From positions 1 through 42,137 of the forward strand of contig JAGXRL010000045.1 in the NCBI GenBank assembly GCA_018335915.1: a stretch of 42,137 nt of DNA. The letters run 5' to 3'. The stretch is from Candidatus Latescibacterota bacterium (GTDB lineage Bacteria > Hydrothermota > Tepidihabitantia > Tepidihabitantales > CAIPLT01). The first letter of the stretch is position 1, and every line of letters begins with the position of its first letter. Positions 1 through 42,137 of the stretch are shown here, piece by piece. The notes below the pieces were generated by a model. That model saw only the letters and a list, made by a program, of their open reading frames with translations, had not been told where the DNA came from and did no database searches. The translations under genes and the position numbers were made by a program.

Positions 1-2080
<2,080 letters not shown>

Positions 2081-2125
2081 TGAGCCTGCCATTTGTTAAA
2101 AAAGACTTTTAACTATACTTCCAGA

Positions 2126-2138
2126 TTTTCAAAGAACA
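2126..2138 (-). promoter_or_regulatory. boxA-like antitermination site in the 23S leader
   Basis: The minus strand reads TGTTCTTTGAAAA about 46 bases before the 23S 5' end. This closely resembles the boxA element bound by NusB/S10 in rRNA leaders. Its position between promoter and mature 23S end fits an rRNA antitermination role. No boxB hairpin is obvious. Confidence 0.6.
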
Positions 2139-2325
2139 ATTATTTTCGATTTAAATTTGACCACAGAACTATCGAGATAGATTCTGAGGGTAACAATAAT
2201 TATAACTAAACTTTCAGATTTGTCAAGAGAAAACTTTTTCCAGCGGATTAGAGAAAAAAGGGTATAAATATCCTTCCACTTTTTTCTTTTACAGCAAATT
2301 AAGGAATCAAAGAACTACTGTTCAT

Positions 2326-2353
2326 ATTATATACATATTTATGTTTTTGTCAA
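2326..2353 (-). promoter_or_regulatory. consensus sigma70-type promoter of the 23S rRNA gene
   Basis: The minus strand has TTGACA (2348-2353), a 16-base spacer and TATAAT (2326-2331), both hexamers exact consensus. Transcription would start near 2319, giving a leader of about 240 bases before the mature 23S end. It drives 23S alone, since no 16S gene lies between. Confidence 0.85.
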
Positions 2354-2389
2354 GGATTAATTCAAGCGCGCTCGAAAAAAGTCACCCTC

Positions 2390-2418
2390 TTGACTTTTCG
2401 GCATTACTCTTTTATTAT
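2390..2418 (+). promoter_or_regulatory. promoter of the GT4 glycosyltransferase gene
   Basis: TTGACT (2390-2395), a 17-base spacer and TATTAT (2413-2418). The -10 box ends 14 bases before the ATG at 2433, so the message would have a 5' leader of only about 8 bases and no Shine-Dalgarno site is visible. The promoter is back to back with the 23S promoter, the two -35 boxes lying 36 bases apart. Confidence 0.65.
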
Positions 2419-2432
2419 AGATATCAAATTGT

Positions 2433-3572
2433 ATGCGTATACTGATTGTATCGACTGCTTACTGGCCTTATCCGTCCGGTGTCTCAGAAGTAATATATTA
2501 TTTATCCAATGAACTTAATGCACGCGGACACAAAGTGACAGTTCTGACCACCAATTACTCCAAAATTTATGACGACGGTCATAATGCAGATTTTGATGTG
2601 GTGCGGGTCGGCAAGGCAGTCGAAATTCATATCAACCAATCTGTGTCCCATATATCTTTAGGCTATGATATTCCTGTTAAAATAAAGCGTCTCTTGAAAA
2701 ACGAGCACTTTGATATTATTCATTATCATAATTGTTTTCCTTTAGAATTGGAATCCTGGGTCCTGCATTACTCAAAAACCATTAACTGCGTATCTTTCCA
2801 TACCATCGGATTCAAACGAAATCCGCTTTTTGATATCGGTGCGTTTATCTTTAAGAAGTATATTAATAAAATCCATGGCCACATCGCCATCTCGGAAATT
2901 GCCCGTAATTGGAACCGCCCGTATTTTCCCGGTGATTATACGATTATCCCGAATGGTGTTGATACCGAACGCTTTTCATTATCAGTCGAACCATTTGAGA
3001 AACCGAAAAATGCTTTTGTTATTCTTTACCTGGGTCGGCTACATCAAAGAAAAGGAATTTTTGTCGCCTTAGACGCTTTTAAAAATATCAAGGACAAATA
3101 TCCCAATACGCTTTTATATGTTGTCGGCAAGGGTCTTTTGGAAAACGAAGCCCAAGCATATACAGAAAAATTAGGACTAAACAATTGCTGCCGATTTTTT
3201 GGTTATGTCAGTCGCGATGAGCTGCCCCGTTTTTATCGCACCTGTGATGTCTTTATTTCGCCGGCATTAGGCGGGGAAGCACAGGGCATTGTTTTATTAG
3301 AAGCCATGGCAAGCGGCAAAGCCGTAATTGTATCCGCAATTCCCGGTTATCAGGAAGTCGTTGCGGACAATGAAAACGGTCTGCTTTTCCAGACCGGTTC
3401 AAGCCAGGATTTAGCAGAGAAAATCCGTTTGGTCATGAACGATAACCTGCTCCGACAAAAACTGGAAATAAATGCGCGCGGGCGGGCGGAACAATATGCC
3501 TGGCCCAAAATCGTTGAGCGGGTCGAAAATTATTATACCGAATTAATCGCCCATCATAAATCCTCGTTTTGA
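2433..3572 (+). CDS. GT4-family (GT-B fold) glycosyltransferase
   Basis: This 379-residue protein transfers a sugar from a nucleotide-sugar donor to an acceptor, probably a lipid or envelope polysaccharide on the cytoplasmic side of the membrane. The N-terminal Rossmann domain begins MRILIVSTAYWPYPSGVSE, with the typical P-x-x-G-V loop. The C-terminal donor domain carries the GT4 E-x7-E motif at Glu282 and Glu290 (EAQGIVLLE), preceded by a YLGRLHQRKG strand. Length and layout match PimA/WaaG-like enzymes. The start is ATG with no ribosome binding site, but a promoter lies just upstream. The stop codon TGA is nested in the -35 box of the next gene. Donor and acceptor cannot be read from sequence. 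Confidence 0.9.
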   Translation: MRILIVSTAYWPYPSGVSEVIYYLSNELNARGHKVTVLTTNYSKIYDDGHNADFDVVRVGKAVEIHINQSVSHISLGYDIPVKIKRLLKNEHFDIIHYHNCFPLELESWVLHYSKTINCVSFHTIGFKRNPLFDIGAFIFKKYINKIHGHIAISEIARNWNRPYFPGDYTIIPNGVDTERFSLSVEPFEKPKNAFVILYLGRLHQRKGIFVALDAFKNIKDKYPNTLLYVVGKGLLENEAQAYTEKLGLNNCCRFFGYVSRDELPRFYRTCDVFISPALGGEAQGIVLLEAMASGKAVIVSAIPGYQEVVADNENGLLFQTGSSQDLAEKIRLVMNDNLLRQKLEINARGRAEQYAWPKIVERVENYYTELIAHHKSSF

Positions 3573-3597
3573 CATTTATCGGTTCTTCTGGTATCAT
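3569..3597 (+). promoter_or_regulatory. promoter of the tRNA nucleotidyltransferase gene
   Basis: TTGACA (3569-3574), a 17-base spacer and TATCAT (3592-3597). The -35 box contains the stop codon (TGA, 3570-3572) of the glycosyltransferase gene. The -10 box ends 16 bases before the ATG at 3614, leaving a leader of about 10 bases without a Shine-Dalgarno site. Confidence 0.7.
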
Positions 3598-3613
3598 TTA
3601 TTGATTAATAACA

Positions 3614-4996
3614 ATGAAACGCAATTTATCTAAGCTGTTATTTCAAAACCCAAAACTAAAGACCGTTTTGCCGATTCTTAATGGTGTAAATAAAAAAGGC
3701 GGGATTTATCTGGTTGGCGGTGCGGTTCGAGACGCTTTGCTGAAACGCACCCCTGATGATTTTGATTTTGCGGTTTCGGGCAGCGGTATTGCTTTTGCAC
3801 AAAAATTTGCCAAACAGACGCGAGGCGCTTTTGTTCTGCTTTCCCAACCAGATGATGAGGCACGGGTAGTCATTGACAAGACAACTTATGATTTTAACGG
3901 ACTTGGCAAAAAACCGCTTCAAAATGACCTTGCGCGGCGCGATTATACGGTTAATGCTATGGCAATTGATTTAAGAAAACCGAATACAATAATTGATAAG
4001 TTAAACAGCCGCCGCCATCTCAAACAAAAATTGCTTGTGCCGGCATCAGAAAATTCGCTCAAACTCGACCCGTTACGGATTCTGCGCGCATTTCGGCTTG
4101 CATTGGAACTGAATTTTCAAGTTTCGGATAAGGTTTTTTTGCTGGCTCGAGATATCACGCTTACCAAAATCGCGTCGGAGCGGATTTCCTACGAATTATT
4201 GCGGATTTGTGAATCGACCAAATCGCATAAATACGTCAAACAATTATATAAGCTTAATCTGCTCGAGCAAATCCTGCCACAAGCGATTCCGCTTCTGCGT
4301 GATAAGCCGCTCTTTGCCCATTCCTTACGCACCTATCACAAAATCGAATTGCTCGTATCCCGGAAAAGTTATTTTAACCGGTTCCAGGATGAATATGATA
4401 AATATTTTACAGGTTTTCCTTTTCGCCGGGCACTCTTAAAAATCACCGGGCTCCTGCACGATATTGCTAAACCGCAGACCCAGTTTAAAACTTCGGAAGG
4501 CGATGTCCATTTTTACGGACACGACAATCTCGGCGCAAAAATGGTCAAGCAACTTGCATCTGAAAAACTGCGCTTGTCCCGCAAACAAACACAGATGTTA
4601 AAAGACCTGGTTTCTTATCATATGCGGTTGCACTTATTGGCGACGGCGCCAGAACTGACAGACCGTGCTATTCGCAGATTTTTTCGTGATTTAGGTGATG
4701 AATTTTTTGGTCTTATGATACTGACTTATGCAGACGGTTATGCGACTGCTAAAATTACTAGCCACCTGGAACGTACTTTTACGCGGATGATGAAACTAAA
4801 AAAAGCCGACGACTCTAAAAAGAAAGTTATCCGTTTAATAAATGGTAATGATTTGATTGCACTCGGCTATAAACCCGGACCCTTTTTCAAAACTATTTTG
4901 CAGGAATTAGAAGAGCTCCAGCTTGATGGAAAAATTAAAAACAAAGAGCAGGGACTGGAATATATTAAAAATCATTTTCCTGAATTAACCACTTGA
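3614..4996 (+). CDS. cca: CCA tRNA nucleotidyltransferase / poly(A) polymerase family with HD domain
   Basis: The protein (460 residues) is a class II nucleotidyltransferase that adds CCA, or part of it, to tRNA 3' ends. The catalytic signature GGAVRDALLKRTPDDFDFAV (residues 35-54) gives the metal-binding Asp49 and Asp51. The conserved RRDYTVNAMAID motif is at about 108-119. The central helical tRNA-binding region is followed by an HD domain with LLHDIAKP (His282-Asp283), as in the HD-containing bacterial subgroup. Some bacteria split CC- and A-adding between two paralogues, and this sequence alone does not settle which type it is. The ATG at 3614 follows a promoter directly and has no ribosome binding site. 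Confidence 0.9.
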   Translation: MKRNLSKLLFQNPKLKTVLPILNGVNKKGGIYLVGGAVRDALLKRTPDDFDFAVSGSGIAFAQKFAKQTRGAFVLLSQPDDEARVVIDKTTYDFNGLGKKPLQNDLARRDYTVNAMAIDLRKPNTIIDKLNSRRHLKQKLLVPASENSLKLDPLRILRAFRLALELNFQVSDKVFLLARDITLTKIASERISYELLRICESTKSHKYVKQLYKLNLLEQILPQAIPLLRDKPLFAHSLRTYHKIELLVSRKSYFNRFQDEYDKYFTGFPFRRALLKITGLLHDIAKPQTQFKTSEGDVHFYGHDNLGAKMVKQLASEKLRLSRKQTQMLKDLVSYHMRLHLLATAPELTDRAIRRFFRDLGDEFFGLMILTYADGYATAKITSHLERTFTRMMKLKKADDSKKKVIRLINGNDLIALGYKPGPFFKTILQELEELQLDGKIKNKEQGLEYIKNHFPELTT

Positions 4997-5021
4997 CCAC
5001 AATAAATTTTACCGATAATAT
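4993..5021 (+). promoter_or_regulatory. promoter of parA, giving a leaderless message
   Basis: TTGACC (4993-4998), a 17-base spacer and TAATAT (5016-5021). The -35 box contains the cca stop codon (TGA, 4994-4996). Only 6 bases separate the -10 box from the parA ATG at 5028, so transcription should begin at or next to the A of the start codon. Confidence 0.65.
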
Positions 5022-5027
5022 ACAATA

Positions 5028-5858
5028 ATGCCTAAAGTAGTTGCGATAACAAATCAGAAAGGCGGGGTTGGCAAAACCACGACCGCAATCAATCTTTGCG
5101 CGGCTCTGGCATTGGAAGGCGAAAAGATTTTATTGGTCGATTTAGACCCGCAAGCCCATTCTACACTTGGTCTCGGTGTTCAGAAACACACCGTGACCAA
5201 ATCGGTCTATGATGCGATTTTAGACCAGGCCAAAACCAAGGATATCTACATAAAAATAAATGATAATCTTGACCTGCTGCCTTCAAATATATCATTGGCT
5301 GGCGCTGAAGTTGAGCTGGTTTCTTTACTTGACCGCGAAAACCGCTTAAAACGAGCAATCAATACGATGGCGCATGATTATTCTTATATCTTTATTGACT
5401 GCCCGCCGACCCTTGGTTTAATAACCATTAATGGGCTGGTCGCGGCAAATAGCGTTTTGATTCCGATTCAGTGCGAATATTATGCCCTGGAAGGAATTGT
5501 CCGATTACAGGACACAATTAATCTGGTTAAAAAACATATTAATCCTGAATTAAATATCGAAGGTATTGTCTTGACGATGTTTTCCAAACATATCAACCTA
5601 TCTATCCAGGTTGCGGATGAAGTCAGAAAATATTTTAATGAAAAAGTTTACGAGACAGCGATTCCGCGCTCAATTCGCCTGGCTGAAGCGCCCAGTTTTG
5701 GCAAGACAATTTTCCAGCATGATGCTAATTCTTCAGGCGCCCTGGCTTATCGCGCCTTGGCTCAGGAATTTTTATCAAAACAACCGAACCGCCTTCAATA
5801 TGTTCAACCAGGATTACAAAATATAGCAAGTTCTGATAACACAGAAATTAAACAATGA
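5028..5858 (+). CDS. parA: ParA/Soj chromosome partitioning ATPase
   Basis: The protein (276 residues) is a deviant-Walker ATPase that binds nucleoid DNA as an ATP dimer and moves ParB-parS complexes. The deviant Walker A KGGVGKTTT spans residues 11-19, with the signature Lys11 and Lys16. The LLVDLDPQAH motif is at about 35-44 and the Walker B-type FIDCPPTLG at about 122-130, with Asp124. Length matches chromosomal Soj (about 250-280). The final 20 or so residues (LQYVQPGLQN...) extend past the usual fold. It precedes parB by 70 bases, and that gap holds an ATCCGTG-type repeat. The start is ATG without a ribosome binding site. Confidence 0.95.
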   Translation: MPKVVAITNQKGGVGKTTTAINLCAALALEGEKILLVDLDPQAHSTLGLGVQKHTVTKSVYDAILDQAKTKDIYIKINDNLDLLPSNISLAGAEVELVSLLDRENRLKRAINTMAHDYSYIFIDCPPTLGLITINGLVAANSVLIPIQCEYYALEGIVRLQDTINLVKKHINPELNIEGIVLTMFSKHINLSIQVADEVRKYFNEKVYETAIPRSIRLAEAPSFGKTIFQHDANSSGALAYRALAQEFLSKQPNRLQYVQPGLQNIASSDNTEIKQ

Positions 5859-5928
5859 GACTACGGGGCACACAGATATTTTTAAACAAGTTTTATCCGT
5901 GTTTATCCGTAGCGATAAATAAATTAAT

Positions 5929-6822
5929 ATGAGTAAAAAAGCATTAGGTAAAGGAATTTACGCATTATTGCCCCAGTCGCCGGACAAGATTGAGACCGAA
6001 CCCGACCTTGTTCAGTATTTAGATGTAAATATTGTTAAGCCCAATCCGTATCAGCCGCGCATGAATCCGCAGGAAGATTTATCTGATTTGGTTGCGTCGA
6101 TTCGGGAAAAAGGGGTTATCCAGCCGATTTTGGTGCGCACCCGTAAAGAAGTTAATACTGACACGATTAATTATGAACTGGTCGTCGGTGAACGACGATT
6201 GCGCGCAGCCCGCGAAGCCGGTCTTGAAAAAATACCGGCAATTATCAAAGAGCTGACTGAAATCGAAATGGTCGAATGGGCATTGATTGAAAATATCCAG
6301 CGTGCCAATTTAAATATTATTGAAGAAGCCCTGGCTTATAAACGCCTGATGGAAGATTTTTCCATGACTCATGAGATGATTGCCGATAAAGTCGGTAAGA
6401 ACCGCTCGACCATTACCAATGCCTTAAGATTATTAACTCTGCCGGAAACGATTCGCAACTATATTTTGCAGAACAAAATCAGCTTTGGTCATGCCCGCGC
6501 TCTCTTATCTTTAACTGACCGCAAGCTTCAAGAACAAATCTGTGACCGAATCATCAATGAAGGACTCTCGGTACGTGATGCTGAAGCATTATGTATGCCC
6601 AATATAAAAACTCGTACCCGCCTGAGTAAAACCATACCTCAGAAACGACAGCCTGATGTCCATCTCGTTGCCTTGCAAGAACAGCTGCAGGATTATCTGC
6701 GTACTAAAGTAAATATTTCCAAGCGCGCTCAAAAAGGTGTGGTTTCGATTGAATTCTATTCAGATGACGATTTGACCCGTTTAATCAAACTGATTACCGG
6801 TAACAACACATCTTTAAAATAA
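5929..6822 (+). CDS. parB: ParB chromosome partitioning protein
   Basis: The protein (297 residues) is the DNA clamp that loads on parS and works with ParA. The N terminus MSKKALGKGIYALLP is the conserved ParA-stimulating segment. The CTP-binding ParB/Srx domain has VVGERRLRAAREAGL (about 86-99) and ALIENIQRANLN (about 118-129). A helix-turn-helix follows at about 145-170 (MIADKVGKNRSTITNALRLL), then a C-terminal dimerisation region. All expected boxes are present and length is typical. No parS-like 16-base palindrome was seen in the window. ParA lies directly upstream. Confidence 0.95.
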   Translation: MSKKALGKGIYALLPQSPDKIETEPDLVQYLDVNIVKPNPYQPRMNPQEDLSDLVASIREKGVIQPILVRTRKEVNTDTINYELVVGERRLRAAREAGLEKIPAIIKELTEIEMVEWALIENIQRANLNIIEEALAYKRLMEDFSMTHEMIADKVGKNRSTITNALRLLTLPETIRNYILQNKISFGHARALLSLTDRKLQEQICDRIINEGLSVRDAEALCMPNIKTRTRLSKTIPQKRQPDVHLVALQEQLQDYLRTKVNISKRAQKGVVSIEFYSDDDLTRLIKLITGNNTSLK

Positions 6823-6882
6823 ATACTTATTCGTGTAATGCGTATATTTGTGTTATTCGTGGTAAAAAATAATTAGAATCCG

Positions 6883-7650
6883 ATGAAAAAAGAAATTGAA
6901 ATAATCATAACCTCTCTGTACAAGCCAAAAACCTTTCAGCGCCGTTTGTCTCTTTGGCAGTTTCGGTTCATTGTCATGATTGGCATCGTCCTCTTATTAT
7001 TGGGTGGTTTAGGGCTTTTTCTGCTGCATTATACAAATCAGCAGAATATGTCAATCCATTATTTAATTGAAGACAATCTTCGACTTGAACAGGAAAATAA
7101 AAAAGTAACCGAGCTCCAGAACCGGCTCAATTTTCTGGAAGCGGAACGGGCGAAAATAGCAATCATGCTCGGTGCCGATAAAAACCCACCGCCCCTAAAA
7201 CTCGAAGATTTACAAGAAGAATACAAACCGTATGAAAAACCGGAAATCATAACCAGCACATCCCGTTTTCAGTCCGCACCGACGACCGGTTATATCATTT
7301 CCCGCGGGTTTTCCAAAGCTCACGAAGCAGTCGATTTTGCGGCACCGCTCGGCATGCCGGTTTTTGCGGTCGGCTCAGGTGTAGTCAAAGATGTCGGTAA
7401 CGATACTTTTTATGGTAATTATATCCTGCTTGATTTAGGTGATAACTATCAGGCATTTTATGGCCATCTTTACAAAACCATTAAATCTGCTCAAGCAAAT
7501 GTTGCGGCTGGTGAAATTATCGGATATGTCGGCACTTCGGGCAGATCAACCGCCCCGCACCTTCATCTCGAAATTTGGCGAATCAAAGATGGTAAAAAAA
7601 TCCGTCTGGACCCCCAAAAAGAATTACAGGCAGTCCTCAAACCACGATAA
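6883..7650 (+). CDS. membrane-anchored M23 family metallopeptidase
   Basis: The protein (255 residues) is a probable peptidoglycan endopeptidase. A short basic cytoplasmic N terminus is followed by one membrane segment (about 26-50) and a coiled-coil stretch (about 60-95, LIEDNLRLEQENKKVTELQN). The LytM/M23 domain carries the zinc ligands His147 and Asp151 (AHEAVD) and the second motif HLH at 226-228 (TAPHLHLEIWR). All catalytic positions are kept, so it should be an active enzyme and not an EnvC-type activator. It lies 60 bases after parB, across a gap filled with ATTCGTG-type repeats, suggesting a link between segregation and wall cutting at division. That link is inference. Confidence 0.88.
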   Translation: MKKEIEIIITSLYKPKTFQRRLSLWQFRFIVMIGIVLLLLGGLGLFLLHYTNQQNMSIHYLIEDNLRLEQENKKVTELQNRLNFLEAERAKIAIMLGADKNPPPLKLEDLQEEYKPYEKPEIITSTSRFQSAPTTGYIISRGFSKAHEAVDFAAPLGMPVFAVGSGVVKDVGNDTFYGNYILLDLGDNYQAFYGHLYKTIKSAQANVAAGEIIGYVGTSGRSTAPHLHLEIWRIKDGKKIRLDPQKELQAVLKPR

Positions 7651-7677
7651 ACAAATCTGCGTTTATCTTTGTTCTTT

Positions 7678-8133
7678 TTAATATTTTGTAATTTTTTGCC
7701 TCATATTTTTCAGGTGTGTGCCTTCCCAATAATATTTTTCGCATTTTAAACAACAGGCAAACTTGTCTTTAGTCTGAAAAATATAAAACGGCACTTTGCC
7801 CTTTACGTCATCTTTGGCAACCGAAACCAGCTTTTGATTGCACCTTAGACATCTTGTGAATGGCTTGATTTCCTTTTGCAGATTAAAATGTTTAATTATT
7901 TGCGATACCTGCTCCTCGGCCTTTTCACTGCGGATAAACAACACTTCAGGATATGCTTTTAATTTTGTGTTGCGGGTCAAAAAAATTCTGTCTGTTTGTT
8001 TGGCTGACTTAAGTGCGGACAAAGGATTTGCCGCTAAATCTTTTTTCTCAATATATAAAGCATCAATTCCCAGCACCCGTAGTTCACGGGCCAGCTTACC
8101 GAGCATAAAATCAACCAGAAATCTGACCGCCAT
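7678..8133 (-). CDS. Mut7-C domain protein (PIN-like fold with zinc ribbon)
   Basis: This 151-residue protein matches the Mut7-C family, a PIN-like putative RNase domain found alone in many bacteria and at the C terminus of Mut-7 exonucleases. The N-terminal part has FLVDFMLGKLARELRVLGID, a family hallmark with an acidic residue after the first strand, and RIFLTRNTKL in the middle. The C-terminal half has a four-cysteine ribbon: CLRCNQ, then CLKCEKYYWEGTHLKNM. The physiological substrate is unknown for the family. It is convergent with the M23 gene (stops 27 bases apart). The ATG at 8133 sits 7 bases after a -10 box, so its message is probably leaderless. Confidence 0.85.
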   Translation of the reverse strand: MAVRFLVDFMLGKLARELRVLGIDALYIEKKDLAANPLSALKSAKQTDRIFLTRNTKLKAYPEVLFIRSEKAEEQVSQIIKHFNLQKEIKPFTRCLRCNQKLVSVAKDDVKGKVPFYIFQTKDKFACCLKCEKYYWEGTHLKNMRQKITKY

Positions 8134-8140
8134 ATATCTT

Positions 8141-8169
8141 ATGATAGATTAGCATTTTGTTTTTGACAA
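8141..8169 (-). promoter_or_regulatory. promoter of the Mut7-C gene, giving a leaderless message
   Basis: The minus strand has TTGTCA (8164-8169), a 17-base spacer and TATCAT (8141-8146). The -10 box is separated from the ATG by 7 bases, so the transcript should begin at the start codon. Confidence 0.65.
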
Positions 8170-8189
8170 CATCTTTGTTTTAAATAGAA

Positions 8190-8221
8190 CGGGTGCGTCC
8201 TGGTTTTACAGGACGCACCCG
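8190..8221. repeat. perfect hairpin repeat, copy 1 (REP-like)
   Basis: A 13-bp perfect stem (CGGGTGCGTCCTG / CAGGACGCACCCG) encloses the 6-base loop GTTTTA. A relative with a compensatory stem change lies at 11531-11560 in the opposite orientation. On the minus strand it follows the structured RNA and is trailed by TTCTATTT, so it may act as a backup terminator, but the U-run is poor. The shared loop and stem suggest a dispersed palindromic repeat family. Confidence 0.8.
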
Positions 8222-8249
8222 CGATTAGTTCGCATATAAGACATTTATT

Positions 8250-8443
8250 AAAAAAGGAATTAGGGAAAGTGGGGTCAAGTTCTCAGACAGCTTGAAAGGA
8301 GGTTTGCATTGCATCACTATTCGGGGTCTGAATAGCGATGAAGGAGGTTAAGATGCTTTTTAGGGTGGGTATCTGAGAACACCTTTCCCTAATCCCTTTT
8401 ATATATTGACCAAATAAATTGTCAGAAGATGCTATTAGCTTAA
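8250..8443 (-). ncRNA. structured small RNA with two anti-Shine-Dalgarno-like segments (6S-like architecture)
   Basis: A consensus promoter on the minus strand would start RNA near 8443. From 8401 to 8252 the RNA folds into an 18-bp closing stem (8383-8400 with 8252-8269), a bulge, a second 9-bp stem (8372-8380 with 8279-8287), a large central bubble, and an 11-bp apical hairpin (8330-8340 with 8312-8322, 7-base loop). Two stem positions are A.C mismatches on the plus strand but G.U pairs on the minus strand, which supports minus-strand transcription. The closing stem ends in a U6 run and so doubles as a terminator. Each side of the bubble carries AACCTCCTT (8341-8349 and 8296-8304), the sequence of the 16S anti-Shine-Dalgarno tail. 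The size (about 150-195 bases) and long stem with open bubble recall 6S RNA, but no sequence proof of that is visible. SRP RNA, tmRNA and RNase P signatures are absent. Confidence 0.7.
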
Positions 8444-8449
8444 CAATTA

Positions 8450-8478
8450 ATTATAACAAATCTTGTTTTGGTTGTCAA
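8450..8478 (-). promoter_or_regulatory. consensus promoter of the small RNA
   Basis: The minus strand has exact TTGACA (8473-8478), a 17-base spacer and exact TATAAT (8450-8455). This is the strongest promoter by sequence in the window and it points at the structured RNA, not at a reading frame. The nearest minus-strand gene downstream (Mut7-C) has its own promoter. Confidence 0.85.
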
Positions 8479-8726
8479 CCCTGCGTTGTAAATCCGATGC
8501 TATATTTACTCTTCCAGTCTGGTCACAAATCTCCGTGTTTATTCTAACTCTGGTAGATGTTTGGAAAATCTTTAACATCAGACAGTCCGGTTCTTTCTGC
8601 CCGGTTCTTATCTGTCCTTCCTGTCATGTCTATATCAAAGATGTTATCACTCTTTATATTTCTGGATTTAATCAGAGAAACATTATTTTCTACATCAAAT
8701 CTAAATCTAAATAAAATTAGATTGTT
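8479..8726. other. intergenic stretch without a supported gene
   Basis: This stretch lies between the small RNA promoter and the dispersed repeat. An open minus-strand frame of 113 codons (8544-8885) runs through it and into the repeat, but it has no ribosome binding site and its upstream part consists of repeat sequence. The region could hold a decayed gene or upstream promoter sequence. No other structure was seen. Confidence 0.4.
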
Positions 8727-8893
8727 TATTACAGCATTTATAGCAAACAATATGACCATGCCTGATGGCGACCCTATGAGTCGCTGACCGGTTAAATGTG
8801 TGCCTGATTTTACCTGAGCGCGACATGGCAAACGGCTCATCTTGACCATGCCAGGATACGGCATCCCGGCGCTATTATTTAACACACAACTTT
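8727..8893 (-). repeat. dispersed MITE-like element, copy A (degenerate ends)
   Basis: About 167 bases on the minus strand match 31952-32121 on the plus strand, with the core (8752-8874) close to 78% identical by eye. In matching frames both copies encode a related peptide: PYPGMV near the start, SRLP in the middle and SPSGMV at the end. Several differences are synonymous. Conserved short inverted segments (TGAGC/GCTCA) also suggest RNA or DNA folding. The terminal inverted repeat clear in the other copy is eroded here. It lies between murJ's 3' end and the small RNA promoter. Confidence 0.75.
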
Positions 8894-8896
8894 AAT

Positions 8897-8930
8897 TAAA
8901 ACCGTTGAATCCGTAAAATCCGTGGTTTCG
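8897..8930 (+). repeat. ATCCGTG-type short repeat beyond murJ
   Basis: This holds the units GAATCCGTAAA and ATCCGTGGTTT. It is one member of a family of degenerate direct repeats built on ATC(C/T/G)GTG that recurs in intergenic gaps across the window. Here it lies beyond the 3' end of murJ. Confidence 0.6.
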
Positions 8931-8951
8931 ATTTCTTGTTTTTGTGGTATC

Positions 8952-10493
8952 TTACTTTTTATTACCGGTTATCTTAAACACCTTTGCCAATAAATAGAAT
9001 ATACCCAAACCAATGACCCCGATGATTATTAATAAGACCAATGACTGCCATAACCCAGTAATCGGGAATTTATTAAGCAAGCGTTTTAAGAGTAAATAAC
9101 TTACGCCGCCGCTGATTAATGAAAATAAGAGAGATAGTAATGTTGTCTTAAGTATTTGCTTGCCGCCCAATGGACCGATTTTTCTTCGGCACAAATAGAA
9201 CAAAACTCCGAAATTAACAAAGGCGCAGAATGAAGTCGCTAATGGAAAAGCCTGAAAACCGATTACCCACATCAAACTTCTCACAATAATAAAATTTATT
9301 ATCACGACTGATAAACCGACAAATGCCGGTGTTTTAGTATCTTTTAAAGCATAAAAACAAGCCGCCACGCTTCTTACTCCGGCTGATGCAAAAATTCCCG
9401 GCGCGTATAACATTAATGCCTGGGCTGTAAATAGAGTGTCTTCAGGTGTAAACTTACCGCGCTGGTAAATGACCCGGCAAATCGGAATTGCTAAAACCAA
9501 AAACAAAGTGGCAATCGGTATGGTTAATAATGAGACCAGTTTCAATGCATGCCCTAATCTTTCTTTTAATGAAACAATCATATCCTGCGAAACCCGCGAT
9601 GAAAACTCAGCCACTGCAACACTGCCGATTGCGACGCCAAACAAACCGGCTGGTAAATGCATGACCCGATACGCATAATTAAGATAAGTAATCGAGCGCT
9701 CGGCTAAAAATGTAACCAAAAATGTATTGACCGCAAAATTTATCTGATATGCGGCAAAACCGAGAATAGTCGGCACCCATAAGAAAAAAACTCTTTGCAG
9801 TTGTTTGTCTTTCAAGTTAAAATAAAAATGGTAGTGAAATCCCTTTTTAAATAAGAGCGGTAATTGTACCCCAAATTGAAAAATTGCGCCAATCGTCACG
9901 CCATATGCCATACCCAGAATCGGCTCCATGCCCAGATTAACAAAATATTTATACGACACAACCGGCACCACAATTGAAAAGACATTGAAAAATGCCGGTG
10001 CGATTGCCGGAATAAAAAAATGCTTGAACGAATTTAAAATACCCATTGCCCAGGCAGCCAAGGCAACAAATAACAAGAACGGAAACATAACTCTGGTCAG
10101 GGCAATCGTCAGTTCTTGCTTACCCGGGGTCGCGCCAAAACCATAGGCAATCAGTTTCACAATTTGCGGTGCAAAAACAATACCCAGAACGCTTAATAAT
10201 CCGAGAAAGATAAACATGGTATTGAACATATTAGAAGCAAACCGCCAGATCTGTTTTCTTTCCTGGTGAGCTAAATTATCAATAAAGGTCGGCACAAACG
10301 CAGCGGACAGGGCGCTTTCCGCAAATAAATCACGCAGAAGATTGGGAATGCGAAACGCCACCTGATACGCATCAGTCGCAAAACCGGCGCCGAACAGATA
10401 AGCAAAAACCGATTCCCGACCCAGCCCGGCAATCCGGCTGATTAAAGTGCCGATTGTGAAATTTCCAACCCGTCGGGTAAATTTATCAAGCAT
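8952..10493 (-). CDS. murJ: MurJ lipid II flippase (MviN family)
   Basis: This 513-residue integral membrane protein of the MOP superfamily moves lipid II across the inner membrane for peptidoglycan synthesis. The N terminus (FTIGTLISRIAGLGRESVFA) carries the conserved Arg of the first transmembrane helix. LFGAGFATDAYQVAFRIPNLLRDLFAESALSAAFVP is the family signature around residues 34-69. About 14 hydrophobic helices follow, as expected. Length is typical. It is divergent from nadA with about 100 bases between starts. The start ATG has a promoter 14 bases upstream and no clear ribosome binding site. Confidence 0.95.
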   Translation of the reverse strand: MLDKFTRRVGNFTIGTLISRIAGLGRESVFAYLFGAGFATDAYQVAFRIPNLLRDLFAESALSAAFVPTFIDNLAHQERKQIWRFASNMFNTMFIFLGLLSVLGIVFAPQIVKLIAYGFGATPGKQELTIALTRVMFPFLLFVALAAWAMGILNSFKHFFIPAIAPAFFNVFSIVVPVVSYKYFVNLGMEPILGMAYGVTIGAIFQFGVQLPLLFKKGFHYHFYFNLKDKQLQRVFFLWVPTILGFAAYQINFAVNTFLVTFLAERSITYLNYAYRVMHLPAGLFGVAIGSVAVAEFSSRVSQDMIVSLKERLGHALKLVSLLTIPIATLFLVLAIPICRVIYQRGKFTPEDTLFTAQALMLYAPGIFASAGVRSVAACFYALKDTKTPAFVGLSVVIINFIIVRSLMWVIGFQAFPLATSFCAFVNFGVLFYLCRRKIGPLGGKQILKTTLLSLLFSLISGGVSYLLLKRLLNKFPITGLWQSLVLLIIIGVIGLGIFYLLAKVFKITGNKK

Positions 10494-10507
10494 AATCTGT
10501 TCTCGTC

Positions 10508-10536
10508 ATTGTATGATGAAAAAATGGGTTTGTAAA
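10508..10536 (-). promoter_or_regulatory. promoter of murJ
   Basis: The minus strand has TTTACA (10531-10536), a 17-base spacer and TACAAT (10508-10513). The -10 box ends 14 bases before the ATG, giving a leader of about 8 bases. Confidence 0.6.
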
Positions 10537-10559
10537 TATTTATTATTCAATTTAATATC

Positions 10560-10587
10560 TTGTATTTTAGTCAATTTTACTTATAAT
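10560..10587 (+). promoter_or_regulatory. promoter of nadA
   Basis: TTGTAT (10560-10565), a 16-base spacer and exact TATAAT (10582-10587). The -10 box ends 10 bases before the ATG at 10598, so the leader would be only a few bases. It is back to back with the murJ promoter. Confidence 0.65.
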
Positions 10588-10597
10588 CCTATAAACA

Positions 10598-11509
10598 ATG
10601 GATAAACAGCAAATAATCGATAAGATAAAGGCGCTCAAAAAAGAGCGAAATGCCGTAATTCTTGTGCACAATTACCAGCGGCCTGAGATTTACGAAGTTG
10701 CTGATTTTATCGGTGATTCGCTCGACTTATCTCAAAAAGCACAAGACACCAAAGTCCGTTTGATTGTCTTTTGCGGGGTCCATTTTATGGCTGAGACTGC
10801 CAAGATATTAAATCCGGATGCCAAGGTTTTATTGCCGGCAATTGATGCCGGTTGTGAAATGGCAGATATGATTAAAGCTGAAGCATTGCAGATCAAGAAA
10901 AAAGAACTCGGTAATATCGTGGTGGTTGCTTATGTCAACACTCCGGCTGATGTTAAAGCCGAATCTGATATCTGCTGCACTTCAGCTAATGCGGTAAAGG
11001 TTGTTGCGTCCATTCCTCAAGATAAAAAAATCCTGTTTGTGCCGGATAAAAACTTAGCCGCTTACGTACAAACACAAACGCACCGTGATATCATTGCCTG
11101 GCAAGGTTTTTGTTATGTTCATGCATTGTATTTTAATAAAGCCGATGTAGAACAGGCAAGGAAAGATTATCCAGATGCAAAAATTATTGTTCACCCTGAG
11201 TGTCTGCCGGAAGTTACCGAGGCAGCTGATTTTATCGCTTCAACCAGCGGTATGGTCAGATTAGCCAAAGAGTACGATGAAATCGTATTGGGAACTGAAG
11301 CAGGTATGTGCAACCGGATTAAACATGATTACCCAAACATTGCCTGCCATCCCTTAAAAAGAACTGCTATCTGTGTAAATATGAAAAAGATTACTTTAAA
11401 TAAAGTTTTAAATGTGCTTGAAACTGAAACCAATGAGGTTTTAGTTTCTGAACCAACCGCTTCAAAAGCCCGCCAGGCTTTAGTAAGAATGCTTGAAATT
11501 ACTGGTTAA
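10598..11509 (+). CDS. nadA: quinolinate synthase
   Basis: NadA (303 residues, the short form common outside enterobacteria) condenses iminoaspartate with dihydroxyacetone phosphate to quinolinate in NAD synthesis. It is an oxygen-sensitive [4Fe-4S] enzyme. The three cluster cysteines are Cys86 (AGCEMADM), Cys172 (WQGFCYVHA) and Cys259 ([12 protein letters not shown]), evenly spaced as in characterised NadA. Substrate motifs [25 protein letters not shown] and HPECLPEV are also present. It stands alone: no nadB or nadC is adjacent. A hairpin at 11531-11560 with a T-run probably ends its message. Confidence 0.95.
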
Positions 11510-11530
11510 ATTCTTCTAAGTGATTTTGAT

Positions 11531-11560
11531 GGGTGCGACCTGTAAAACCGGGTCGCACCC
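11531..11560 (+). terminator. hairpin after nadA; REP-like repeat copy 2
   Basis: A 10-bp perfect stem (GGGTGCGACC / GGTCGCACCC) encloses TGTAAAACCG, with TTTTT six bases downstream on the plus strand, so it can terminate nadA. Its reverse complement matches the hairpin at 8190-8221. The T-A pair there is an A-T pair here, a compensatory change. Confidence 0.7.
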
Positions 11561-11568
11561 GTAACTTT

Positions 11569-12189
11569 TTATCTTATCTCTTCGTATTTAGGTTTGACAA
11601 AGATAAGTTTGCCGACATTGGTTTCAATCGAACCCTGCACCACAACTTCAAGTTCTTTTCCCATTGAGCGGGCACCGCCGGCAATCACAACTTTAATCCC
11701 GCCGTCCAGATAACCGATACCTTCGTCATGCTCTTTCCCTTTTTTAGACACGACTACTTTGAATTCTGAGCCGGGCAGGTAGCCGGGCTTTAAGATTTCA
11801 TAAAGGTCATTCAAGTTAACAATCTTTGCGCCGGCAACCAGCGATTGCGGTAAATTAGCAGTGAGCAAATTTTTGCTTTCATCATTGGACACAATAATCG
11901 CCGCTCTGTTCTTAATGGCAAGCTTGATTAATTCCTGTTTATTGAGCTGTTTATTATAAACCCTAACCCTGCCTTGAGCAGCTGTTTTAATCCGCTCAAT
12001 GTTTTCATTGAGCCGTTTCTGATTATTCTCATCCCGGTTTATATTAGCCGGAATTACTTCATAGATCGGATAAGGAATTAAAATAAACCGGCCGGTAAAA
12101 ATTTCTTTTTCAATTAAAAGCGTACAACGGCTGTCACTTAAAGTCTGTTCGTCTATTATATAAGTCTTGTCTTTCTTTCTAAAAAACAT
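11569..12189 (-). CDS. PIN and TRAM domain protein (YacL-like, without the membrane part)
   Basis: The protein has about 206 residues. Its N-terminal two thirds look like a PIN-type nuclease fold (YIIDEQTLSDSR at the start, IIVSNDESKNLL in the middle). The last 60 or so residues form a TRAM domain (GSEFKVVVSKKGKEHDEGIGYLDGG..., ending GKLIFVKPKY). The pair is characteristic of YacL, but the usual N-terminal four-helix membrane part is missing. In Firmicutes yacL sits beside radA, as here. ATG 12189 is preferred over the upstream TTG because AGGAG lies 7 bases before it. The cellular target is unknown. Confidence 0.75.
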   Translation of the reverse strand: MFFRKKDKTYIIDEQTLSDSRCTLLIEKEIFTGRFILIPYPIYEVIPANINRDENNQKRLNENIERIKTAAQGRVRVYNKQLNKQELIKLAIKNRAAIIVSNDESKNLLTANLPQSLVAGAKIVNLNDLYEILKPGYLPGSEFKVVVSKKGKEHDEGIGYLDGGIKVVIAGGARSMGKELEVVVQGSIETNVGKLIFVKPKYEEIR

Positions 12190-12211
12190 AAACAATCTCC
12201 TTTAATTATTT

Positions 12212-12310
12212 ACTACGAATAACACTAATAAACGAATCTCACGAACATTTTTTGGAGTAAAAGTAAATGTTTTATTCGTGTTATTCGAATAATTCGCGCT
12301 ATTTGTGGTC
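12212..12310. repeat. inverted pair of ATTCGTG-type repeats between radA and the PIN-TRAM gene
   Basis: The left half holds the unit in reverse orientation (ACGAATAACACTAATAAACG) and the right half holds it forward (TTATTCGTGTTATTCG, then ATTTGTGGTCA). The two halves could pair imperfectly. It fills the gap between radA's stop and the PIN-TRAM ribosome binding site. Confidence 0.6.
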
Positions 12311-12330
12311 ATCTGTTTCTTATTCTTTCT

Positions 12331-13716
12331 TTATACTATTCCTAATATCTCCAATGCCTGGTGCACAGTGGTTGCGCCAAACATTTCGATTTTCTTGTCT
12401 TTTTTATCTTGCAGATTATATGCCGGTCTAACCAGAGCGTGAAATCCCATCTTAACGCATTCATTGATCCGGTTTTTTGTTAATGCGACTGGTCTGATTT
12501 CGCCAGCAAGTGATACTTCACCAACCACGGCGGTTTTTGCATCAATCGGTTTATTCCGATAAGTTGAGGCAATCGCGGCGAGGATTCCTAAATCTGCGCC
12601 ACTTTCACTGATTTTCAAGCCACCGCTCGTATTAACAAAGATATCCTGATTGCCCACGTTCATACCGCAATGCCGCTCTAAAACACATAACAACATTGCC
12701 AGTCGGCGCGCATCAAAACCAGTGCAGACCCGTTGCGGATAGGTATAATAACTTGGTGCGGCAAGTGCCTGCACTTCTAAAAGAATCGGTCGGGTACCTT
12801 CAATAGTCGGAATTACAACTGAACCAACTCGTTTTTCTTGCGTCTGCGTGTGGTCATGAGATAAAAAAAGCAGGGACGGACTCTCGACTCCAACCAGACC
12901 ATTTTCACTCATCTCAAAAATCCCGATTTCCTGAGTCGAACCGAACCGGTTTTTGGTTGCTCGTAAAATCCGGTACTGACCAAACTTATCACCTTCAAAA
13001 TACAAGACTACATCGACAATATGCTCTAAGGTTTTGGGTCCGGCAATCGAACCAAATTTAGTAATATGCCCGACGATAATCACTGACGGCCCGGCTTCAC
13101 CTTTGCCTTTAATCGTCCTTAAAATCTCAGCTGTACATTCCCGAACCTGACCGACACTTCCCGGACTTGAGATTAACTTATCTGAATAAACAGTCTGAAT
13201 CGAGTCAATAATAACCAGGCTCGGTTTTAACATTTCAATCTGGGCTAAAATGTTTTCCAGCTGATTTTCGGCTAAAAGGTAGATATTCTCATTTTTGACA
13301 CCGAGCCGCTCAGAGCGGAGTTTAATCTGTTCGATTGACTCTTCACCTGATACATATAAAACGCTCTGCTTATTTTTATTTTCAATCTGGGCAGCGATTT
13401 GCAAAGTCAGGGTCGATTTACCAATACCGGGTTCGCCGCCAATCAGAATAATCGAACCGGCAACAATGCCGCCGCCTAAAACCTGGTCTAATTCTTTGAT
13501 ATTGGTCGGATTGCGCAATTTACCAAAATACGCTACTTTGGATATGAGCACAGGTTGGGCAGAAAAACCATCCGGCCGTTTTGAAACTTTACTCTTGCTT
13601 CTTATCTCTTCAACCAGAGTATTCCAGCTGTTACAGGAGGGACACCGACCCAGCCATTTTGCCGTTTCGGCACCGCAATTCTGGCACACATAAACTGTCT
13701 TCTGTCCTTTTACCAT
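12331..13716 (-). CDS. radA: RadA (Sms) DNA repair ATPase
   Basis: RadA (461 residues) is a RecA-like ATPase and branch-migration helicase used in recombination repair. The N-terminal zinc finger has Cys11, Cys14, Cys25 and Cys28. Walker A is GGEPGIGKST (93-102), and the RadA-specific KNRFG motif is at about 256-260. The C-terminal Lon protease-like domain (from about 350, TGFDARRLAMLLCVLERHCG) lacks catalytic function in this family. All parts are present and length is normal. It lies 54 bases after dnaB in the same direction and is probably the last gene of the long minus-strand string. Confidence 0.96.
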   Translation of the reverse strand: MVKGQKTVYVCQNCGAETAKWLGRCPSCNSWNTLVEEIRSKSKVSKRPDGFSAQPVLISKVAYFGKLRNPTNIKELDQVLGGGIVAGSIILIGGEPGIGKSTLTLQIAAQIENKNKQSVLYVSGEESIEQIKLRSERLGVKNENIYLLAENQLENILAQIEMLKPSLVIIDSIQTVYSDKLISSPGSVGQVRECTAEILRTIKGKGEAGPSVIIVGHITKFGSIAGPKTLEHIVDVVLYFEGDKFGQYRILRATKNRFGSTQEIGIFEMSENGLVGVESPSLLFLSHDHTQTQEKRVGSVVIPTIEGTRPILLEVQALAAPSYYTYPQRVCTGFDARRLAMLLCVLERHCGMNVGNQDIFVNTSGGLKISESGADLGILAAIASTYRNKPIDAKTAVVGEVSLAGEIRPVALTKNRINECVKMGFHALVRPAYNLQDKKDKKIEMFGATTVHQALEILGIV

Positions 13717-13770
13717 TGTCTTTCGCGAGTCTCTGATTTTTCTGTACTAATCGGCAGCGTCATAATATGG

Positions 13771-15168
13771 TTATATTTCGTCTTCAAACTCTGGTAAAGA
13801 GACTTCGCCGACATAATTTTCAAATTTCATTATCTCTTTACGATAAGTCAGTTTTAGCATATCGGTCGGTCCGTTTCTCTGTTTGGCAATATTCAGTTCA
13901 GCAATACCTTTATACTCTGGTTTATCCCGGTATTCTTGATAGATTTCTGGCCGGTACAACATTAAAACCATATCCGCATCCTGTTCAATCGCACCTGATT
14001 CTCTCAGGTCAGCTAATTGCGGCCGCTTGTCTTCGCGTCGTTCTGGCATCCGGGAAAGCTGGGATAAAGCCACGACCGGCACATTCAGTTCTTTTGCCAA
14101 TGCTTTTAGCGCCCGTGAAATATCTGAGATTTCCTGCTGCCGGGTTTTCTGTCCCGAATAAACAGTCGGCTCGCATAACTGAATATAATCAATAATAATC
14201 ATAGCCAGATCGCTTTCTGCTTTTAAACGCCGCGCTTTGGCTTTTATTTCTAAAACCTTCATTGATGCCGAATCATCGATATACATTGGCAGGTGCTCTA
14301 AATAACTGGCAACATTGGCAAGCTTATTCCATTGTGCTTTAGAGAGCTGTCCTTTGCGAATCGTGTGGAACGGAATCCCGGCTTCGGCGCAGATAACCCG
14401 TTCGATTAAAGTCTCGGTTGTCATTTCCAGAGAGAAAATAGCAACCGGTATTTCATGCCGTTTGCCCGTATGGGTTGCGATATTTAAAGCGAGTGAGGTT
14501 TTACCGGTAGTCGGACGACCGGCAATAATGATTAATTCACCCGGCTGAAAACCGCTGGTCAGCTCGTCTAAACGGGTAAAGCCGGTTTCACAGCCAGTTA
14601 CTAACCGTTCACGGTTTTGAAACCGCTCTTCAATTTTTTTCACTAACGGCTTAAAAACATCTTTCATCGCAACCAGACCGCGCCGCAGTTTCTTTTCTTT
14701 AATCTCAAAGATTAAATGTTCAGCCCGGTCGAGCATCTCGTCGGCAGTCGTGCTCGAAGCATAACTTTCCGAAACAATCTGGGTTGCGGTCTGAATCAGC
14801 TTGCGCTGCACGGCTTTTTCTAAAATCAACTTACAGTGCTCTTCAATATTTGCCGTGGTTTCAACCACCTGCACCAGAGTTGACAAATACTCCCGGCCGC
14901 CGACCTTATCCAGTTCTTTCATCTTGGCCAGTTCTTCGCCGGCAGTTAAGACGTCAATCGCGACATTGCGCTCGAACAAACTGGCGAGTGCCTGAAATAT
15001 CTTGCGGTGCGAGTTTAAATAAAAACAGGATTCGTCTAAAAACTCCAGGGCACAGACAACCGCCTCAGAGTCTAAAAGCATTGAGCCGAGCACTGATTGT
15101 TCAACCTCAGTAACCTGAGGCGGAGTCCGGTCGGTCTGAACCACTGCTTCACTCTTATTGGTTTTCAT
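13771..15168 (-). CDS. dnaB: replicative DNA helicase DnaB
   Basis: DnaB (465 residues) is the hexameric fork helicase. The N-terminal DnaB domain begins PPQVTEVEQSVLGSMLLD, and the RecA-type domain has Walker A GRPTTGKT (217-224). Later motifs include IIIDYIQL and the DnaB signature SRALKALAKELNVPVVALSQLSR, followed by LRESGAIEQDADMVLMLYR. Walker A is slightly unusual (PTTGK where PSMGK or PGVGK is common) but keeps the essential Gly-Lys-Thr. No intein is present. It starts 2 bases after coaBC stops, which implies translational coupling. Confidence 0.96.
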   Translation of the reverse strand: MKTNKSEAVVQTDRTPPQVTEVEQSVLGSMLLDSEAVVCALEFLDESCFYLNSHRKIFQALASLFERNVAIDVLTAGEELAKMKELDKVGGREYLSTLVQVVETTANIEEHCKLILEKAVQRKLIQTATQIVSESYASSTTADEMLDRAEHLIFEIKEKKLRRGLVAMKDVFKPLVKKIEERFQNRERLVTGCETGFTRLDELTSGFQPGELIIIAGRPTTGKTSLALNIATHTGKRHEIPVAIFSLEMTTETLIERVICAEAGIPFHTIRKGQLSKAQWNKLANVASYLEHLPMYIDDSASMKVLEIKAKARRLKAESDLAMIIIDYIQLCEPTVYSGQKTRQQEISDISRALKALAKELNVPVVALSQLSRMPERREDKRPQLADLRESGAIEQDADMVLMLYRPEIYQEYRDKPEYKGIAELNIAKQRNGPTDMLKLTYRKEIMKFENYVGEVSLPEFEDEI

Positions 15169-15170
15169 AA

Positions 15171-16361
15171 TTATATCTCTTTACTGATAATTTCCATTAA
15201 TTTTTTACTAAACTCCTTTTTGGTCTGTGCGGGTAGTTTTTGAACTCGGTTTTTAAAAATCAGGGTCGGGGTAATGAATTCGCTGTGTAAAGTCTGGACT
15301 GGATTGGCAACAATTAGATTTAAATGCTTCTCTTTTAGTTTTGTTTTTGCCTGGCTAAGATTATTGTGCGTGTCCAAGGAAAAGCCGACAATGTATTTAT
15401 TGTGCTTTGTTTCAGCGATTGATTTAAGAATATCCGGGGTGCGGGTTAATTTTAATTGCAGTTCTTTTGTTTTCTGTTTTTCACTAAAACTCTGGCTTGG
15501 TTTATAATCACTCACTGCTGCAGTCATAATTAGTGCGTCACAGTCTTTTATTACCGCACGCACCGCCACGAGCATTTCCTGGCTTGACTTTACCTGCCTG
15601 GTCGTTACGCCATCGGGAATCGGAACCGATACATTGGCCGCAATCAGCAAAACTTCTGCTCCGGCATCTTTTGCCGCATTGGCAATCTCAATGCCCATTT
15701 TACCGCTTGAACGGTTAGTAATAATCCGAATCGGGTCGATCTCTTCTTCGGTCCGGCCGGCGGTTATAACGATTTTCTTATTTTTAAGAAGCGCGTTCTG
15801 GTTTAAAACAGATTTTAACTGGTCCACAATAAGTTGAATGTCCGGAAATCTGCCTTTACCGATTTCCTGGCATGCCAGCTCGCCGACTCCGGGCTCGACA
15901 AATTTACAGCCGAGCGACTTTAGATAGGTAATATTTTTCTGAGTTATTTTTGACTCCCACATCCGAAAGTTCATGGCGGGCACAAAAATTACCGGGTGGT
16001 CAGCCGATAGAATTATGGTTGATAATAAATCGTCGGCAATGCCGGCTGCGGCTTTGGCAATAATATTGGCAGTTGCCGGTGCGATTATTAATGCCCGGGT
16101 ATCTTTGGATAAATCGATATGAACCGGTGAGATTTCTTTTTCAAAAAACATCTCGGTAAAGACCGGGTGTCGGGGTAGTGTTTCAAATGAAAGCGGAGCT
16201 ACGAACCGCTTCGCATTTTTGGTCATCACGACCCACACATCATATTGCTCTTTTTGTAAAATCCGCAACAGTTCCAGTGCTTTGTAAGCGGCAATACTGC
16301 CGGTTACGCCAAGCATAATCTTGGTTTTGCCGGTTGGCTCAGATGCGGTTGTTCGTTTCAA
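15171..16361 (-). CDS. coaBC: CoaBC: phosphopantothenoylcysteine synthetase/decarboxylase
   Basis: This is a 396-residue fused enzyme for two consecutive steps of coenzyme A synthesis. The N-terminal flavin decarboxylase (CoaC) has GVTGSIAAYKALEL, the catalytic His81 (VHIDLS) and the PAMNFRMW motif at 128-135. The substrate flap has Cys in ELACQEIGKGRF. The C-terminal synthetase (CoaB) begins about residue 195 and has ITAGRTEEEIDPIRIITNRS and the dimer/active-site region SSGKMG. The gmk-rpoZ-coaBC order is a well known bacterial arrangement, which supports the omega call next door. Confidence 0.95.
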   Translation of the reverse strand: MKRTTASEPTGKTKIMLGVTGSIAAYKALELLRILQKEQYDVWVVMTKNAKRFVAPLSFETLPRHPVFTEMFFEKEISPVHIDLSKDTRALIIAPATANIIAKAAAGIADDLLSTIILSADHPVIFVPAMNFRMWESKITQKNITYLKSLGCKFVEPGVGELACQEIGKGRFPDIQLIVDQLKSVLNQNALLKNKKIVITAGRTEEEIDPIRIITNRSSGKMGIEIANAAKDAGAEVLLIAANVSVPIPDGVTTRQVKSSQEMLVAVRAVIKDCDALIMTAAVSDYKPSQSFSEKQKTKELQLKLTRTPDILKSIAETKHNKYIVGFSLDTHNNLSQAKTKLKEKHLNLIVANPVQTLHSEFITPTLIFKNRVQKLPAQTKKEFSKKLMEIISKEI

Positions 16362-16369
16362 GTTTTTCC

Positions 16370-16810
16370 TTATTTTGAAGTTGTGCTTTCTTTTTTTTCA
16401 GAAAGTTCATACCTTTTTAATACTTTTTTTAAGGCGGCAATATACGGATTAACCTCGTCTTTGCCCGCAACGACTCTTTTGATTTTTTTATCCGCAGTCA
16501 TTTCCAGAGCAATCGCATCACTGTGCAGTTCCGACTTTTCTTTTGCCTGTTCAATTCGGATGGTTTCGACATTCATTTGCTCAGGTGTCTGTAAAATGCT
16601 TTTCTTGGATTTGCGTCCCCGTTTTTTTACAACCGGTTCTTCCTGCACTTTTATTTCCGGTACTGCGGTTTCAGGCAGCAAATCGTTCTGCGGTACTTGA
16701 ACCGGTTTTGTCGCTTCGGTCATCTTGCGCGCTTCCTTAGATGCCAACACAATTGTTAAATATTTATTGGGTATATGTTCAGTCAGTTTTTCTATTTCAA
16801 TAAACTTCAT
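16370..16810 (-). CDS. rpoZ: RNA polymerase omega subunit with long basic/acidic C-terminal tail
   Basis: This 146-residue protein has an omega core at its N terminus (NKYLTIVLASKEARKM, residues 15-30) that matches the NRF/YxLVLxAxxRAR motif. Omega normally has 60-110 residues. Here the rest is a low-complexity tail with an AT-hook-like KKRGRKSKK (62-70) and a charged C terminus (VNPYIAALKKVLKRYELSEKKE). Position between gmk and coaBC fixes the identity better than the sequence does. AGGAG lies 5 bases before the ATG. The tail could contact DNA near the polymerase; that is inference. Confidence 0.8.
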   Translation of the reverse strand: MKFIEIEKLTEHIPNKYLTIVLASKEARKMTEATKPVQVPQNDLLPETAVPEIKVQEEPVVKKRGRKSKKSILQTPEQMNVETIRIEQAKEKSELHSDAIALEMTADKKIKRVVAGKDEVNPYIAALKKVLKRYELSEKKESTTSK

Positions 16811-16826
16811 TTAACTCCTCTCTCTT

Positions 16827-17453
16827 CTATTTCGATACCCGCAGCCGTTCCGCGCGGATAATTGCCATTAAATCTGCGATTGCCTTGTTCAGGTCATTAT
16901 TGACAATCACATAATTTATAAATGGCCGTTTACTTTTAATATTGTTAAATACGAGCGTCATCTCGGCACTCGCTTTGGAAAACCGCTCTTTGATTTTATC
17001 CGAACTGCTCCGGCTCCGATTTTTCAGCCGTGCCCACAATTCGTTCAGAGACGGTGGAATAACATAGATACCGACCGTGTGTGGATAAAACCTTTTCATG
17101 GATTTGACACCGGCAATATCCAGGTCCAAAATAATATCTTTACCCTGTTCGATTTTTTTAAGAATCGGCTGTTTGGGCGTACCGTATCTTGCGTCGTAGA
17201 TTGTGGTCGACTCTAAAAGCTCGCCGGTTTTGAACCACTGGTCGAATTTCGCATCGCTCACAAAATAGTATTCGCGTCCGTTTTTCTCGTGTGGTCGTTT
17301 GGCACGCGTAGTTGCGGAAACTGAATACCAGATATTTTTATCTTTTCTGGCAGCGGCATAGCACAAAGTCGTCTTGCCGGCAGCTGACGGCGATGCCAGG
17401 ACAAATACCTTTGGTTTATAATATGCTTTGAGGTTAAGTTTTTTACTCAACAT
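16827..17453 (-). CDS. gmk: guanylate kinase
   Basis: The protein (208 residues) phosphorylates GMP to GDP. The GMP-binding region has SVSATTRAKRPHEKNGREYYFVS, with the conserved T-T-R-x-x-R-x-x-E pattern, and GTPKQPI and DLDIAGVKSMK follow. The lid has RLKNRSRSS. Walker A reads ASPSAAGKTT (residues 20-29), where almost all guanylate kinases have GPSGxGK(S/T). The leading Gly is Ser21 and the inner Gly is Ala, while Lys27 and Thr28 are kept. It overlaps the end of yicC by 11 bases. Confidence 0.93.
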   Translation of the reverse strand: MLSKKLNLKAYYKPKVFVLASPSAAGKTTLCYAAARKDKNIWYSVSATTRAKRPHEKNGREYYFVSDAKFDQWFKTGELLESTTIYDARYGTPKQPILKKIEQGKDIILDLDIAGVKSMKRFYPHTVGIYVIPPSLNELWARLKNRSRSSSDKIKERFSKASAEMTLVFNNIKSKRPFINYVIVNNDLNKAIADLMAIIRAERLRVSK

Positions 17454-18348
17454 TTCTCACCTGTTCTCGCAAGGCATCGATTTCTTCTTTGATTTGAATG
17501 CCATCCCGGCTGATTGAGGTATCGCGTCCTTTGGCAAGAATCGTTTCGATTTCTCTGAGCATTTCGGCAAGAATAAATTCCAGTTTACGGCCCACGCTGT
17601 GGATTTTTTTAGTTCGAATCGTCCGCACAAACGAACGGATATGACTGTTCAGCCGGACTACTTCTTCGGTGGTTGCTCTTGATGAATTTAAGAGTTCAAT
17701 CTGATTATTCTCCGCGGCCGATGCGTCACGATTTCGAGTACTTATGACCGCTTTAGCATGAAGTTCTTTTCGGATTGCCTTGCTGCGCCCTTCAATGCTT
17801 TTTAAGTGCATTGCGATAGTCTGGATGCGCCGTAAAAAATCTTTGTATAAAAACGCGCCTTCTTCTTTTTTCATCTTGTTCAAGGCTTTGAGCGCCCTGT
17901 TAACCGTCTGTTTGGTCTTTAGCCAGATTGAGTTCGTCTTGTCTGGCACATCTGACTTAACCGAAACAATCATGCCAGGGTATTGCAGTACTGTATTGAC
18001 ATCAAGTTCGCCTGCGATTTTATATTTCTTTTTCAACTGCCTGGTTAAACTCATCAGATTGGAGAGCAGTTCATAATCCAAACCCAGCACCCGGTTATAT
18101 CTAAGATTATTTTGATTAATTTCTTCGTTAGCGCCGTGAATGCTTACCGACATCTGTATAGAACCACGAAATATATTATCGCTCACAAGTTGTCGAATTT
18201 TATCTTCATATCCGGACAGCGCGGTCGGCAATTTTAGATTGGTTTCGATAAATTTATGGTTTGCCGAGCGAATCTCGACTATCAATTTCGTCTTTTTACG
18301 GGCTAAGCTCGTTTCAGCCCGCCCAACACCAGTCATACTTCTAATCAT
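17443..18348 (-). CDS. yicC: YicC family endoribonuclease-like protein
   Basis: The protein has 301 residues and the family N terminus MIRSMTGVGRAE and C terminus LEFILAEMLREIETILAKG followed by EIDALREQVRNVE. YicC/YloC proteins are reported as RNases acting on RNA in stress and sRNA turnover and are often linked to gmk, as here. AAAGGTGAT lies just before the ATG and matches the extended anti-Shine-Dalgarno complement. This appears to be the first gene of the six-gene string ending with radA. The 5' region (18371-18416) carries ATCTGCG-type repeats and only weak promoter candidates. Confidence 0.93.
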   Translation of the reverse strand: MIRSMTGVGRAETSLARKKTKLIVEIRSANHKFIETNLKLPTALSGYEDKIRQLVSDNIFRGSIQMSVSIHGANEEINQNNLRYNRVLGLDYELLSNLMSLTRQLKKKYKIAGELDVNTVLQYPGMIVSVKSDVPDKTNSIWLKTKQTVNRALKALNKMKKEEGAFLYKDFLRRIQTIAMHLKSIEGRSKAIRKELHAKAVISTRNRDASAAENNQIELLNSSRATTEEVVRLNSHIRSFVRTIRTKKIHSVGRKLEFILAEMLREIETILAKGRDTSISRDGIQIKEEIDALREQVRNVE

Positions 18349-18370
18349 AAATCACCTTTGTATTTATAGC

Positions 18371-18416
18371 ATATGGTTCTAATCTGTGTACATCTGCGTT
18401 AATCTGCGTCGTTTTC
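18371..18416 (+). repeat. ATCTGCG/ATCTGTG short repeats upstream of yicC
   Basis: Three units (AATCTGTGTAC, ATCTGCGTTA, ATCTGCGTCG) with a period of about 10 bases lie between yicC and dtd. They belong to the intergenic repeat family described in the findings. On this side they run antisense to the genes. Confidence 0.6.
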
Positions 18417-18422
18417 ATAATT

Positions 18423-18860
18423 CTACGCTTCCAATATAATCGTTACCGGTCCGTAATTATCCAGTTTGATATCCATTTTCGCGCCGAACACACCGGTTTT
18501 AGTTTTGCATCCGAGATATCTTAATTCCTGCACAAACCGCTCGTATAACTTCTCGGCTGTCTTTGCTTCCATCGCATCGGCAAACGAAGGTCGATTGCCG
18601 TCCGTACAATCAGCATAAAGCGTAAATTGCGACACCACTAAAATTTCACCCTGTATCTGTTCTAAAGAAAGATTCATTTTACCTTGGTCGTCTTCAAAAA
18701 TCCTTAAATTAACAATCTTTTTGGCGAGTTCGCTGCATTTTAATTCGTTGTCATTTTTACCAATGCCGATTAAACACAGAAGTCCATCCTTAATTTGTGC
18801 GATTTCTTTATCGCTCACACGAACTGATGCAAACTTAACTCTCTGTAAAACCATCCTCAT
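18423..18860 (-). CDS. dtd: D-aminoacyl-tRNA deacylase
   Basis: The protein (145 residues, normal length) hydrolyses D-aminoacyl-tRNA and mischarged Gly-tRNA(Ala). The two cross-subunit active-site motifs are present: SQFTLYAD (77-84, family SQFTL) and NYGPVT near the C terminus (family N-x-GPVT). GNRPSFADAM is also conserved. The start MRMVLQRVKFASVRV aligns with the family start. It follows the DJ-1-like gene by 39 bases and probably shares its promoter. Confidence 0.95.
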   Translation of the reverse strand: MRMVLQRVKFASVRVSDKEIAQIKDGLLCLIGIGKNDNELKCSELAKKIVNLRIFEDDQGKMNLSLEQIQGEILVVSQFTLYADCTDGNRPSFADAMEAKTAEKLYERFVQELRYLGCKTKTGVFGAKMDIKLDNYGPVTIILEA

Positions 18861-18899
18861 GCTCTATCTTTAACTTTTCCTTGTTAATAAAATCCGATT

Positions 18900-19586
18900 T
18901 TAATTATCAGACTTTAAATTTAATATCTGCATCGCAATTGCCCGGGCAAACTTTTCTGAGTCTTGGGGTGAAGCGGCAGTAATCACATTCCCGCTAATCA
19001 CCACATCATCTTGAAGGTATAAAACTCCTTTTTCTTTGAACTCGGCAATTGTCGAGCGGTCTCTAAATACGGTTGCGCGTCGGCCATTAAGAATTCCTGC
19101 CCGGGCCAGGGTAATCGGTGCCAGACAAATTGCGGATACAATTTTTCCGGGCGTGCGTTCAAAATATCGAGCGAGATTATGTACATTCTCATCGTTCCAA
19201 TAAATCGCGGCGCCGGTTCCGCCGACCAGAATCATCCCGTCAAATGCAAGCGAATCAATCTCTTTTATCACCAGTTGCGGTTTAATAACGGTTCCTAAAA
19301 GCCCGGTTGCATATATGGTATCGCGCGAGGCAACTCTGATTTTATGGCCAAGTCCGGTCAAAAACTCATACGGAATTTTAAACTCTTCGTCTCGAAATGC
19401 GCGCGGGGCAACAATCATAACAAACCATTTAACCTGGCTCGAATCAGTAACGGGCAGTATCGGGTTTTTCAACAATAAAGACAGTTCTTTACCGACTATG
19501 GCTTTGGGGTCAACAAGACTGCTCTTATTCTTGCCACAGCCAATGACCATTACACAACTTATAATGATGAGAAATATCTTGTTCAT
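18900..19586 (-). CDS. DJ-1/PfpI family lipoprotein
   Basis: The mature part is a DJ-1/PfpI fold of the class I glutamine amidotransferase-like superfamily. The nucleophile elbow SAICLAP and a preceding acidic segment (FDGMILVGGTG, then IYWNDE) match proteins described as putative proteases, chaperones or glyoxalases. A signal peptide MNKIFLIIISCVMVIGCGK ends in a lipobox-like V-I-G-C, so it is probably lipid-anchored and faces the periplasm, which is unusual for the family. ATG 19586 is chosen because the signal peptide starts there. A TTG at 19607, 8 bases after a -10 box, could be a leaderless start adding seven residues. Confidence 0.82.
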   Translation of the reverse strand: MNKIFLIIISCVMVIGCGKNKSSLVDPKAIVGKELSLLLKNPILPVTDSSQVKWFVMIVAPRAFRDEEFKIPYEFLTGLGHKIRVASRDTIYATGLLGTVIKPQLVIKEIDSLAFDGMILVGGTGAAIYWNDENVHNLARYFERTPGKIVSAICLAPITLARAGILNGRRATVFRDRSTIAEFKEKGVLYLQDDVVISGNVITAASPQDSEKFARAIAMQILNLKSDN

Positions 19587-19615
19587 CGTTACATTTAAGA
19601 AATTCAACCTTTTTT

Positions 19616-19644
19616 ACTATAACTTAAAAAAAATGGCTTGTCAA
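19616..19644 (-). promoter_or_regulatory. promoter of the DJ-1-like lipoprotein and dtd genes
   Basis: The minus strand has exact TTGACA (19639-19644), a 17-base spacer and TATAGT (19616-19621). The start codon is 8 bases (TTG) or 29 bases (ATG) further on. Confidence 0.7.
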
Positions 19645-19660
19645 GACTCTTGCCCAATCC

Positions 19661-20530
19661 TTAAAATAACCTCATCTCGCCGGCTTTGCCGATATATCCC
19701 CAGGACATTGATTTGGTTGTAAATCCATACCCGACATTACCTTTGCGGTCAAGACCAATCACGCCGCACAAAACATTTTTCTCTTTTGCCATGGCAATCC
19801 CTTTGCTCACTGCTTTTTGAGCCGGTAACCCATCTGTCAAATCTGCGACATATTTTGCTAAAAACAATCTGATTATCTCTTCGCCGTGACCGGTTGCCGC
19901 GACCCCACTATTTTTTGTGGCATATACGCCCGCGCCGAAAATCGGCGTGTCGCCGACTCGACCCGGCATCTTGCCAAGAATCCCGCCAGTCGAGTTCGCT
20001 ACTGCAATCTGATTATCATTATCCAGAGCAACTGCGCCGACCGTACCCAATTTCAGATAATTATTCAGTTTTGGAAAATAAGCTGAATTGCCGCGTTTTT
20101 TGAATCTAGCCAGGCGCCGCTTTTGAACTTCAAGTATCTTTTCATATTTTTTAAAACCCCTTCTTCGGGAAAATTTCTGTGCACCCGGACCAACCAGTAA
20201 AAGATGGTCCGTCTTTTCCATAACCTGCCGGGCAACTAAAATCGGATTTTTGACCTGCTTGATTGCGCCGACCGCGCCATATTCACCTTGACCAATCATA
20301 ACCGAAGCGTCCAGTTCGACCGTGCCATCTAAAGTTAAGGTTGCACCCGACCCGCAATTAAAAATCGTGCTGTCTTCCATATATTTAACTGCTTCGCAAA
20401 CCGCATCTAAAGCTTTGCCGCCCTGATTAAGAATTGCCCACCCGATTTGCAATGCTTTTTTAATACCGCGCCGGTGCGCTGCAGCGTTTTTTATCCGCCC
20501 GGCGCCGCCATGAATAATAATTACTGGCAT
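19661..20530 (-). CDS. isoaspartyl peptidase / L-asparaginase (Ntn hydrolase)
   Basis: The 289-residue precursor is of the plant-type asparaginase family, which cleaves beta-aspartyl dipeptides and asparagine. It should self-cleave before Thr163 in NYLKLGTVGAVALD, with Thr163 becoming the catalytic N terminus of the small subunit. VGDTPIFGAGVYA and ATGHGEEIIR supply the usual substrate-binding residues. The N terminus IIIHGGAG is typical. It lies 39 bases after mutM, in a gap made of AACTTTTAAACC-type repeats. No signal peptide is present, so it is cytoplasmic. Confidence 0.92.
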   Translation of the reverse strand: MPVIIIHGGAGRIKNAAAHRRGIKKALQIGWAILNQGGKALDAVCEAVKYMEDSTIFNCGSGATLTLDGTVELDASVMIGQGEYGAVGAIKQVKNPILVARQVMEKTDHLLLVGPGAQKFSRRRGFKKYEKILEVQKRRLARFKKRGNSAYFPKLNNYLKLGTVGAVALDNDNQIAVANSTGGILGKMPGRVGDTPIFGAGVYATKNSGVAATGHGEEIIRLFLAKYVADLTDGLPAQKAVSKGIAMAKEKNVLCGVIGLDRKGNVGYGFTTKSMSWGYIGKAGEMRLF

Positions 20531-20532
20531 TG

Positions 20533-20575
20533 TAACCTTTCAACTTTTAAACCTTTAAACTTTTTAACCTTATTT
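20533..20575. repeat. AACTTTTAAACC-type short repeat between mutM and the asparaginase gene
   Basis: Tandem degenerate units AACCTTTC, AACTTTTAAACC, TTTAAACTTTTTAACC fill the gap between the two genes. Related units occur at 21645-21688 and 32240-32277. Confidence 0.5.
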
Positions 20576-21406
20576 CTTGGCTTGGCATTTTGGACAGAAC
20601 CGGGTTCTGCGATTGCCGATTTTCTTAAATTCGATTAGCGTGCCACACTTTCGGCATTTTTCGCCCTCCCGGTCAAAAACATAAGAACAGAACTGATAAC
20701 CGCCTTCTTTGCCATCAGGCCGCAAATAATCAGAAATACTCGTGCCTTTTGATTTGATACCTGCTTTAATCACCTGTCGTAAGGTTATGGCAAGTTTTTT
20801 AATATCATTTAATGTCAGCTTGTTTGCTCGTGTTAAAGGATGAATGCCAGCCAGAAACAAAGCTTCGTCAGAATAGATATTGCCGATGCCGGCCGTGATA
20901 GATTGGTCTAATAATAAATTTTTAATTGGTGCTTTACGACCCTTGAGTTTAGAATAAAGATAATCAAAACAAAACTTCTTATCAATCGGCTCTAACCCAA
21001 GTTCTTTTAAACCGCCCAAAACATCCGGATAATTATCTTTTTCTACCAGATATGCCCGTCCCAATACTCTGGGCTCAACAAAACTCAAATTTTTCTTGCC
21101 TGACAAAAAAAACCGAATCCGTTCATGTTTTGGTGCATCTTTTTTATTGCCATTCCAGACTAATAACTGTCCTGACAAACGCAGATGAATAATCATTGCC
21201 TTGTCACTGTTCAGCTCAAATATCAGATACTTTGCTTTACGCGCCAGATTGGTAATCGTTTTGCCGGTCACTTCTTTCTTGAAAACATCAGCCGACGGAT
21301 AACCGATAATATCTGGCCGCTGAATATAGATTTTACTTATCTTTCTATTAATCACATACGGATTCAATTCCCGTCGAATTGTTTCAACTTCTGGTAATTC
21401 TGGCAT
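20570..21406 (-). CDS. mutM: formamidopyrimidine-DNA glycosylase
   Basis: The protein (278 residues) removes oxidised purines such as 8-oxoguanine and cuts the AP site by beta,delta-elimination. The N terminus PELPEVETIRRELNP gives the catalytic Pro (after Met removal) and Glu. The middle has DQSITAGIGNIYSDEALFLA with the helix-two-turn-helix signature. The C-terminal zinc finger has C-x(11)-C-x2-C and a later CPKC with NRRTRF, the loop holding the conserved Arg. Its ATG is 7 bases from a consensus -10 box, so the message should be leaderless. Confidence 0.96.
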   Translation of the reverse strand: MPELPEVETIRRELNPYVINRKISKIYIQRPDIIGYPSADVFKKEVTGKTITNLARKAKYLIFELNSDKAMIIHLRLSGQLLVWNGNKKDAPKHERIRFFLSGKKNLSFVEPRVLGRAYLVEKDNYPDVLGGLKELGLEPIDKKFCFDYLYSKLKGRKAPIKNLLLDQSITAGIGNIYSDEALFLAGIHPLTRANKLTLNDIKKLAITLRQVIKAGIKSKGTSISDYLRPDGKEGGYQFCSYVFDREGEKCRKCGTLIEFKKIGNRRTRFCPKCQAKK

Positions 21407-21413
21407 AAATTAA

Positions 21414-21442
21414 ATTATACATTATTTAGCACAGATTTTCAA
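21414..21442 (-). promoter_or_regulatory. promoter of mutM, giving a leaderless message
   Basis: The minus strand has TTGAAA (21437-21442), a 17-base spacer and exact TATAAT (21414-21419), then 7 bases and the mutM ATG. Confidence 0.7.
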
Positions 21443-21691
21443 TTATAAAATTTCTTAATTTATTATTAATAAATCCGACGATTAAACCCGCCTCTGGTCC
21501 CGCTTTTCTCTTCTGCCTATTTTCCTGTTCCAGACCCGTATTTCAGTCCGCAATCCCGTTTTAATCCCTCTGATAAATTTTACGCCCCAACCTGTCCGCC
21601 GCTTATCGAGTGTCTCCACTAACCATCTTGCGCAGCTGCATACTCAACTCATAACTCTTAACTCTTTAACACTTAAACCTTATATTCCTTC

Positions 21692-21719
21692 TTGACAGAG
21701 GGGATAGCTCCCCTATGTT
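21692..21719 (+). promoter_or_regulatory. promoter-like site with a palindromic operator in the spacer
   Basis: TTGACA (21692-21697) and TATGTT (21714-21719) are 16 bases apart. The spacer holds AGGGGA-TAGC-TCCCCT (21699-21714), a perfect inverted repeat. A repressor bound here would block RNA polymerase. What it transcribes is unclear: the next gene starts about 450 bases downstream. Confidence 0.45.
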
Positions 21720-21784
21720 AAAGGATTTTCAACCTAAGAATATGGTATGTATATGATTAGATTAAATTTCCGCTCAAAAATAAC

Positions 21785-21824
21785 ATTACTGATCAGTAAT
21801 ATTTTATTCTACCTACAGGTAGAA
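21785..21824. promoter_or_regulatory. two adjacent inverted repeats upstream of the AAA+ gene
   Basis: ATTACTGATCAGTAAT (21785-21800) is a perfect 16-base palindrome. TTCTACC-TACA-GGTAGAA (21807-21824) is a perfect 7-bp inverted repeat 6 bases later. They could be protein-binding sites or a hairpin terminator of a short RNA from 21725. The sequence does not decide between these. Confidence 0.5.
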
Positions 21825-22175
21825 ATCAAAAAAATTAAATATTTATCATTTTTCTTGAAACCTTTTCCATTTTTTTACGTCTAATATAGTATGGAAGGTA
21901 TATTTTTGCATTTTAAGACTGTTAATATGACACCAGACAATAAAAATTCATACCGTAATATCATTTAATTCAGGAAGCAAAGAAAAAAGTTTACAAAAAC
22001 AACTACCATATATTGTGGTTTTTATAGATGCAATACTAAAATATGCATTTTTTTGCCAATAAATTTAAGTTCTATCTGACAATTGACGAAAAAGTGCTAT
22101 ATATAATATAGGGAGGGCAGTAATTTTCCTCTCGCTATTAAAAAAGTATCAATAATAAAGAAAGGGGAAAAATAT

Positions 22176-23639
22176 ATGGACCAAAAAACCGGTAATGTAA
22201 GCCAGGACCAAAAATTAGCCGTAACTAAACCCAGGGATATTGCGGCAATTAACCTTAACTACATAAGGATGTTGCGTGGGGTGTGTAACCATTATTTGAA
22301 TCGCTTTAAAAATATCTCGGACTCCACATATTATGAGCAGGTATTTATGCTTCAATTAGCCCGACAAAGAAAACCCTTGCCCGATTCAGAAGAAGACCAT
22401 TTTGAGATTGCCCGTGATATTGACGAAAAAAGATTGATTGAACTTAAACAAGAAGCGGCAAGTGTTACTGGCGAAATCAATTTTGAAAAACTCTGTGACG
22501 AGCACAATCTTGATAAAGCGGAGCGGATAATTCTCGCCACGCTGTTTTTTAGGCGTTTTTCTGACAAAGAAGTCGTTGGCCTTGACCTGCTCAGGGTTGC
22601 CGGCTTAATAAACAACTGCGAGCCGTTACTTAAAAGCGACCTGCTTTCTTCTTCCGGTACGCTCATGAAAGCCGGCTTAATCGAGGCTGACAGCGACCGT
22701 TTTTACCGCGATAGAAAAAAGATGCCATTTGAAAAAGAATATAAAATATCCAAGAAAGCATTTAACCAAATCGCGGGCGTCCCGGAGAAAAACGACGAAC
22801 CCCGAATCAGCGGTGATGACCCTGACGACCCGCTACCATCAACTCTTGATATCAGAGAACCTGAAGTTTGTTTTGATAATCTAATCTTGCCCCAGGAAAT
22901 CATAACCAGTATTGAAGATGCTTTATGGCAGTTCGTGAACGGAGAAAAGGTTTATGAAAAATACGGGTTGGGCAGTAAAATTCCTTATGGTCGGGCTGTG
23001 GTAATGCTTTTTTACGGTCCGTCCGGCACTGGTAAGACCGCAACCAGCGAAGCGATTGCTCGCCAACTCGGCAAAAAAATTGGTTATGTCAGTTATGAAA
23101 AAATAGTCAACAAGTGGGTTGGTAATTCGGAAAAGAATCTGTCTAATATTTTCAGCGAAGCCAAAGAAAATAACTGCGTACTATTATTTGACGAAGCCGA
23201 TGCCCTGTTTGCCGAACGGATGAATCAAGGTCACAGCACGGACCGGATGTATAATAATATGGCGAATATTTTGATGCAGGAATTGGAGCGGGCCGCATCG
23301 CTGGTGATTTTAACGACCAATCGTGAAGTCGTGATTGACAAGGCATTTGAGCGAAGACTGCTCTTAAAATTAAAATTCGACTTACCCCCAGCTCCAGAAC
23401 GGGAAAAAATCTGGGAAGTATTCTTAAAAGACTGCCCTAAGCTAAGTCCGGATGTCTCGTTTGAAGAACTCGGAAATTTTGAACTTGCTGGCGGCAAGAT
23501 TAAAAACATTGTGCTTAAGGCGGTAATGAAATGCGCAAAACAAGACCGACCTATTACCCAGGCCGACCTGCTCGCCTATGCCCGACAAGAAACTCAAAAC
23601 AGACTGACCGGAGAAAAAAATATCGGATTTAAAAACTAA
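22176..23639 (+). CDS. AAA+ ATPase of the SpoVK/Ycf46/Vps4 type
   Basis: The protein has 487 residues. The N-terminal 230 or so are helical and charged and match nothing I recognise. The C-terminal AAA+ module has Walker A GPSGTGKT (281-288), Walker B LLFDEADALF (Asp339, Glu340), sensor 1 VILTTNRE, arginine-finger candidates in FERRLLLKLKF, and a sensor 2/lid region. Such proteins remodel or unfold protein partners; the partner would be set by the N-terminal part. AAAGGGG precedes the ATG. It is convergent with a nuclease-like gene and lies in AT-rich, accessory-looking DNA. It could belong to a stress or defence module, but nothing here proves that. Confidence 0.82.
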   Translation: MDQKTGNVSQDQKLAVTKPRDIAAINLNYIRMLRGVCNHYLNRFKNISDSTYYEQVFMLQLARQRKPLPDSEEDHFEIARDIDEKRLIELKQEAASVTGEINFEKLCDEHNLDKAERIILATLFFRRFSDKEVVGLDLLRVAGLINNCEPLLKSDLLSSSGTLMKAGLIEADSDRFYRDRKKMPFEKEYKISKKAFNQIAGVPEKNDEPRISGDDPDDPLPSTLDIREPEVCFDNLILPQEIITSIEDALWQFVNGEKVYEKYGLGSKIPYGRAVVMLFYGPSGTGKTATSEAIARQLGKKIGYVSYEKIVNKWVGNSEKNLSNIFSEAKENNCVLLFDEADALFAERMNQGHSTDRMYNNMANILMQELERAASLVILTTNREVVIDKAFERRLLLKLKFDLPPAPEREKIWEVFLKDCPKLSPDVSFEELGNFELAGGKIKNIVLKAVMKCAKQDRPITQADLLAYARQETQNRLTGEKNIGFKN

Positions 23640-23651
23640 CAAATAAAGCAA

Positions 23652-23680
23652 GTAGCCGCAGACTGTTTATCTGCGGCTAC
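23652..23680. terminator. perfect hairpin between convergent genes
   Basis: An 11-bp perfect stem GTAGCCGCAGA / TCTGCGGCTAC with loop CTGTTTA lies between the AAA+ stop and the nuclease-like stop. It is followed by AATTTGTTT on the plus strand and TTGCTTTATTT on the minus strand, so it can serve as a bidirectional terminator. Confidence 0.75.
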
Positions 23681-23697
23681 AATTTGTTTACGATTAG

Positions 23698-24336
23698 TTA
23701 TTCATCTAGATTAAAGTTTATTATCGTTTTTGTATTTGAAAGAGGTCTCATCCTTTTTATTCTACCATAATTCATAAATCCAAAATAATCGTAAATTGCC
23801 GGCCATATATTTTTTACCATAGAAAAAATTTTGTGATTATTCTTGGCATCATCATCAGTGATTAAAACATAATACGGTTTTTTACCCAAAACTTCTTTAA
23901 ACATTTTTCTTTGTTTATATGTCCCGATAACTTTGCCACCATCGCTGAAAGGAAAACCTAAGCTGGTTAGTCTCTTTTTATTTGAAGCACACAAATCTTT
24001 GCCAATTACAATAAAACGTTTCATTTGTTTTGTATAATGTTCCGATTTAGTCTTTATCAATTTATCTATTGATGCAGTTTCAAATTCGAAGATGATATTA
24101 TATTTAGTAGTTGTTATTATAGCATCTGGTTCGCCCCTTCCTTGTTTTCCTCGACCAAATGAAGGGAATAAAAATATATATTGGACTAATTCTTTCTTCA
24201 GTTTATTTTTAATATCCTTATTAGTCCAATCAATATTGAATAGAAAATCAGAAATTTTAGATTTTTCAACCAAATCACGAAAAAATGTAAATGTGATTCC
24301 GTTTTCTCCGAATGGGTATAATTTTGTATCTAACAT
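23698..24336 (-). CDS. hypothetical protein with PD-(D/E)xK-like nuclease motif
   Basis: The protein has 212 residues. I do not recognise the family, but residues 70-86 (PD at 70-71, then NIIFEFE with Glu84 and Glu86) have the spacing and hydrophobic beta-strands of a PD-(D/E)xK nuclease core, with Glu in place of the last Lys. A GRGKQGRGEP loop precedes it. The second half alternates strands and helices (RFIVIGKDL, YYVLITDDDA). It starts 2 bases after the HD gene stops, with its AAAGGAG ribosome binding site inside the last HD codons, so the two are co-translated. Restriction-like or transposon-related activity is possible. Composition is AT-rich compared with the core genes. Confidence 0.6.
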   Translation of the reverse strand: MLDTKLYPFGENGITFTFFRDLVEKSKISDFLFNIDWTNKDIKNKLKKELVQYIFLFPSFGRGKQGRGEPDAIITTTKYNIIFEFETASIDKLIKTKSEHYTKQMKRFIVIGKDLCASNKKRLTSLGFPFSDGGKVIGTYKQRKMFKEVLGKKPYYVLITDDDAKNNHKIFSMVKNIWPAIYDYFGFMNYGRIKRMRPLSNTKTIINFNLDE

Positions 24337-24338
24337 CT

Positions 24339-24914
24339 TTACTCCTTTCTAAAGTAATTCTTATTTTCTTTTATCTCTCTTCCCTCTTCCAAAACTGCTG
24401 CGGTCCAGGTATCGGCAAAGGTTAAGAGAAGTGTTAATGGACATTCCCGATGAGCAATAAATTTATTTTCTACTATATATTGCCCGTCGTGATATAAAAT
24501 CGCTTGCGCTTCTTCATCACTTAATGGTATATATTTCGTCACCAGGTATAAACTTCTATTTGCGATTGACATTTCTACCTGGTCTGTATTATAAGCATAA
24601 CCATCTTTAGTCTTTTTATATCTCGGTGCCCAGGGCATACCGATTTTTCCGACATCGTGAAACAGCGCGACAATAACACAACTCTCTTCGGATAATGCAG
24701 GCGCTAATAATTCACGCAGTTTTAGCAAAGTCTTGGCAACACCGACCGAATGCATTAATAATCCCTTTTCAACACTCATATGATACCTGACACTCGCCGG
24801 CGCATCTAACCAGGTTGTTTTAGTTTCTAAAAATTGTATGAATTGGTCAAACTCTTTTTTTCTCTCTATAACCTTTGTTTTAAGCTCTTCATATTCTTTT
24901 TCTAATTCAGTCAT
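24339..24914 (-). CDS. HD domain phosphohydrolase
   Basis: The protein has 191 residues. The metal-binding HD set is complete: His55 (LLMHSVGVA), His86-Asp87 (LFHDVGKIG), His142 (ILYHDGQ) and Asp168 (TFADTW). An N-terminal coiled helix (residues 1-30) precedes it. The compact form resembles stand-alone HD proteins often found in phage and accessory DNA, with nucleotide or RNA phosphate substrates. AAAAGGTGGT before the ATG is a clear ribosome binding site. It forms a two-gene operon with the nuclease-like gene. A TTGACA lies upstream at about 24970-24975, but a good -10 box at normal spacing is not seen. Confidence 0.75.
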   Translation of the reverse strand: MTELEKEYEELKTKVIERKKEFDQFIQFLETKTTWLDAPASVRYHMSVEKGLLMHSVGVAKTLLKLRELLAPALSEESCVIVALFHDVGKIGMPWAPRYKKTKDGYAYNTDQVEMSIANRSLYLVTKYIPLSDEEAQAILYHDGQYIVENKFIAHRECPLTLLLTFADTWTAAVLEEGREIKENKNYFRKE

Positions 24915-25040
24915 TTTCGACCACCTTTTCCTTTAACAATCATATATAACCTTACCCGTAATTTTTTAACTGTCAATATGTTAATTTATCATATTGACTT
25001 TTATTTTTCTCAATATATCCTTTGTCAAGCGGATTTGTTC

Positions 25041-25073
25041 TGTGTTAATCAGTGTGATCCGTGGTTAAAAATA
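25041..25073 (+). repeat. ATCCGTG-type short repeat before the prenyltransferase-fold gene
   Basis: Units TCTGTGTTA, ATCAGTGTG, ATCCGTGGTTA repeat at about 9-10 bases. This is a member of the intergenic family. Confidence 0.6.
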
Positions 25074-25137
25074 TGAGATTTGCCCGATGTTTGACCGGTA
25101 TTCTGAAAATGATATTGGGTGAGCGGCTTTAATTAAA

Positions 25138-26166
25138 ATGAATAATATTCTACACTGGCTTTTAGAAGAAAATAATCCTTCAATACGATATTTCACCTTA
25201 AAAGATTTATTAAATAAAAAAGAAAGCAGTTTTGAATTAATTAAACTAAAATCGCAAATTCTGAACTCTAAGATTATTTCAAAAATATTTGCTGGACAAA
25301 ATACAAAAGGATACTGGTTAAATCCGAATAGTCCGTATCTGCCTAAATATAAATCTACATATTGGACAATTATGTTGCTTGGTTATTTGGGAATCGACCG
25401 AATTGATAAACGTGTTCAAAGAGCCTGCGAATATATCCTTAAATTTCAACATGAACAAGGCGGGTTTATGTCAGAAACTCGGCAAACTTTATTACGGCAA
25501 TATGAGTGGCATCTGAAACGGAAAAAGAAATTACCGGAATTTAATGAATGGGTTAATAAAATGCTTCACGATTCTCAGTCTTCCTGTCTGACCGGCAATA
25601 TCTCTGCGGCATTAATCCGGCTCGGTTATCAGAATGACCCAAGAGTTAAAAAAACATTGTACTGGTTAACCAAGATACAAAATCAGGATGGTGGCTGGTT
25701 ATGTCCTTATTGGTCGGCTCACATTAAAGATACGCACGGATGTTTTGATGGCACAATCTGCTCTTTAGAAGCATTCAGCGAAGTGCCTCAAGAAAACAGA
25801 ACAGAAGAAATGGAACGAACCATTAAGCGAGGCGCTGAATTTTTATTAATGCACAATCTTTATAAAGTAGACCATCATGGTTATAAAACCATAAATAAGA
25901 AATGGTTCTTGCTAAGTTATCCATGGTTTTATACTTATTCGATTTTACGAGGATTAGATGTCTTAACCAAACTTGGCTATACTAATGATAAAAGATTAAA
26001 CGATGCGGTTGAAGTTTTGCTCGCCAAACGCAAGAAAGAAGGCTGTTGGACACTTGAAAACACGCCAACTTCGAGAATGCAGGCAAATATCGAGACAAAA
26101 GGGAAACCGAGCAAATGGATAACTCTAATTGCTCTTAGAGTGTTAAAGCGATTAAATAGATTTTAA
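25138..26166 (+). CDS. prenyltransferase / squalene-cyclase-fold (alpha-alpha toroid) protein
   Basis: The protein has 342 residues made of helical repeats. Toroid repeat signatures QHEQGGFM, NQDGGWLCPYW and KKEGCWTLE recur at intervals of about 50-80 residues, as in the prenyltransferase and squalene oxidase repeat family. It is shorter than true terpene cyclases and lacks an obvious DxDD or DCTAE catalytic motif, so enzymatic activity is uncertain. Stand-alone members are common in uncultivated bacteria and are often left as hypothetical. No ribosome binding site precedes the ATG. It is convergent with the tryptophanase gene (stops 12 bases apart). Confidence 0.65.
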   Translation: MNNILHWLLEENNPSIRYFTLKDLLNKKESSFELIKLKSQILNSKIISKIFAGQNTKGYWLNPNSPYLPKYKSTYWTIMLLGYLGIDRIDKRVQRACEYILKFQHEQGGFMSETRQTLLRQYEWHLKRKKKLPEFNEWVNKMLHDSQSSCLTGNISAALIRLGYQNDPRVKKTLYWLTKIQNQDGGWLCPYWSAHIKDTHGCFDGTICSLEAFSEVPQENRTEEMERTIKRGAEFLLMHNLYKVDHHGYKTINKKWFLLSYPWFYTYSILRGLDVLTKLGYTNDKRLNDAVEVLLAKRKKEGCWTLENTPTSRMQANIETKGKPSKWITLIALRVLKRLNRF

Positions 26167-26178
26167 ATAGTTGCTATA

Positions 26179-27711
26179 TTAAATTTTAAATCTAAATTTA
26201 CTTTTAAAGTGGCGTAAGGATAATTCTCGGCCGTACAAGACTTCGACCCCGGGAATTTTATCCTGATTGTCATACAAGCATTTTATTGACTCGGCAACTG
26301 ATAATAAATCCTGGTCTTCATACACGAGTCTTGGCACGGCCGCCCGCACATAATTTACTCTGGGCACAGGCGGAATTTCCTTGCCTTCTTGATATTTGCC
26401 AAACGCATAAATGCCGAGCTCGCAGAGTCGGTGCCCGCTAATAAGCATTAAGGCAACAAACGCGACCCCTTTAAAATCCTTATCTTCGGCATTACCCTTA
26501 AAAAACTTGTCCATATCCAGATACACGCCATGCCCGCCAATCGGCCGGATAATCGGAATTGAGTATTCAATCAGTTTTGCCCCGAATTTCTCAATCTGCC
26601 GAATCCGGTGTTCTAAGTATTCTTGTTTGACAACTGTTTTTAAACCTTCAACCAGCCCCTTTAAATCCCGACCTGCTAATCCGCCATAAGTCGGATGTCC
26701 TTCAACAAGAATCTGATGGTCATTGAGCCGTTCGGAAAAACCCGGAAATTTCTGAGTAAAGATACTTTCTTGTTTAATCACAATCGCGCCGCCCATATTA
26801 ACCAAACCGTCTTTTTTAAAACTGGCATGAAACCCGTCACAATAATTAAAAGTCTCTTCGACAATTTCCGCAATCGTTTTGTTCTGATAACCTTCTTCTT
26901 TCTGTTTAATAAACCAGGCATTTTCCGCAAAACGGCTCGCATCTACGAAAAACGGTATCTTTTTTGCTTTGGTGATTTTTCGAATCTCCCGGATATTTGC
27001 CATTGACACGGGCTGGCCGCCAATCGTATTATTGGTAATCGTTAGATACACGACCGGAATCTTGTCTTTGTGTTTTTCAAGCAGTTCAGTCAATTTATTA
27101 ATATTGATATTACCCCGAAACGGAAAGCTCTCGTTATTATCAAGGTGTTCTGAACAGGGCAGATTTTTCGGCTGCATCTGATTATGTTCAATATTTGCCT
27201 GGGTCGTGTCAAAATGGGCATTGCTCGGAATAATAATCTGTTCTGGATTGACGCCTGTTTTTTCCATCTCCTGTCGTAACAGAGTGAACAAAGCGTTTTC
27301 AGCTGCCCGCCCCTGATGAAAGATAAATAAATTTTCTTTGTTCTTATCAATCTGTGCCCAGGCCGGACCAAAGGTTTTGGTTATCTGGTCTTTAAGTTCA
27401 AAATATCCCTGATTAGAGCCATACGCCTCATCACCTAAAAGCAGTTGTGACCATTGTTCCATAGTCATGGTGGTCGTGCCTGAATCAGACAGCAAATCGC
27501 AACCAGGTATCATATGTGCCGGAAACATAAACGCATTAAGACCGTTCTCTTCGACAATATTTTGTCGCTGGTCAAAATCCTTCATCGCGCAATTTCTGAA
27601 CCGGACTGCGGCATTGCGATATGGTCTGGGTGCAAAATATCTGGGCACCGTAGCGCTTCGGTCTAAAAGTTTTTTAAACTCACCAATAAAAAAATCGATT
27701 TGATTTGCCAT
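26179..27711 (-). CDS. tryptophanase-family beta-eliminating lyase
   Basis: This 510-residue PLP enzyme splits tryptophan to indole, pyruvate and ammonia, or tyrosine to phenol. The fold-type I features are LLSDSGTTTMT and GDEAYGSNQGYF near the N terminus, HQGRAAENALF, VDASRFAENAWFIKQ, and the PLP lysine in SFKKDGLVNMGG near residue 299. The length exceeds E. coli TnaA (471), mostly through an N-terminal extension of about 25 residues. Substrate choice between Trp and Tyr cannot be settled by eye. It starts 2 bases after trpS ends, so it is in one operon with tryptophanyl-tRNA synthetase, an unusual pairing. Confidence 0.88.
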   Translation of the reverse strand: MANQIDFFIGEFKKLLDRSATVPRYFAPRPYRNAAVRFRNCAMKDFDQRQNIVEENGLNAFMFPAHMIPGCDLLSDSGTTTMTMEQWSQLLLGDEAYGSNQGYFELKDQITKTFGPAWAQIDKNKENLFIFHQGRAAENALFTLLRQEMEKTGVNPEQIIIPSNAHFDTTQANIEHNQMQPKNLPCSEHLDNNESFPFRGNININKLTELLEKHKDKIPVVYLTITNNTIGGQPVSMANIREIRKITKAKKIPFFVDASRFAENAWFIKQKEEGYQNKTIAEIVEETFNYCDGFHASFKKDGLVNMGGAIVIKQESIFTQKFPGFSERLNDHQILVEGHPTYGGLAGRDLKGLVEGLKTVVKQEYLEHRIRQIEKFGAKLIEYSIPIIRPIGGHGVYLDMDKFFKGNAEDKDFKGVAFVALMLISGHRLCELGIYAFGKYQEGKEIPPVPRVNYVRAAVPRLVYEDQDLLSVAESIKCLYDNQDKIPGVEVLYGRELSLRHFKSKFRFKI

Positions 27712-27713
27712 AT

Positions 27714-28739
27714 TTATTTCTTTCTGGTAAGATTCATAACATCTTTTACTTCAGACAAAGTTGCCTGAGCAACTTTTTGTGCTTGATTAGCGCCGCTCGA
27801 CAAAATGTCATATATCAAATCGGTTTGCTGTTCCAGTTCTTTTCTCTTATCGCGGATTGGTTTTAAAGCCTGATTCATTTTTTGGGCGAGCTGCATTTTA
27901 CAGTCAACGCAACCCCTTGAACCTTCTTCACACTCTTGCCGCACGACCGTAACTGCTTCCTGATTATAAATCTTATGAAAGGCAAAAACAACGCAGCCGT
28001 CTGGGTGTCCTTGGTCAGTTTTACGAATCTTGACCGGGTCAGTAAACATGCTCTTTATCCGGTCCAGGGTTTCCTGTTCTGAATGAATTAGCGCAATATA
28101 ATTGCCCGCGCTCTTGCTCATTTTCTTATTAACATCATCCGTACCGGGAATTTTCGGCACTTCAGTCATTAAGACTTCAGGCAGGGGAAAAACATTTTTC
28201 TGATACAGGTTGTTAAACCTGCCCGCAATATCCCTGGACAGATTGACATGTGATTCCTGGTCTTTGCCAACCGGCACATAATTCCCTTTGTAAGCCAGGA
28301 TATCTGCGGCTTGTAAAGTCGGATAACCTAAAAGACCATAGGTCGGATATTCAATCTTATAGTCCTTTAACATTTCCCGGTAGGTCGGATTGCGCTCAAG
28401 CCAGCCTAAGGGTGTTATCATTGAAAGCAGAAGATATAACTCAGCAACTTCAGGCACGTGAGACTGGACAAAAATCGTGCATTTTTTCGGGTCGAGCCCG
28501 CCCGCAATCCAATCAATCACCATCTGTTTGATGTTATTCTGCAGACCTTTGGTGTTCTCATAACCGACCGCATCACCAAACCCCGGGGTTGTTAAAGAGT
28601 GCCAATCAACAATAAAATAAAAACAGGTATATTTTTCCTGTAGTTTAATCCAGTTGTGCAGGGCGCCGAAAATATTGCCGAGATGTAAACTGCCGGTCGG
28701 CCGCATGCCGCTCGTTATAATCTTTTTGCTTTCGCTCAT
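27714..28739 (-). CDS. trpS: tryptophanyl-tRNA synthetase
   Basis: This 341-residue class I synthetase charges tRNA(Trp). The HIGH-type motif is HLGN (19-22, in RPTGSLHLGNIFG) and the KMSKS loop is KKMSKSAGN at about 206-214. The insert CxxxxxGCVDCK (about residues 286-297) resembles the cysteine set seen in some TrpRS enzymes that bind iron-sulphur or zinc. GGAG lies 5 bases before the ATG. It is the first gene of the operon with the tryptophanase-family gene. No T-box or long leader is seen upstream. Confidence 0.95.
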   Translation of the reverse strand: MSESKKIITSGMRPTGSLHLGNIFGALHNWIKLQEKYTCFYFIVDWHSLTTPGFGDAVGYENTKGLQNNIKQMVIDWIAGGLDPKKCTIFVQSHVPEVAELYLLLSMITPLGWLERNPTYREMLKDYKIEYPTYGLLGYPTLQAADILAYKGNYVPVGKDQESHVNLSRDIAGRFNNLYQKNVFPLPEVLMTEVPKIPGTDDVNKKMSKSAGNYIALIHSEQETLDRIKSMFTDPVKIRKTDQGHPDGCVVFAFHKIYNQEAVTVVRQECEEGSRGCVDCKMQLAQKMNQALKPIRDKRKELEQQTDLIYDILSSGANQAQKVAQATLSEVKDVMNLTRKK

Positions 28740-28997
28740 ATAATCTCCATCTAATTAAAATTTATTGACGATACAGCTATTATTATCTAAATGTCGTTAA
28801 TTCAATATTACATCTTATCTACAAAATGTCAACCCCGCACCTTTTGGTGTTTAGGGATTTAATGTGTAACTGAATTATAATAGAAGACTGTTTGTAATTC
28901 GTTTCTTTATTGACAAAGTGATTTTTGTCGCTTGACTTTGTTTTAAAAATCCTTGACATCTAAATTTTTTTAGTTACTTTTATTAAAAGGAGTATTT

Positions 28998-29444
28998 ATG
29001 AATATCTGGCTGATTAGCATGATTGTTGTTACGCTGATTATTGTCGGATTAGCCGTCTTTATGGCAATCCGCGTGCGCAAACGGCGGGAAACTCCAAATT
29101 ACCGGGGCTGGTTCTATATCGGCATCTGCTGGATTCTATTGGGTATCGCTACGAAAAATCCGTTTTTCTATATTATGAGCGCCGCGTTCGTCATTATCAG
29201 ATTGGCAAATAAAGACAAGTGGCGGGAAGAGAAAACATGGGCGGATTTGTCGCCGGCGGAAAAGAAATTAAAAATTATTCTTATAAGTGTAAGTGTTGTT
29301 CTGCTTATTACATCAGTCGTTTTTTTATCCGCCATCAGATTGCTATTTAAGATAAAAATGTTACCACGAATTATGCAAATTATTCGTTTTGTTACCTTTG
29401 ATTTTTATTCGTGTAATTCGTATATTCGTGTCATTCGTGGTTAA
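28998..29444 (+). CDS. small membrane protein of unknown function
   Basis: The predicted protein has 148 residues with three or four hydrophobic segments (about 3-24, 38-72, 91-113) and a basic KRRE loop after the first. No family is recognised. AAAAGGAG 6 bases before the ATG and a TTGACA about 35 bases upstream (28952-28957) support expression. The last 25 residues or so are encoded by ATTCGTG-type repeat DNA, so the C terminus is probably a repeat-derived extension and not a conserved part. Confidence 0.6.
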   Translation: MNIWLISMIVVTLIIVGLAVFMAIRVRKRRETPNYRGWFYIGICWILLGIATKNPFFYIMSAAFVIIRLANKDKWREEKTWADLSPAEKKLKIILISVSVVLLITSVVFLSAIRLLFKIKMLPRIMQIIRFVTFDFYSCNSYIRVIRG

Positions 29445-29447
29445 GAA
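29379..29447 (+). repeat. ATTCGTG-type short repeat overlapping the end of the membrane protein gene
   Basis: Units AATTATTCGTTTTG, TTATTCGTGTAATTCG, TATTCGTGTCATTCGTGG recur. It lies in frame with the last codons of the preceding gene and stops just before the AAAAGGAG of the ferredoxin gene. Confidence 0.65.
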
Positions 29448-29469
29448 ATATTTGTAAAAGGAGCATAAA

Positions 29470-30330
29470 ATGTGTGAATTTTGTCAGGAACATGGTGAAG
29501 GAAAAAAATGGTATTTGCAGATGAAGAATTATTCACGCGAACTCTTGCGCGAAGAACTGACTCCGGAACAGCAGCAAATTGTCGGCAAGCGCACCCGCCG
29601 GGAATGGGTAATTGATTTTTTTAGAACATTTTCGTTTCATCCGCCAAAAGAAGAAAACAAAGCCGAGGAAGTACCGCATGTAATCCAGCCGCCCAAAACT
29701 CCAAAAACTGAAGACCAGATTGTTTATGAGTCCAAGGTCGAGCATTTTGGTCAGGTTCTGCCGATTGAAGATGTCGAGCAGGTGATTGATATGGTCAATA
29801 ATATTACCCGTCTGCCTTGCGGCTGCCGTTATTATACAACCGGCAAACCAGACGAGCGATATTGTTTTGGCGTTTCAGTCGGTCCGCTCGGCACTCAAGG
29901 AACCCAACCCGATTCGTCATTTGAAGTGCTCACTAAAGACGATGCCAAAAAACTGTTCCGCAAATTTGACCACGAAGGTTTGATGCATTCGATCTGGACC
30001 GGCGTATCGCCATTTGTAATCGGTATGTGTAATTGCGACCATGATTGCGCTGCTTATCGCGGTTATATTGTGCGGAACGGGGCACCCAATTTTTTCCGGG
30101 CTGAATATATTTGCGAGACCGATTGGGATAAGTGTACTGGTTGTAAAAAATGCATGCAGCAGTGCCAGTTTAATGCGATGTATTATTCTTCATCTAATAA
30201 AAAAGTCTATATCAATCCGACTAAATGCTTTGGCTGCGGTGTCTGCCGTACTGCCTGCAGTAAAAATGCGATTAATCTAATATCAAGAGAACAAAACAAA
30301 GAAGCAGCAAATCTCTGGCTCAAGAAATAA
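29470..30330 (+). CDS. ferredoxin-type protein with two [4Fe-4S] clusters
   Basis: The protein has 286 residues. The C-terminal bacterial ferredoxin module has two C-x2-C-x2-C-x3-C clusters: Cys222/225/228/232 and Cys253/256/259/263 (the second followed by SKNAINLI). Upstream, residues 115-200 hold further cysteines (LPCGCRY, ERYCFG, GMCNCDHDCAAY) that could bind another cofactor. The N terminus has CEFCQEHGEGKKWYL, a motif I have seen in uncharacterised ferredoxin-like proteins of anaerobes. AAAGGAG precedes the ATG. The redox partner is unknown. Confidence 0.82.
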   Translation: MCEFCQEHGEGKKWYLQMKNYSRELLREELTPEQQQIVGKRTRREWVIDFFRTFSFHPPKEENKAEEVPHVIQPPKTPKTEDQIVYESKVEHFGQVLPIEDVEQVIDMVNNITRLPCGCRYYTTGKPDERYCFGVSVGPLGTQGTQPDSSFEVLTKDDAKKLFRKFDHEGLMHSIWTGVSPFVIGMCNCDHDCAAYRGYIVRNGAPNFFRAEYICETDWDKCTGCKKCMQQCQFNAMYYSSSNKKVYINPTKCFGCGVCRTACSKNAINLISREQNKEAANLWLKK

Positions 30331-30337
30331 GCAAAAA

Positions 30338-30415
30338 AAATGAAACCACTGATTACACGGATTAGACGGATAAATAAGAATTTTAATCATAATCGGTTAA
30401 ATCCGTGGTTAATAT
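30338..30415. repeat. inverted pair of ATCCGTG-type repeats before the methyltransferase gene
   Basis: The left half is in reverse orientation (ACTGATTACACGGATTAGAC) and the right half forward (GGTTAAATCCGTGGTTAA). The two arms could form an imperfect hairpin between the ferredoxin and methyltransferase genes. Confidence 0.6.
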
Positions 30416-30430
30416 CAATTGGGAAGGAAA

Positions 30431-30999
30431 ATGTTTAATAAATCAAAAGCAAAAATGTTTAATAAGAGAGCGTCATCAGAAAAATTTAAACCAAAGGAAA
30501 TAATCGCGAGTCTCAATATCAAACCGGGCGATATTATTGCTGATGTCGGGTCGGGCGGCGGATATTATGCGTTTGAATTTGCCAAGAAAACCAGGCCGAA
30601 CGGCGAGATTTATGCGCTCGATACAAATCAGGAATTATTAGATTATATTAATTCTGAAATCCAAACCCATGGCATAACTAATGTCCACACAGTCTTAACC
30701 AAAAATGACGATTTGGGGCTTGCTGAAAACTCGATTGACCTGATGTTTCTGCGTAATGTCTATCATCATTTACCCGAGCCGATAAAATATTTTGGTCGGA
30801 TAAAAAATACTTAAAATTGCACGGACGCATTGCAATTATCGAATACAATAAAAAACAGCGTTTTAATTTATTCCGGCGCGGACGGCACTTTACACCTGAA
30901 CCCGAAATCGTCGGCACCATGACCCGCTGTGGTTATTTGATATCAAACCGCTTCGACTTCCTGCCTGAGCAGGCATTTGTTATATTTAAGAAAGAGTAA
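30431..30999 (+). pseudogene. class I SAM methyltransferase interrupted by a frameshift in an A-run
   Basis: The first frame (30431-30814) holds the SAM-binding motif I DVGSGGGYYAFEFA (about 37-50), the acidic end of strand 2 (YALDTNQE) and motif IV (IDLMFLRNVYHHL). At the A-run near 30804-30809 the frame runs to a stop after GRIKNT. Adding one A, or slipping back one base, gives GRIKKYLKLHGRIAIIEY and continues to 30999, completing the fold (LISNRFDFLPEQAFVIFKKE). This may be a real mutation, an assembly error in a homopolymer, or slippage that makes a full product. The ATG at 30431 follows AAGGA; the TTG upstream is less likely. Substrate unknown. Confidence 0.75.
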
Positions 31000-31004
31000 A
31001 GATT

Positions 31005-31946
31005 GTGCTGAATATCCGACCGTTTATCGAAGACCAGGACGAACCGGTTTATATTGATATCCTAAACCGGGCAATGGCTGAATTTTCCGATTTTACACCA
31101 ATGACACTTACGGATGCAGAAATTGAAAAGAATGCACCGAATATTGATAAACAAGGACGATTCATTGCCGAATGGCGCGGTGTCGCAGCCGGTTACGTTT
31201 ATGCATATCTGGATACAAAACGTGAAGACAAACTTGGGTTTTTGGACGGTCCTTTTGTTATACCCGAATTTTGCAGAAATCATATCGGCACCGCGCTTGC
31301 CGAACTCGCCTTCAAGAGCTTTCAAGAACGAGGTATTAATAAATACGAAGCTGGTGCCCGAAACACTAATATCCCGGCACAAAAATTCGTAGAAAAACTC
31401 GGGTTTAAAATGTACCGCGTGTTCAGCCGGATGAAACATGCTCTCTCGGAAATACCTGAGAATGTCGGCGAAAACAAAGATGTTGTAATTAAAGATATCG
31501 GCACAGATGATGAAGCGCTTAAATTAGAAAATGCTTTGTTAAATGAGGCGATGAAAGAGCATTTCAATTTCCGACCTGTGACACTTGAAGAAACTAAATA
31601 CTACACCAGAGAGCAGCAAAAACAGGGCGTACGGTATAATGATTTTGTTGCGTATGTCAATGATGTGCCTGCCGGGCTTATGATTACATCGATTGACCCC
31701 AAAGAAATTGAACACCAGCAAAAAAAGGTTGCATGGCTTTCGGTCTTGGGTGTGTTAAAACCTTATCGCTCCCAAGGCATTGGCAAGGCATTAATGATTC
31801 ACGCCATGAAATTCCTTAAAGGAAAAGGTATGGACGAAGCAATGCTTGGTGTTGACGACACCAATATTACCAAACCAATGAAAATTTACGAAAGCCTGGG
31901 TTTTGAAGTTGTCTTTAAATTTTATCGGTATCTAAAAGAATCATAA
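31005..31946 (+). CDS. tandem GNAT N-acetyltransferase
   Basis: The protein has 313 residues with two GNAT folds, as in mycothiol synthase-like proteins. The first (1-145) ends NTNIPAQKFVEKLGFKMYR. The second (about 160-313) has the acetyl-CoA loop YRSQGIGKALM and the end DTNITKPMKIYESLGFEVV. In the first copy the loop CRNHIGTALA is a weaker Q/RxxGxG/A match, so one domain may be inactive. The start is GTG, six bases after the methyltransferase stop, which suggests coupling. The acceptor is unknown. Confidence 0.85.
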   Translation: MLNIRPFIEDQDEPVYIDILNRAMAEFSDFTPMTLTDAEIEKNAPNIDKQGRFIAEWRGVAAGYVYAYLDTKREDKLGFLDGPFVIPEFCRNHIGTALAELAFKSFQERGINKYEAGARNTNIPAQKFVEKLGFKMYRVFSRMKHALSEIPENVGENKDVVIKDIGTDDEALKLENALLNEAMKEHFNFRPVTLEETKYYTREQQKQGVRYNDFVAYVNDVPAGLMITSIDPKEIEHQQKKVAWLSVLGVLKPYRSQGIGKALMIHAMKFLKGKGMDEAMLGVDDTNITKPMKIYESLGFEVVFKFYRYLKES

Positions 31947-31951
31947 CTACA

Positions 31952-32121
31952 ACCAAAGTTTACCTTTAATAATATTTAGAGCCGGCATACCGTATCCGGG
32001 TATGGTCATGATGAGCCGTTTACCGGGGTACGCTCAACCAAAACCAGGCATATGTTTAACCGATAAGCGGCTGACGAGGTCGCCATCAGGCATGGTCTGA
32101 TTATTTACTATAACTTTGGTA
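31952..32121 (+). repeat. dispersed MITE-like element, copy B, with 9-bp terminal inverted repeats
   Basis: The ends are ACCAAAGTT (31952-31960) and AACTTTGGT (32113-32121), a perfect inverted repeat. The core (31981-32100) matches 8752-8874 in the opposite orientation. A plus-strand frame encodes PYPGMV...SRLP...SPSGMV and stops at the 3' edge. The inner hairpin TGAGC/GCTCA is read on the minus strand. No transposase is present, so any movement would need enzymes in trans. Target duplication was not clear. Confidence 0.75.
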
Positions 32122-32359
32122 ACCGGCAGTCAAAACAGCTTTAGATGTAGGCCTGTTTATAAAAGAACAGTTTAACGATTTCCAGGTGAGGTTTGAAGTT
32201 TCGCCAATAAGCTTGTTAAAAAATCGGCATGACAATTGGCTCTTAATCCTGAAACTCTCGAACTCTTAAACTCTTGAGATTTCTTGGCAAAAAAATCTGC
32301 CCTGCACTTTAATTGCGATTTGATGTGACCGTATTTGGAAAATATTTTATTAAACACCA
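32122..32359. other. intergenic stretch between the repeat and tetR
   Basis: No gene is supported. It holds an AACTCTTAAACTCTT-type repeat (32240-32277) and AT-rich sequence leading to the tetR promoter. Confidence 0.5.
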
Positions 32360-32389
32360 TTGACAAACTTGAATTTCTTGTTTTAATAA
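32360..32389 (+). promoter_or_regulatory. promoter of the tetR gene
   Basis: Exact TTGACA (32360-32365) and TAATAA (32384-32389) with an 18-base spacer. The predicted transcript start (about 32396) falls beside the operator palindrome. Confidence 0.55.
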
Positions 32390-32397
32390 TAATATAT

Positions 32398-32412
32398 CGA
32401 ACAAATTGTTCG
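32398..32412. promoter_or_regulatory. operator-like palindrome before tetR
   Basis: CGAACAA-A-TTGTTCG is a perfect 7-bp inverted repeat around one base, placed over the predicted transcript start of tetR. The half site TGTTCGAAAA recurs at 33109-33118 and 33188-33197 upstream of the RND gene. This is the pattern expected of TetR autoregulation and control of the adjacent pump operon. Confidence 0.65.
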
Positions 32413-32423
32413 AAAAATTTATT

Positions 32424-33005
32424 ATGAATAAAGTTGAAATCAAAAAAGAGATCGTCTTAAATGTGGCGCAGGATATTTTTGCCCAGTATGGTCTAACCAA
32501 AACCATGATTGATGATATCGCAAAAGCGGCCGGGGTTGGCAAAAGTTCGATTTATTATTATTTTAAGAATAAAGAAGATATTTTCCGTGCCGTGATTGAA
32601 ACCCAGGTACAGAAAGTGCAGGAAAAAATCCGCGCCTCCATTAATGCCGCGCCGACCCCGCAGGAAAAATTAAAAGCGTTTGTCATAAGCCGGATGAAAT
32701 CCTTTCGTGAAGTCGCCCATATTTACAACCATGTTTTCAAAGATGAATATTTAAAACACTACGAATATATTCAGAAAATCCGCAAAGATTATGACCAGAT
32801 GGAACTTGATTTGGTTGCGAGTATTTTATCCGAAGGCATAAACAGTGGCGTATTTAAAATTCAAGACCCATCCTTAGCAAGTTTTGTCATAATGGTCGGC
32901 ATAAAAGGATTGGAATATGAATGGGCAACCAGCACTGACATCCAGAAAATGGAACAGGATACAGAAAAACTATTCGAGATTCTTTTCCACGGCATAATGA
33001 AATAA
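32424..33005 (+). CDS. TetR family transcriptional regulator
   Basis: The protein has 193 residues. The N-terminal helix-turn-helix (IVLNVAQDIFAQYGLTKTMIDDIAKAAGVGKSSIYYYFKNKEDIF) is textbook TetR. The C-terminal ligand domain is divergent. ATG 32424 is preferred over an in-frame TTG at 32406 because the latter lies inside the operator palindrome. It is followed by the RND export operon in the same direction, so it probably represses that operon and itself, released by a pump substrate or envelope signal. Confidence 0.9.
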   Translation: MNKVEIKKEIVLNVAQDIFAQYGLTKTMIDDIAKAAGVGKSSIYYYFKNKEDIFRAVIETQVQKVQEKIRASINAAPTPQEKLKAFVISRMKSFREVAHIYNHVFKDEYLKHYEYIQKIRKDYDQMELDLVASILSEGINSGVFKIQDPSLASFVIMVGIKGLEYEWATSTDIQKMEQDTEKLFEILFHGIMK

Positions 33006-33032
33006 ATGAGAGCTCGGAAAAACTCGCCCTCA

Positions 33033-33050
33033 GGACTTCTTCAGAAGTCC
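33033..33050. terminator. hairpin after tetR
   Basis: GGACTTC-TTCA-GAAGTCC is a perfect 7-bp stem 27 bases after the tetR stop. There is no U-run, so it may be a weak terminator or an RNA-stabilising hairpin. Confidence 0.4.
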
Positions 33051-33062
33051 CTAAATTGCCAC

Positions 33063-33090
33063 TTGACAACTATATTTTTTTATATATAAT
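33063..33090 (+). promoter_or_regulatory. distal promoter of the RND operon
   Basis: Exact TTGACA (33063-33068), a 16-base spacer and exact TATAAT (33085-33090). A TTGTTCGAAAATT site (33108-33120) lies just after the predicted transcript start, where a bound TetR protein would block elongation. Confidence 0.65.
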
Positions 33091-33186
33091 TAGAATATAT
33101 GATTAAATTGTTCGAAAATTACATTTATTCGCGTTTGAGATTGTCCCCCAAAAAAATTTTATCCCACATTAGAATAATTAAATATT

Positions 33187-33206
33187 CTGTTCGAAAATTG
33201 TATAAA
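33187..33206 (+). promoter_or_regulatory. proximal -10 box and operator half-site of the RND gene
   Basis: CTGTTCGAAAATTG (33187-33200) directly precedes TATAAA (33201-33206), which is 11 bases from the RND ATG. The -35 region (TTAAAT, 33178-33183) is weak. A regulator on the site would cover the promoter. Confidence 0.45.
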
Positions 33207-33217
33207 TTAATGTAAAT

Positions 33218-35518
33218 ATGTTATTTAAATATATTATTAAATACAGAAAAATAGTTATCGCAATAACTATTGTCTTTGTTATATGCTTTGGGTTTTTTGC
33301 TAAAAACATTACGATCAACTCAGATACGACATCTTATCTGCCCAAAACTGATTCAGTGGTCAGATTGTTTAATCACATCAGCGCTGAATACGGCGGCAGT
33401 TCTTTAGCAATTATTGCGATTGAATCCGAAAATATTTTTACACCCGAAATTATTGAACAGATAAATCTGCTCACCCAGCAGTTTAAGTTGATTGAAGGCG
33501 TGGCTGATGTTATCAGTTTAACAAATATTATTGATATAAAAAAGAGCCCTGACGGCATTGATGTTGGCAAACTGATTGACGAGTATCATCTGCCGCAAAC
33601 CGACCAGGACCTTGAAGGTCTGAAAAACTATGTTCTTTCTAAAAATATGTACCGCGGTCATATTGTTTCTGAAGATGCGAGGTCAACCCTGATGATTGTA
33701 CGGCTCAGCGAGGATTTTGACCAGACTCAAATCGTCCGTCAAATCAAAACAATCGCCGATAGCCTGCCGGTCAACGGAAAAATCTATTTTGCCGGCATGC
33801 CGTTTCAGGTGCTGGAAATTAATGATATTATCCGCGCTGATTTAAAACTATTAATTCCGATTGTCGGTTTATTGATTGCGTTATTACTGTTGCTCAGTTT
33901 CCGTTCTTTGCCAGGCGTTGCGATTCCTCTCTTATCCGTATCATTCAGTATCGTTGTGACGCTCGGCATGATGAGTTTGCTAAAAGTACCGCTCACGATT
34001 ATTTCTAATATCATACCCGTGATTTTGTTTACGGTTGGCAGCGCTTATAGTATCCATGTTATTAATAAGTATAATGAAAATAAATTCGCAAGCCGATTTT
34101 CTGGCTCTAAAGACCTTGGTTTATGGCTGCGAGAAATAAGTTTGCCGGTAACTCTTGCCGCAATCACCACTGTTGCCGGATTTATTGCTTTTATTTTCGG
34201 CTCGTATCTGACCATGATTAAAGAGTTCGGGGTATTTTCGGGTGTCGGCATTTTTCTGGCGGCTATTCTTTCTTTAACCTTTGTGCCCGCGCTCTTAAGT
34301 GTTCTTCCGAAAAGAAATCACAAGACCGATTTGTCCGTCCCGGTGCTAAACCAAAAAAACCGGCCGACAACAAACAGACCTGCTTTTGTATCATCTTTGT
34401 TCACGCGCTGCGAGTCAGTCATTTTAAAAAATACAAAGCTGATCGTAGTTTTAACAATAATTGTTGCCCTTATCAGCATCTTTGGCATACCCCGGATAAA
34501 GCGCGCTTCAGACCTGGTCGGATTTTTTAAATCCTCAAGTCAGATTCGGATTTCAGAACAGTTTATGAAAAACAATTTTGGCGGCTCAGTTCCGATTCAA
34601 ATCTTGGTCAGCGGTGATATCCAGGATCCGCTCGTGCTTAAAGAAATGAAGAAGATTACCGATTTTTTACAGTCACAACAAGACATTTATAATCCGCAAT
34701 CAATCGCTGATTTAATTGAAGAGATGAGTTATGTAATTGGCGAAGGAAAAATCATTCCTGACTCAAAAGCAAAAGTCGCTAATCTCTGGTTTCTTTTAGA
34801 AGGCGAAGAAGTGGTAAACCAGATGGTTAATCATGATAAATCTGAAGCCGTGATTCAGGCAATGGTGGTCTCGACCCAAGCCGAACCGAGCCGGCACATG
34901 ATTGAAAATATCCGGGCGTTTCTTAACCGTGCCGATACCACTATCGCTTGTTTTGCCCTGACCGGTTCGCCGGTCATTTATGACCGCTTAGACAAGAGTC
35001 TTGTCAAAAGCCAGTTCCAAAGTCTGATTATTGCGATCCTGCTCGTCTTTATCTGCCTGACTTTGATGCTCGGCTCTTTTTGGGGTGGTTTAATTGGCTT
35101 AGCGCCGATTCTTTTAACCTTACTCATAATTTTTGGTTTTATGGGTTATGCGAAAATTCCATTGGATGTTGCAACCGTCCTGGTCGGCAGCGTTTCGATT
35201 GGAATTGGCATTGACTATTCGATTCATTTTTTGAACCGTTATCGGAAAGAACTTGCCGACAGAAAAAACAGGTCCCAGGCTTTGCACCAAACCTTTAAAA
35301 CCTCGGGCCGGGCAATATTGATCAATGTCCTTGCTGTTACCGGCGGTTTTTTAGTGCTGTTGTTTGCCAATTTAATCCCTTTACAAAGATTTGGCATGCT
35401 CGTTGCGATTACCATGGTCGGTTCGGGTTTGAGCACCCTCACTTTATTACCGGCCTTAATATTAATATCAAAACATAATTTAACTAAAACCAAGGAGCGT
35501 AATAATGAAAAACAATAA
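33218..35518 (+). CDS. RND/MMPL family exporter
   Basis: The protein has 766 residues in two homologous halves. Each half has one N-terminal transmembrane helix (about 8-30 and 398-418), a large periplasmic loop, and a five-helix bundle (about 210-362 and 605-755) of the sterol-sensing/MMPL type (for example GIGIDYSIHFLNRYRKE in the second half). This matches the HpnN/MmpL-like group that moves lipids or hydrophobic compounds. The next genes, a LolA-like protein and a beta-barrel, make an envelope-spanning lipid export system the likely role. The start ATG has no ribosome binding site. Confidence 0.9.
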   Translation: MLFKYIIKYRKIVIAITIVFVICFGFFAKNITINSDTTSYLPKTDSVVRLFNHISAEYGGSSLAIIAIESENIFTPEIIEQINLLTQQFKLIEGVADVISLTNIIDIKKSPDGIDVGKLIDEYHLPQTDQDLEGLKNYVLSKNMYRGHIVSEDARSTLMIVRLSEDFDQTQIVRQIKTIADSLPVNGKIYFAGMPFQVLEINDIIRADLKLLIPIVGLLIALLLLLSFRSLPGVAIPLLSVSFSIVVTLGMMSLLKVPLTIISNIIPVILFTVGSAYSIHVINKYNENKFASRFSGSKDLGLWLREISLPVTLAAITTVAGFIAFIFGSYLTMIKEFGVFSGVGIFLAAILSLTFVPALLSVLPKRNHKTDLSVPVLNQKNRPTTNRPAFVSSLFTRCESVILKNTKLIVVLTIIVALISIFGIPRIKRASDLVGFFKSSSQIRISEQFMKNNFGGSVPIQILVSGDIQDPLVLKEMKKITDFLQSQQDIYNPQSIADLIEEMSYVIGEGKIIPDSKAKVANLWFLLEGEEVVNQMVNHDKSEAVIQAMVVSTQAEPSRHMIENIRAFLNRADTTIACFALTGSPVIYDRLDKSLVKSQFQSLIIAILLVFICLTLMLGSFWGGLIGLAPILLTLLIIFGFMGYAKIPLDVATVLVGSVSIGIGIDYSIHFLNRYRKELADRKNRSQALHQTFKTSGRAILINVLAVTGGFLVLLFANLIPLQRFGMLVAITMVGSGLSTLTLLPALILISKHNLTKTKERNNEKQ

Positions 35519-36260
35519 AATAAAAACATTTACCATTGCCATAACATTTTTTCTTTTCTGGATTGTAGGCTTGGCGCAAAATCAGGAATTGACCGCGATT
35601 CAAATCCTGCAAAAAGTTGACCAGTGCCTGAACGGTCCTTCGGACCAGGAAATGCGGTTAGAGCTGCTATTAATCGATAAAAACGGCCGAGAACAGACCC
35701 GCGAAATCATGATGATGCAAAAAGGCAGTGACAAACGAATCGGTAAATTCCTGTCTCCGGCTGACCAGAAAGGTATTGGTTTTCTGTCCTTACCAGACAA
35801 TGTCTTTTATATCTATCTGCCGGCTTATAAAAAAACCCGGCGCATTGCCGCACATATCAAGAACACCAAATTTGCCGGCACTGATTTTACCTATGAAGAT
35901 ATGGAAGCGAAAAATTACTCCCGGGATTGGACTGTGCAAACGCTCTCAAGCGAAAACAGCTGGCATAAACTGGAATTACTGCCCAAGCCGGGCGTTTCGA
36001 CTGAATATGGCAAGATAATTTTACGGGTAAGAACCGACAACTTCTATCCCGAGATTGTTGAATATTATGATAAAGCTGACAAACTCTATAAGAAAATGAC
36101 CAGTGATAAAATTGAAAAGGTAGACGGTTTCTGGGTTGCCAAGGAGTCGTTCATGGAAGATTTAAAATCTGGACATAAAACCCGCATGATTTTACAGGAT
36201 GTTAAGTTTAACACGAACATTGCTGCGGATAAATTTACTGAAAGATACCTGGCACAATAA
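35505..36260 (+). CDS. outer-membrane lipoprotein-sorting (LolA-like) protein
   Basis: The protein has 251 residues. A signal peptide (about 1-25, TFTIAITFFLFWIVGLAQ) leads to a LolA/LolB-type half-barrel. KTRRIAAHIKNTKFAGTDFTYEDM is characteristic of the LolA-like group found beside MMPL transporters. It should carry a lipid or lipoprotein through the periplasm between the pump and the outer membrane. It overlaps the RND gene by 14 bases and has AAGGAG before its ATG, so it is translated with the pump. Confidence 0.85.
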   Translation: MKNNKIKTFTIAITFFLFWIVGLAQNQELTAIQILQKVDQCLNGPSDQEMRLELLLIDKNGREQTREIMMMQKGSDKRIGKFLSPADQKGIGFLSLPDNVFYIYLPAYKKTRRIAAHIKNTKFAGTDFTYEDMEAKNYSRDWTVQTLSSENSWHKLELLPKPGVSTEYGKIILRVRTDNFYPEIVEYYDKADKLYKKMTSDKIEKVDGFWVAKESFMEDLKSGHKTRMILQDVKFNTNIAADKFTERYLAQ

Positions 36261-36270
36261 GGAGTAAAAC

Positions 36271-37605
36271 ATGAGAAAGCATCCTTTGCAAATCGGCCTT
36301 GTGCTTTTATGTGCTTTTTCTTGCTTATGCGCATCGATTGAATGGAGCGGTTATTTGCAAACCGACAACCGCATCCGAACCAAAGACTGGTCTTATTCCT
36401 GGCAAGAATACCGGTTATCCCTGCAGACCGATTATAAACCGAATGACAATATCCGTTTCTCGAGCGAACTCTGGTTGCGTTCAATCGGATTCCCCGATAT
36501 AAAAACAAGCAATGATTTAAGCAATAACCAGAAGATTGCACCGGCTGCGCTCGATTTGCGTGAGGCATATGTTGACCTGTATGGTTTAGTGAGCCGGAAT
36601 CTCGACCTGCGCATTGGACGGCAAAGAATCGCCTGGGGCGTGGCAGACAAATTAAATCCGACTGACAACCTTAATCCAAATGATTTAGAAGACATCTGGG
36701 ATTTTGGTCGGCACCTGGCATCAAATGGCATCAGAGCATCTTATTATATTAAAGATTTATCATTGAGTGGTGTTTTTATTCCGGTCTTCACCCCGGCAGT
36801 TTTGCCCCAAGGAGATTGGGCAAGTGCCTTAACCCCGACCATTCCTCTTGCGCAAGGATTTTCATATCGCAACATAACCGACACCATAATTATGCCCGAC
36901 CATACGCTAAAACAGAACTCTATTTACGGAGCAAGACTTGCTGGTAACCTGCTTAATTATGATTTTTCTCTAAGTTATGTATATACCCGTTATGACCTGC
37001 CGCTTTTGAACCGCATGACTTTTATTCCGACCTCAAACCCGCTCGAAGTTGACCTTCAATATCAACTTGTTTTCCCACGCACCCATATTATCGGTTTTGA
37101 CCTTGCCGGTGCAATCAAAGACATCGGTATTTGGGCAGAAGCGGCAATGTACCTACCCGAAAAAACTATCCTTACAACTGACCTGTCTTTGCTTGGCATG
37201 GGAACACAAAATACGGTTCTGTTAGAAAAACCATATCTGCGATATATCATCGGTCTTGACTATACTTTTAAAAATGGTATTTATATTAATGGACAATATC
37301 TGCGCGGCTTTGTACACGAACGCGGCAATGAAAATTTAGAAGATTACTTTACTTTTGCTATGGAATGGAAATTCTTGCAAGATAGATTAAAATTGAGTCC
37401 GCTTAACTCGGCGATTGAGATTAAAAACTGGCAAGATATTAAGCATAATTATGCCCTTGCGCTATCACCGGAGATTAGTTTTAATCCTTTTAGTGGTGCC
37501 GAATTGGCAATCGGATTTCGATGGCTCCAAGGATCAAACACAACTACTTTTGGTCGTGCTCAAGATAATGACGAACTATACTTAAAAGTAAAATATTGTT
37601 TTTAG
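36271..37605 (+). CDS. outer-membrane beta-barrel protein (DUF1302/porin-like)
   Basis: The protein has 444 residues. A signal peptide (about 1-21, ending SCLCA) is followed by alternating amphipathic strands. RIGRQRIAWGVADKLNPTDNLNPNDL is the signature I associate with DUF1302-like porins that accompany RND/LolA-like genes. The C terminus ends in KVKYCF, with a terminal Phe as in proteins inserted by BamA. AAGGAG lies before the ATG. It is the probable outer-membrane exit or acceptor of the export system. Confidence 0.82.
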   Translation: MRKHPLQIGLVLLCAFSCLCASIEWSGYLQTDNRIRTKDWSYSWQEYRLSLQTDYKPNDNIRFSSELWLRSIGFPDIKTSNDLSNNQKIAPAALDLREAYVDLYGLVSRNLDLRIGRQRIAWGVADKLNPTDNLNPNDLEDIWDFGRHLASNGIRASYYIKDLSLSGVFIPVFTPAVLPQGDWASALTPTIPLAQGFSYRNITDTIIMPDHTLKQNSIYGARLAGNLLNYDFSLSYVYTRYDLPLLNRMTFIPTSNPLEVDLQYQLVFPRTHIIGFDLAGAIKDIGIWAEAAMYLPEKTILTTDLSLLGMGTQNTVLLEKPYLRYIIGLDYTFKNGIYINGQYLRGFVHERGNENLEDYFTFAMEWKFLQDRLKLSPLNSAIEIKNWQDIKHNYALALSPEISFNPFSGAELAIGFRWLQGSNTTTFGRAQDNDELYLKVKYCF

Positions 37606-37620
37606 AGAAATTAATTGCCG

Positions 37621-38361
37621 ATGAAGAAACGCCTATTTATCATTTTAGGGATGCTTTTATTATGCATCTCTTTAAACGCACAGACAGGTGACACCTTAAT
37701 AAATCAAGCATTACAATTATTTGAAACCAGGCACTTAAATGAGGACAATACAGATGAAAGCGCTCGAATCTTAGAAAAAACTCTCCAAACCGAACCCGAT
37801 AACCTGACTGCGCTTTACAAATTATCTCAAATCTATTATACCATTGCTGACCACGCCCCAACCAAACAAGAAAAACTTCACTGTTTTAACAAAGGCATTG
37901 ATTATGCCCAAAAAGCAATCCGCATTGATTCCGGTTCAGTCTGGGCGCATTTCTGGTATATGGCAAACCTCGGCGCGGCAACCCAATTAAAAGGAATTTT
38001 CTCATCGCTCGCGTCAGTATCTGAAGTCAAAAGAGAAATTAATCTCGTCCTCAAACTTGACCCGGTAAATGTCTGGGCGCTTAACGCTCAGGCAAATGTC
38101 TATTATGAACTGCCCGGCATCTTGGGTGGCGATTTAGATAAATCGATCGAGATATTACAGCGCGCAATTGCAATTGACCCGAATTATTCCATCCTTTACA
38201 TCAGTCTGGCAAATGTTTATATCAAAAAGAAAGATTACCGTAATGCGCGGTTCTATCTTAATCAGGTTCTGACTTTAGAAAATCCGCACCCCTTAGCAGA
38301 TTACGTTATCGATGACAAACCAAATGCCTTAAAACTACTGCGGCAAATCCAGGGTAAATAA
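37621..38361 (+). CDS. periplasmic TPR-repeat protein
   Basis: The protein has 246 residues. A signal peptide (MKKRLFIILGMLLLCISLNAQ) precedes three to four TPR units (for example PDNLTALYKLSQIYYTIAD, DPVNVWALNAQANVYYE, DPNYSILYISLANVYIKKKDYRNARFYLNQ). It probably scaffolds partners in the periplasm. ATG 37621 is preferred over the TTG six bases earlier. It is the last gene of the export operon and ends 2 bases from the stop of a convergent gene, leaving no room for a terminator. Confidence 0.8.
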   Translation: MKKRLFIILGMLLLCISLNAQTGDTLINQALQLFETRHLNEDNTDESARILEKTLQTEPDNLTALYKLSQIYYTIADHAPTKQEKLHCFNKGIDYAQKAIRIDSGSVWAHFWYMANLGAATQLKGIFSSLASVSEVKREINLVLKLDPVNVWALNAQANVYYELPGILGGDLDKSIEILQRAIAIDPNYSILYISLANVYIKKKDYRNARFYLNQVLTLENPHPLADYVIDDKPNALKLLRQIQGK

Positions 38362-38363
38362 AT

Positions 38364-38963
38364 TCAAAAGTTTCTGTGTAAATCCTTGATAAAAGCATTG
38401 GCGGCTTTGATTAAAAATTGATTATATGTTTCCCGGTCCAGAGCAATTATCATTGATTTGTTTTCTCTGAATTCATCGAGCGTGTCGATGAATTCACCCC
38501 ATAATTTCATTATTGCGCTTATCGAGAGAAAATTTAATACCGGAATTCCGCTAATTTGAGTGTGCGGTTCTTTGATGTTCTTGACAAAATCTTTTATTGC
38601 AAGCATGTCATAATTTCTGACATTTTCTTTGAATTCGACAGGCGAACCTGCAATTTTTAACTCTTCGTCCTGGGTCAATGTAAAACAGTCGAGCCATAAG
38701 TGGCTATAATAACCACCGATAAAAGAACGCTCGGTAAGATTTTTTTGTCTGCGGTTTTTTTGAGTAATATCCAAAAAGAATTTTAAATCTGACATGGTAT
38801 GGGTTAAAATAAAATGATGGGTTTGAAACGCCCTGTCATCCTGAAGAGCATTAGCCGAATCCGGAGCAATGCTTCCCAAAACAAAACATTTATTATCAAA
38901 TGAAATCTCAATCCTTTCGAGTACAATCCGTGAAAAATTAATATGGGTGCTGATGCCAGGCAT
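38364..38963 (-). CDS. zinc-dependent phospholipase C-fold protein
   Basis: The protein has 199 residues. PGISTHINFSRIV at the start, LGSIAPDSAN, FILTHTMSD and GYYSHLWLDCF give the spaced His/Asp pattern of the Zn_dep_PLPC family. The family includes bacterial phospholipases C but most members, like this one, lack a signal peptide and have unknown substrates. It follows the class V aminotransferase in the same direction and is probably co-transcribed with it. Confidence 0.7.
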   Translation of the reverse strand: MPGISTHINFSRIVLERIEISFDNKCFVLGSIAPDSANALQDDRAFQTHHFILTHTMSDLKFFLDITQKNRRQKNLTERSFIGGYYSHLWLDCFTLTQDEELKIAGSPVEFKENVRNYDMLAIKDFVKNIKEPHTQISGIPVLNFLSISAIMKLWGEFIDTLDEFRENKSMIIALDRETYNQFLIKAANAFIKDLHRNF

Positions 38964-38974
38964 AATACCCTTGA

Positions 38975-40099
38975 TTAAAGTAAAAAGCTGACCAGCTGGT
39001 CTATCTCTGCCTTGGTATTGTAAAAATGCGGGGAGATGCGAAGATATCCGTTTCGCAAAGAACAGACGATATTGTTTTCTTTTAATTTTTGATACAACTC
39101 GGCACTGTCTTTATCTTTTCTCTTAAAACTGACAATCCCTGCACGCTCGCGTCGGTTTTTCGGGGTGATAATTTCGAACTGAGGGGTGGCAATTTTATCG
39201 AGCAGATAACTGGTCAGATCCAAGACCTGTGCTTCAATTTTATCAATGCCAATCTGGTCAAACAGTTTAAGCGATTCTTTAAAACCGACCATGCCTAAAT
39301 AATTTTTCGTTCCTTCTTCAAATCGTGCCGCAGTCGGTTTTAATTTGCGTGGTTTTGCGATATCGTAAAAATTATCCCATTCGGCACTGAGCCAGCCCAG
39401 ATTACACGGCTTTAAATTTCCCAGAATGCTTTTATTTACATAAAGAATGCCGATGCCATGCGGACCCAATAACCATTTGGGCGCGGCAGACGAGAAGAAA
39501 TCAGGTTGAATGTCGCCTAAATCAATCCGAACCGCGCCGCACCCCTGCATGCCGTCAACAATAAAATAGACCTTATGCTCTTTGCAGATTTGAGCAATTC
39601 GTTTTAAATCGATTCGAATCCCGTTCAGAAAATTCACCCAATCCAAAGACACTGCTTTGGTTTTTGCGTCAATTAATTTAAGAATACAATCCGGATTATC
39701 CAAAACTTCCCTGCTCGCGACATATCGCTTTTCGACTTCTGGTAAAAGATATCGAAAAGGTGCCGAATTGGTTGGAAACGCATCCTGCATCAGAATCACA
39801 TTATCGCCTTTTTCAAAACCAATTGAACCGATTGCATAAATAATGCCCTGGCTCGTATTCTGCACAAAACAAATTTCATCGTTTGAACAGTTAAGAAGTT
39901 CTGCTGCCAATACCCGCGTTGAATTGGATAACTGCTCATATTCCTGCCATTCAATCATACCCTGTTCAGAATATTTTCTTGCCATGTCTGATATTGCCAT
40001 AACCGCGGGCATCGGTAAAGGACCGGTCGAGGCGTGATTCAGATAATTATAATTTTCGGTCAATAAAAATAATTTTCGATAATTGGTTAAATCAAACAT
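38975..40099 (-). CDS. class V (cysteine desulfurase-like) aminotransferase
   Basis: The protein has 374 residues and is a fold-type I PLP enzyme. NYLNHASTGPLP at the N terminus, FVQNTSQGIIYAIGSI, the PLP-binding Asp in IVDGMQGCGAVRIDLG and the Schiff-base Lys in SAAPKWLLGPHGIGIL (about residue 207) place it near isopenicillin-N epimerase/cysteine desulfurase-like proteins. The catalytic Cys loop of true desulfurases (for example SSGSACS) is not seen, so the reaction is open. ATG 40099 is chosen: it lies 7 bases after a -10 box, while a further in-frame ATG at 40135 lies inside the -35 box. Confidence 0.85.
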   Translation of the reverse strand: MFDLTNYRKLFLLTENYNYLNHASTGPLPMPAVMAISDMARKYSEQGMIEWQEYEQLSNSTRVLAAELLNCSNDEICFVQNTSQGIIYAIGSIGFEKGDNVILMQDAFPTNSAPFRYLLPEVEKRYVASREVLDNPDCILKLIDAKTKAVSLDWVNFLNGIRIDLKRIAQICKEHKVYFIVDGMQGCGAVRIDLGDIQPDFFSSAAPKWLLGPHGIGILYVNKSILGNLKPCNLGWLSAEWDNFYDIAKPRKLKPTAARFEEGTKNYLGMVGFKESLKLFDQIGIDKIEAQVLDLTSYLLDKIATPQFEIITPKNRRERAGIVSFKRKDKDSAELYQKLKENNIVCSLRNGYLRISPHFYNTKAEIDQLVSFLL

Positions 40100-40106
40100 A
40101 CTCTTT

Positions 40107-40135
40107 AATAAACAGGTAAAATCTATATTTGTCAA
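40107..40135 (-). promoter_or_regulatory. promoter of the class V aminotransferase gene, giving a leaderless message
   Basis: The minus strand has exact TTGACA (40130-40135), a 17-base spacer and TTTATT (40107-40112), then 7 bases to ATG 40099. It decides the start codon. Confidence 0.6.
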
Positions 40136-40151
40136 GGATAATAAGTTTTAC

Positions 40152-40180
40152 TTGACAAAAAGAATTCTATTTATTACTAT
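40152..40180 (+). promoter_or_regulatory. promoter of the secreted propeller gene
   Basis: Exact TTGACA (40152-40157), a 17-base spacer and TACTAT (40175-40180). Unlike the leaderless genes it has a leader of about 65 bases with a hairpin and a strong ribosome binding site. It is back to back with the aminotransferase promoter. Confidence 0.7.
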
Positions 40181-40222
40181 TTGGTTGAAAGCTAAATCTG
40201 AATGATTGCATAAATAACCTGT

Positions 40223-40248
40223 AATTGGTCAAAAAATGACCAAAGGAG
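40223..40248 (+). promoter_or_regulatory. leader hairpin followed directly by the ribosome binding site
   Basis: TTGGTCA-AAAAA-TGACCAA forms a 7-bp stem, and its 3' arm runs straight into AAAGGAGG, the ribosome binding site of the gene at 40254. The hairpin leaves the site exposed and could protect the message 5' end or place the ribosome. Confidence 0.5.
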
Positions 40249-40253
40249 GCAGT

Positions 40254-41741
40254 ATGAGTAAAAATAAGTTGTTATTATTTGTAATCGCTCTTCCACTCGC
40301 GCTTTATGCGAACCTGCCAATAACTGCAAACGATTTCAATCTTGACCCCAATAATCGCGCCCAATGGGACACAACCATGATTTTTCAGGGCAGCGCGATC
40401 TTACGCCGGGTTGCGATTGGCAATCATATCAAAAGTGCGACTGATGATACAATGCGTATTTTTACGGTTCAGTCTGCTGGTACTCGGATGGTATTGCTTT
40501 TTACTGATATCTCCTCTGCACCACCCATGCAATGGAGAACCGATATTTTAGAAACTTCCAGTGCTGGATTTATGCAGGTTGGTATCGGTGATGTTGACCG
40601 CAATGGTATAAACGATTTGGTTTATGCCCGGTCGAGCACGCCTTATCGTTTAAAGCGAGCCTATTGGGATAATAATGACTGGGCTTATGATACAATAACA
40701 ACCATGACCGGTGCTTCTTGGGCAATGACTGTTGGCGATGCGGATAATGATGGTTACAATGACGACATTATTTACGCACAAGGAACCACTGCGAACTGCC
40801 GTTTAATGCATGCCCATTATAATGATTCGACCTGGGATATCTCACAGATTTGGGTCGGTGACGGCTCAACCATTCAAGGTGTTGCAATTGGTGATTTTGA
40901 TGTTGCCTATCCCGGCAATGAAATCGTCACGGTTGGTGGCGGTCGGGTTATGCGTATCCGTTGGACTGGCAGTGCCTGGGATACTCTGACTTTATGGCAA
41001 GTACCGGCTAGCGGCTCATTTTGTGCAGTCGCAATCGGCAATTTTGACTCGCAAAATCCAGGCAATGAAATTGCGGTCGGCAATGGATTGGGTTCAGGCA
41101 GCATGGCAATCGGTGCGGTTATAGAAATTTATGGAGCAGGCGATAGTTGGCAAGCCCGACCGGTTTTTACGCCTGATACCAATGAAAACTGCTGGGGTTT
41201 GGCAATTGGTGATTTTCTTTCAACTAATCCGGGCGAAGAGATCGTTAAAAGTGGTTCGTTCAGTTATTATGTGCGGGCAATCTGGGGTGCCGGTGACACC
41301 TGGAACAATGAAATTATGTTTGAATTACCTGGTTCTTCATACGGTGCCGCGGTCGGCAATATCAACAAACATCGACCCTACAATGATGAAATTGTCATCA
41401 CTGGCAATAACCAGGTTATTGAAGTCGAAGAGCACATCGCGCAGGGAATCGAAAATACATTAATCAACAAACCTCCTGTGACCGCATTGAAAATCATACC
41501 CAATCCAGCAAAAAACCGCGCTCATATCTATTACGCAGCGCCATCGCAAACATCAGTCGAAATAAAACTTTATAATGTGGTCGGTAAGTTGGTATATTCG
41601 GTGCAGATTCCAGAACTGGCGTCTCATTCATCAGAAAATGTCTTTACGCTTGATACAAAGCATCTGTCTGACGGAGTTTATTTGTTAAGATTTAAAGCAA
41701 TCAACACGGTTTTAACAAGGAAATTATTGATTACGCGATAA
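40254..41741 (+). CDS. secreted FG-GAP/VCBS-type beta-propeller protein with Por/T9SS-style C-terminal domain
   Basis: The protein has 495 residues. The signal peptide is MSKNKLLLFVIALPLALYA. The body has at least six propeller repeats with Ca-binding-like loops: GDVDRNGINDLVYA, GDADNDGYNDDIIYA, GDFDVAYPGNEIV, GNFDSQNPGNEIA, GDFLSTNPGEEIV, GNINKHRPYNDEIV. The last 80 residues (IPNPAKNRAHIYY, then IKLYNVVGKLVYS, LSDGVYLLRF, ending LTRKLLITR) match the type A sorting domain of type IX secretion. It is probably a surface or released binding protein. AAAGGAGG precedes ATG 40254; the ATG at 40236 lies inside the leader hairpin. Confidence 0.85.
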   Translation: MSKNKLLLFVIALPLALYANLPITANDFNLDPNNRAQWDTTMIFQGSAILRRVAIGNHIKSATDDTMRIFTVQSAGTRMVLLFTDISSAPPMQWRTDILETSSAGFMQVGIGDVDRNGINDLVYARSSTPYRLKRAYWDNNDWAYDTITTMTGASWAMTVGDADNDGYNDDIIYAQGTTANCRLMHAHYNDSTWDISQIWVGDGSTIQGVAIGDFDVAYPGNEIVTVGGGRVMRIRWTGSAWDTLTLWQVPASGSFCAVAIGNFDSQNPGNEIAVGNGLGSGSMAIGAVIEIYGAGDSWQARPVFTPDTNENCWGLAIGDFLSTNPGEEIVKSGSFSYYVRAIWGAGDTWNNEIMFELPGSSYGAAVGNINKHRPYNDEIVITGNNQVIEVEEHIAQGIENTLINKPPVTALKIIPNPAKNRAHIYYAAPSQTSVEIKLYNVVGKLVYSVQIPELASHSSENVFTLDTKHLSDGVYLLRFKAINTVLTRKLLITR

Positions 41742-41766
41742 AATACAACTGTGTATAAAAGGATAT

Positions 41767-41826
41767 ATGACGAAGTTTATTCTTGTTATTCTTTTGATTA
41801 TATCGGTTGTTTTTAATTTTGTTTAA
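41767..41826 (+). CDS. possible 19-residue hydrophobic peptide
   Basis: The frame encodes MTKFILVILLIISVVFNFV, a single hydrophobic helix with one Lys near the start. AAAAGGA lies 3 bases before the ATG, a closer than usual ribosome binding site. No relative is recognised. It lies between the propeller gene and the next gene in the same direction. It could be a small membrane protein or chance. Confidence 0.35.
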   Translation: MTKFILVILLIISVVFNFV

Positions 41827-41868
41827 TTAATACATCCTAAAATAAAAACTAAAGAAAAAGGAGTAAAT

Positions 41869-42137
41869 ATGCCTGGATGTTTAAATGATATCCTGCCCGA
41901 GCCGGTCAGCGAACAAAACGAAAAGGTGATAATGGATTTGCTAAAACGAAAGATGTCGGCAAGCTGTGGTCTTGCCGTCCAACTTCTACATGCAATGGAA
42001 AAATGTTTTGGTCCGGAGGCGCGTGAAGTTGTCCGCGAAATGGCAAAAGAGCAGAAATATCCGCCCCGCGAAAATCAGGGCGAACCGAAACAAGACCTGC
42101 ATGAATTTTGTACGATGATTGATAAAGTTGCGGCGGG
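41869..42137 (+). CDS. unidentified protein, 5' part (runs off the window)
   Basis: Eighty-nine codons are visible. AAGGAG precedes the ATG by 5 bases. The N terminus has MPGCLNDILPEP, a SASCGLAVQLLHAMEKCFG helix and FGPEAREVVREMAKEQ, and four cysteines in the first 90 residues (4, 33, 47, 81). The helical pattern with EAREVVRE and DLHEFCTMID loosely recalls L-2-amino-thiazoline-4-carboxylate hydrolase-like proteins, but I am not confident. The 3' end is outside the window. Confidence 0.6.
   Translation, partial: MPGCLNDILPEPVSEQNEKVIMDLLKRKMSASCGLAVQLLHAMEKCFGPEAREVVREMAKEQKYPPRENQGEPKQDLHEFCTMIDKVAA

Follow-up and report, generated by a model that had tools for sequence, protein, structure and literature searches.

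The csRNAs of streptococci, which depend on CiaR and are transcribed from a strong promoter of their own, carry anti-Shine-Dalgarno (anti-SD) and anti-AUG sequences in unpaired regions (PMC3091779). NfeR1, an α-r14 RNA of alphaproteobacteria, represses ntrB through anti-SD motifs, and in α-r14 the unpaired anti-SD motif is repeated and ultraconserved while the stems are highly different (PMC10746234). C-rich regions of the staphylococcal RNA IsrR act on SD and AUG (PMC9410917), and the actinobacterial 6C and B11 RNAs direct C-rich single strands at SD/start regions or G-rich 5' UTRs (PMC10470900).

Here, a small RNA gene is described that lies on the minus strand of the window, i.e., the whole stretch of 42,137 nucleotides from a Candidatus Latescibacterota bacterium (genome G000) that was analysed. 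As in α-r14/NfeR1, an unpaired anti-SD motif is strongly conserved while the stems differ. However, the α-r14/cuckoo RNAs present CCUCCUCCC in three hairpins and an anti-AUG is not described for them, whereas the new RNA holds AACCUCC in an internal bubble and lacks CCUCCUCCC. The combination of anti-SD and anti-start codon in a region predicted to be unpaired, which is typical of csRNAs, was found in families f1, f3 and f5, whereas family f4 has AACCUCC only and genome G006 has ACUCC. The architecture is not that of a csRNA: csRNAs exist in multiple copies and place the unpaired block between two stem-loops, while the new RNA is single-copy and presents it in the bubble of a long rod with an apical hairpin. 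The csRNAs also come from unrelated bacteria, and a sequence relation is not apparent. IsrR, 6C and B11 use plain C-rich loops in separate hairpins, and the cited passages do not mention a CAU-5 nt-CCUCC block.

Table 1. Features of the small RNA gene in the order of transcription (window coordinates).
Feature	Position	Strand	Basis and remarks
-35 box TTGACA	8473–8478	minus	sequence; equivalent site in 23/23 homologues
-10 box TATAAT, 17 nt from -35	8450–8455	minus	sequence; start predicted near 8443
5' leader, variable	8401–8443	minus	predicted from promoter position
P1 closing stem, 5' arm	8383–8400	minus	fold; covariation; 14-bp core 8396–8383 with 8269–8256
P2 stem, 5' arm	8370–8380	minus	fold; covariation; 8380–8370 with 8289–8279
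Core block GCATCTTAACCTCC in bubble	8343–8356	minus	CAT 8355–8353, 5 nt, CCTCC 8347–8343
P3 apical stem, 5' arm	8330–8340	minus	fold; covariation; 8340–8330 with 8322–8312
Apical loop AGACCCC	8323–8329	minus	sequence; C-rich in most homologues
P3 apical stem, 3' arm	8312–8322	minus	fold; covariation
Second anti-SD copy AACCTCCTTTC, 3' side of bubble	8294–8304	minus	sequence; partial conservation in order
P2 stem, 3' arm	8279–8289	minus	fold; covariation
3' bulge TTGACCCCA between P2 and P1	8270–8278	minus	CCCC or CCCT conserved in most homologues
P1 closing stem, 3' arm	8256–8269	minus	fold; covariation
T-run 3' of P1	8250–8255	minus	sequence; relatives compared

The minus-strand consensus promoter noted in a preliminary description of the window was confirmed (Table 1). 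It resembles a plain sigma-70 promoter and, as had been stated, drives no reading frame; no ORF fits the RNA. Upstream of all 23 homologues, promoters on the RNA strand scored 10–12 out of 12, with shuffled upstream sequences averaging 7–9, and opposite-strand promoters were weaker. On the basis of the predicted promoters, the RNA would comprise about 195 nt in G000 and roughly 130–200 nt in relatives, with a 5' leader of 32–45 nt in f1 and f4 and of 0–14 nt in f3 and f5. At the 3' end, P1 and the T-run likely form an intrinsic terminator, as judged from the sequence. T-rich 3' ends on the RNA strand are recurrent in relatives, and a T-run on the plus-strand side was found in none of the four other f1 genomes. 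A perfect, terminator-like 13-bp inverted repeat (8190–8221) lies between the RNA and an ORF with a Mut7-C RNase domain. It matched Rfam weakly (ncr982; 26.8 bits at a threshold of 50) and is possibly a back-up terminator.

The predicted fold of the RNA had a free energy of -55.5 kcal/mol (z = -5.3), which was reached by none of 200 shuffled sequences; for the plus strand, z was -3.9. The 18-bp closing stem of the preliminary description was recovered as a 14-bp core (P1) lengthened by A-U pairs, and the open bubble and the 11-bp apical hairpin (P3) were seen as well; the second stem (P2) measured 11 bp instead of 9 bp. When the f1 sequences of all five genomes were aligned by hand, independently of any structure fitting, standard pairs were present in all 36 × 5 = 180 pair-cells, and 10 pairs were changed on both sides. 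On the minus strand, nine of the pairs across these genomes were G-U and none was A-C, which upholds the earlier argument that G-U on the minus strand versus A-C on the plus strand fixes the transcribed strand. In a second alignment of four f1 genomes and one f4 genome (one f1 member swapped out), 100% of the cells were paired and 17 pairs were changed on both sides. None of 500 shuffles matched this alignment in any of five measures, and slid structures paired in only 40–51% of the cells, with a shift of the partner by one column lowering pairing from 100% to about 50%; this second alignment leans toward the structure because it was fitted to it. The results support a stable, structured minus-strand RNA with covarying stems.

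Two smaller pairings within the bubble were dismissed. The short GCAU/AUGC pairing in the G000 fold is not kept in G001 and G004, and a mini-hairpin (A/G)AG-CAU-CU(U/C) with a CAU triloop, which fits f1 and part of f3, was not adopted because it does not fit g6 and g9. In G001 and G004, the predicted 5' ends of the RNA (L011, L012: GATGCTTTGGGTG, GATGCTTAGGTGG) are complementary to CACCC..AAGCATC on the 5' side of their own bubble. Judged by sequence complementarity, such 5'-end pairing could switch exposure of the core block in these two genomes; in G000 and G003, only GTTAAG of the RNA 5' end pairs with CTTAAC.

The RNA element is single-copy in G000. A DNA search over 60 relatives revealed it in the remaining four members of f1 (75–91% identity). 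Of the 28 genomes in the order, 23 yielded one copy each with covariance models R1, R2 and R3 (f1 5/5, f4 3/3, f5 1/1, f3 14/18, f2 0/1). Model R3 was built from f3 and one f4 sequence without f1, and scored the five f1 copies at 70–84 bits (E 7e-22 to 6e-18). Since R3 found f1 copies unseen in its building, the families carry one and the same RNA. RNA 3'-phosphate cyclase RtcA adjoins the RNA in f4 and in two g9 genomes (L052, L078, L079, L080, L082), and this common neighbour supports orthology of the copies. The models did not find the RNA in five of the 28 genomes (G005, G016, G017, G021, G026), which may be due to loss, incomplete assembly or divergence. In 33 genomes that belong to the class but not to the order, and elsewhere in the phylum, only weak matches were obtained, none of them convincing. 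Among those inspected, the long stems were not matched at L099, L103, L104 and L192–L196, a match in G118 reads as the reverse complement of SD plus ATG, and DNA matches in G050 and G056 (L014, L015) are confined to a 44-nt promoter-like stretch without stem or CCTCC bubble. A mobile element or repeat was ruled out by the single copy in G000 and one copy per relative. The existence of the small RNA gene is near certain. It was previously uncatalogued: no Rfam 15 family reached its gathering threshold on the element or on five relatives. Among matches that span much of the RNA, IS102 scored highest (15.9 bits versus a threshold of 46). Over the whole window, only LSU rRNA passed its threshold; a partial 23S rRNA gene occupies the window start (1–2079, minus strand).

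The 16S rRNA of G000 ends with GGATCACCTCCTTTCTAAG, and so the motif AACCTCCTT matches the anti-SD. G000 also carries a second, incomplete 16S on contig C115, which is either a second rRNA copy or an assembly contamination. Two unpaired anti-SD copies had been described for the RNA. In G000, both (8349–8341 and about 8304–8296, minus strand) are indeed unpaired in the predicted fold, with mean CCUCC unpaired probabilities of 0.98 (5' copy) and 0.96 (3' copy). For the order as a whole, this description holds for the 5' CCUCC, which is present in 22 of 23 genomes with unpaired probabilities of 0.71–0.99 in those 22, and not for the 3' CCUCC, which occurs in 10 of 23 genomes (f1, f4, G015 and G020) and is of doubtful exposure in G015 and G020 (0.22 and 0.49). 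In g6, g9 and f5, the 3' site reads CCCACC; g12 lacks it. In G006 (L172, about 1593–1609), AAACTCC stands for AACCTCC in a copy otherwise near-identical to that of G009, either as a natural anti-SD mutant or as an assembly error.

Conservation extends beyond the anti-SD itself. The block CATCT(T/C)AACCTCC is found in 19 of 23 genomes (f1, f3, f5), while the f4 block consists of AACCUCC without CAU. Stems of different families can no longer be aligned, yet CAUCUYAACCUCC stays constant in f1, f3 and f5, apart from ACUCC in G006. Since the conserved block has CAU at the right spacing, it is complementary to SD and start codon together, except in f4: CAUCU(U/C)AACCUCC is the exact complement of GGAGG-5 nt-AUG, i.e., GGAGG-UURAG-AUG. 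This anti-start codon at SD spacing was missed by the preliminary description and is new here. The core block CAUCUUAACCUCC is predicted by folding to be exposed and single-stranded in the bubble.

In f1 genomes, the 13-mer GGAGGTTRAGATG occurs only inside the RNA. In other families, 10 occurrences outside the RNA were found, and at nine of them the ATG opens an ORF of at least 107–501 codons; the genes concerned appear to differ. A single conserved mRNA with the exact 13-nt complement was found neither in f1 nor in most of f3. Specific antisense action on one conserved mRNA was therefore rejected, and the block complements a type of start region in use in these genomes rather than one particular mRNA. 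With start codons called naively from samples of 60–140 kb per genome, the SD-AUG spacing had its mode at 4–5 nt, and the spacing in the block is 5 nt. When the native block was paired with real SD start regions and its 5' part was shuffled, 8 of 300 shuffles were as strong in f3/f5 and 44 of 300 in f1, where the preference is weak; given naive start calls and small samples, this duplex-energy result is suggestive only. An SD-like motif precedes about one quarter of the ATG genes in the sampled stretches of f1 and apparently about one quarter to one third of the genes in the lineage, and with so few SD-led genes in f1, a leaderless-rich background is plausible. The Mut7-C ORF next to the RNA (7678–8170) lacks an SD, has TTGTCA-17-TATCAT just 5' of its ATG (similar in G003) and may thus be leaderless.

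Since its unpaired core complements an ideal start region, the RNA probably pairs with mRNAs and blocks or tunes translation. In view of the modes of action of csRNAs, NfeR1 and IsrR, the preferred reading, drawn from sequence, fold models and analogy and judged about evenly poised between right and wrong, is that a free-standing structured RNA may act in trans to mask the translation-initiation regions of several mRNAs. The two-stem rod of the putatively expressed RNA would keep the bubble open and GCAUCUUAACCUCC single-stranded; the block would pair in trans with SD-start regions of several mRNAs, assisted by other C-rich unpaired patches, e.g., the second CCUCC where present; and pairing would block 30S binding, resulting in repression. 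It is unlikely, although conceivable, that the RNA would serve as a general, order-wide decoy or mask that shifts translation as a whole away from SD-led messages and toward leaderless or weak-SD ones.

Against masking speak the f4 block without CAU, ACUCC in G006, the weak energy result in f1 and the lack of one conserved mRNA with an exact 13-nt complement in f1 and most of f3; moreover, a protein could just as well bind a block that is conserved and unpaired. The main rival is that the bubble is a protein or ribosome site: the RNA would mimic the 16S 3' end (AUC-ACCUCCUUUC) and sequester S1, an initiation factor or another binder of C-rich RNA, as CsrB/6S sponges do. This is possible, and we consider it well short of an even chance. 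It would account for the ACCTCCTTTC that the second copy AACCTCCTTTC has in common with the 16S tail of G000, for several C-rich unpaired patches on one stable rod, which resemble multi-site sponges, and for the lack of an exact, conserved mRNA target in our searches; however, a large part of the order has not conserved the second anti-SD copy, and the 16S tail does not include the CAU that the block conserves at the spacing of a start codon. The RNA also shares a long stem, an open central bubble, a similar size and one copy per genome with 6S RNA (RF00013), and a divergent 6S RNA had been named earlier as the plainer alternative. This did not hold up: the Rfam 6S model gave no match on 8100–8600 up to E 10 nor on the copies of five relatives up to E 0.5, and the bubble sequence is unrelated. 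All five genomes of f1 were found to have a separate 6S RNA, above the cut-off in G000, G001, G002 and G004 and just below it in G003. The G000 6S (C103:36944–37118; 51.9 bits, curated cut-off 46.4) directly follows ORFs that we take to be pheT and zapA, and the position after pheT-zapA is usual for ssrS. 6S identity was thus rejected. At E 0.01 and with strict filters, 6S remained without a match in g6, g9 and two of three f4 genomes (G006, G007, G009, G011, G012, G013, G014, G019), where 6S may be lost or divergent; all eight carry the new RNA. Together with the stem, the bubble and a length of about 160–200 nt, this would suit a second, divergent 6S-type RNA bound by RNA polymerase through the open bubble, but such an RNA is improbable given the failed model matches, the separate 6S genes and a conserved bubble that is CCUCC-based and not promoter-like.

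Gene neighbourhood and strand bear on two further explanations. The Mut7-C ORF lies downstream on the same strand at a distance of 6–114 nt in G000, G001, G003 and G004, as would be expected of a cis-acting leader controlling this RNase-domain gene. However, G002, f4 and f3 have another downstream gene, which is usually convergent and hence not one that the RNA could lead into: RtcA is convergent in f4, two g9 genomes have RtcA upstream on the same strand and PdxA convergent, and PdxA is convergent in most other f3 genomes. P1 and the T-run are terminator-like, and the Mut7-C ORF of G000 has the promoter-like boxes of its own. A cis-acting leader is thus very improbable, and since the neighbours differ between families, the RNA is a free-standing gene. 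Function of the plus strand, with two perfect SD sites, one of them followed by ATG (AAGGAGG-TTAAG-ATG), and short leader peptides, is hardly credible: the nine G-U and zero A-C pairs assign the structure to the minus strand, the strong promoters of all 23 homologues lie on that strand with weaker ones opposite, and neither frame nor length of the peptides is conserved (MLFRVGI, MLFRVGA, MLWVGV, MLKGGC..., ML).

Our literature search found no description of noncoding RNAs of this phylum. The RNA described here thus adds a well-supported family outside Rfam 15 from an uncultured phylum, and it illustrates that a 6S-like bubble-and-rod RNA need not be 6S. Its core is a near-literal anti-start-site that was kept while the stems diverged, which yields a clear, testable prediction on translational control and bears on initiation in lineages with few SD sequences.

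Follow-up and report, generated by a model that had tools for sequence, protein, structure and literature searches.

Two related stretches of the window (the whole 42,137-nt stretch of DNA that was analysed), here termed copy A and copy B, are most probably copies, old and diverged, of a dispersed repeat of a MITE- or ERIC-like kind that is non-coding, non-autonomous and limited to one bacterial family. The repeat occurs in multiple copies in the genomes of three genera of this family, is non-coding and intergenically placed; two or more of these genomes amplified it separately. It is a new MITE-like family of a known kind of small repeat, not filed under any named family. The two window stretches are members of a set that spread in three genera, and with this set a bacterial lineage that has received little study gains a small dispersed-repeat family.

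Two diverged copies in the window

The likeness between positions 8727-8893 (minus strand) and 31952-32121 (plus strand), which had first drawn attention to these regions, was borne out together with the coordinates. Copy A (window 8738-8874, minus strand) and copy B (31977-32113, plus strand) align without gaps over 137 columns, 107 of which are identical (78.1%; E 7.75e-28 within the window), and a looser local alignment stretches the similarity to approximately 190 nt. The inverted segments TGAGC...GCTCA are found in both copies. The following features were delimited:

8750..8874, minus strand: head of copy A, from the first hairpin-like segment to just past the second; best own-genome match of covariance model R2 (100.2 bits, E 3e-21), 78% identity to copy B
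8850..8870, minus strand: first hairpin-like segment of copy A, GCCGGGATGCCGTATCCTGGC; across 17 copies, 67% of cells are paired (model columns 5-25)
8844..8852 and 8754-8762, minus strand: first and second occurrence of the internal direct repeat GGCATGGTC of copy A, read from the sequence
8761..8791, minus strand: second hairpin-like segment of copy A, 31 nt, CCGGTCAGCG...CAGG; 88% of cells paired, mostly invariant pairs
8577..8749, minus strand: A+T-rich tail of copy A, from blastn
31952..31960, plus strand: ACCAAAGTT, proposed left terminal repeat of copy B, within AAAGTTTACCTTT, a degenerate counterpart of the palindrome left of young copies
31977..32101, plus strand: head of copy B; model R2, 99.5 bits, E 5e-21
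32060..32090, plus strand: second hairpin-like segment of copy B, 31 nt
32102..32149, plus strand: recognisable part of the tail of copy B, from blastn with the C140 copy
32112-32120: AACTTTGGT, partner of ACCAAAGTT in copy B, inside the element and not at its end

For copy A, blastn gave 72% identity to the C140 copy over 221 nt (window 8795-8577) and 68% identity to the C143 copy over 167 nt; for copy B it gave 73% identity to the C140 copy over 94 nt (window 32056-32149). The 9-bp terminal inverted repeats that the earlier note had ascribed to copy B are present as ACCAAAGTT and AACTTTGGT, but they are internal, and homology with another copy continues past 32120 to at least 32149. Copy A lacks these 9-bp inverted repeats.

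Copy number and distribution

The own genome (G000) is a draft of 1.93 Mb in 159 contigs and is 90% complete. Searches of this genome with three copies, A and B among them, yielded further partial matches; a covariance model of seven copies (R1) gave 14 matches at E<=0.001, and a second model built from 17 copies, one of them from G003 (R2), identified 20 places at E<=2e-6. In G002 and G003, which belong to other genera of the same family, R2 found 19 and seven matches, respectively, at E<=0.5, the weaker matches of both models being less certain than the strong ones. One marginal match was found in G001 and none in G004. The copies in the relatives were reached by the covariance models only; a blastn search of 100 relatives with copy B returned, outside the own genome, only short matches at chance level. 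Apart from G000, G002 and G003, no match at E<=0.001 was found in the other 144 of 147 genomes of the phylum, under stricter filters with which weak matches can be lost. Together with the lineage-specific amplification and the intergenic location throughout, these counts uphold the earlier description of a dispersed, MITE-like element.

At the Rfam 15 gathering score, only 23S rRNA was recognised in the window and nothing exceeded the threshold in the loci of five further copies. An exact-pattern scan of genome contigs gave approximately 100 scattered matches in unrelated organisms, which were ascribed to chance, given 17 fixed bases in 257 Gb; the same kind of scan gave none in viral contigs. 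A literature search with general terms retrieved no description of the repeat, and the sequence does not belong to any named family known to us.

Structure of the repeat unit and its ends

The unit of approximately 330-430 nt comprises a head of 100-125 nt with two hairpin-like segments and, 3' of it, an A+T-rich tail of approximately 200-250 nt. The first segment opens the head (GCCGGGATGCCGTATCCTGGC in copy A; GGGCTAG...CTAGCCC in G002) and is separated from the second by a stretch of variable length. The second segment is the best conserved part of the family and measures 31 nt in all 18 own-genome copies listed, with 10 bases ending in GCG, 11 bases, and 10 bases starting with CGC. The motif after the first segment (GGCATGGTC in copy A) is repeated after the second.

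Palindromes occur at both ends of some copies, of the TATCGAAGTTNGACTTCGATA type in the G000 copies C40 and C143 and as AGNAGGTCCGACCTGCT in the G002 copy L217. These short bracketing palindromes accompany the young own-genome copies and some G002 copies and are decayed or absent in most copies. They are also found alone or around other sequences, without the repeat element, and were thus rejected as an exclusive end signal; for the same reason they are only candidate ends, and the palindrome may be an independent repeat. At L277 (509-1077; G000:C137), two GAAGTTNGACTTC palindromes approximately 555 nt apart surround a cluster of other palindromic repeats and not the element studied here. The palindrome GGAAGTTCGACTTCC near position 915 of L279 (G000:C59) is located between a promoter-like TTGACA stretch, which it directly follows, and an ORF for a membrane protein of UPF0016-type appearance; it may represent an operator and not the end of a repeat. 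A perfect hairpin, GGGTGCGTCC-TGTAAAACCA-GGACGCACCC, is present at window positions 8190-8240, and similar hairpins recur near other copies (L059 and L062), which suggests a second family of palindromic repeats.

Age and history of the copies

Three G000 copies are young, with 88-94% identity over approximately 280-325 nt, and a fourth young copy is situated at a contig end; in G002, L209 and L211 are 96% identical over 221 nt. In a maximum-likelihood tree of 42 heads the genome label changes nine times, against 18.2 times in shuffles. The G000 and G002 copies mostly fall into groups of their own, those of G003 are scattered without a cluster of their own, and one well-supported clade crosses genomes, uniting the G000 copy L074 with the G003 copies L208 and L212. 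This combination of grouping by genome, one mixed clade and scattered G003 copies suggests that several lineages of the repeat were probably already present in the common ancestor and that separate multiplication within two or more of the genomes followed.

Placement relative to genes

No match falls inside a long ORF, while a few overlap spurious-looking ORFs of 102-143 aa. When ORFs of at least 100 aa are considered, which are mechanical calls and not curated genes, the upstream neighbour is co-oriented with the repeat in 27 of 40 cases (27 vs 13, P 0.04), and in 27 of 39 (27 vs 12, P 0.02) with ORFs of at least 130 aa. The downstream neighbour shows no orientation bias. Copy A begins 77 nt 3' of murJ and copy B 30 nt 3' of the stop codon of a GNAT acetyltransferase gene, both names coming from a reading of the translations. 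On the 3' side of copy A, a sigma-70-like promoter with perfect consensus (TTGACA-17-TATAAT with TG; window 8450-8478, minus strand) precedes a Mut7-C-like gene.

Folding and possible RNA function

The placement behind co-oriented genes also speaks for a multicopy family of structured RNAs, whose copies would be either small RNA genes or structures in the 3' UTR of the gene upstream, with a role in processing, stability or termination. The second hairpin-like segment, constant in length and with 88% of its cells paired, points in the same direction, as do the paired cells for the proposed structure over 43 copies (72% against 69% in shuffles, above 499 of 500 shuffles); the alignment in question (A5) had, however, been fitted to that structure. 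With 17 copies aligned without the structure the excess of paired cells over shuffles was not significant, and an unbiased, structure-free covariation scan recovered no nested, coherent helix. RNAalifold found three pairs in 22 copies, without compensation. Folding z-scores against dinucleotide shuffles average about -1 in 14 copies (best -2.3, worst +1.1), the predicted folds vary from copy to copy, and copies A and B share no intrinsic terminator. Hairpin-like segments do exist in individual copies, but a structure common to the copies did not emerge from these comparisons. The conserved folding unit proposed in the earlier note is thus weakly supported, and a structured RNA family is considered unlikely.

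Slightly less likely again is a combination of both readings, a clade-specific, self-spreading 3'-UTR element in which a mobile repeat carries a folded RNA head acting on the transcript of the preceding gene. If true, the spread of the repeat would re-wire mRNA 3' ends across three genera.

Proposed mobility

Under the favoured reading, the copies of this non-coding repeat, which is not autonomous, would be produced by an enzyme that acts in trans on its ends. The bracketing palindromes of the young copies could serve as terminal inverted repeats of the element, and copies would persist at sites where they are nearly harmless, for the most part past the 3' end of a gene. Reading by eye the flanks of young G000 and G002 copies revealed no target-site duplication, although the precise boundaries of the element are not settled and duplications of this kind decay over time. 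No G002 copy with a long insert turned up in the search for an autonomous relative. Nor did an enzyme with matching ends, Y1 being the one transposase family tested.

REP/RAYT systems and elements derived from IS200/IS605 (PATEs) have hairpins at their ends and non-autonomous copies, and the present repeat resembles them in both respects. In the drafts of five genomes of the family, however, a single Y1 transposase (PF01797) gene was found, in G000 only. None was found in G002 or G003, although both carry the repeat, and the Y1 transposase was rejected as the mobiliser on this ground. The G000 gene is flanked by a different REP-like hairpin. This gene (L227, 1340-1940; G000:C27), of the REP-associated type, is located between inverted GTAGGCACGATTTTAATCGTGC hairpins and resembles a RAYT accompanied by a REP repeat of its own. 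Integron attC sites were also considered, on account of the position behind genes, but the ends appear to lack the paired core sites known from attC.

Segmental duplication of intergenic DNA along with neighbouring genes would disperse the repeat without any mobility of its own. A paralogous gene region lies downstream of both the C40 and the C82 copy (81% over 1062 nt), but most copies have unrelated neighbours and their similarity ends near the ends of the element, which makes this explanation very improbable for the family. Paralogous genes for secreted, repeat-like proteins (minus-strand ORFs) are located downstream of two young copies, L059 and L062, and suggest that some copies were duplicated along with a gene.

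Comparison with known repeats

The repeat is short (<500 bp), dispersed and devoid of a transposase gene or conserved ORF, as is usual for MITEs. Prokaryotic MITEs such as Correia, QMITE2 of Coxiella and Chunjie are likewise <500 bp, non-coding, dispersed, intergenic and lineage-limited, with an A+T-rich part and with inverted repeats around the copies, here as candidates around the young ones. QMITE2 is mainly found in 3' untranslated regions (PMC10969869), and both it and the present repeat favour the 3' side of genes. Unlike in MITEs, neither a target-site duplication nor a parent insertion sequence was found here, and the candidate terminal repeats, each a palindrome in itself, have decayed or are absent in the majority of copies. 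The ERIC and RU repeats of enterobacteria are also imperfect palindromes with old, diverged, intergenic copies, the number of which varies between related taxa (PMC10969869, PMC2759123), and the present repeat is intergenic and multi-copy in three genera of one family. ERIC (RU-1), however, measures 127 bp and occurs in other lineages, whereas the unit described here has 330-430 nt and a separate tail. Repeats of this type break metagenome assemblies (several of the present copies are located where contigs end) and could change the 3' ends of mRNAs.

Coding potential

The palindromic elements of Rickettsia encode a conserved peptide and many are inserted in frame in genes (PMC10969869); the present repeat resembles them as a small palindromic dispersed repeat and differs on both counts. 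A protein-inserting or peptide-coding element had been proposed from the PYPGMV and SPSGMV motifs, which are indeed encoded in corresponding frames of both copies, and in copy A this frame stays open (113-aa ORF, 8544-8885), but in copy B a TGA directly follows SPSGMV. The approximately nine synonymous differences that had been counted were likewise recovered, as nine synonymous against 15 non-synonymous codon changes (P 0.03-0.04). This weak excess was discounted because it does not survive the choice of one frame among six, and the 30 differences between A and B are distributed 9/8/13 over the codon positions. Of the 42 rows that alignment A5 contains besides copy A, 39, including copy B, have the frame interrupted by at least one stop, while the three open rows (L067, L194 and L225) encode quite different peptides; indels of 11 and 22 nt, not multiples of three, separate copies. 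Because of these frame-broken copies, and with no copy inside a long ORF, the peptide reading is refuted for this repeat family and its probability is negligible. GMV occurs twice in the proposed peptide because the DNA contains the internal direct repeat GGCATGGTC, and a peptide that looks conserved between two copies can thus be an accident of the conservation of a DNA repeat.
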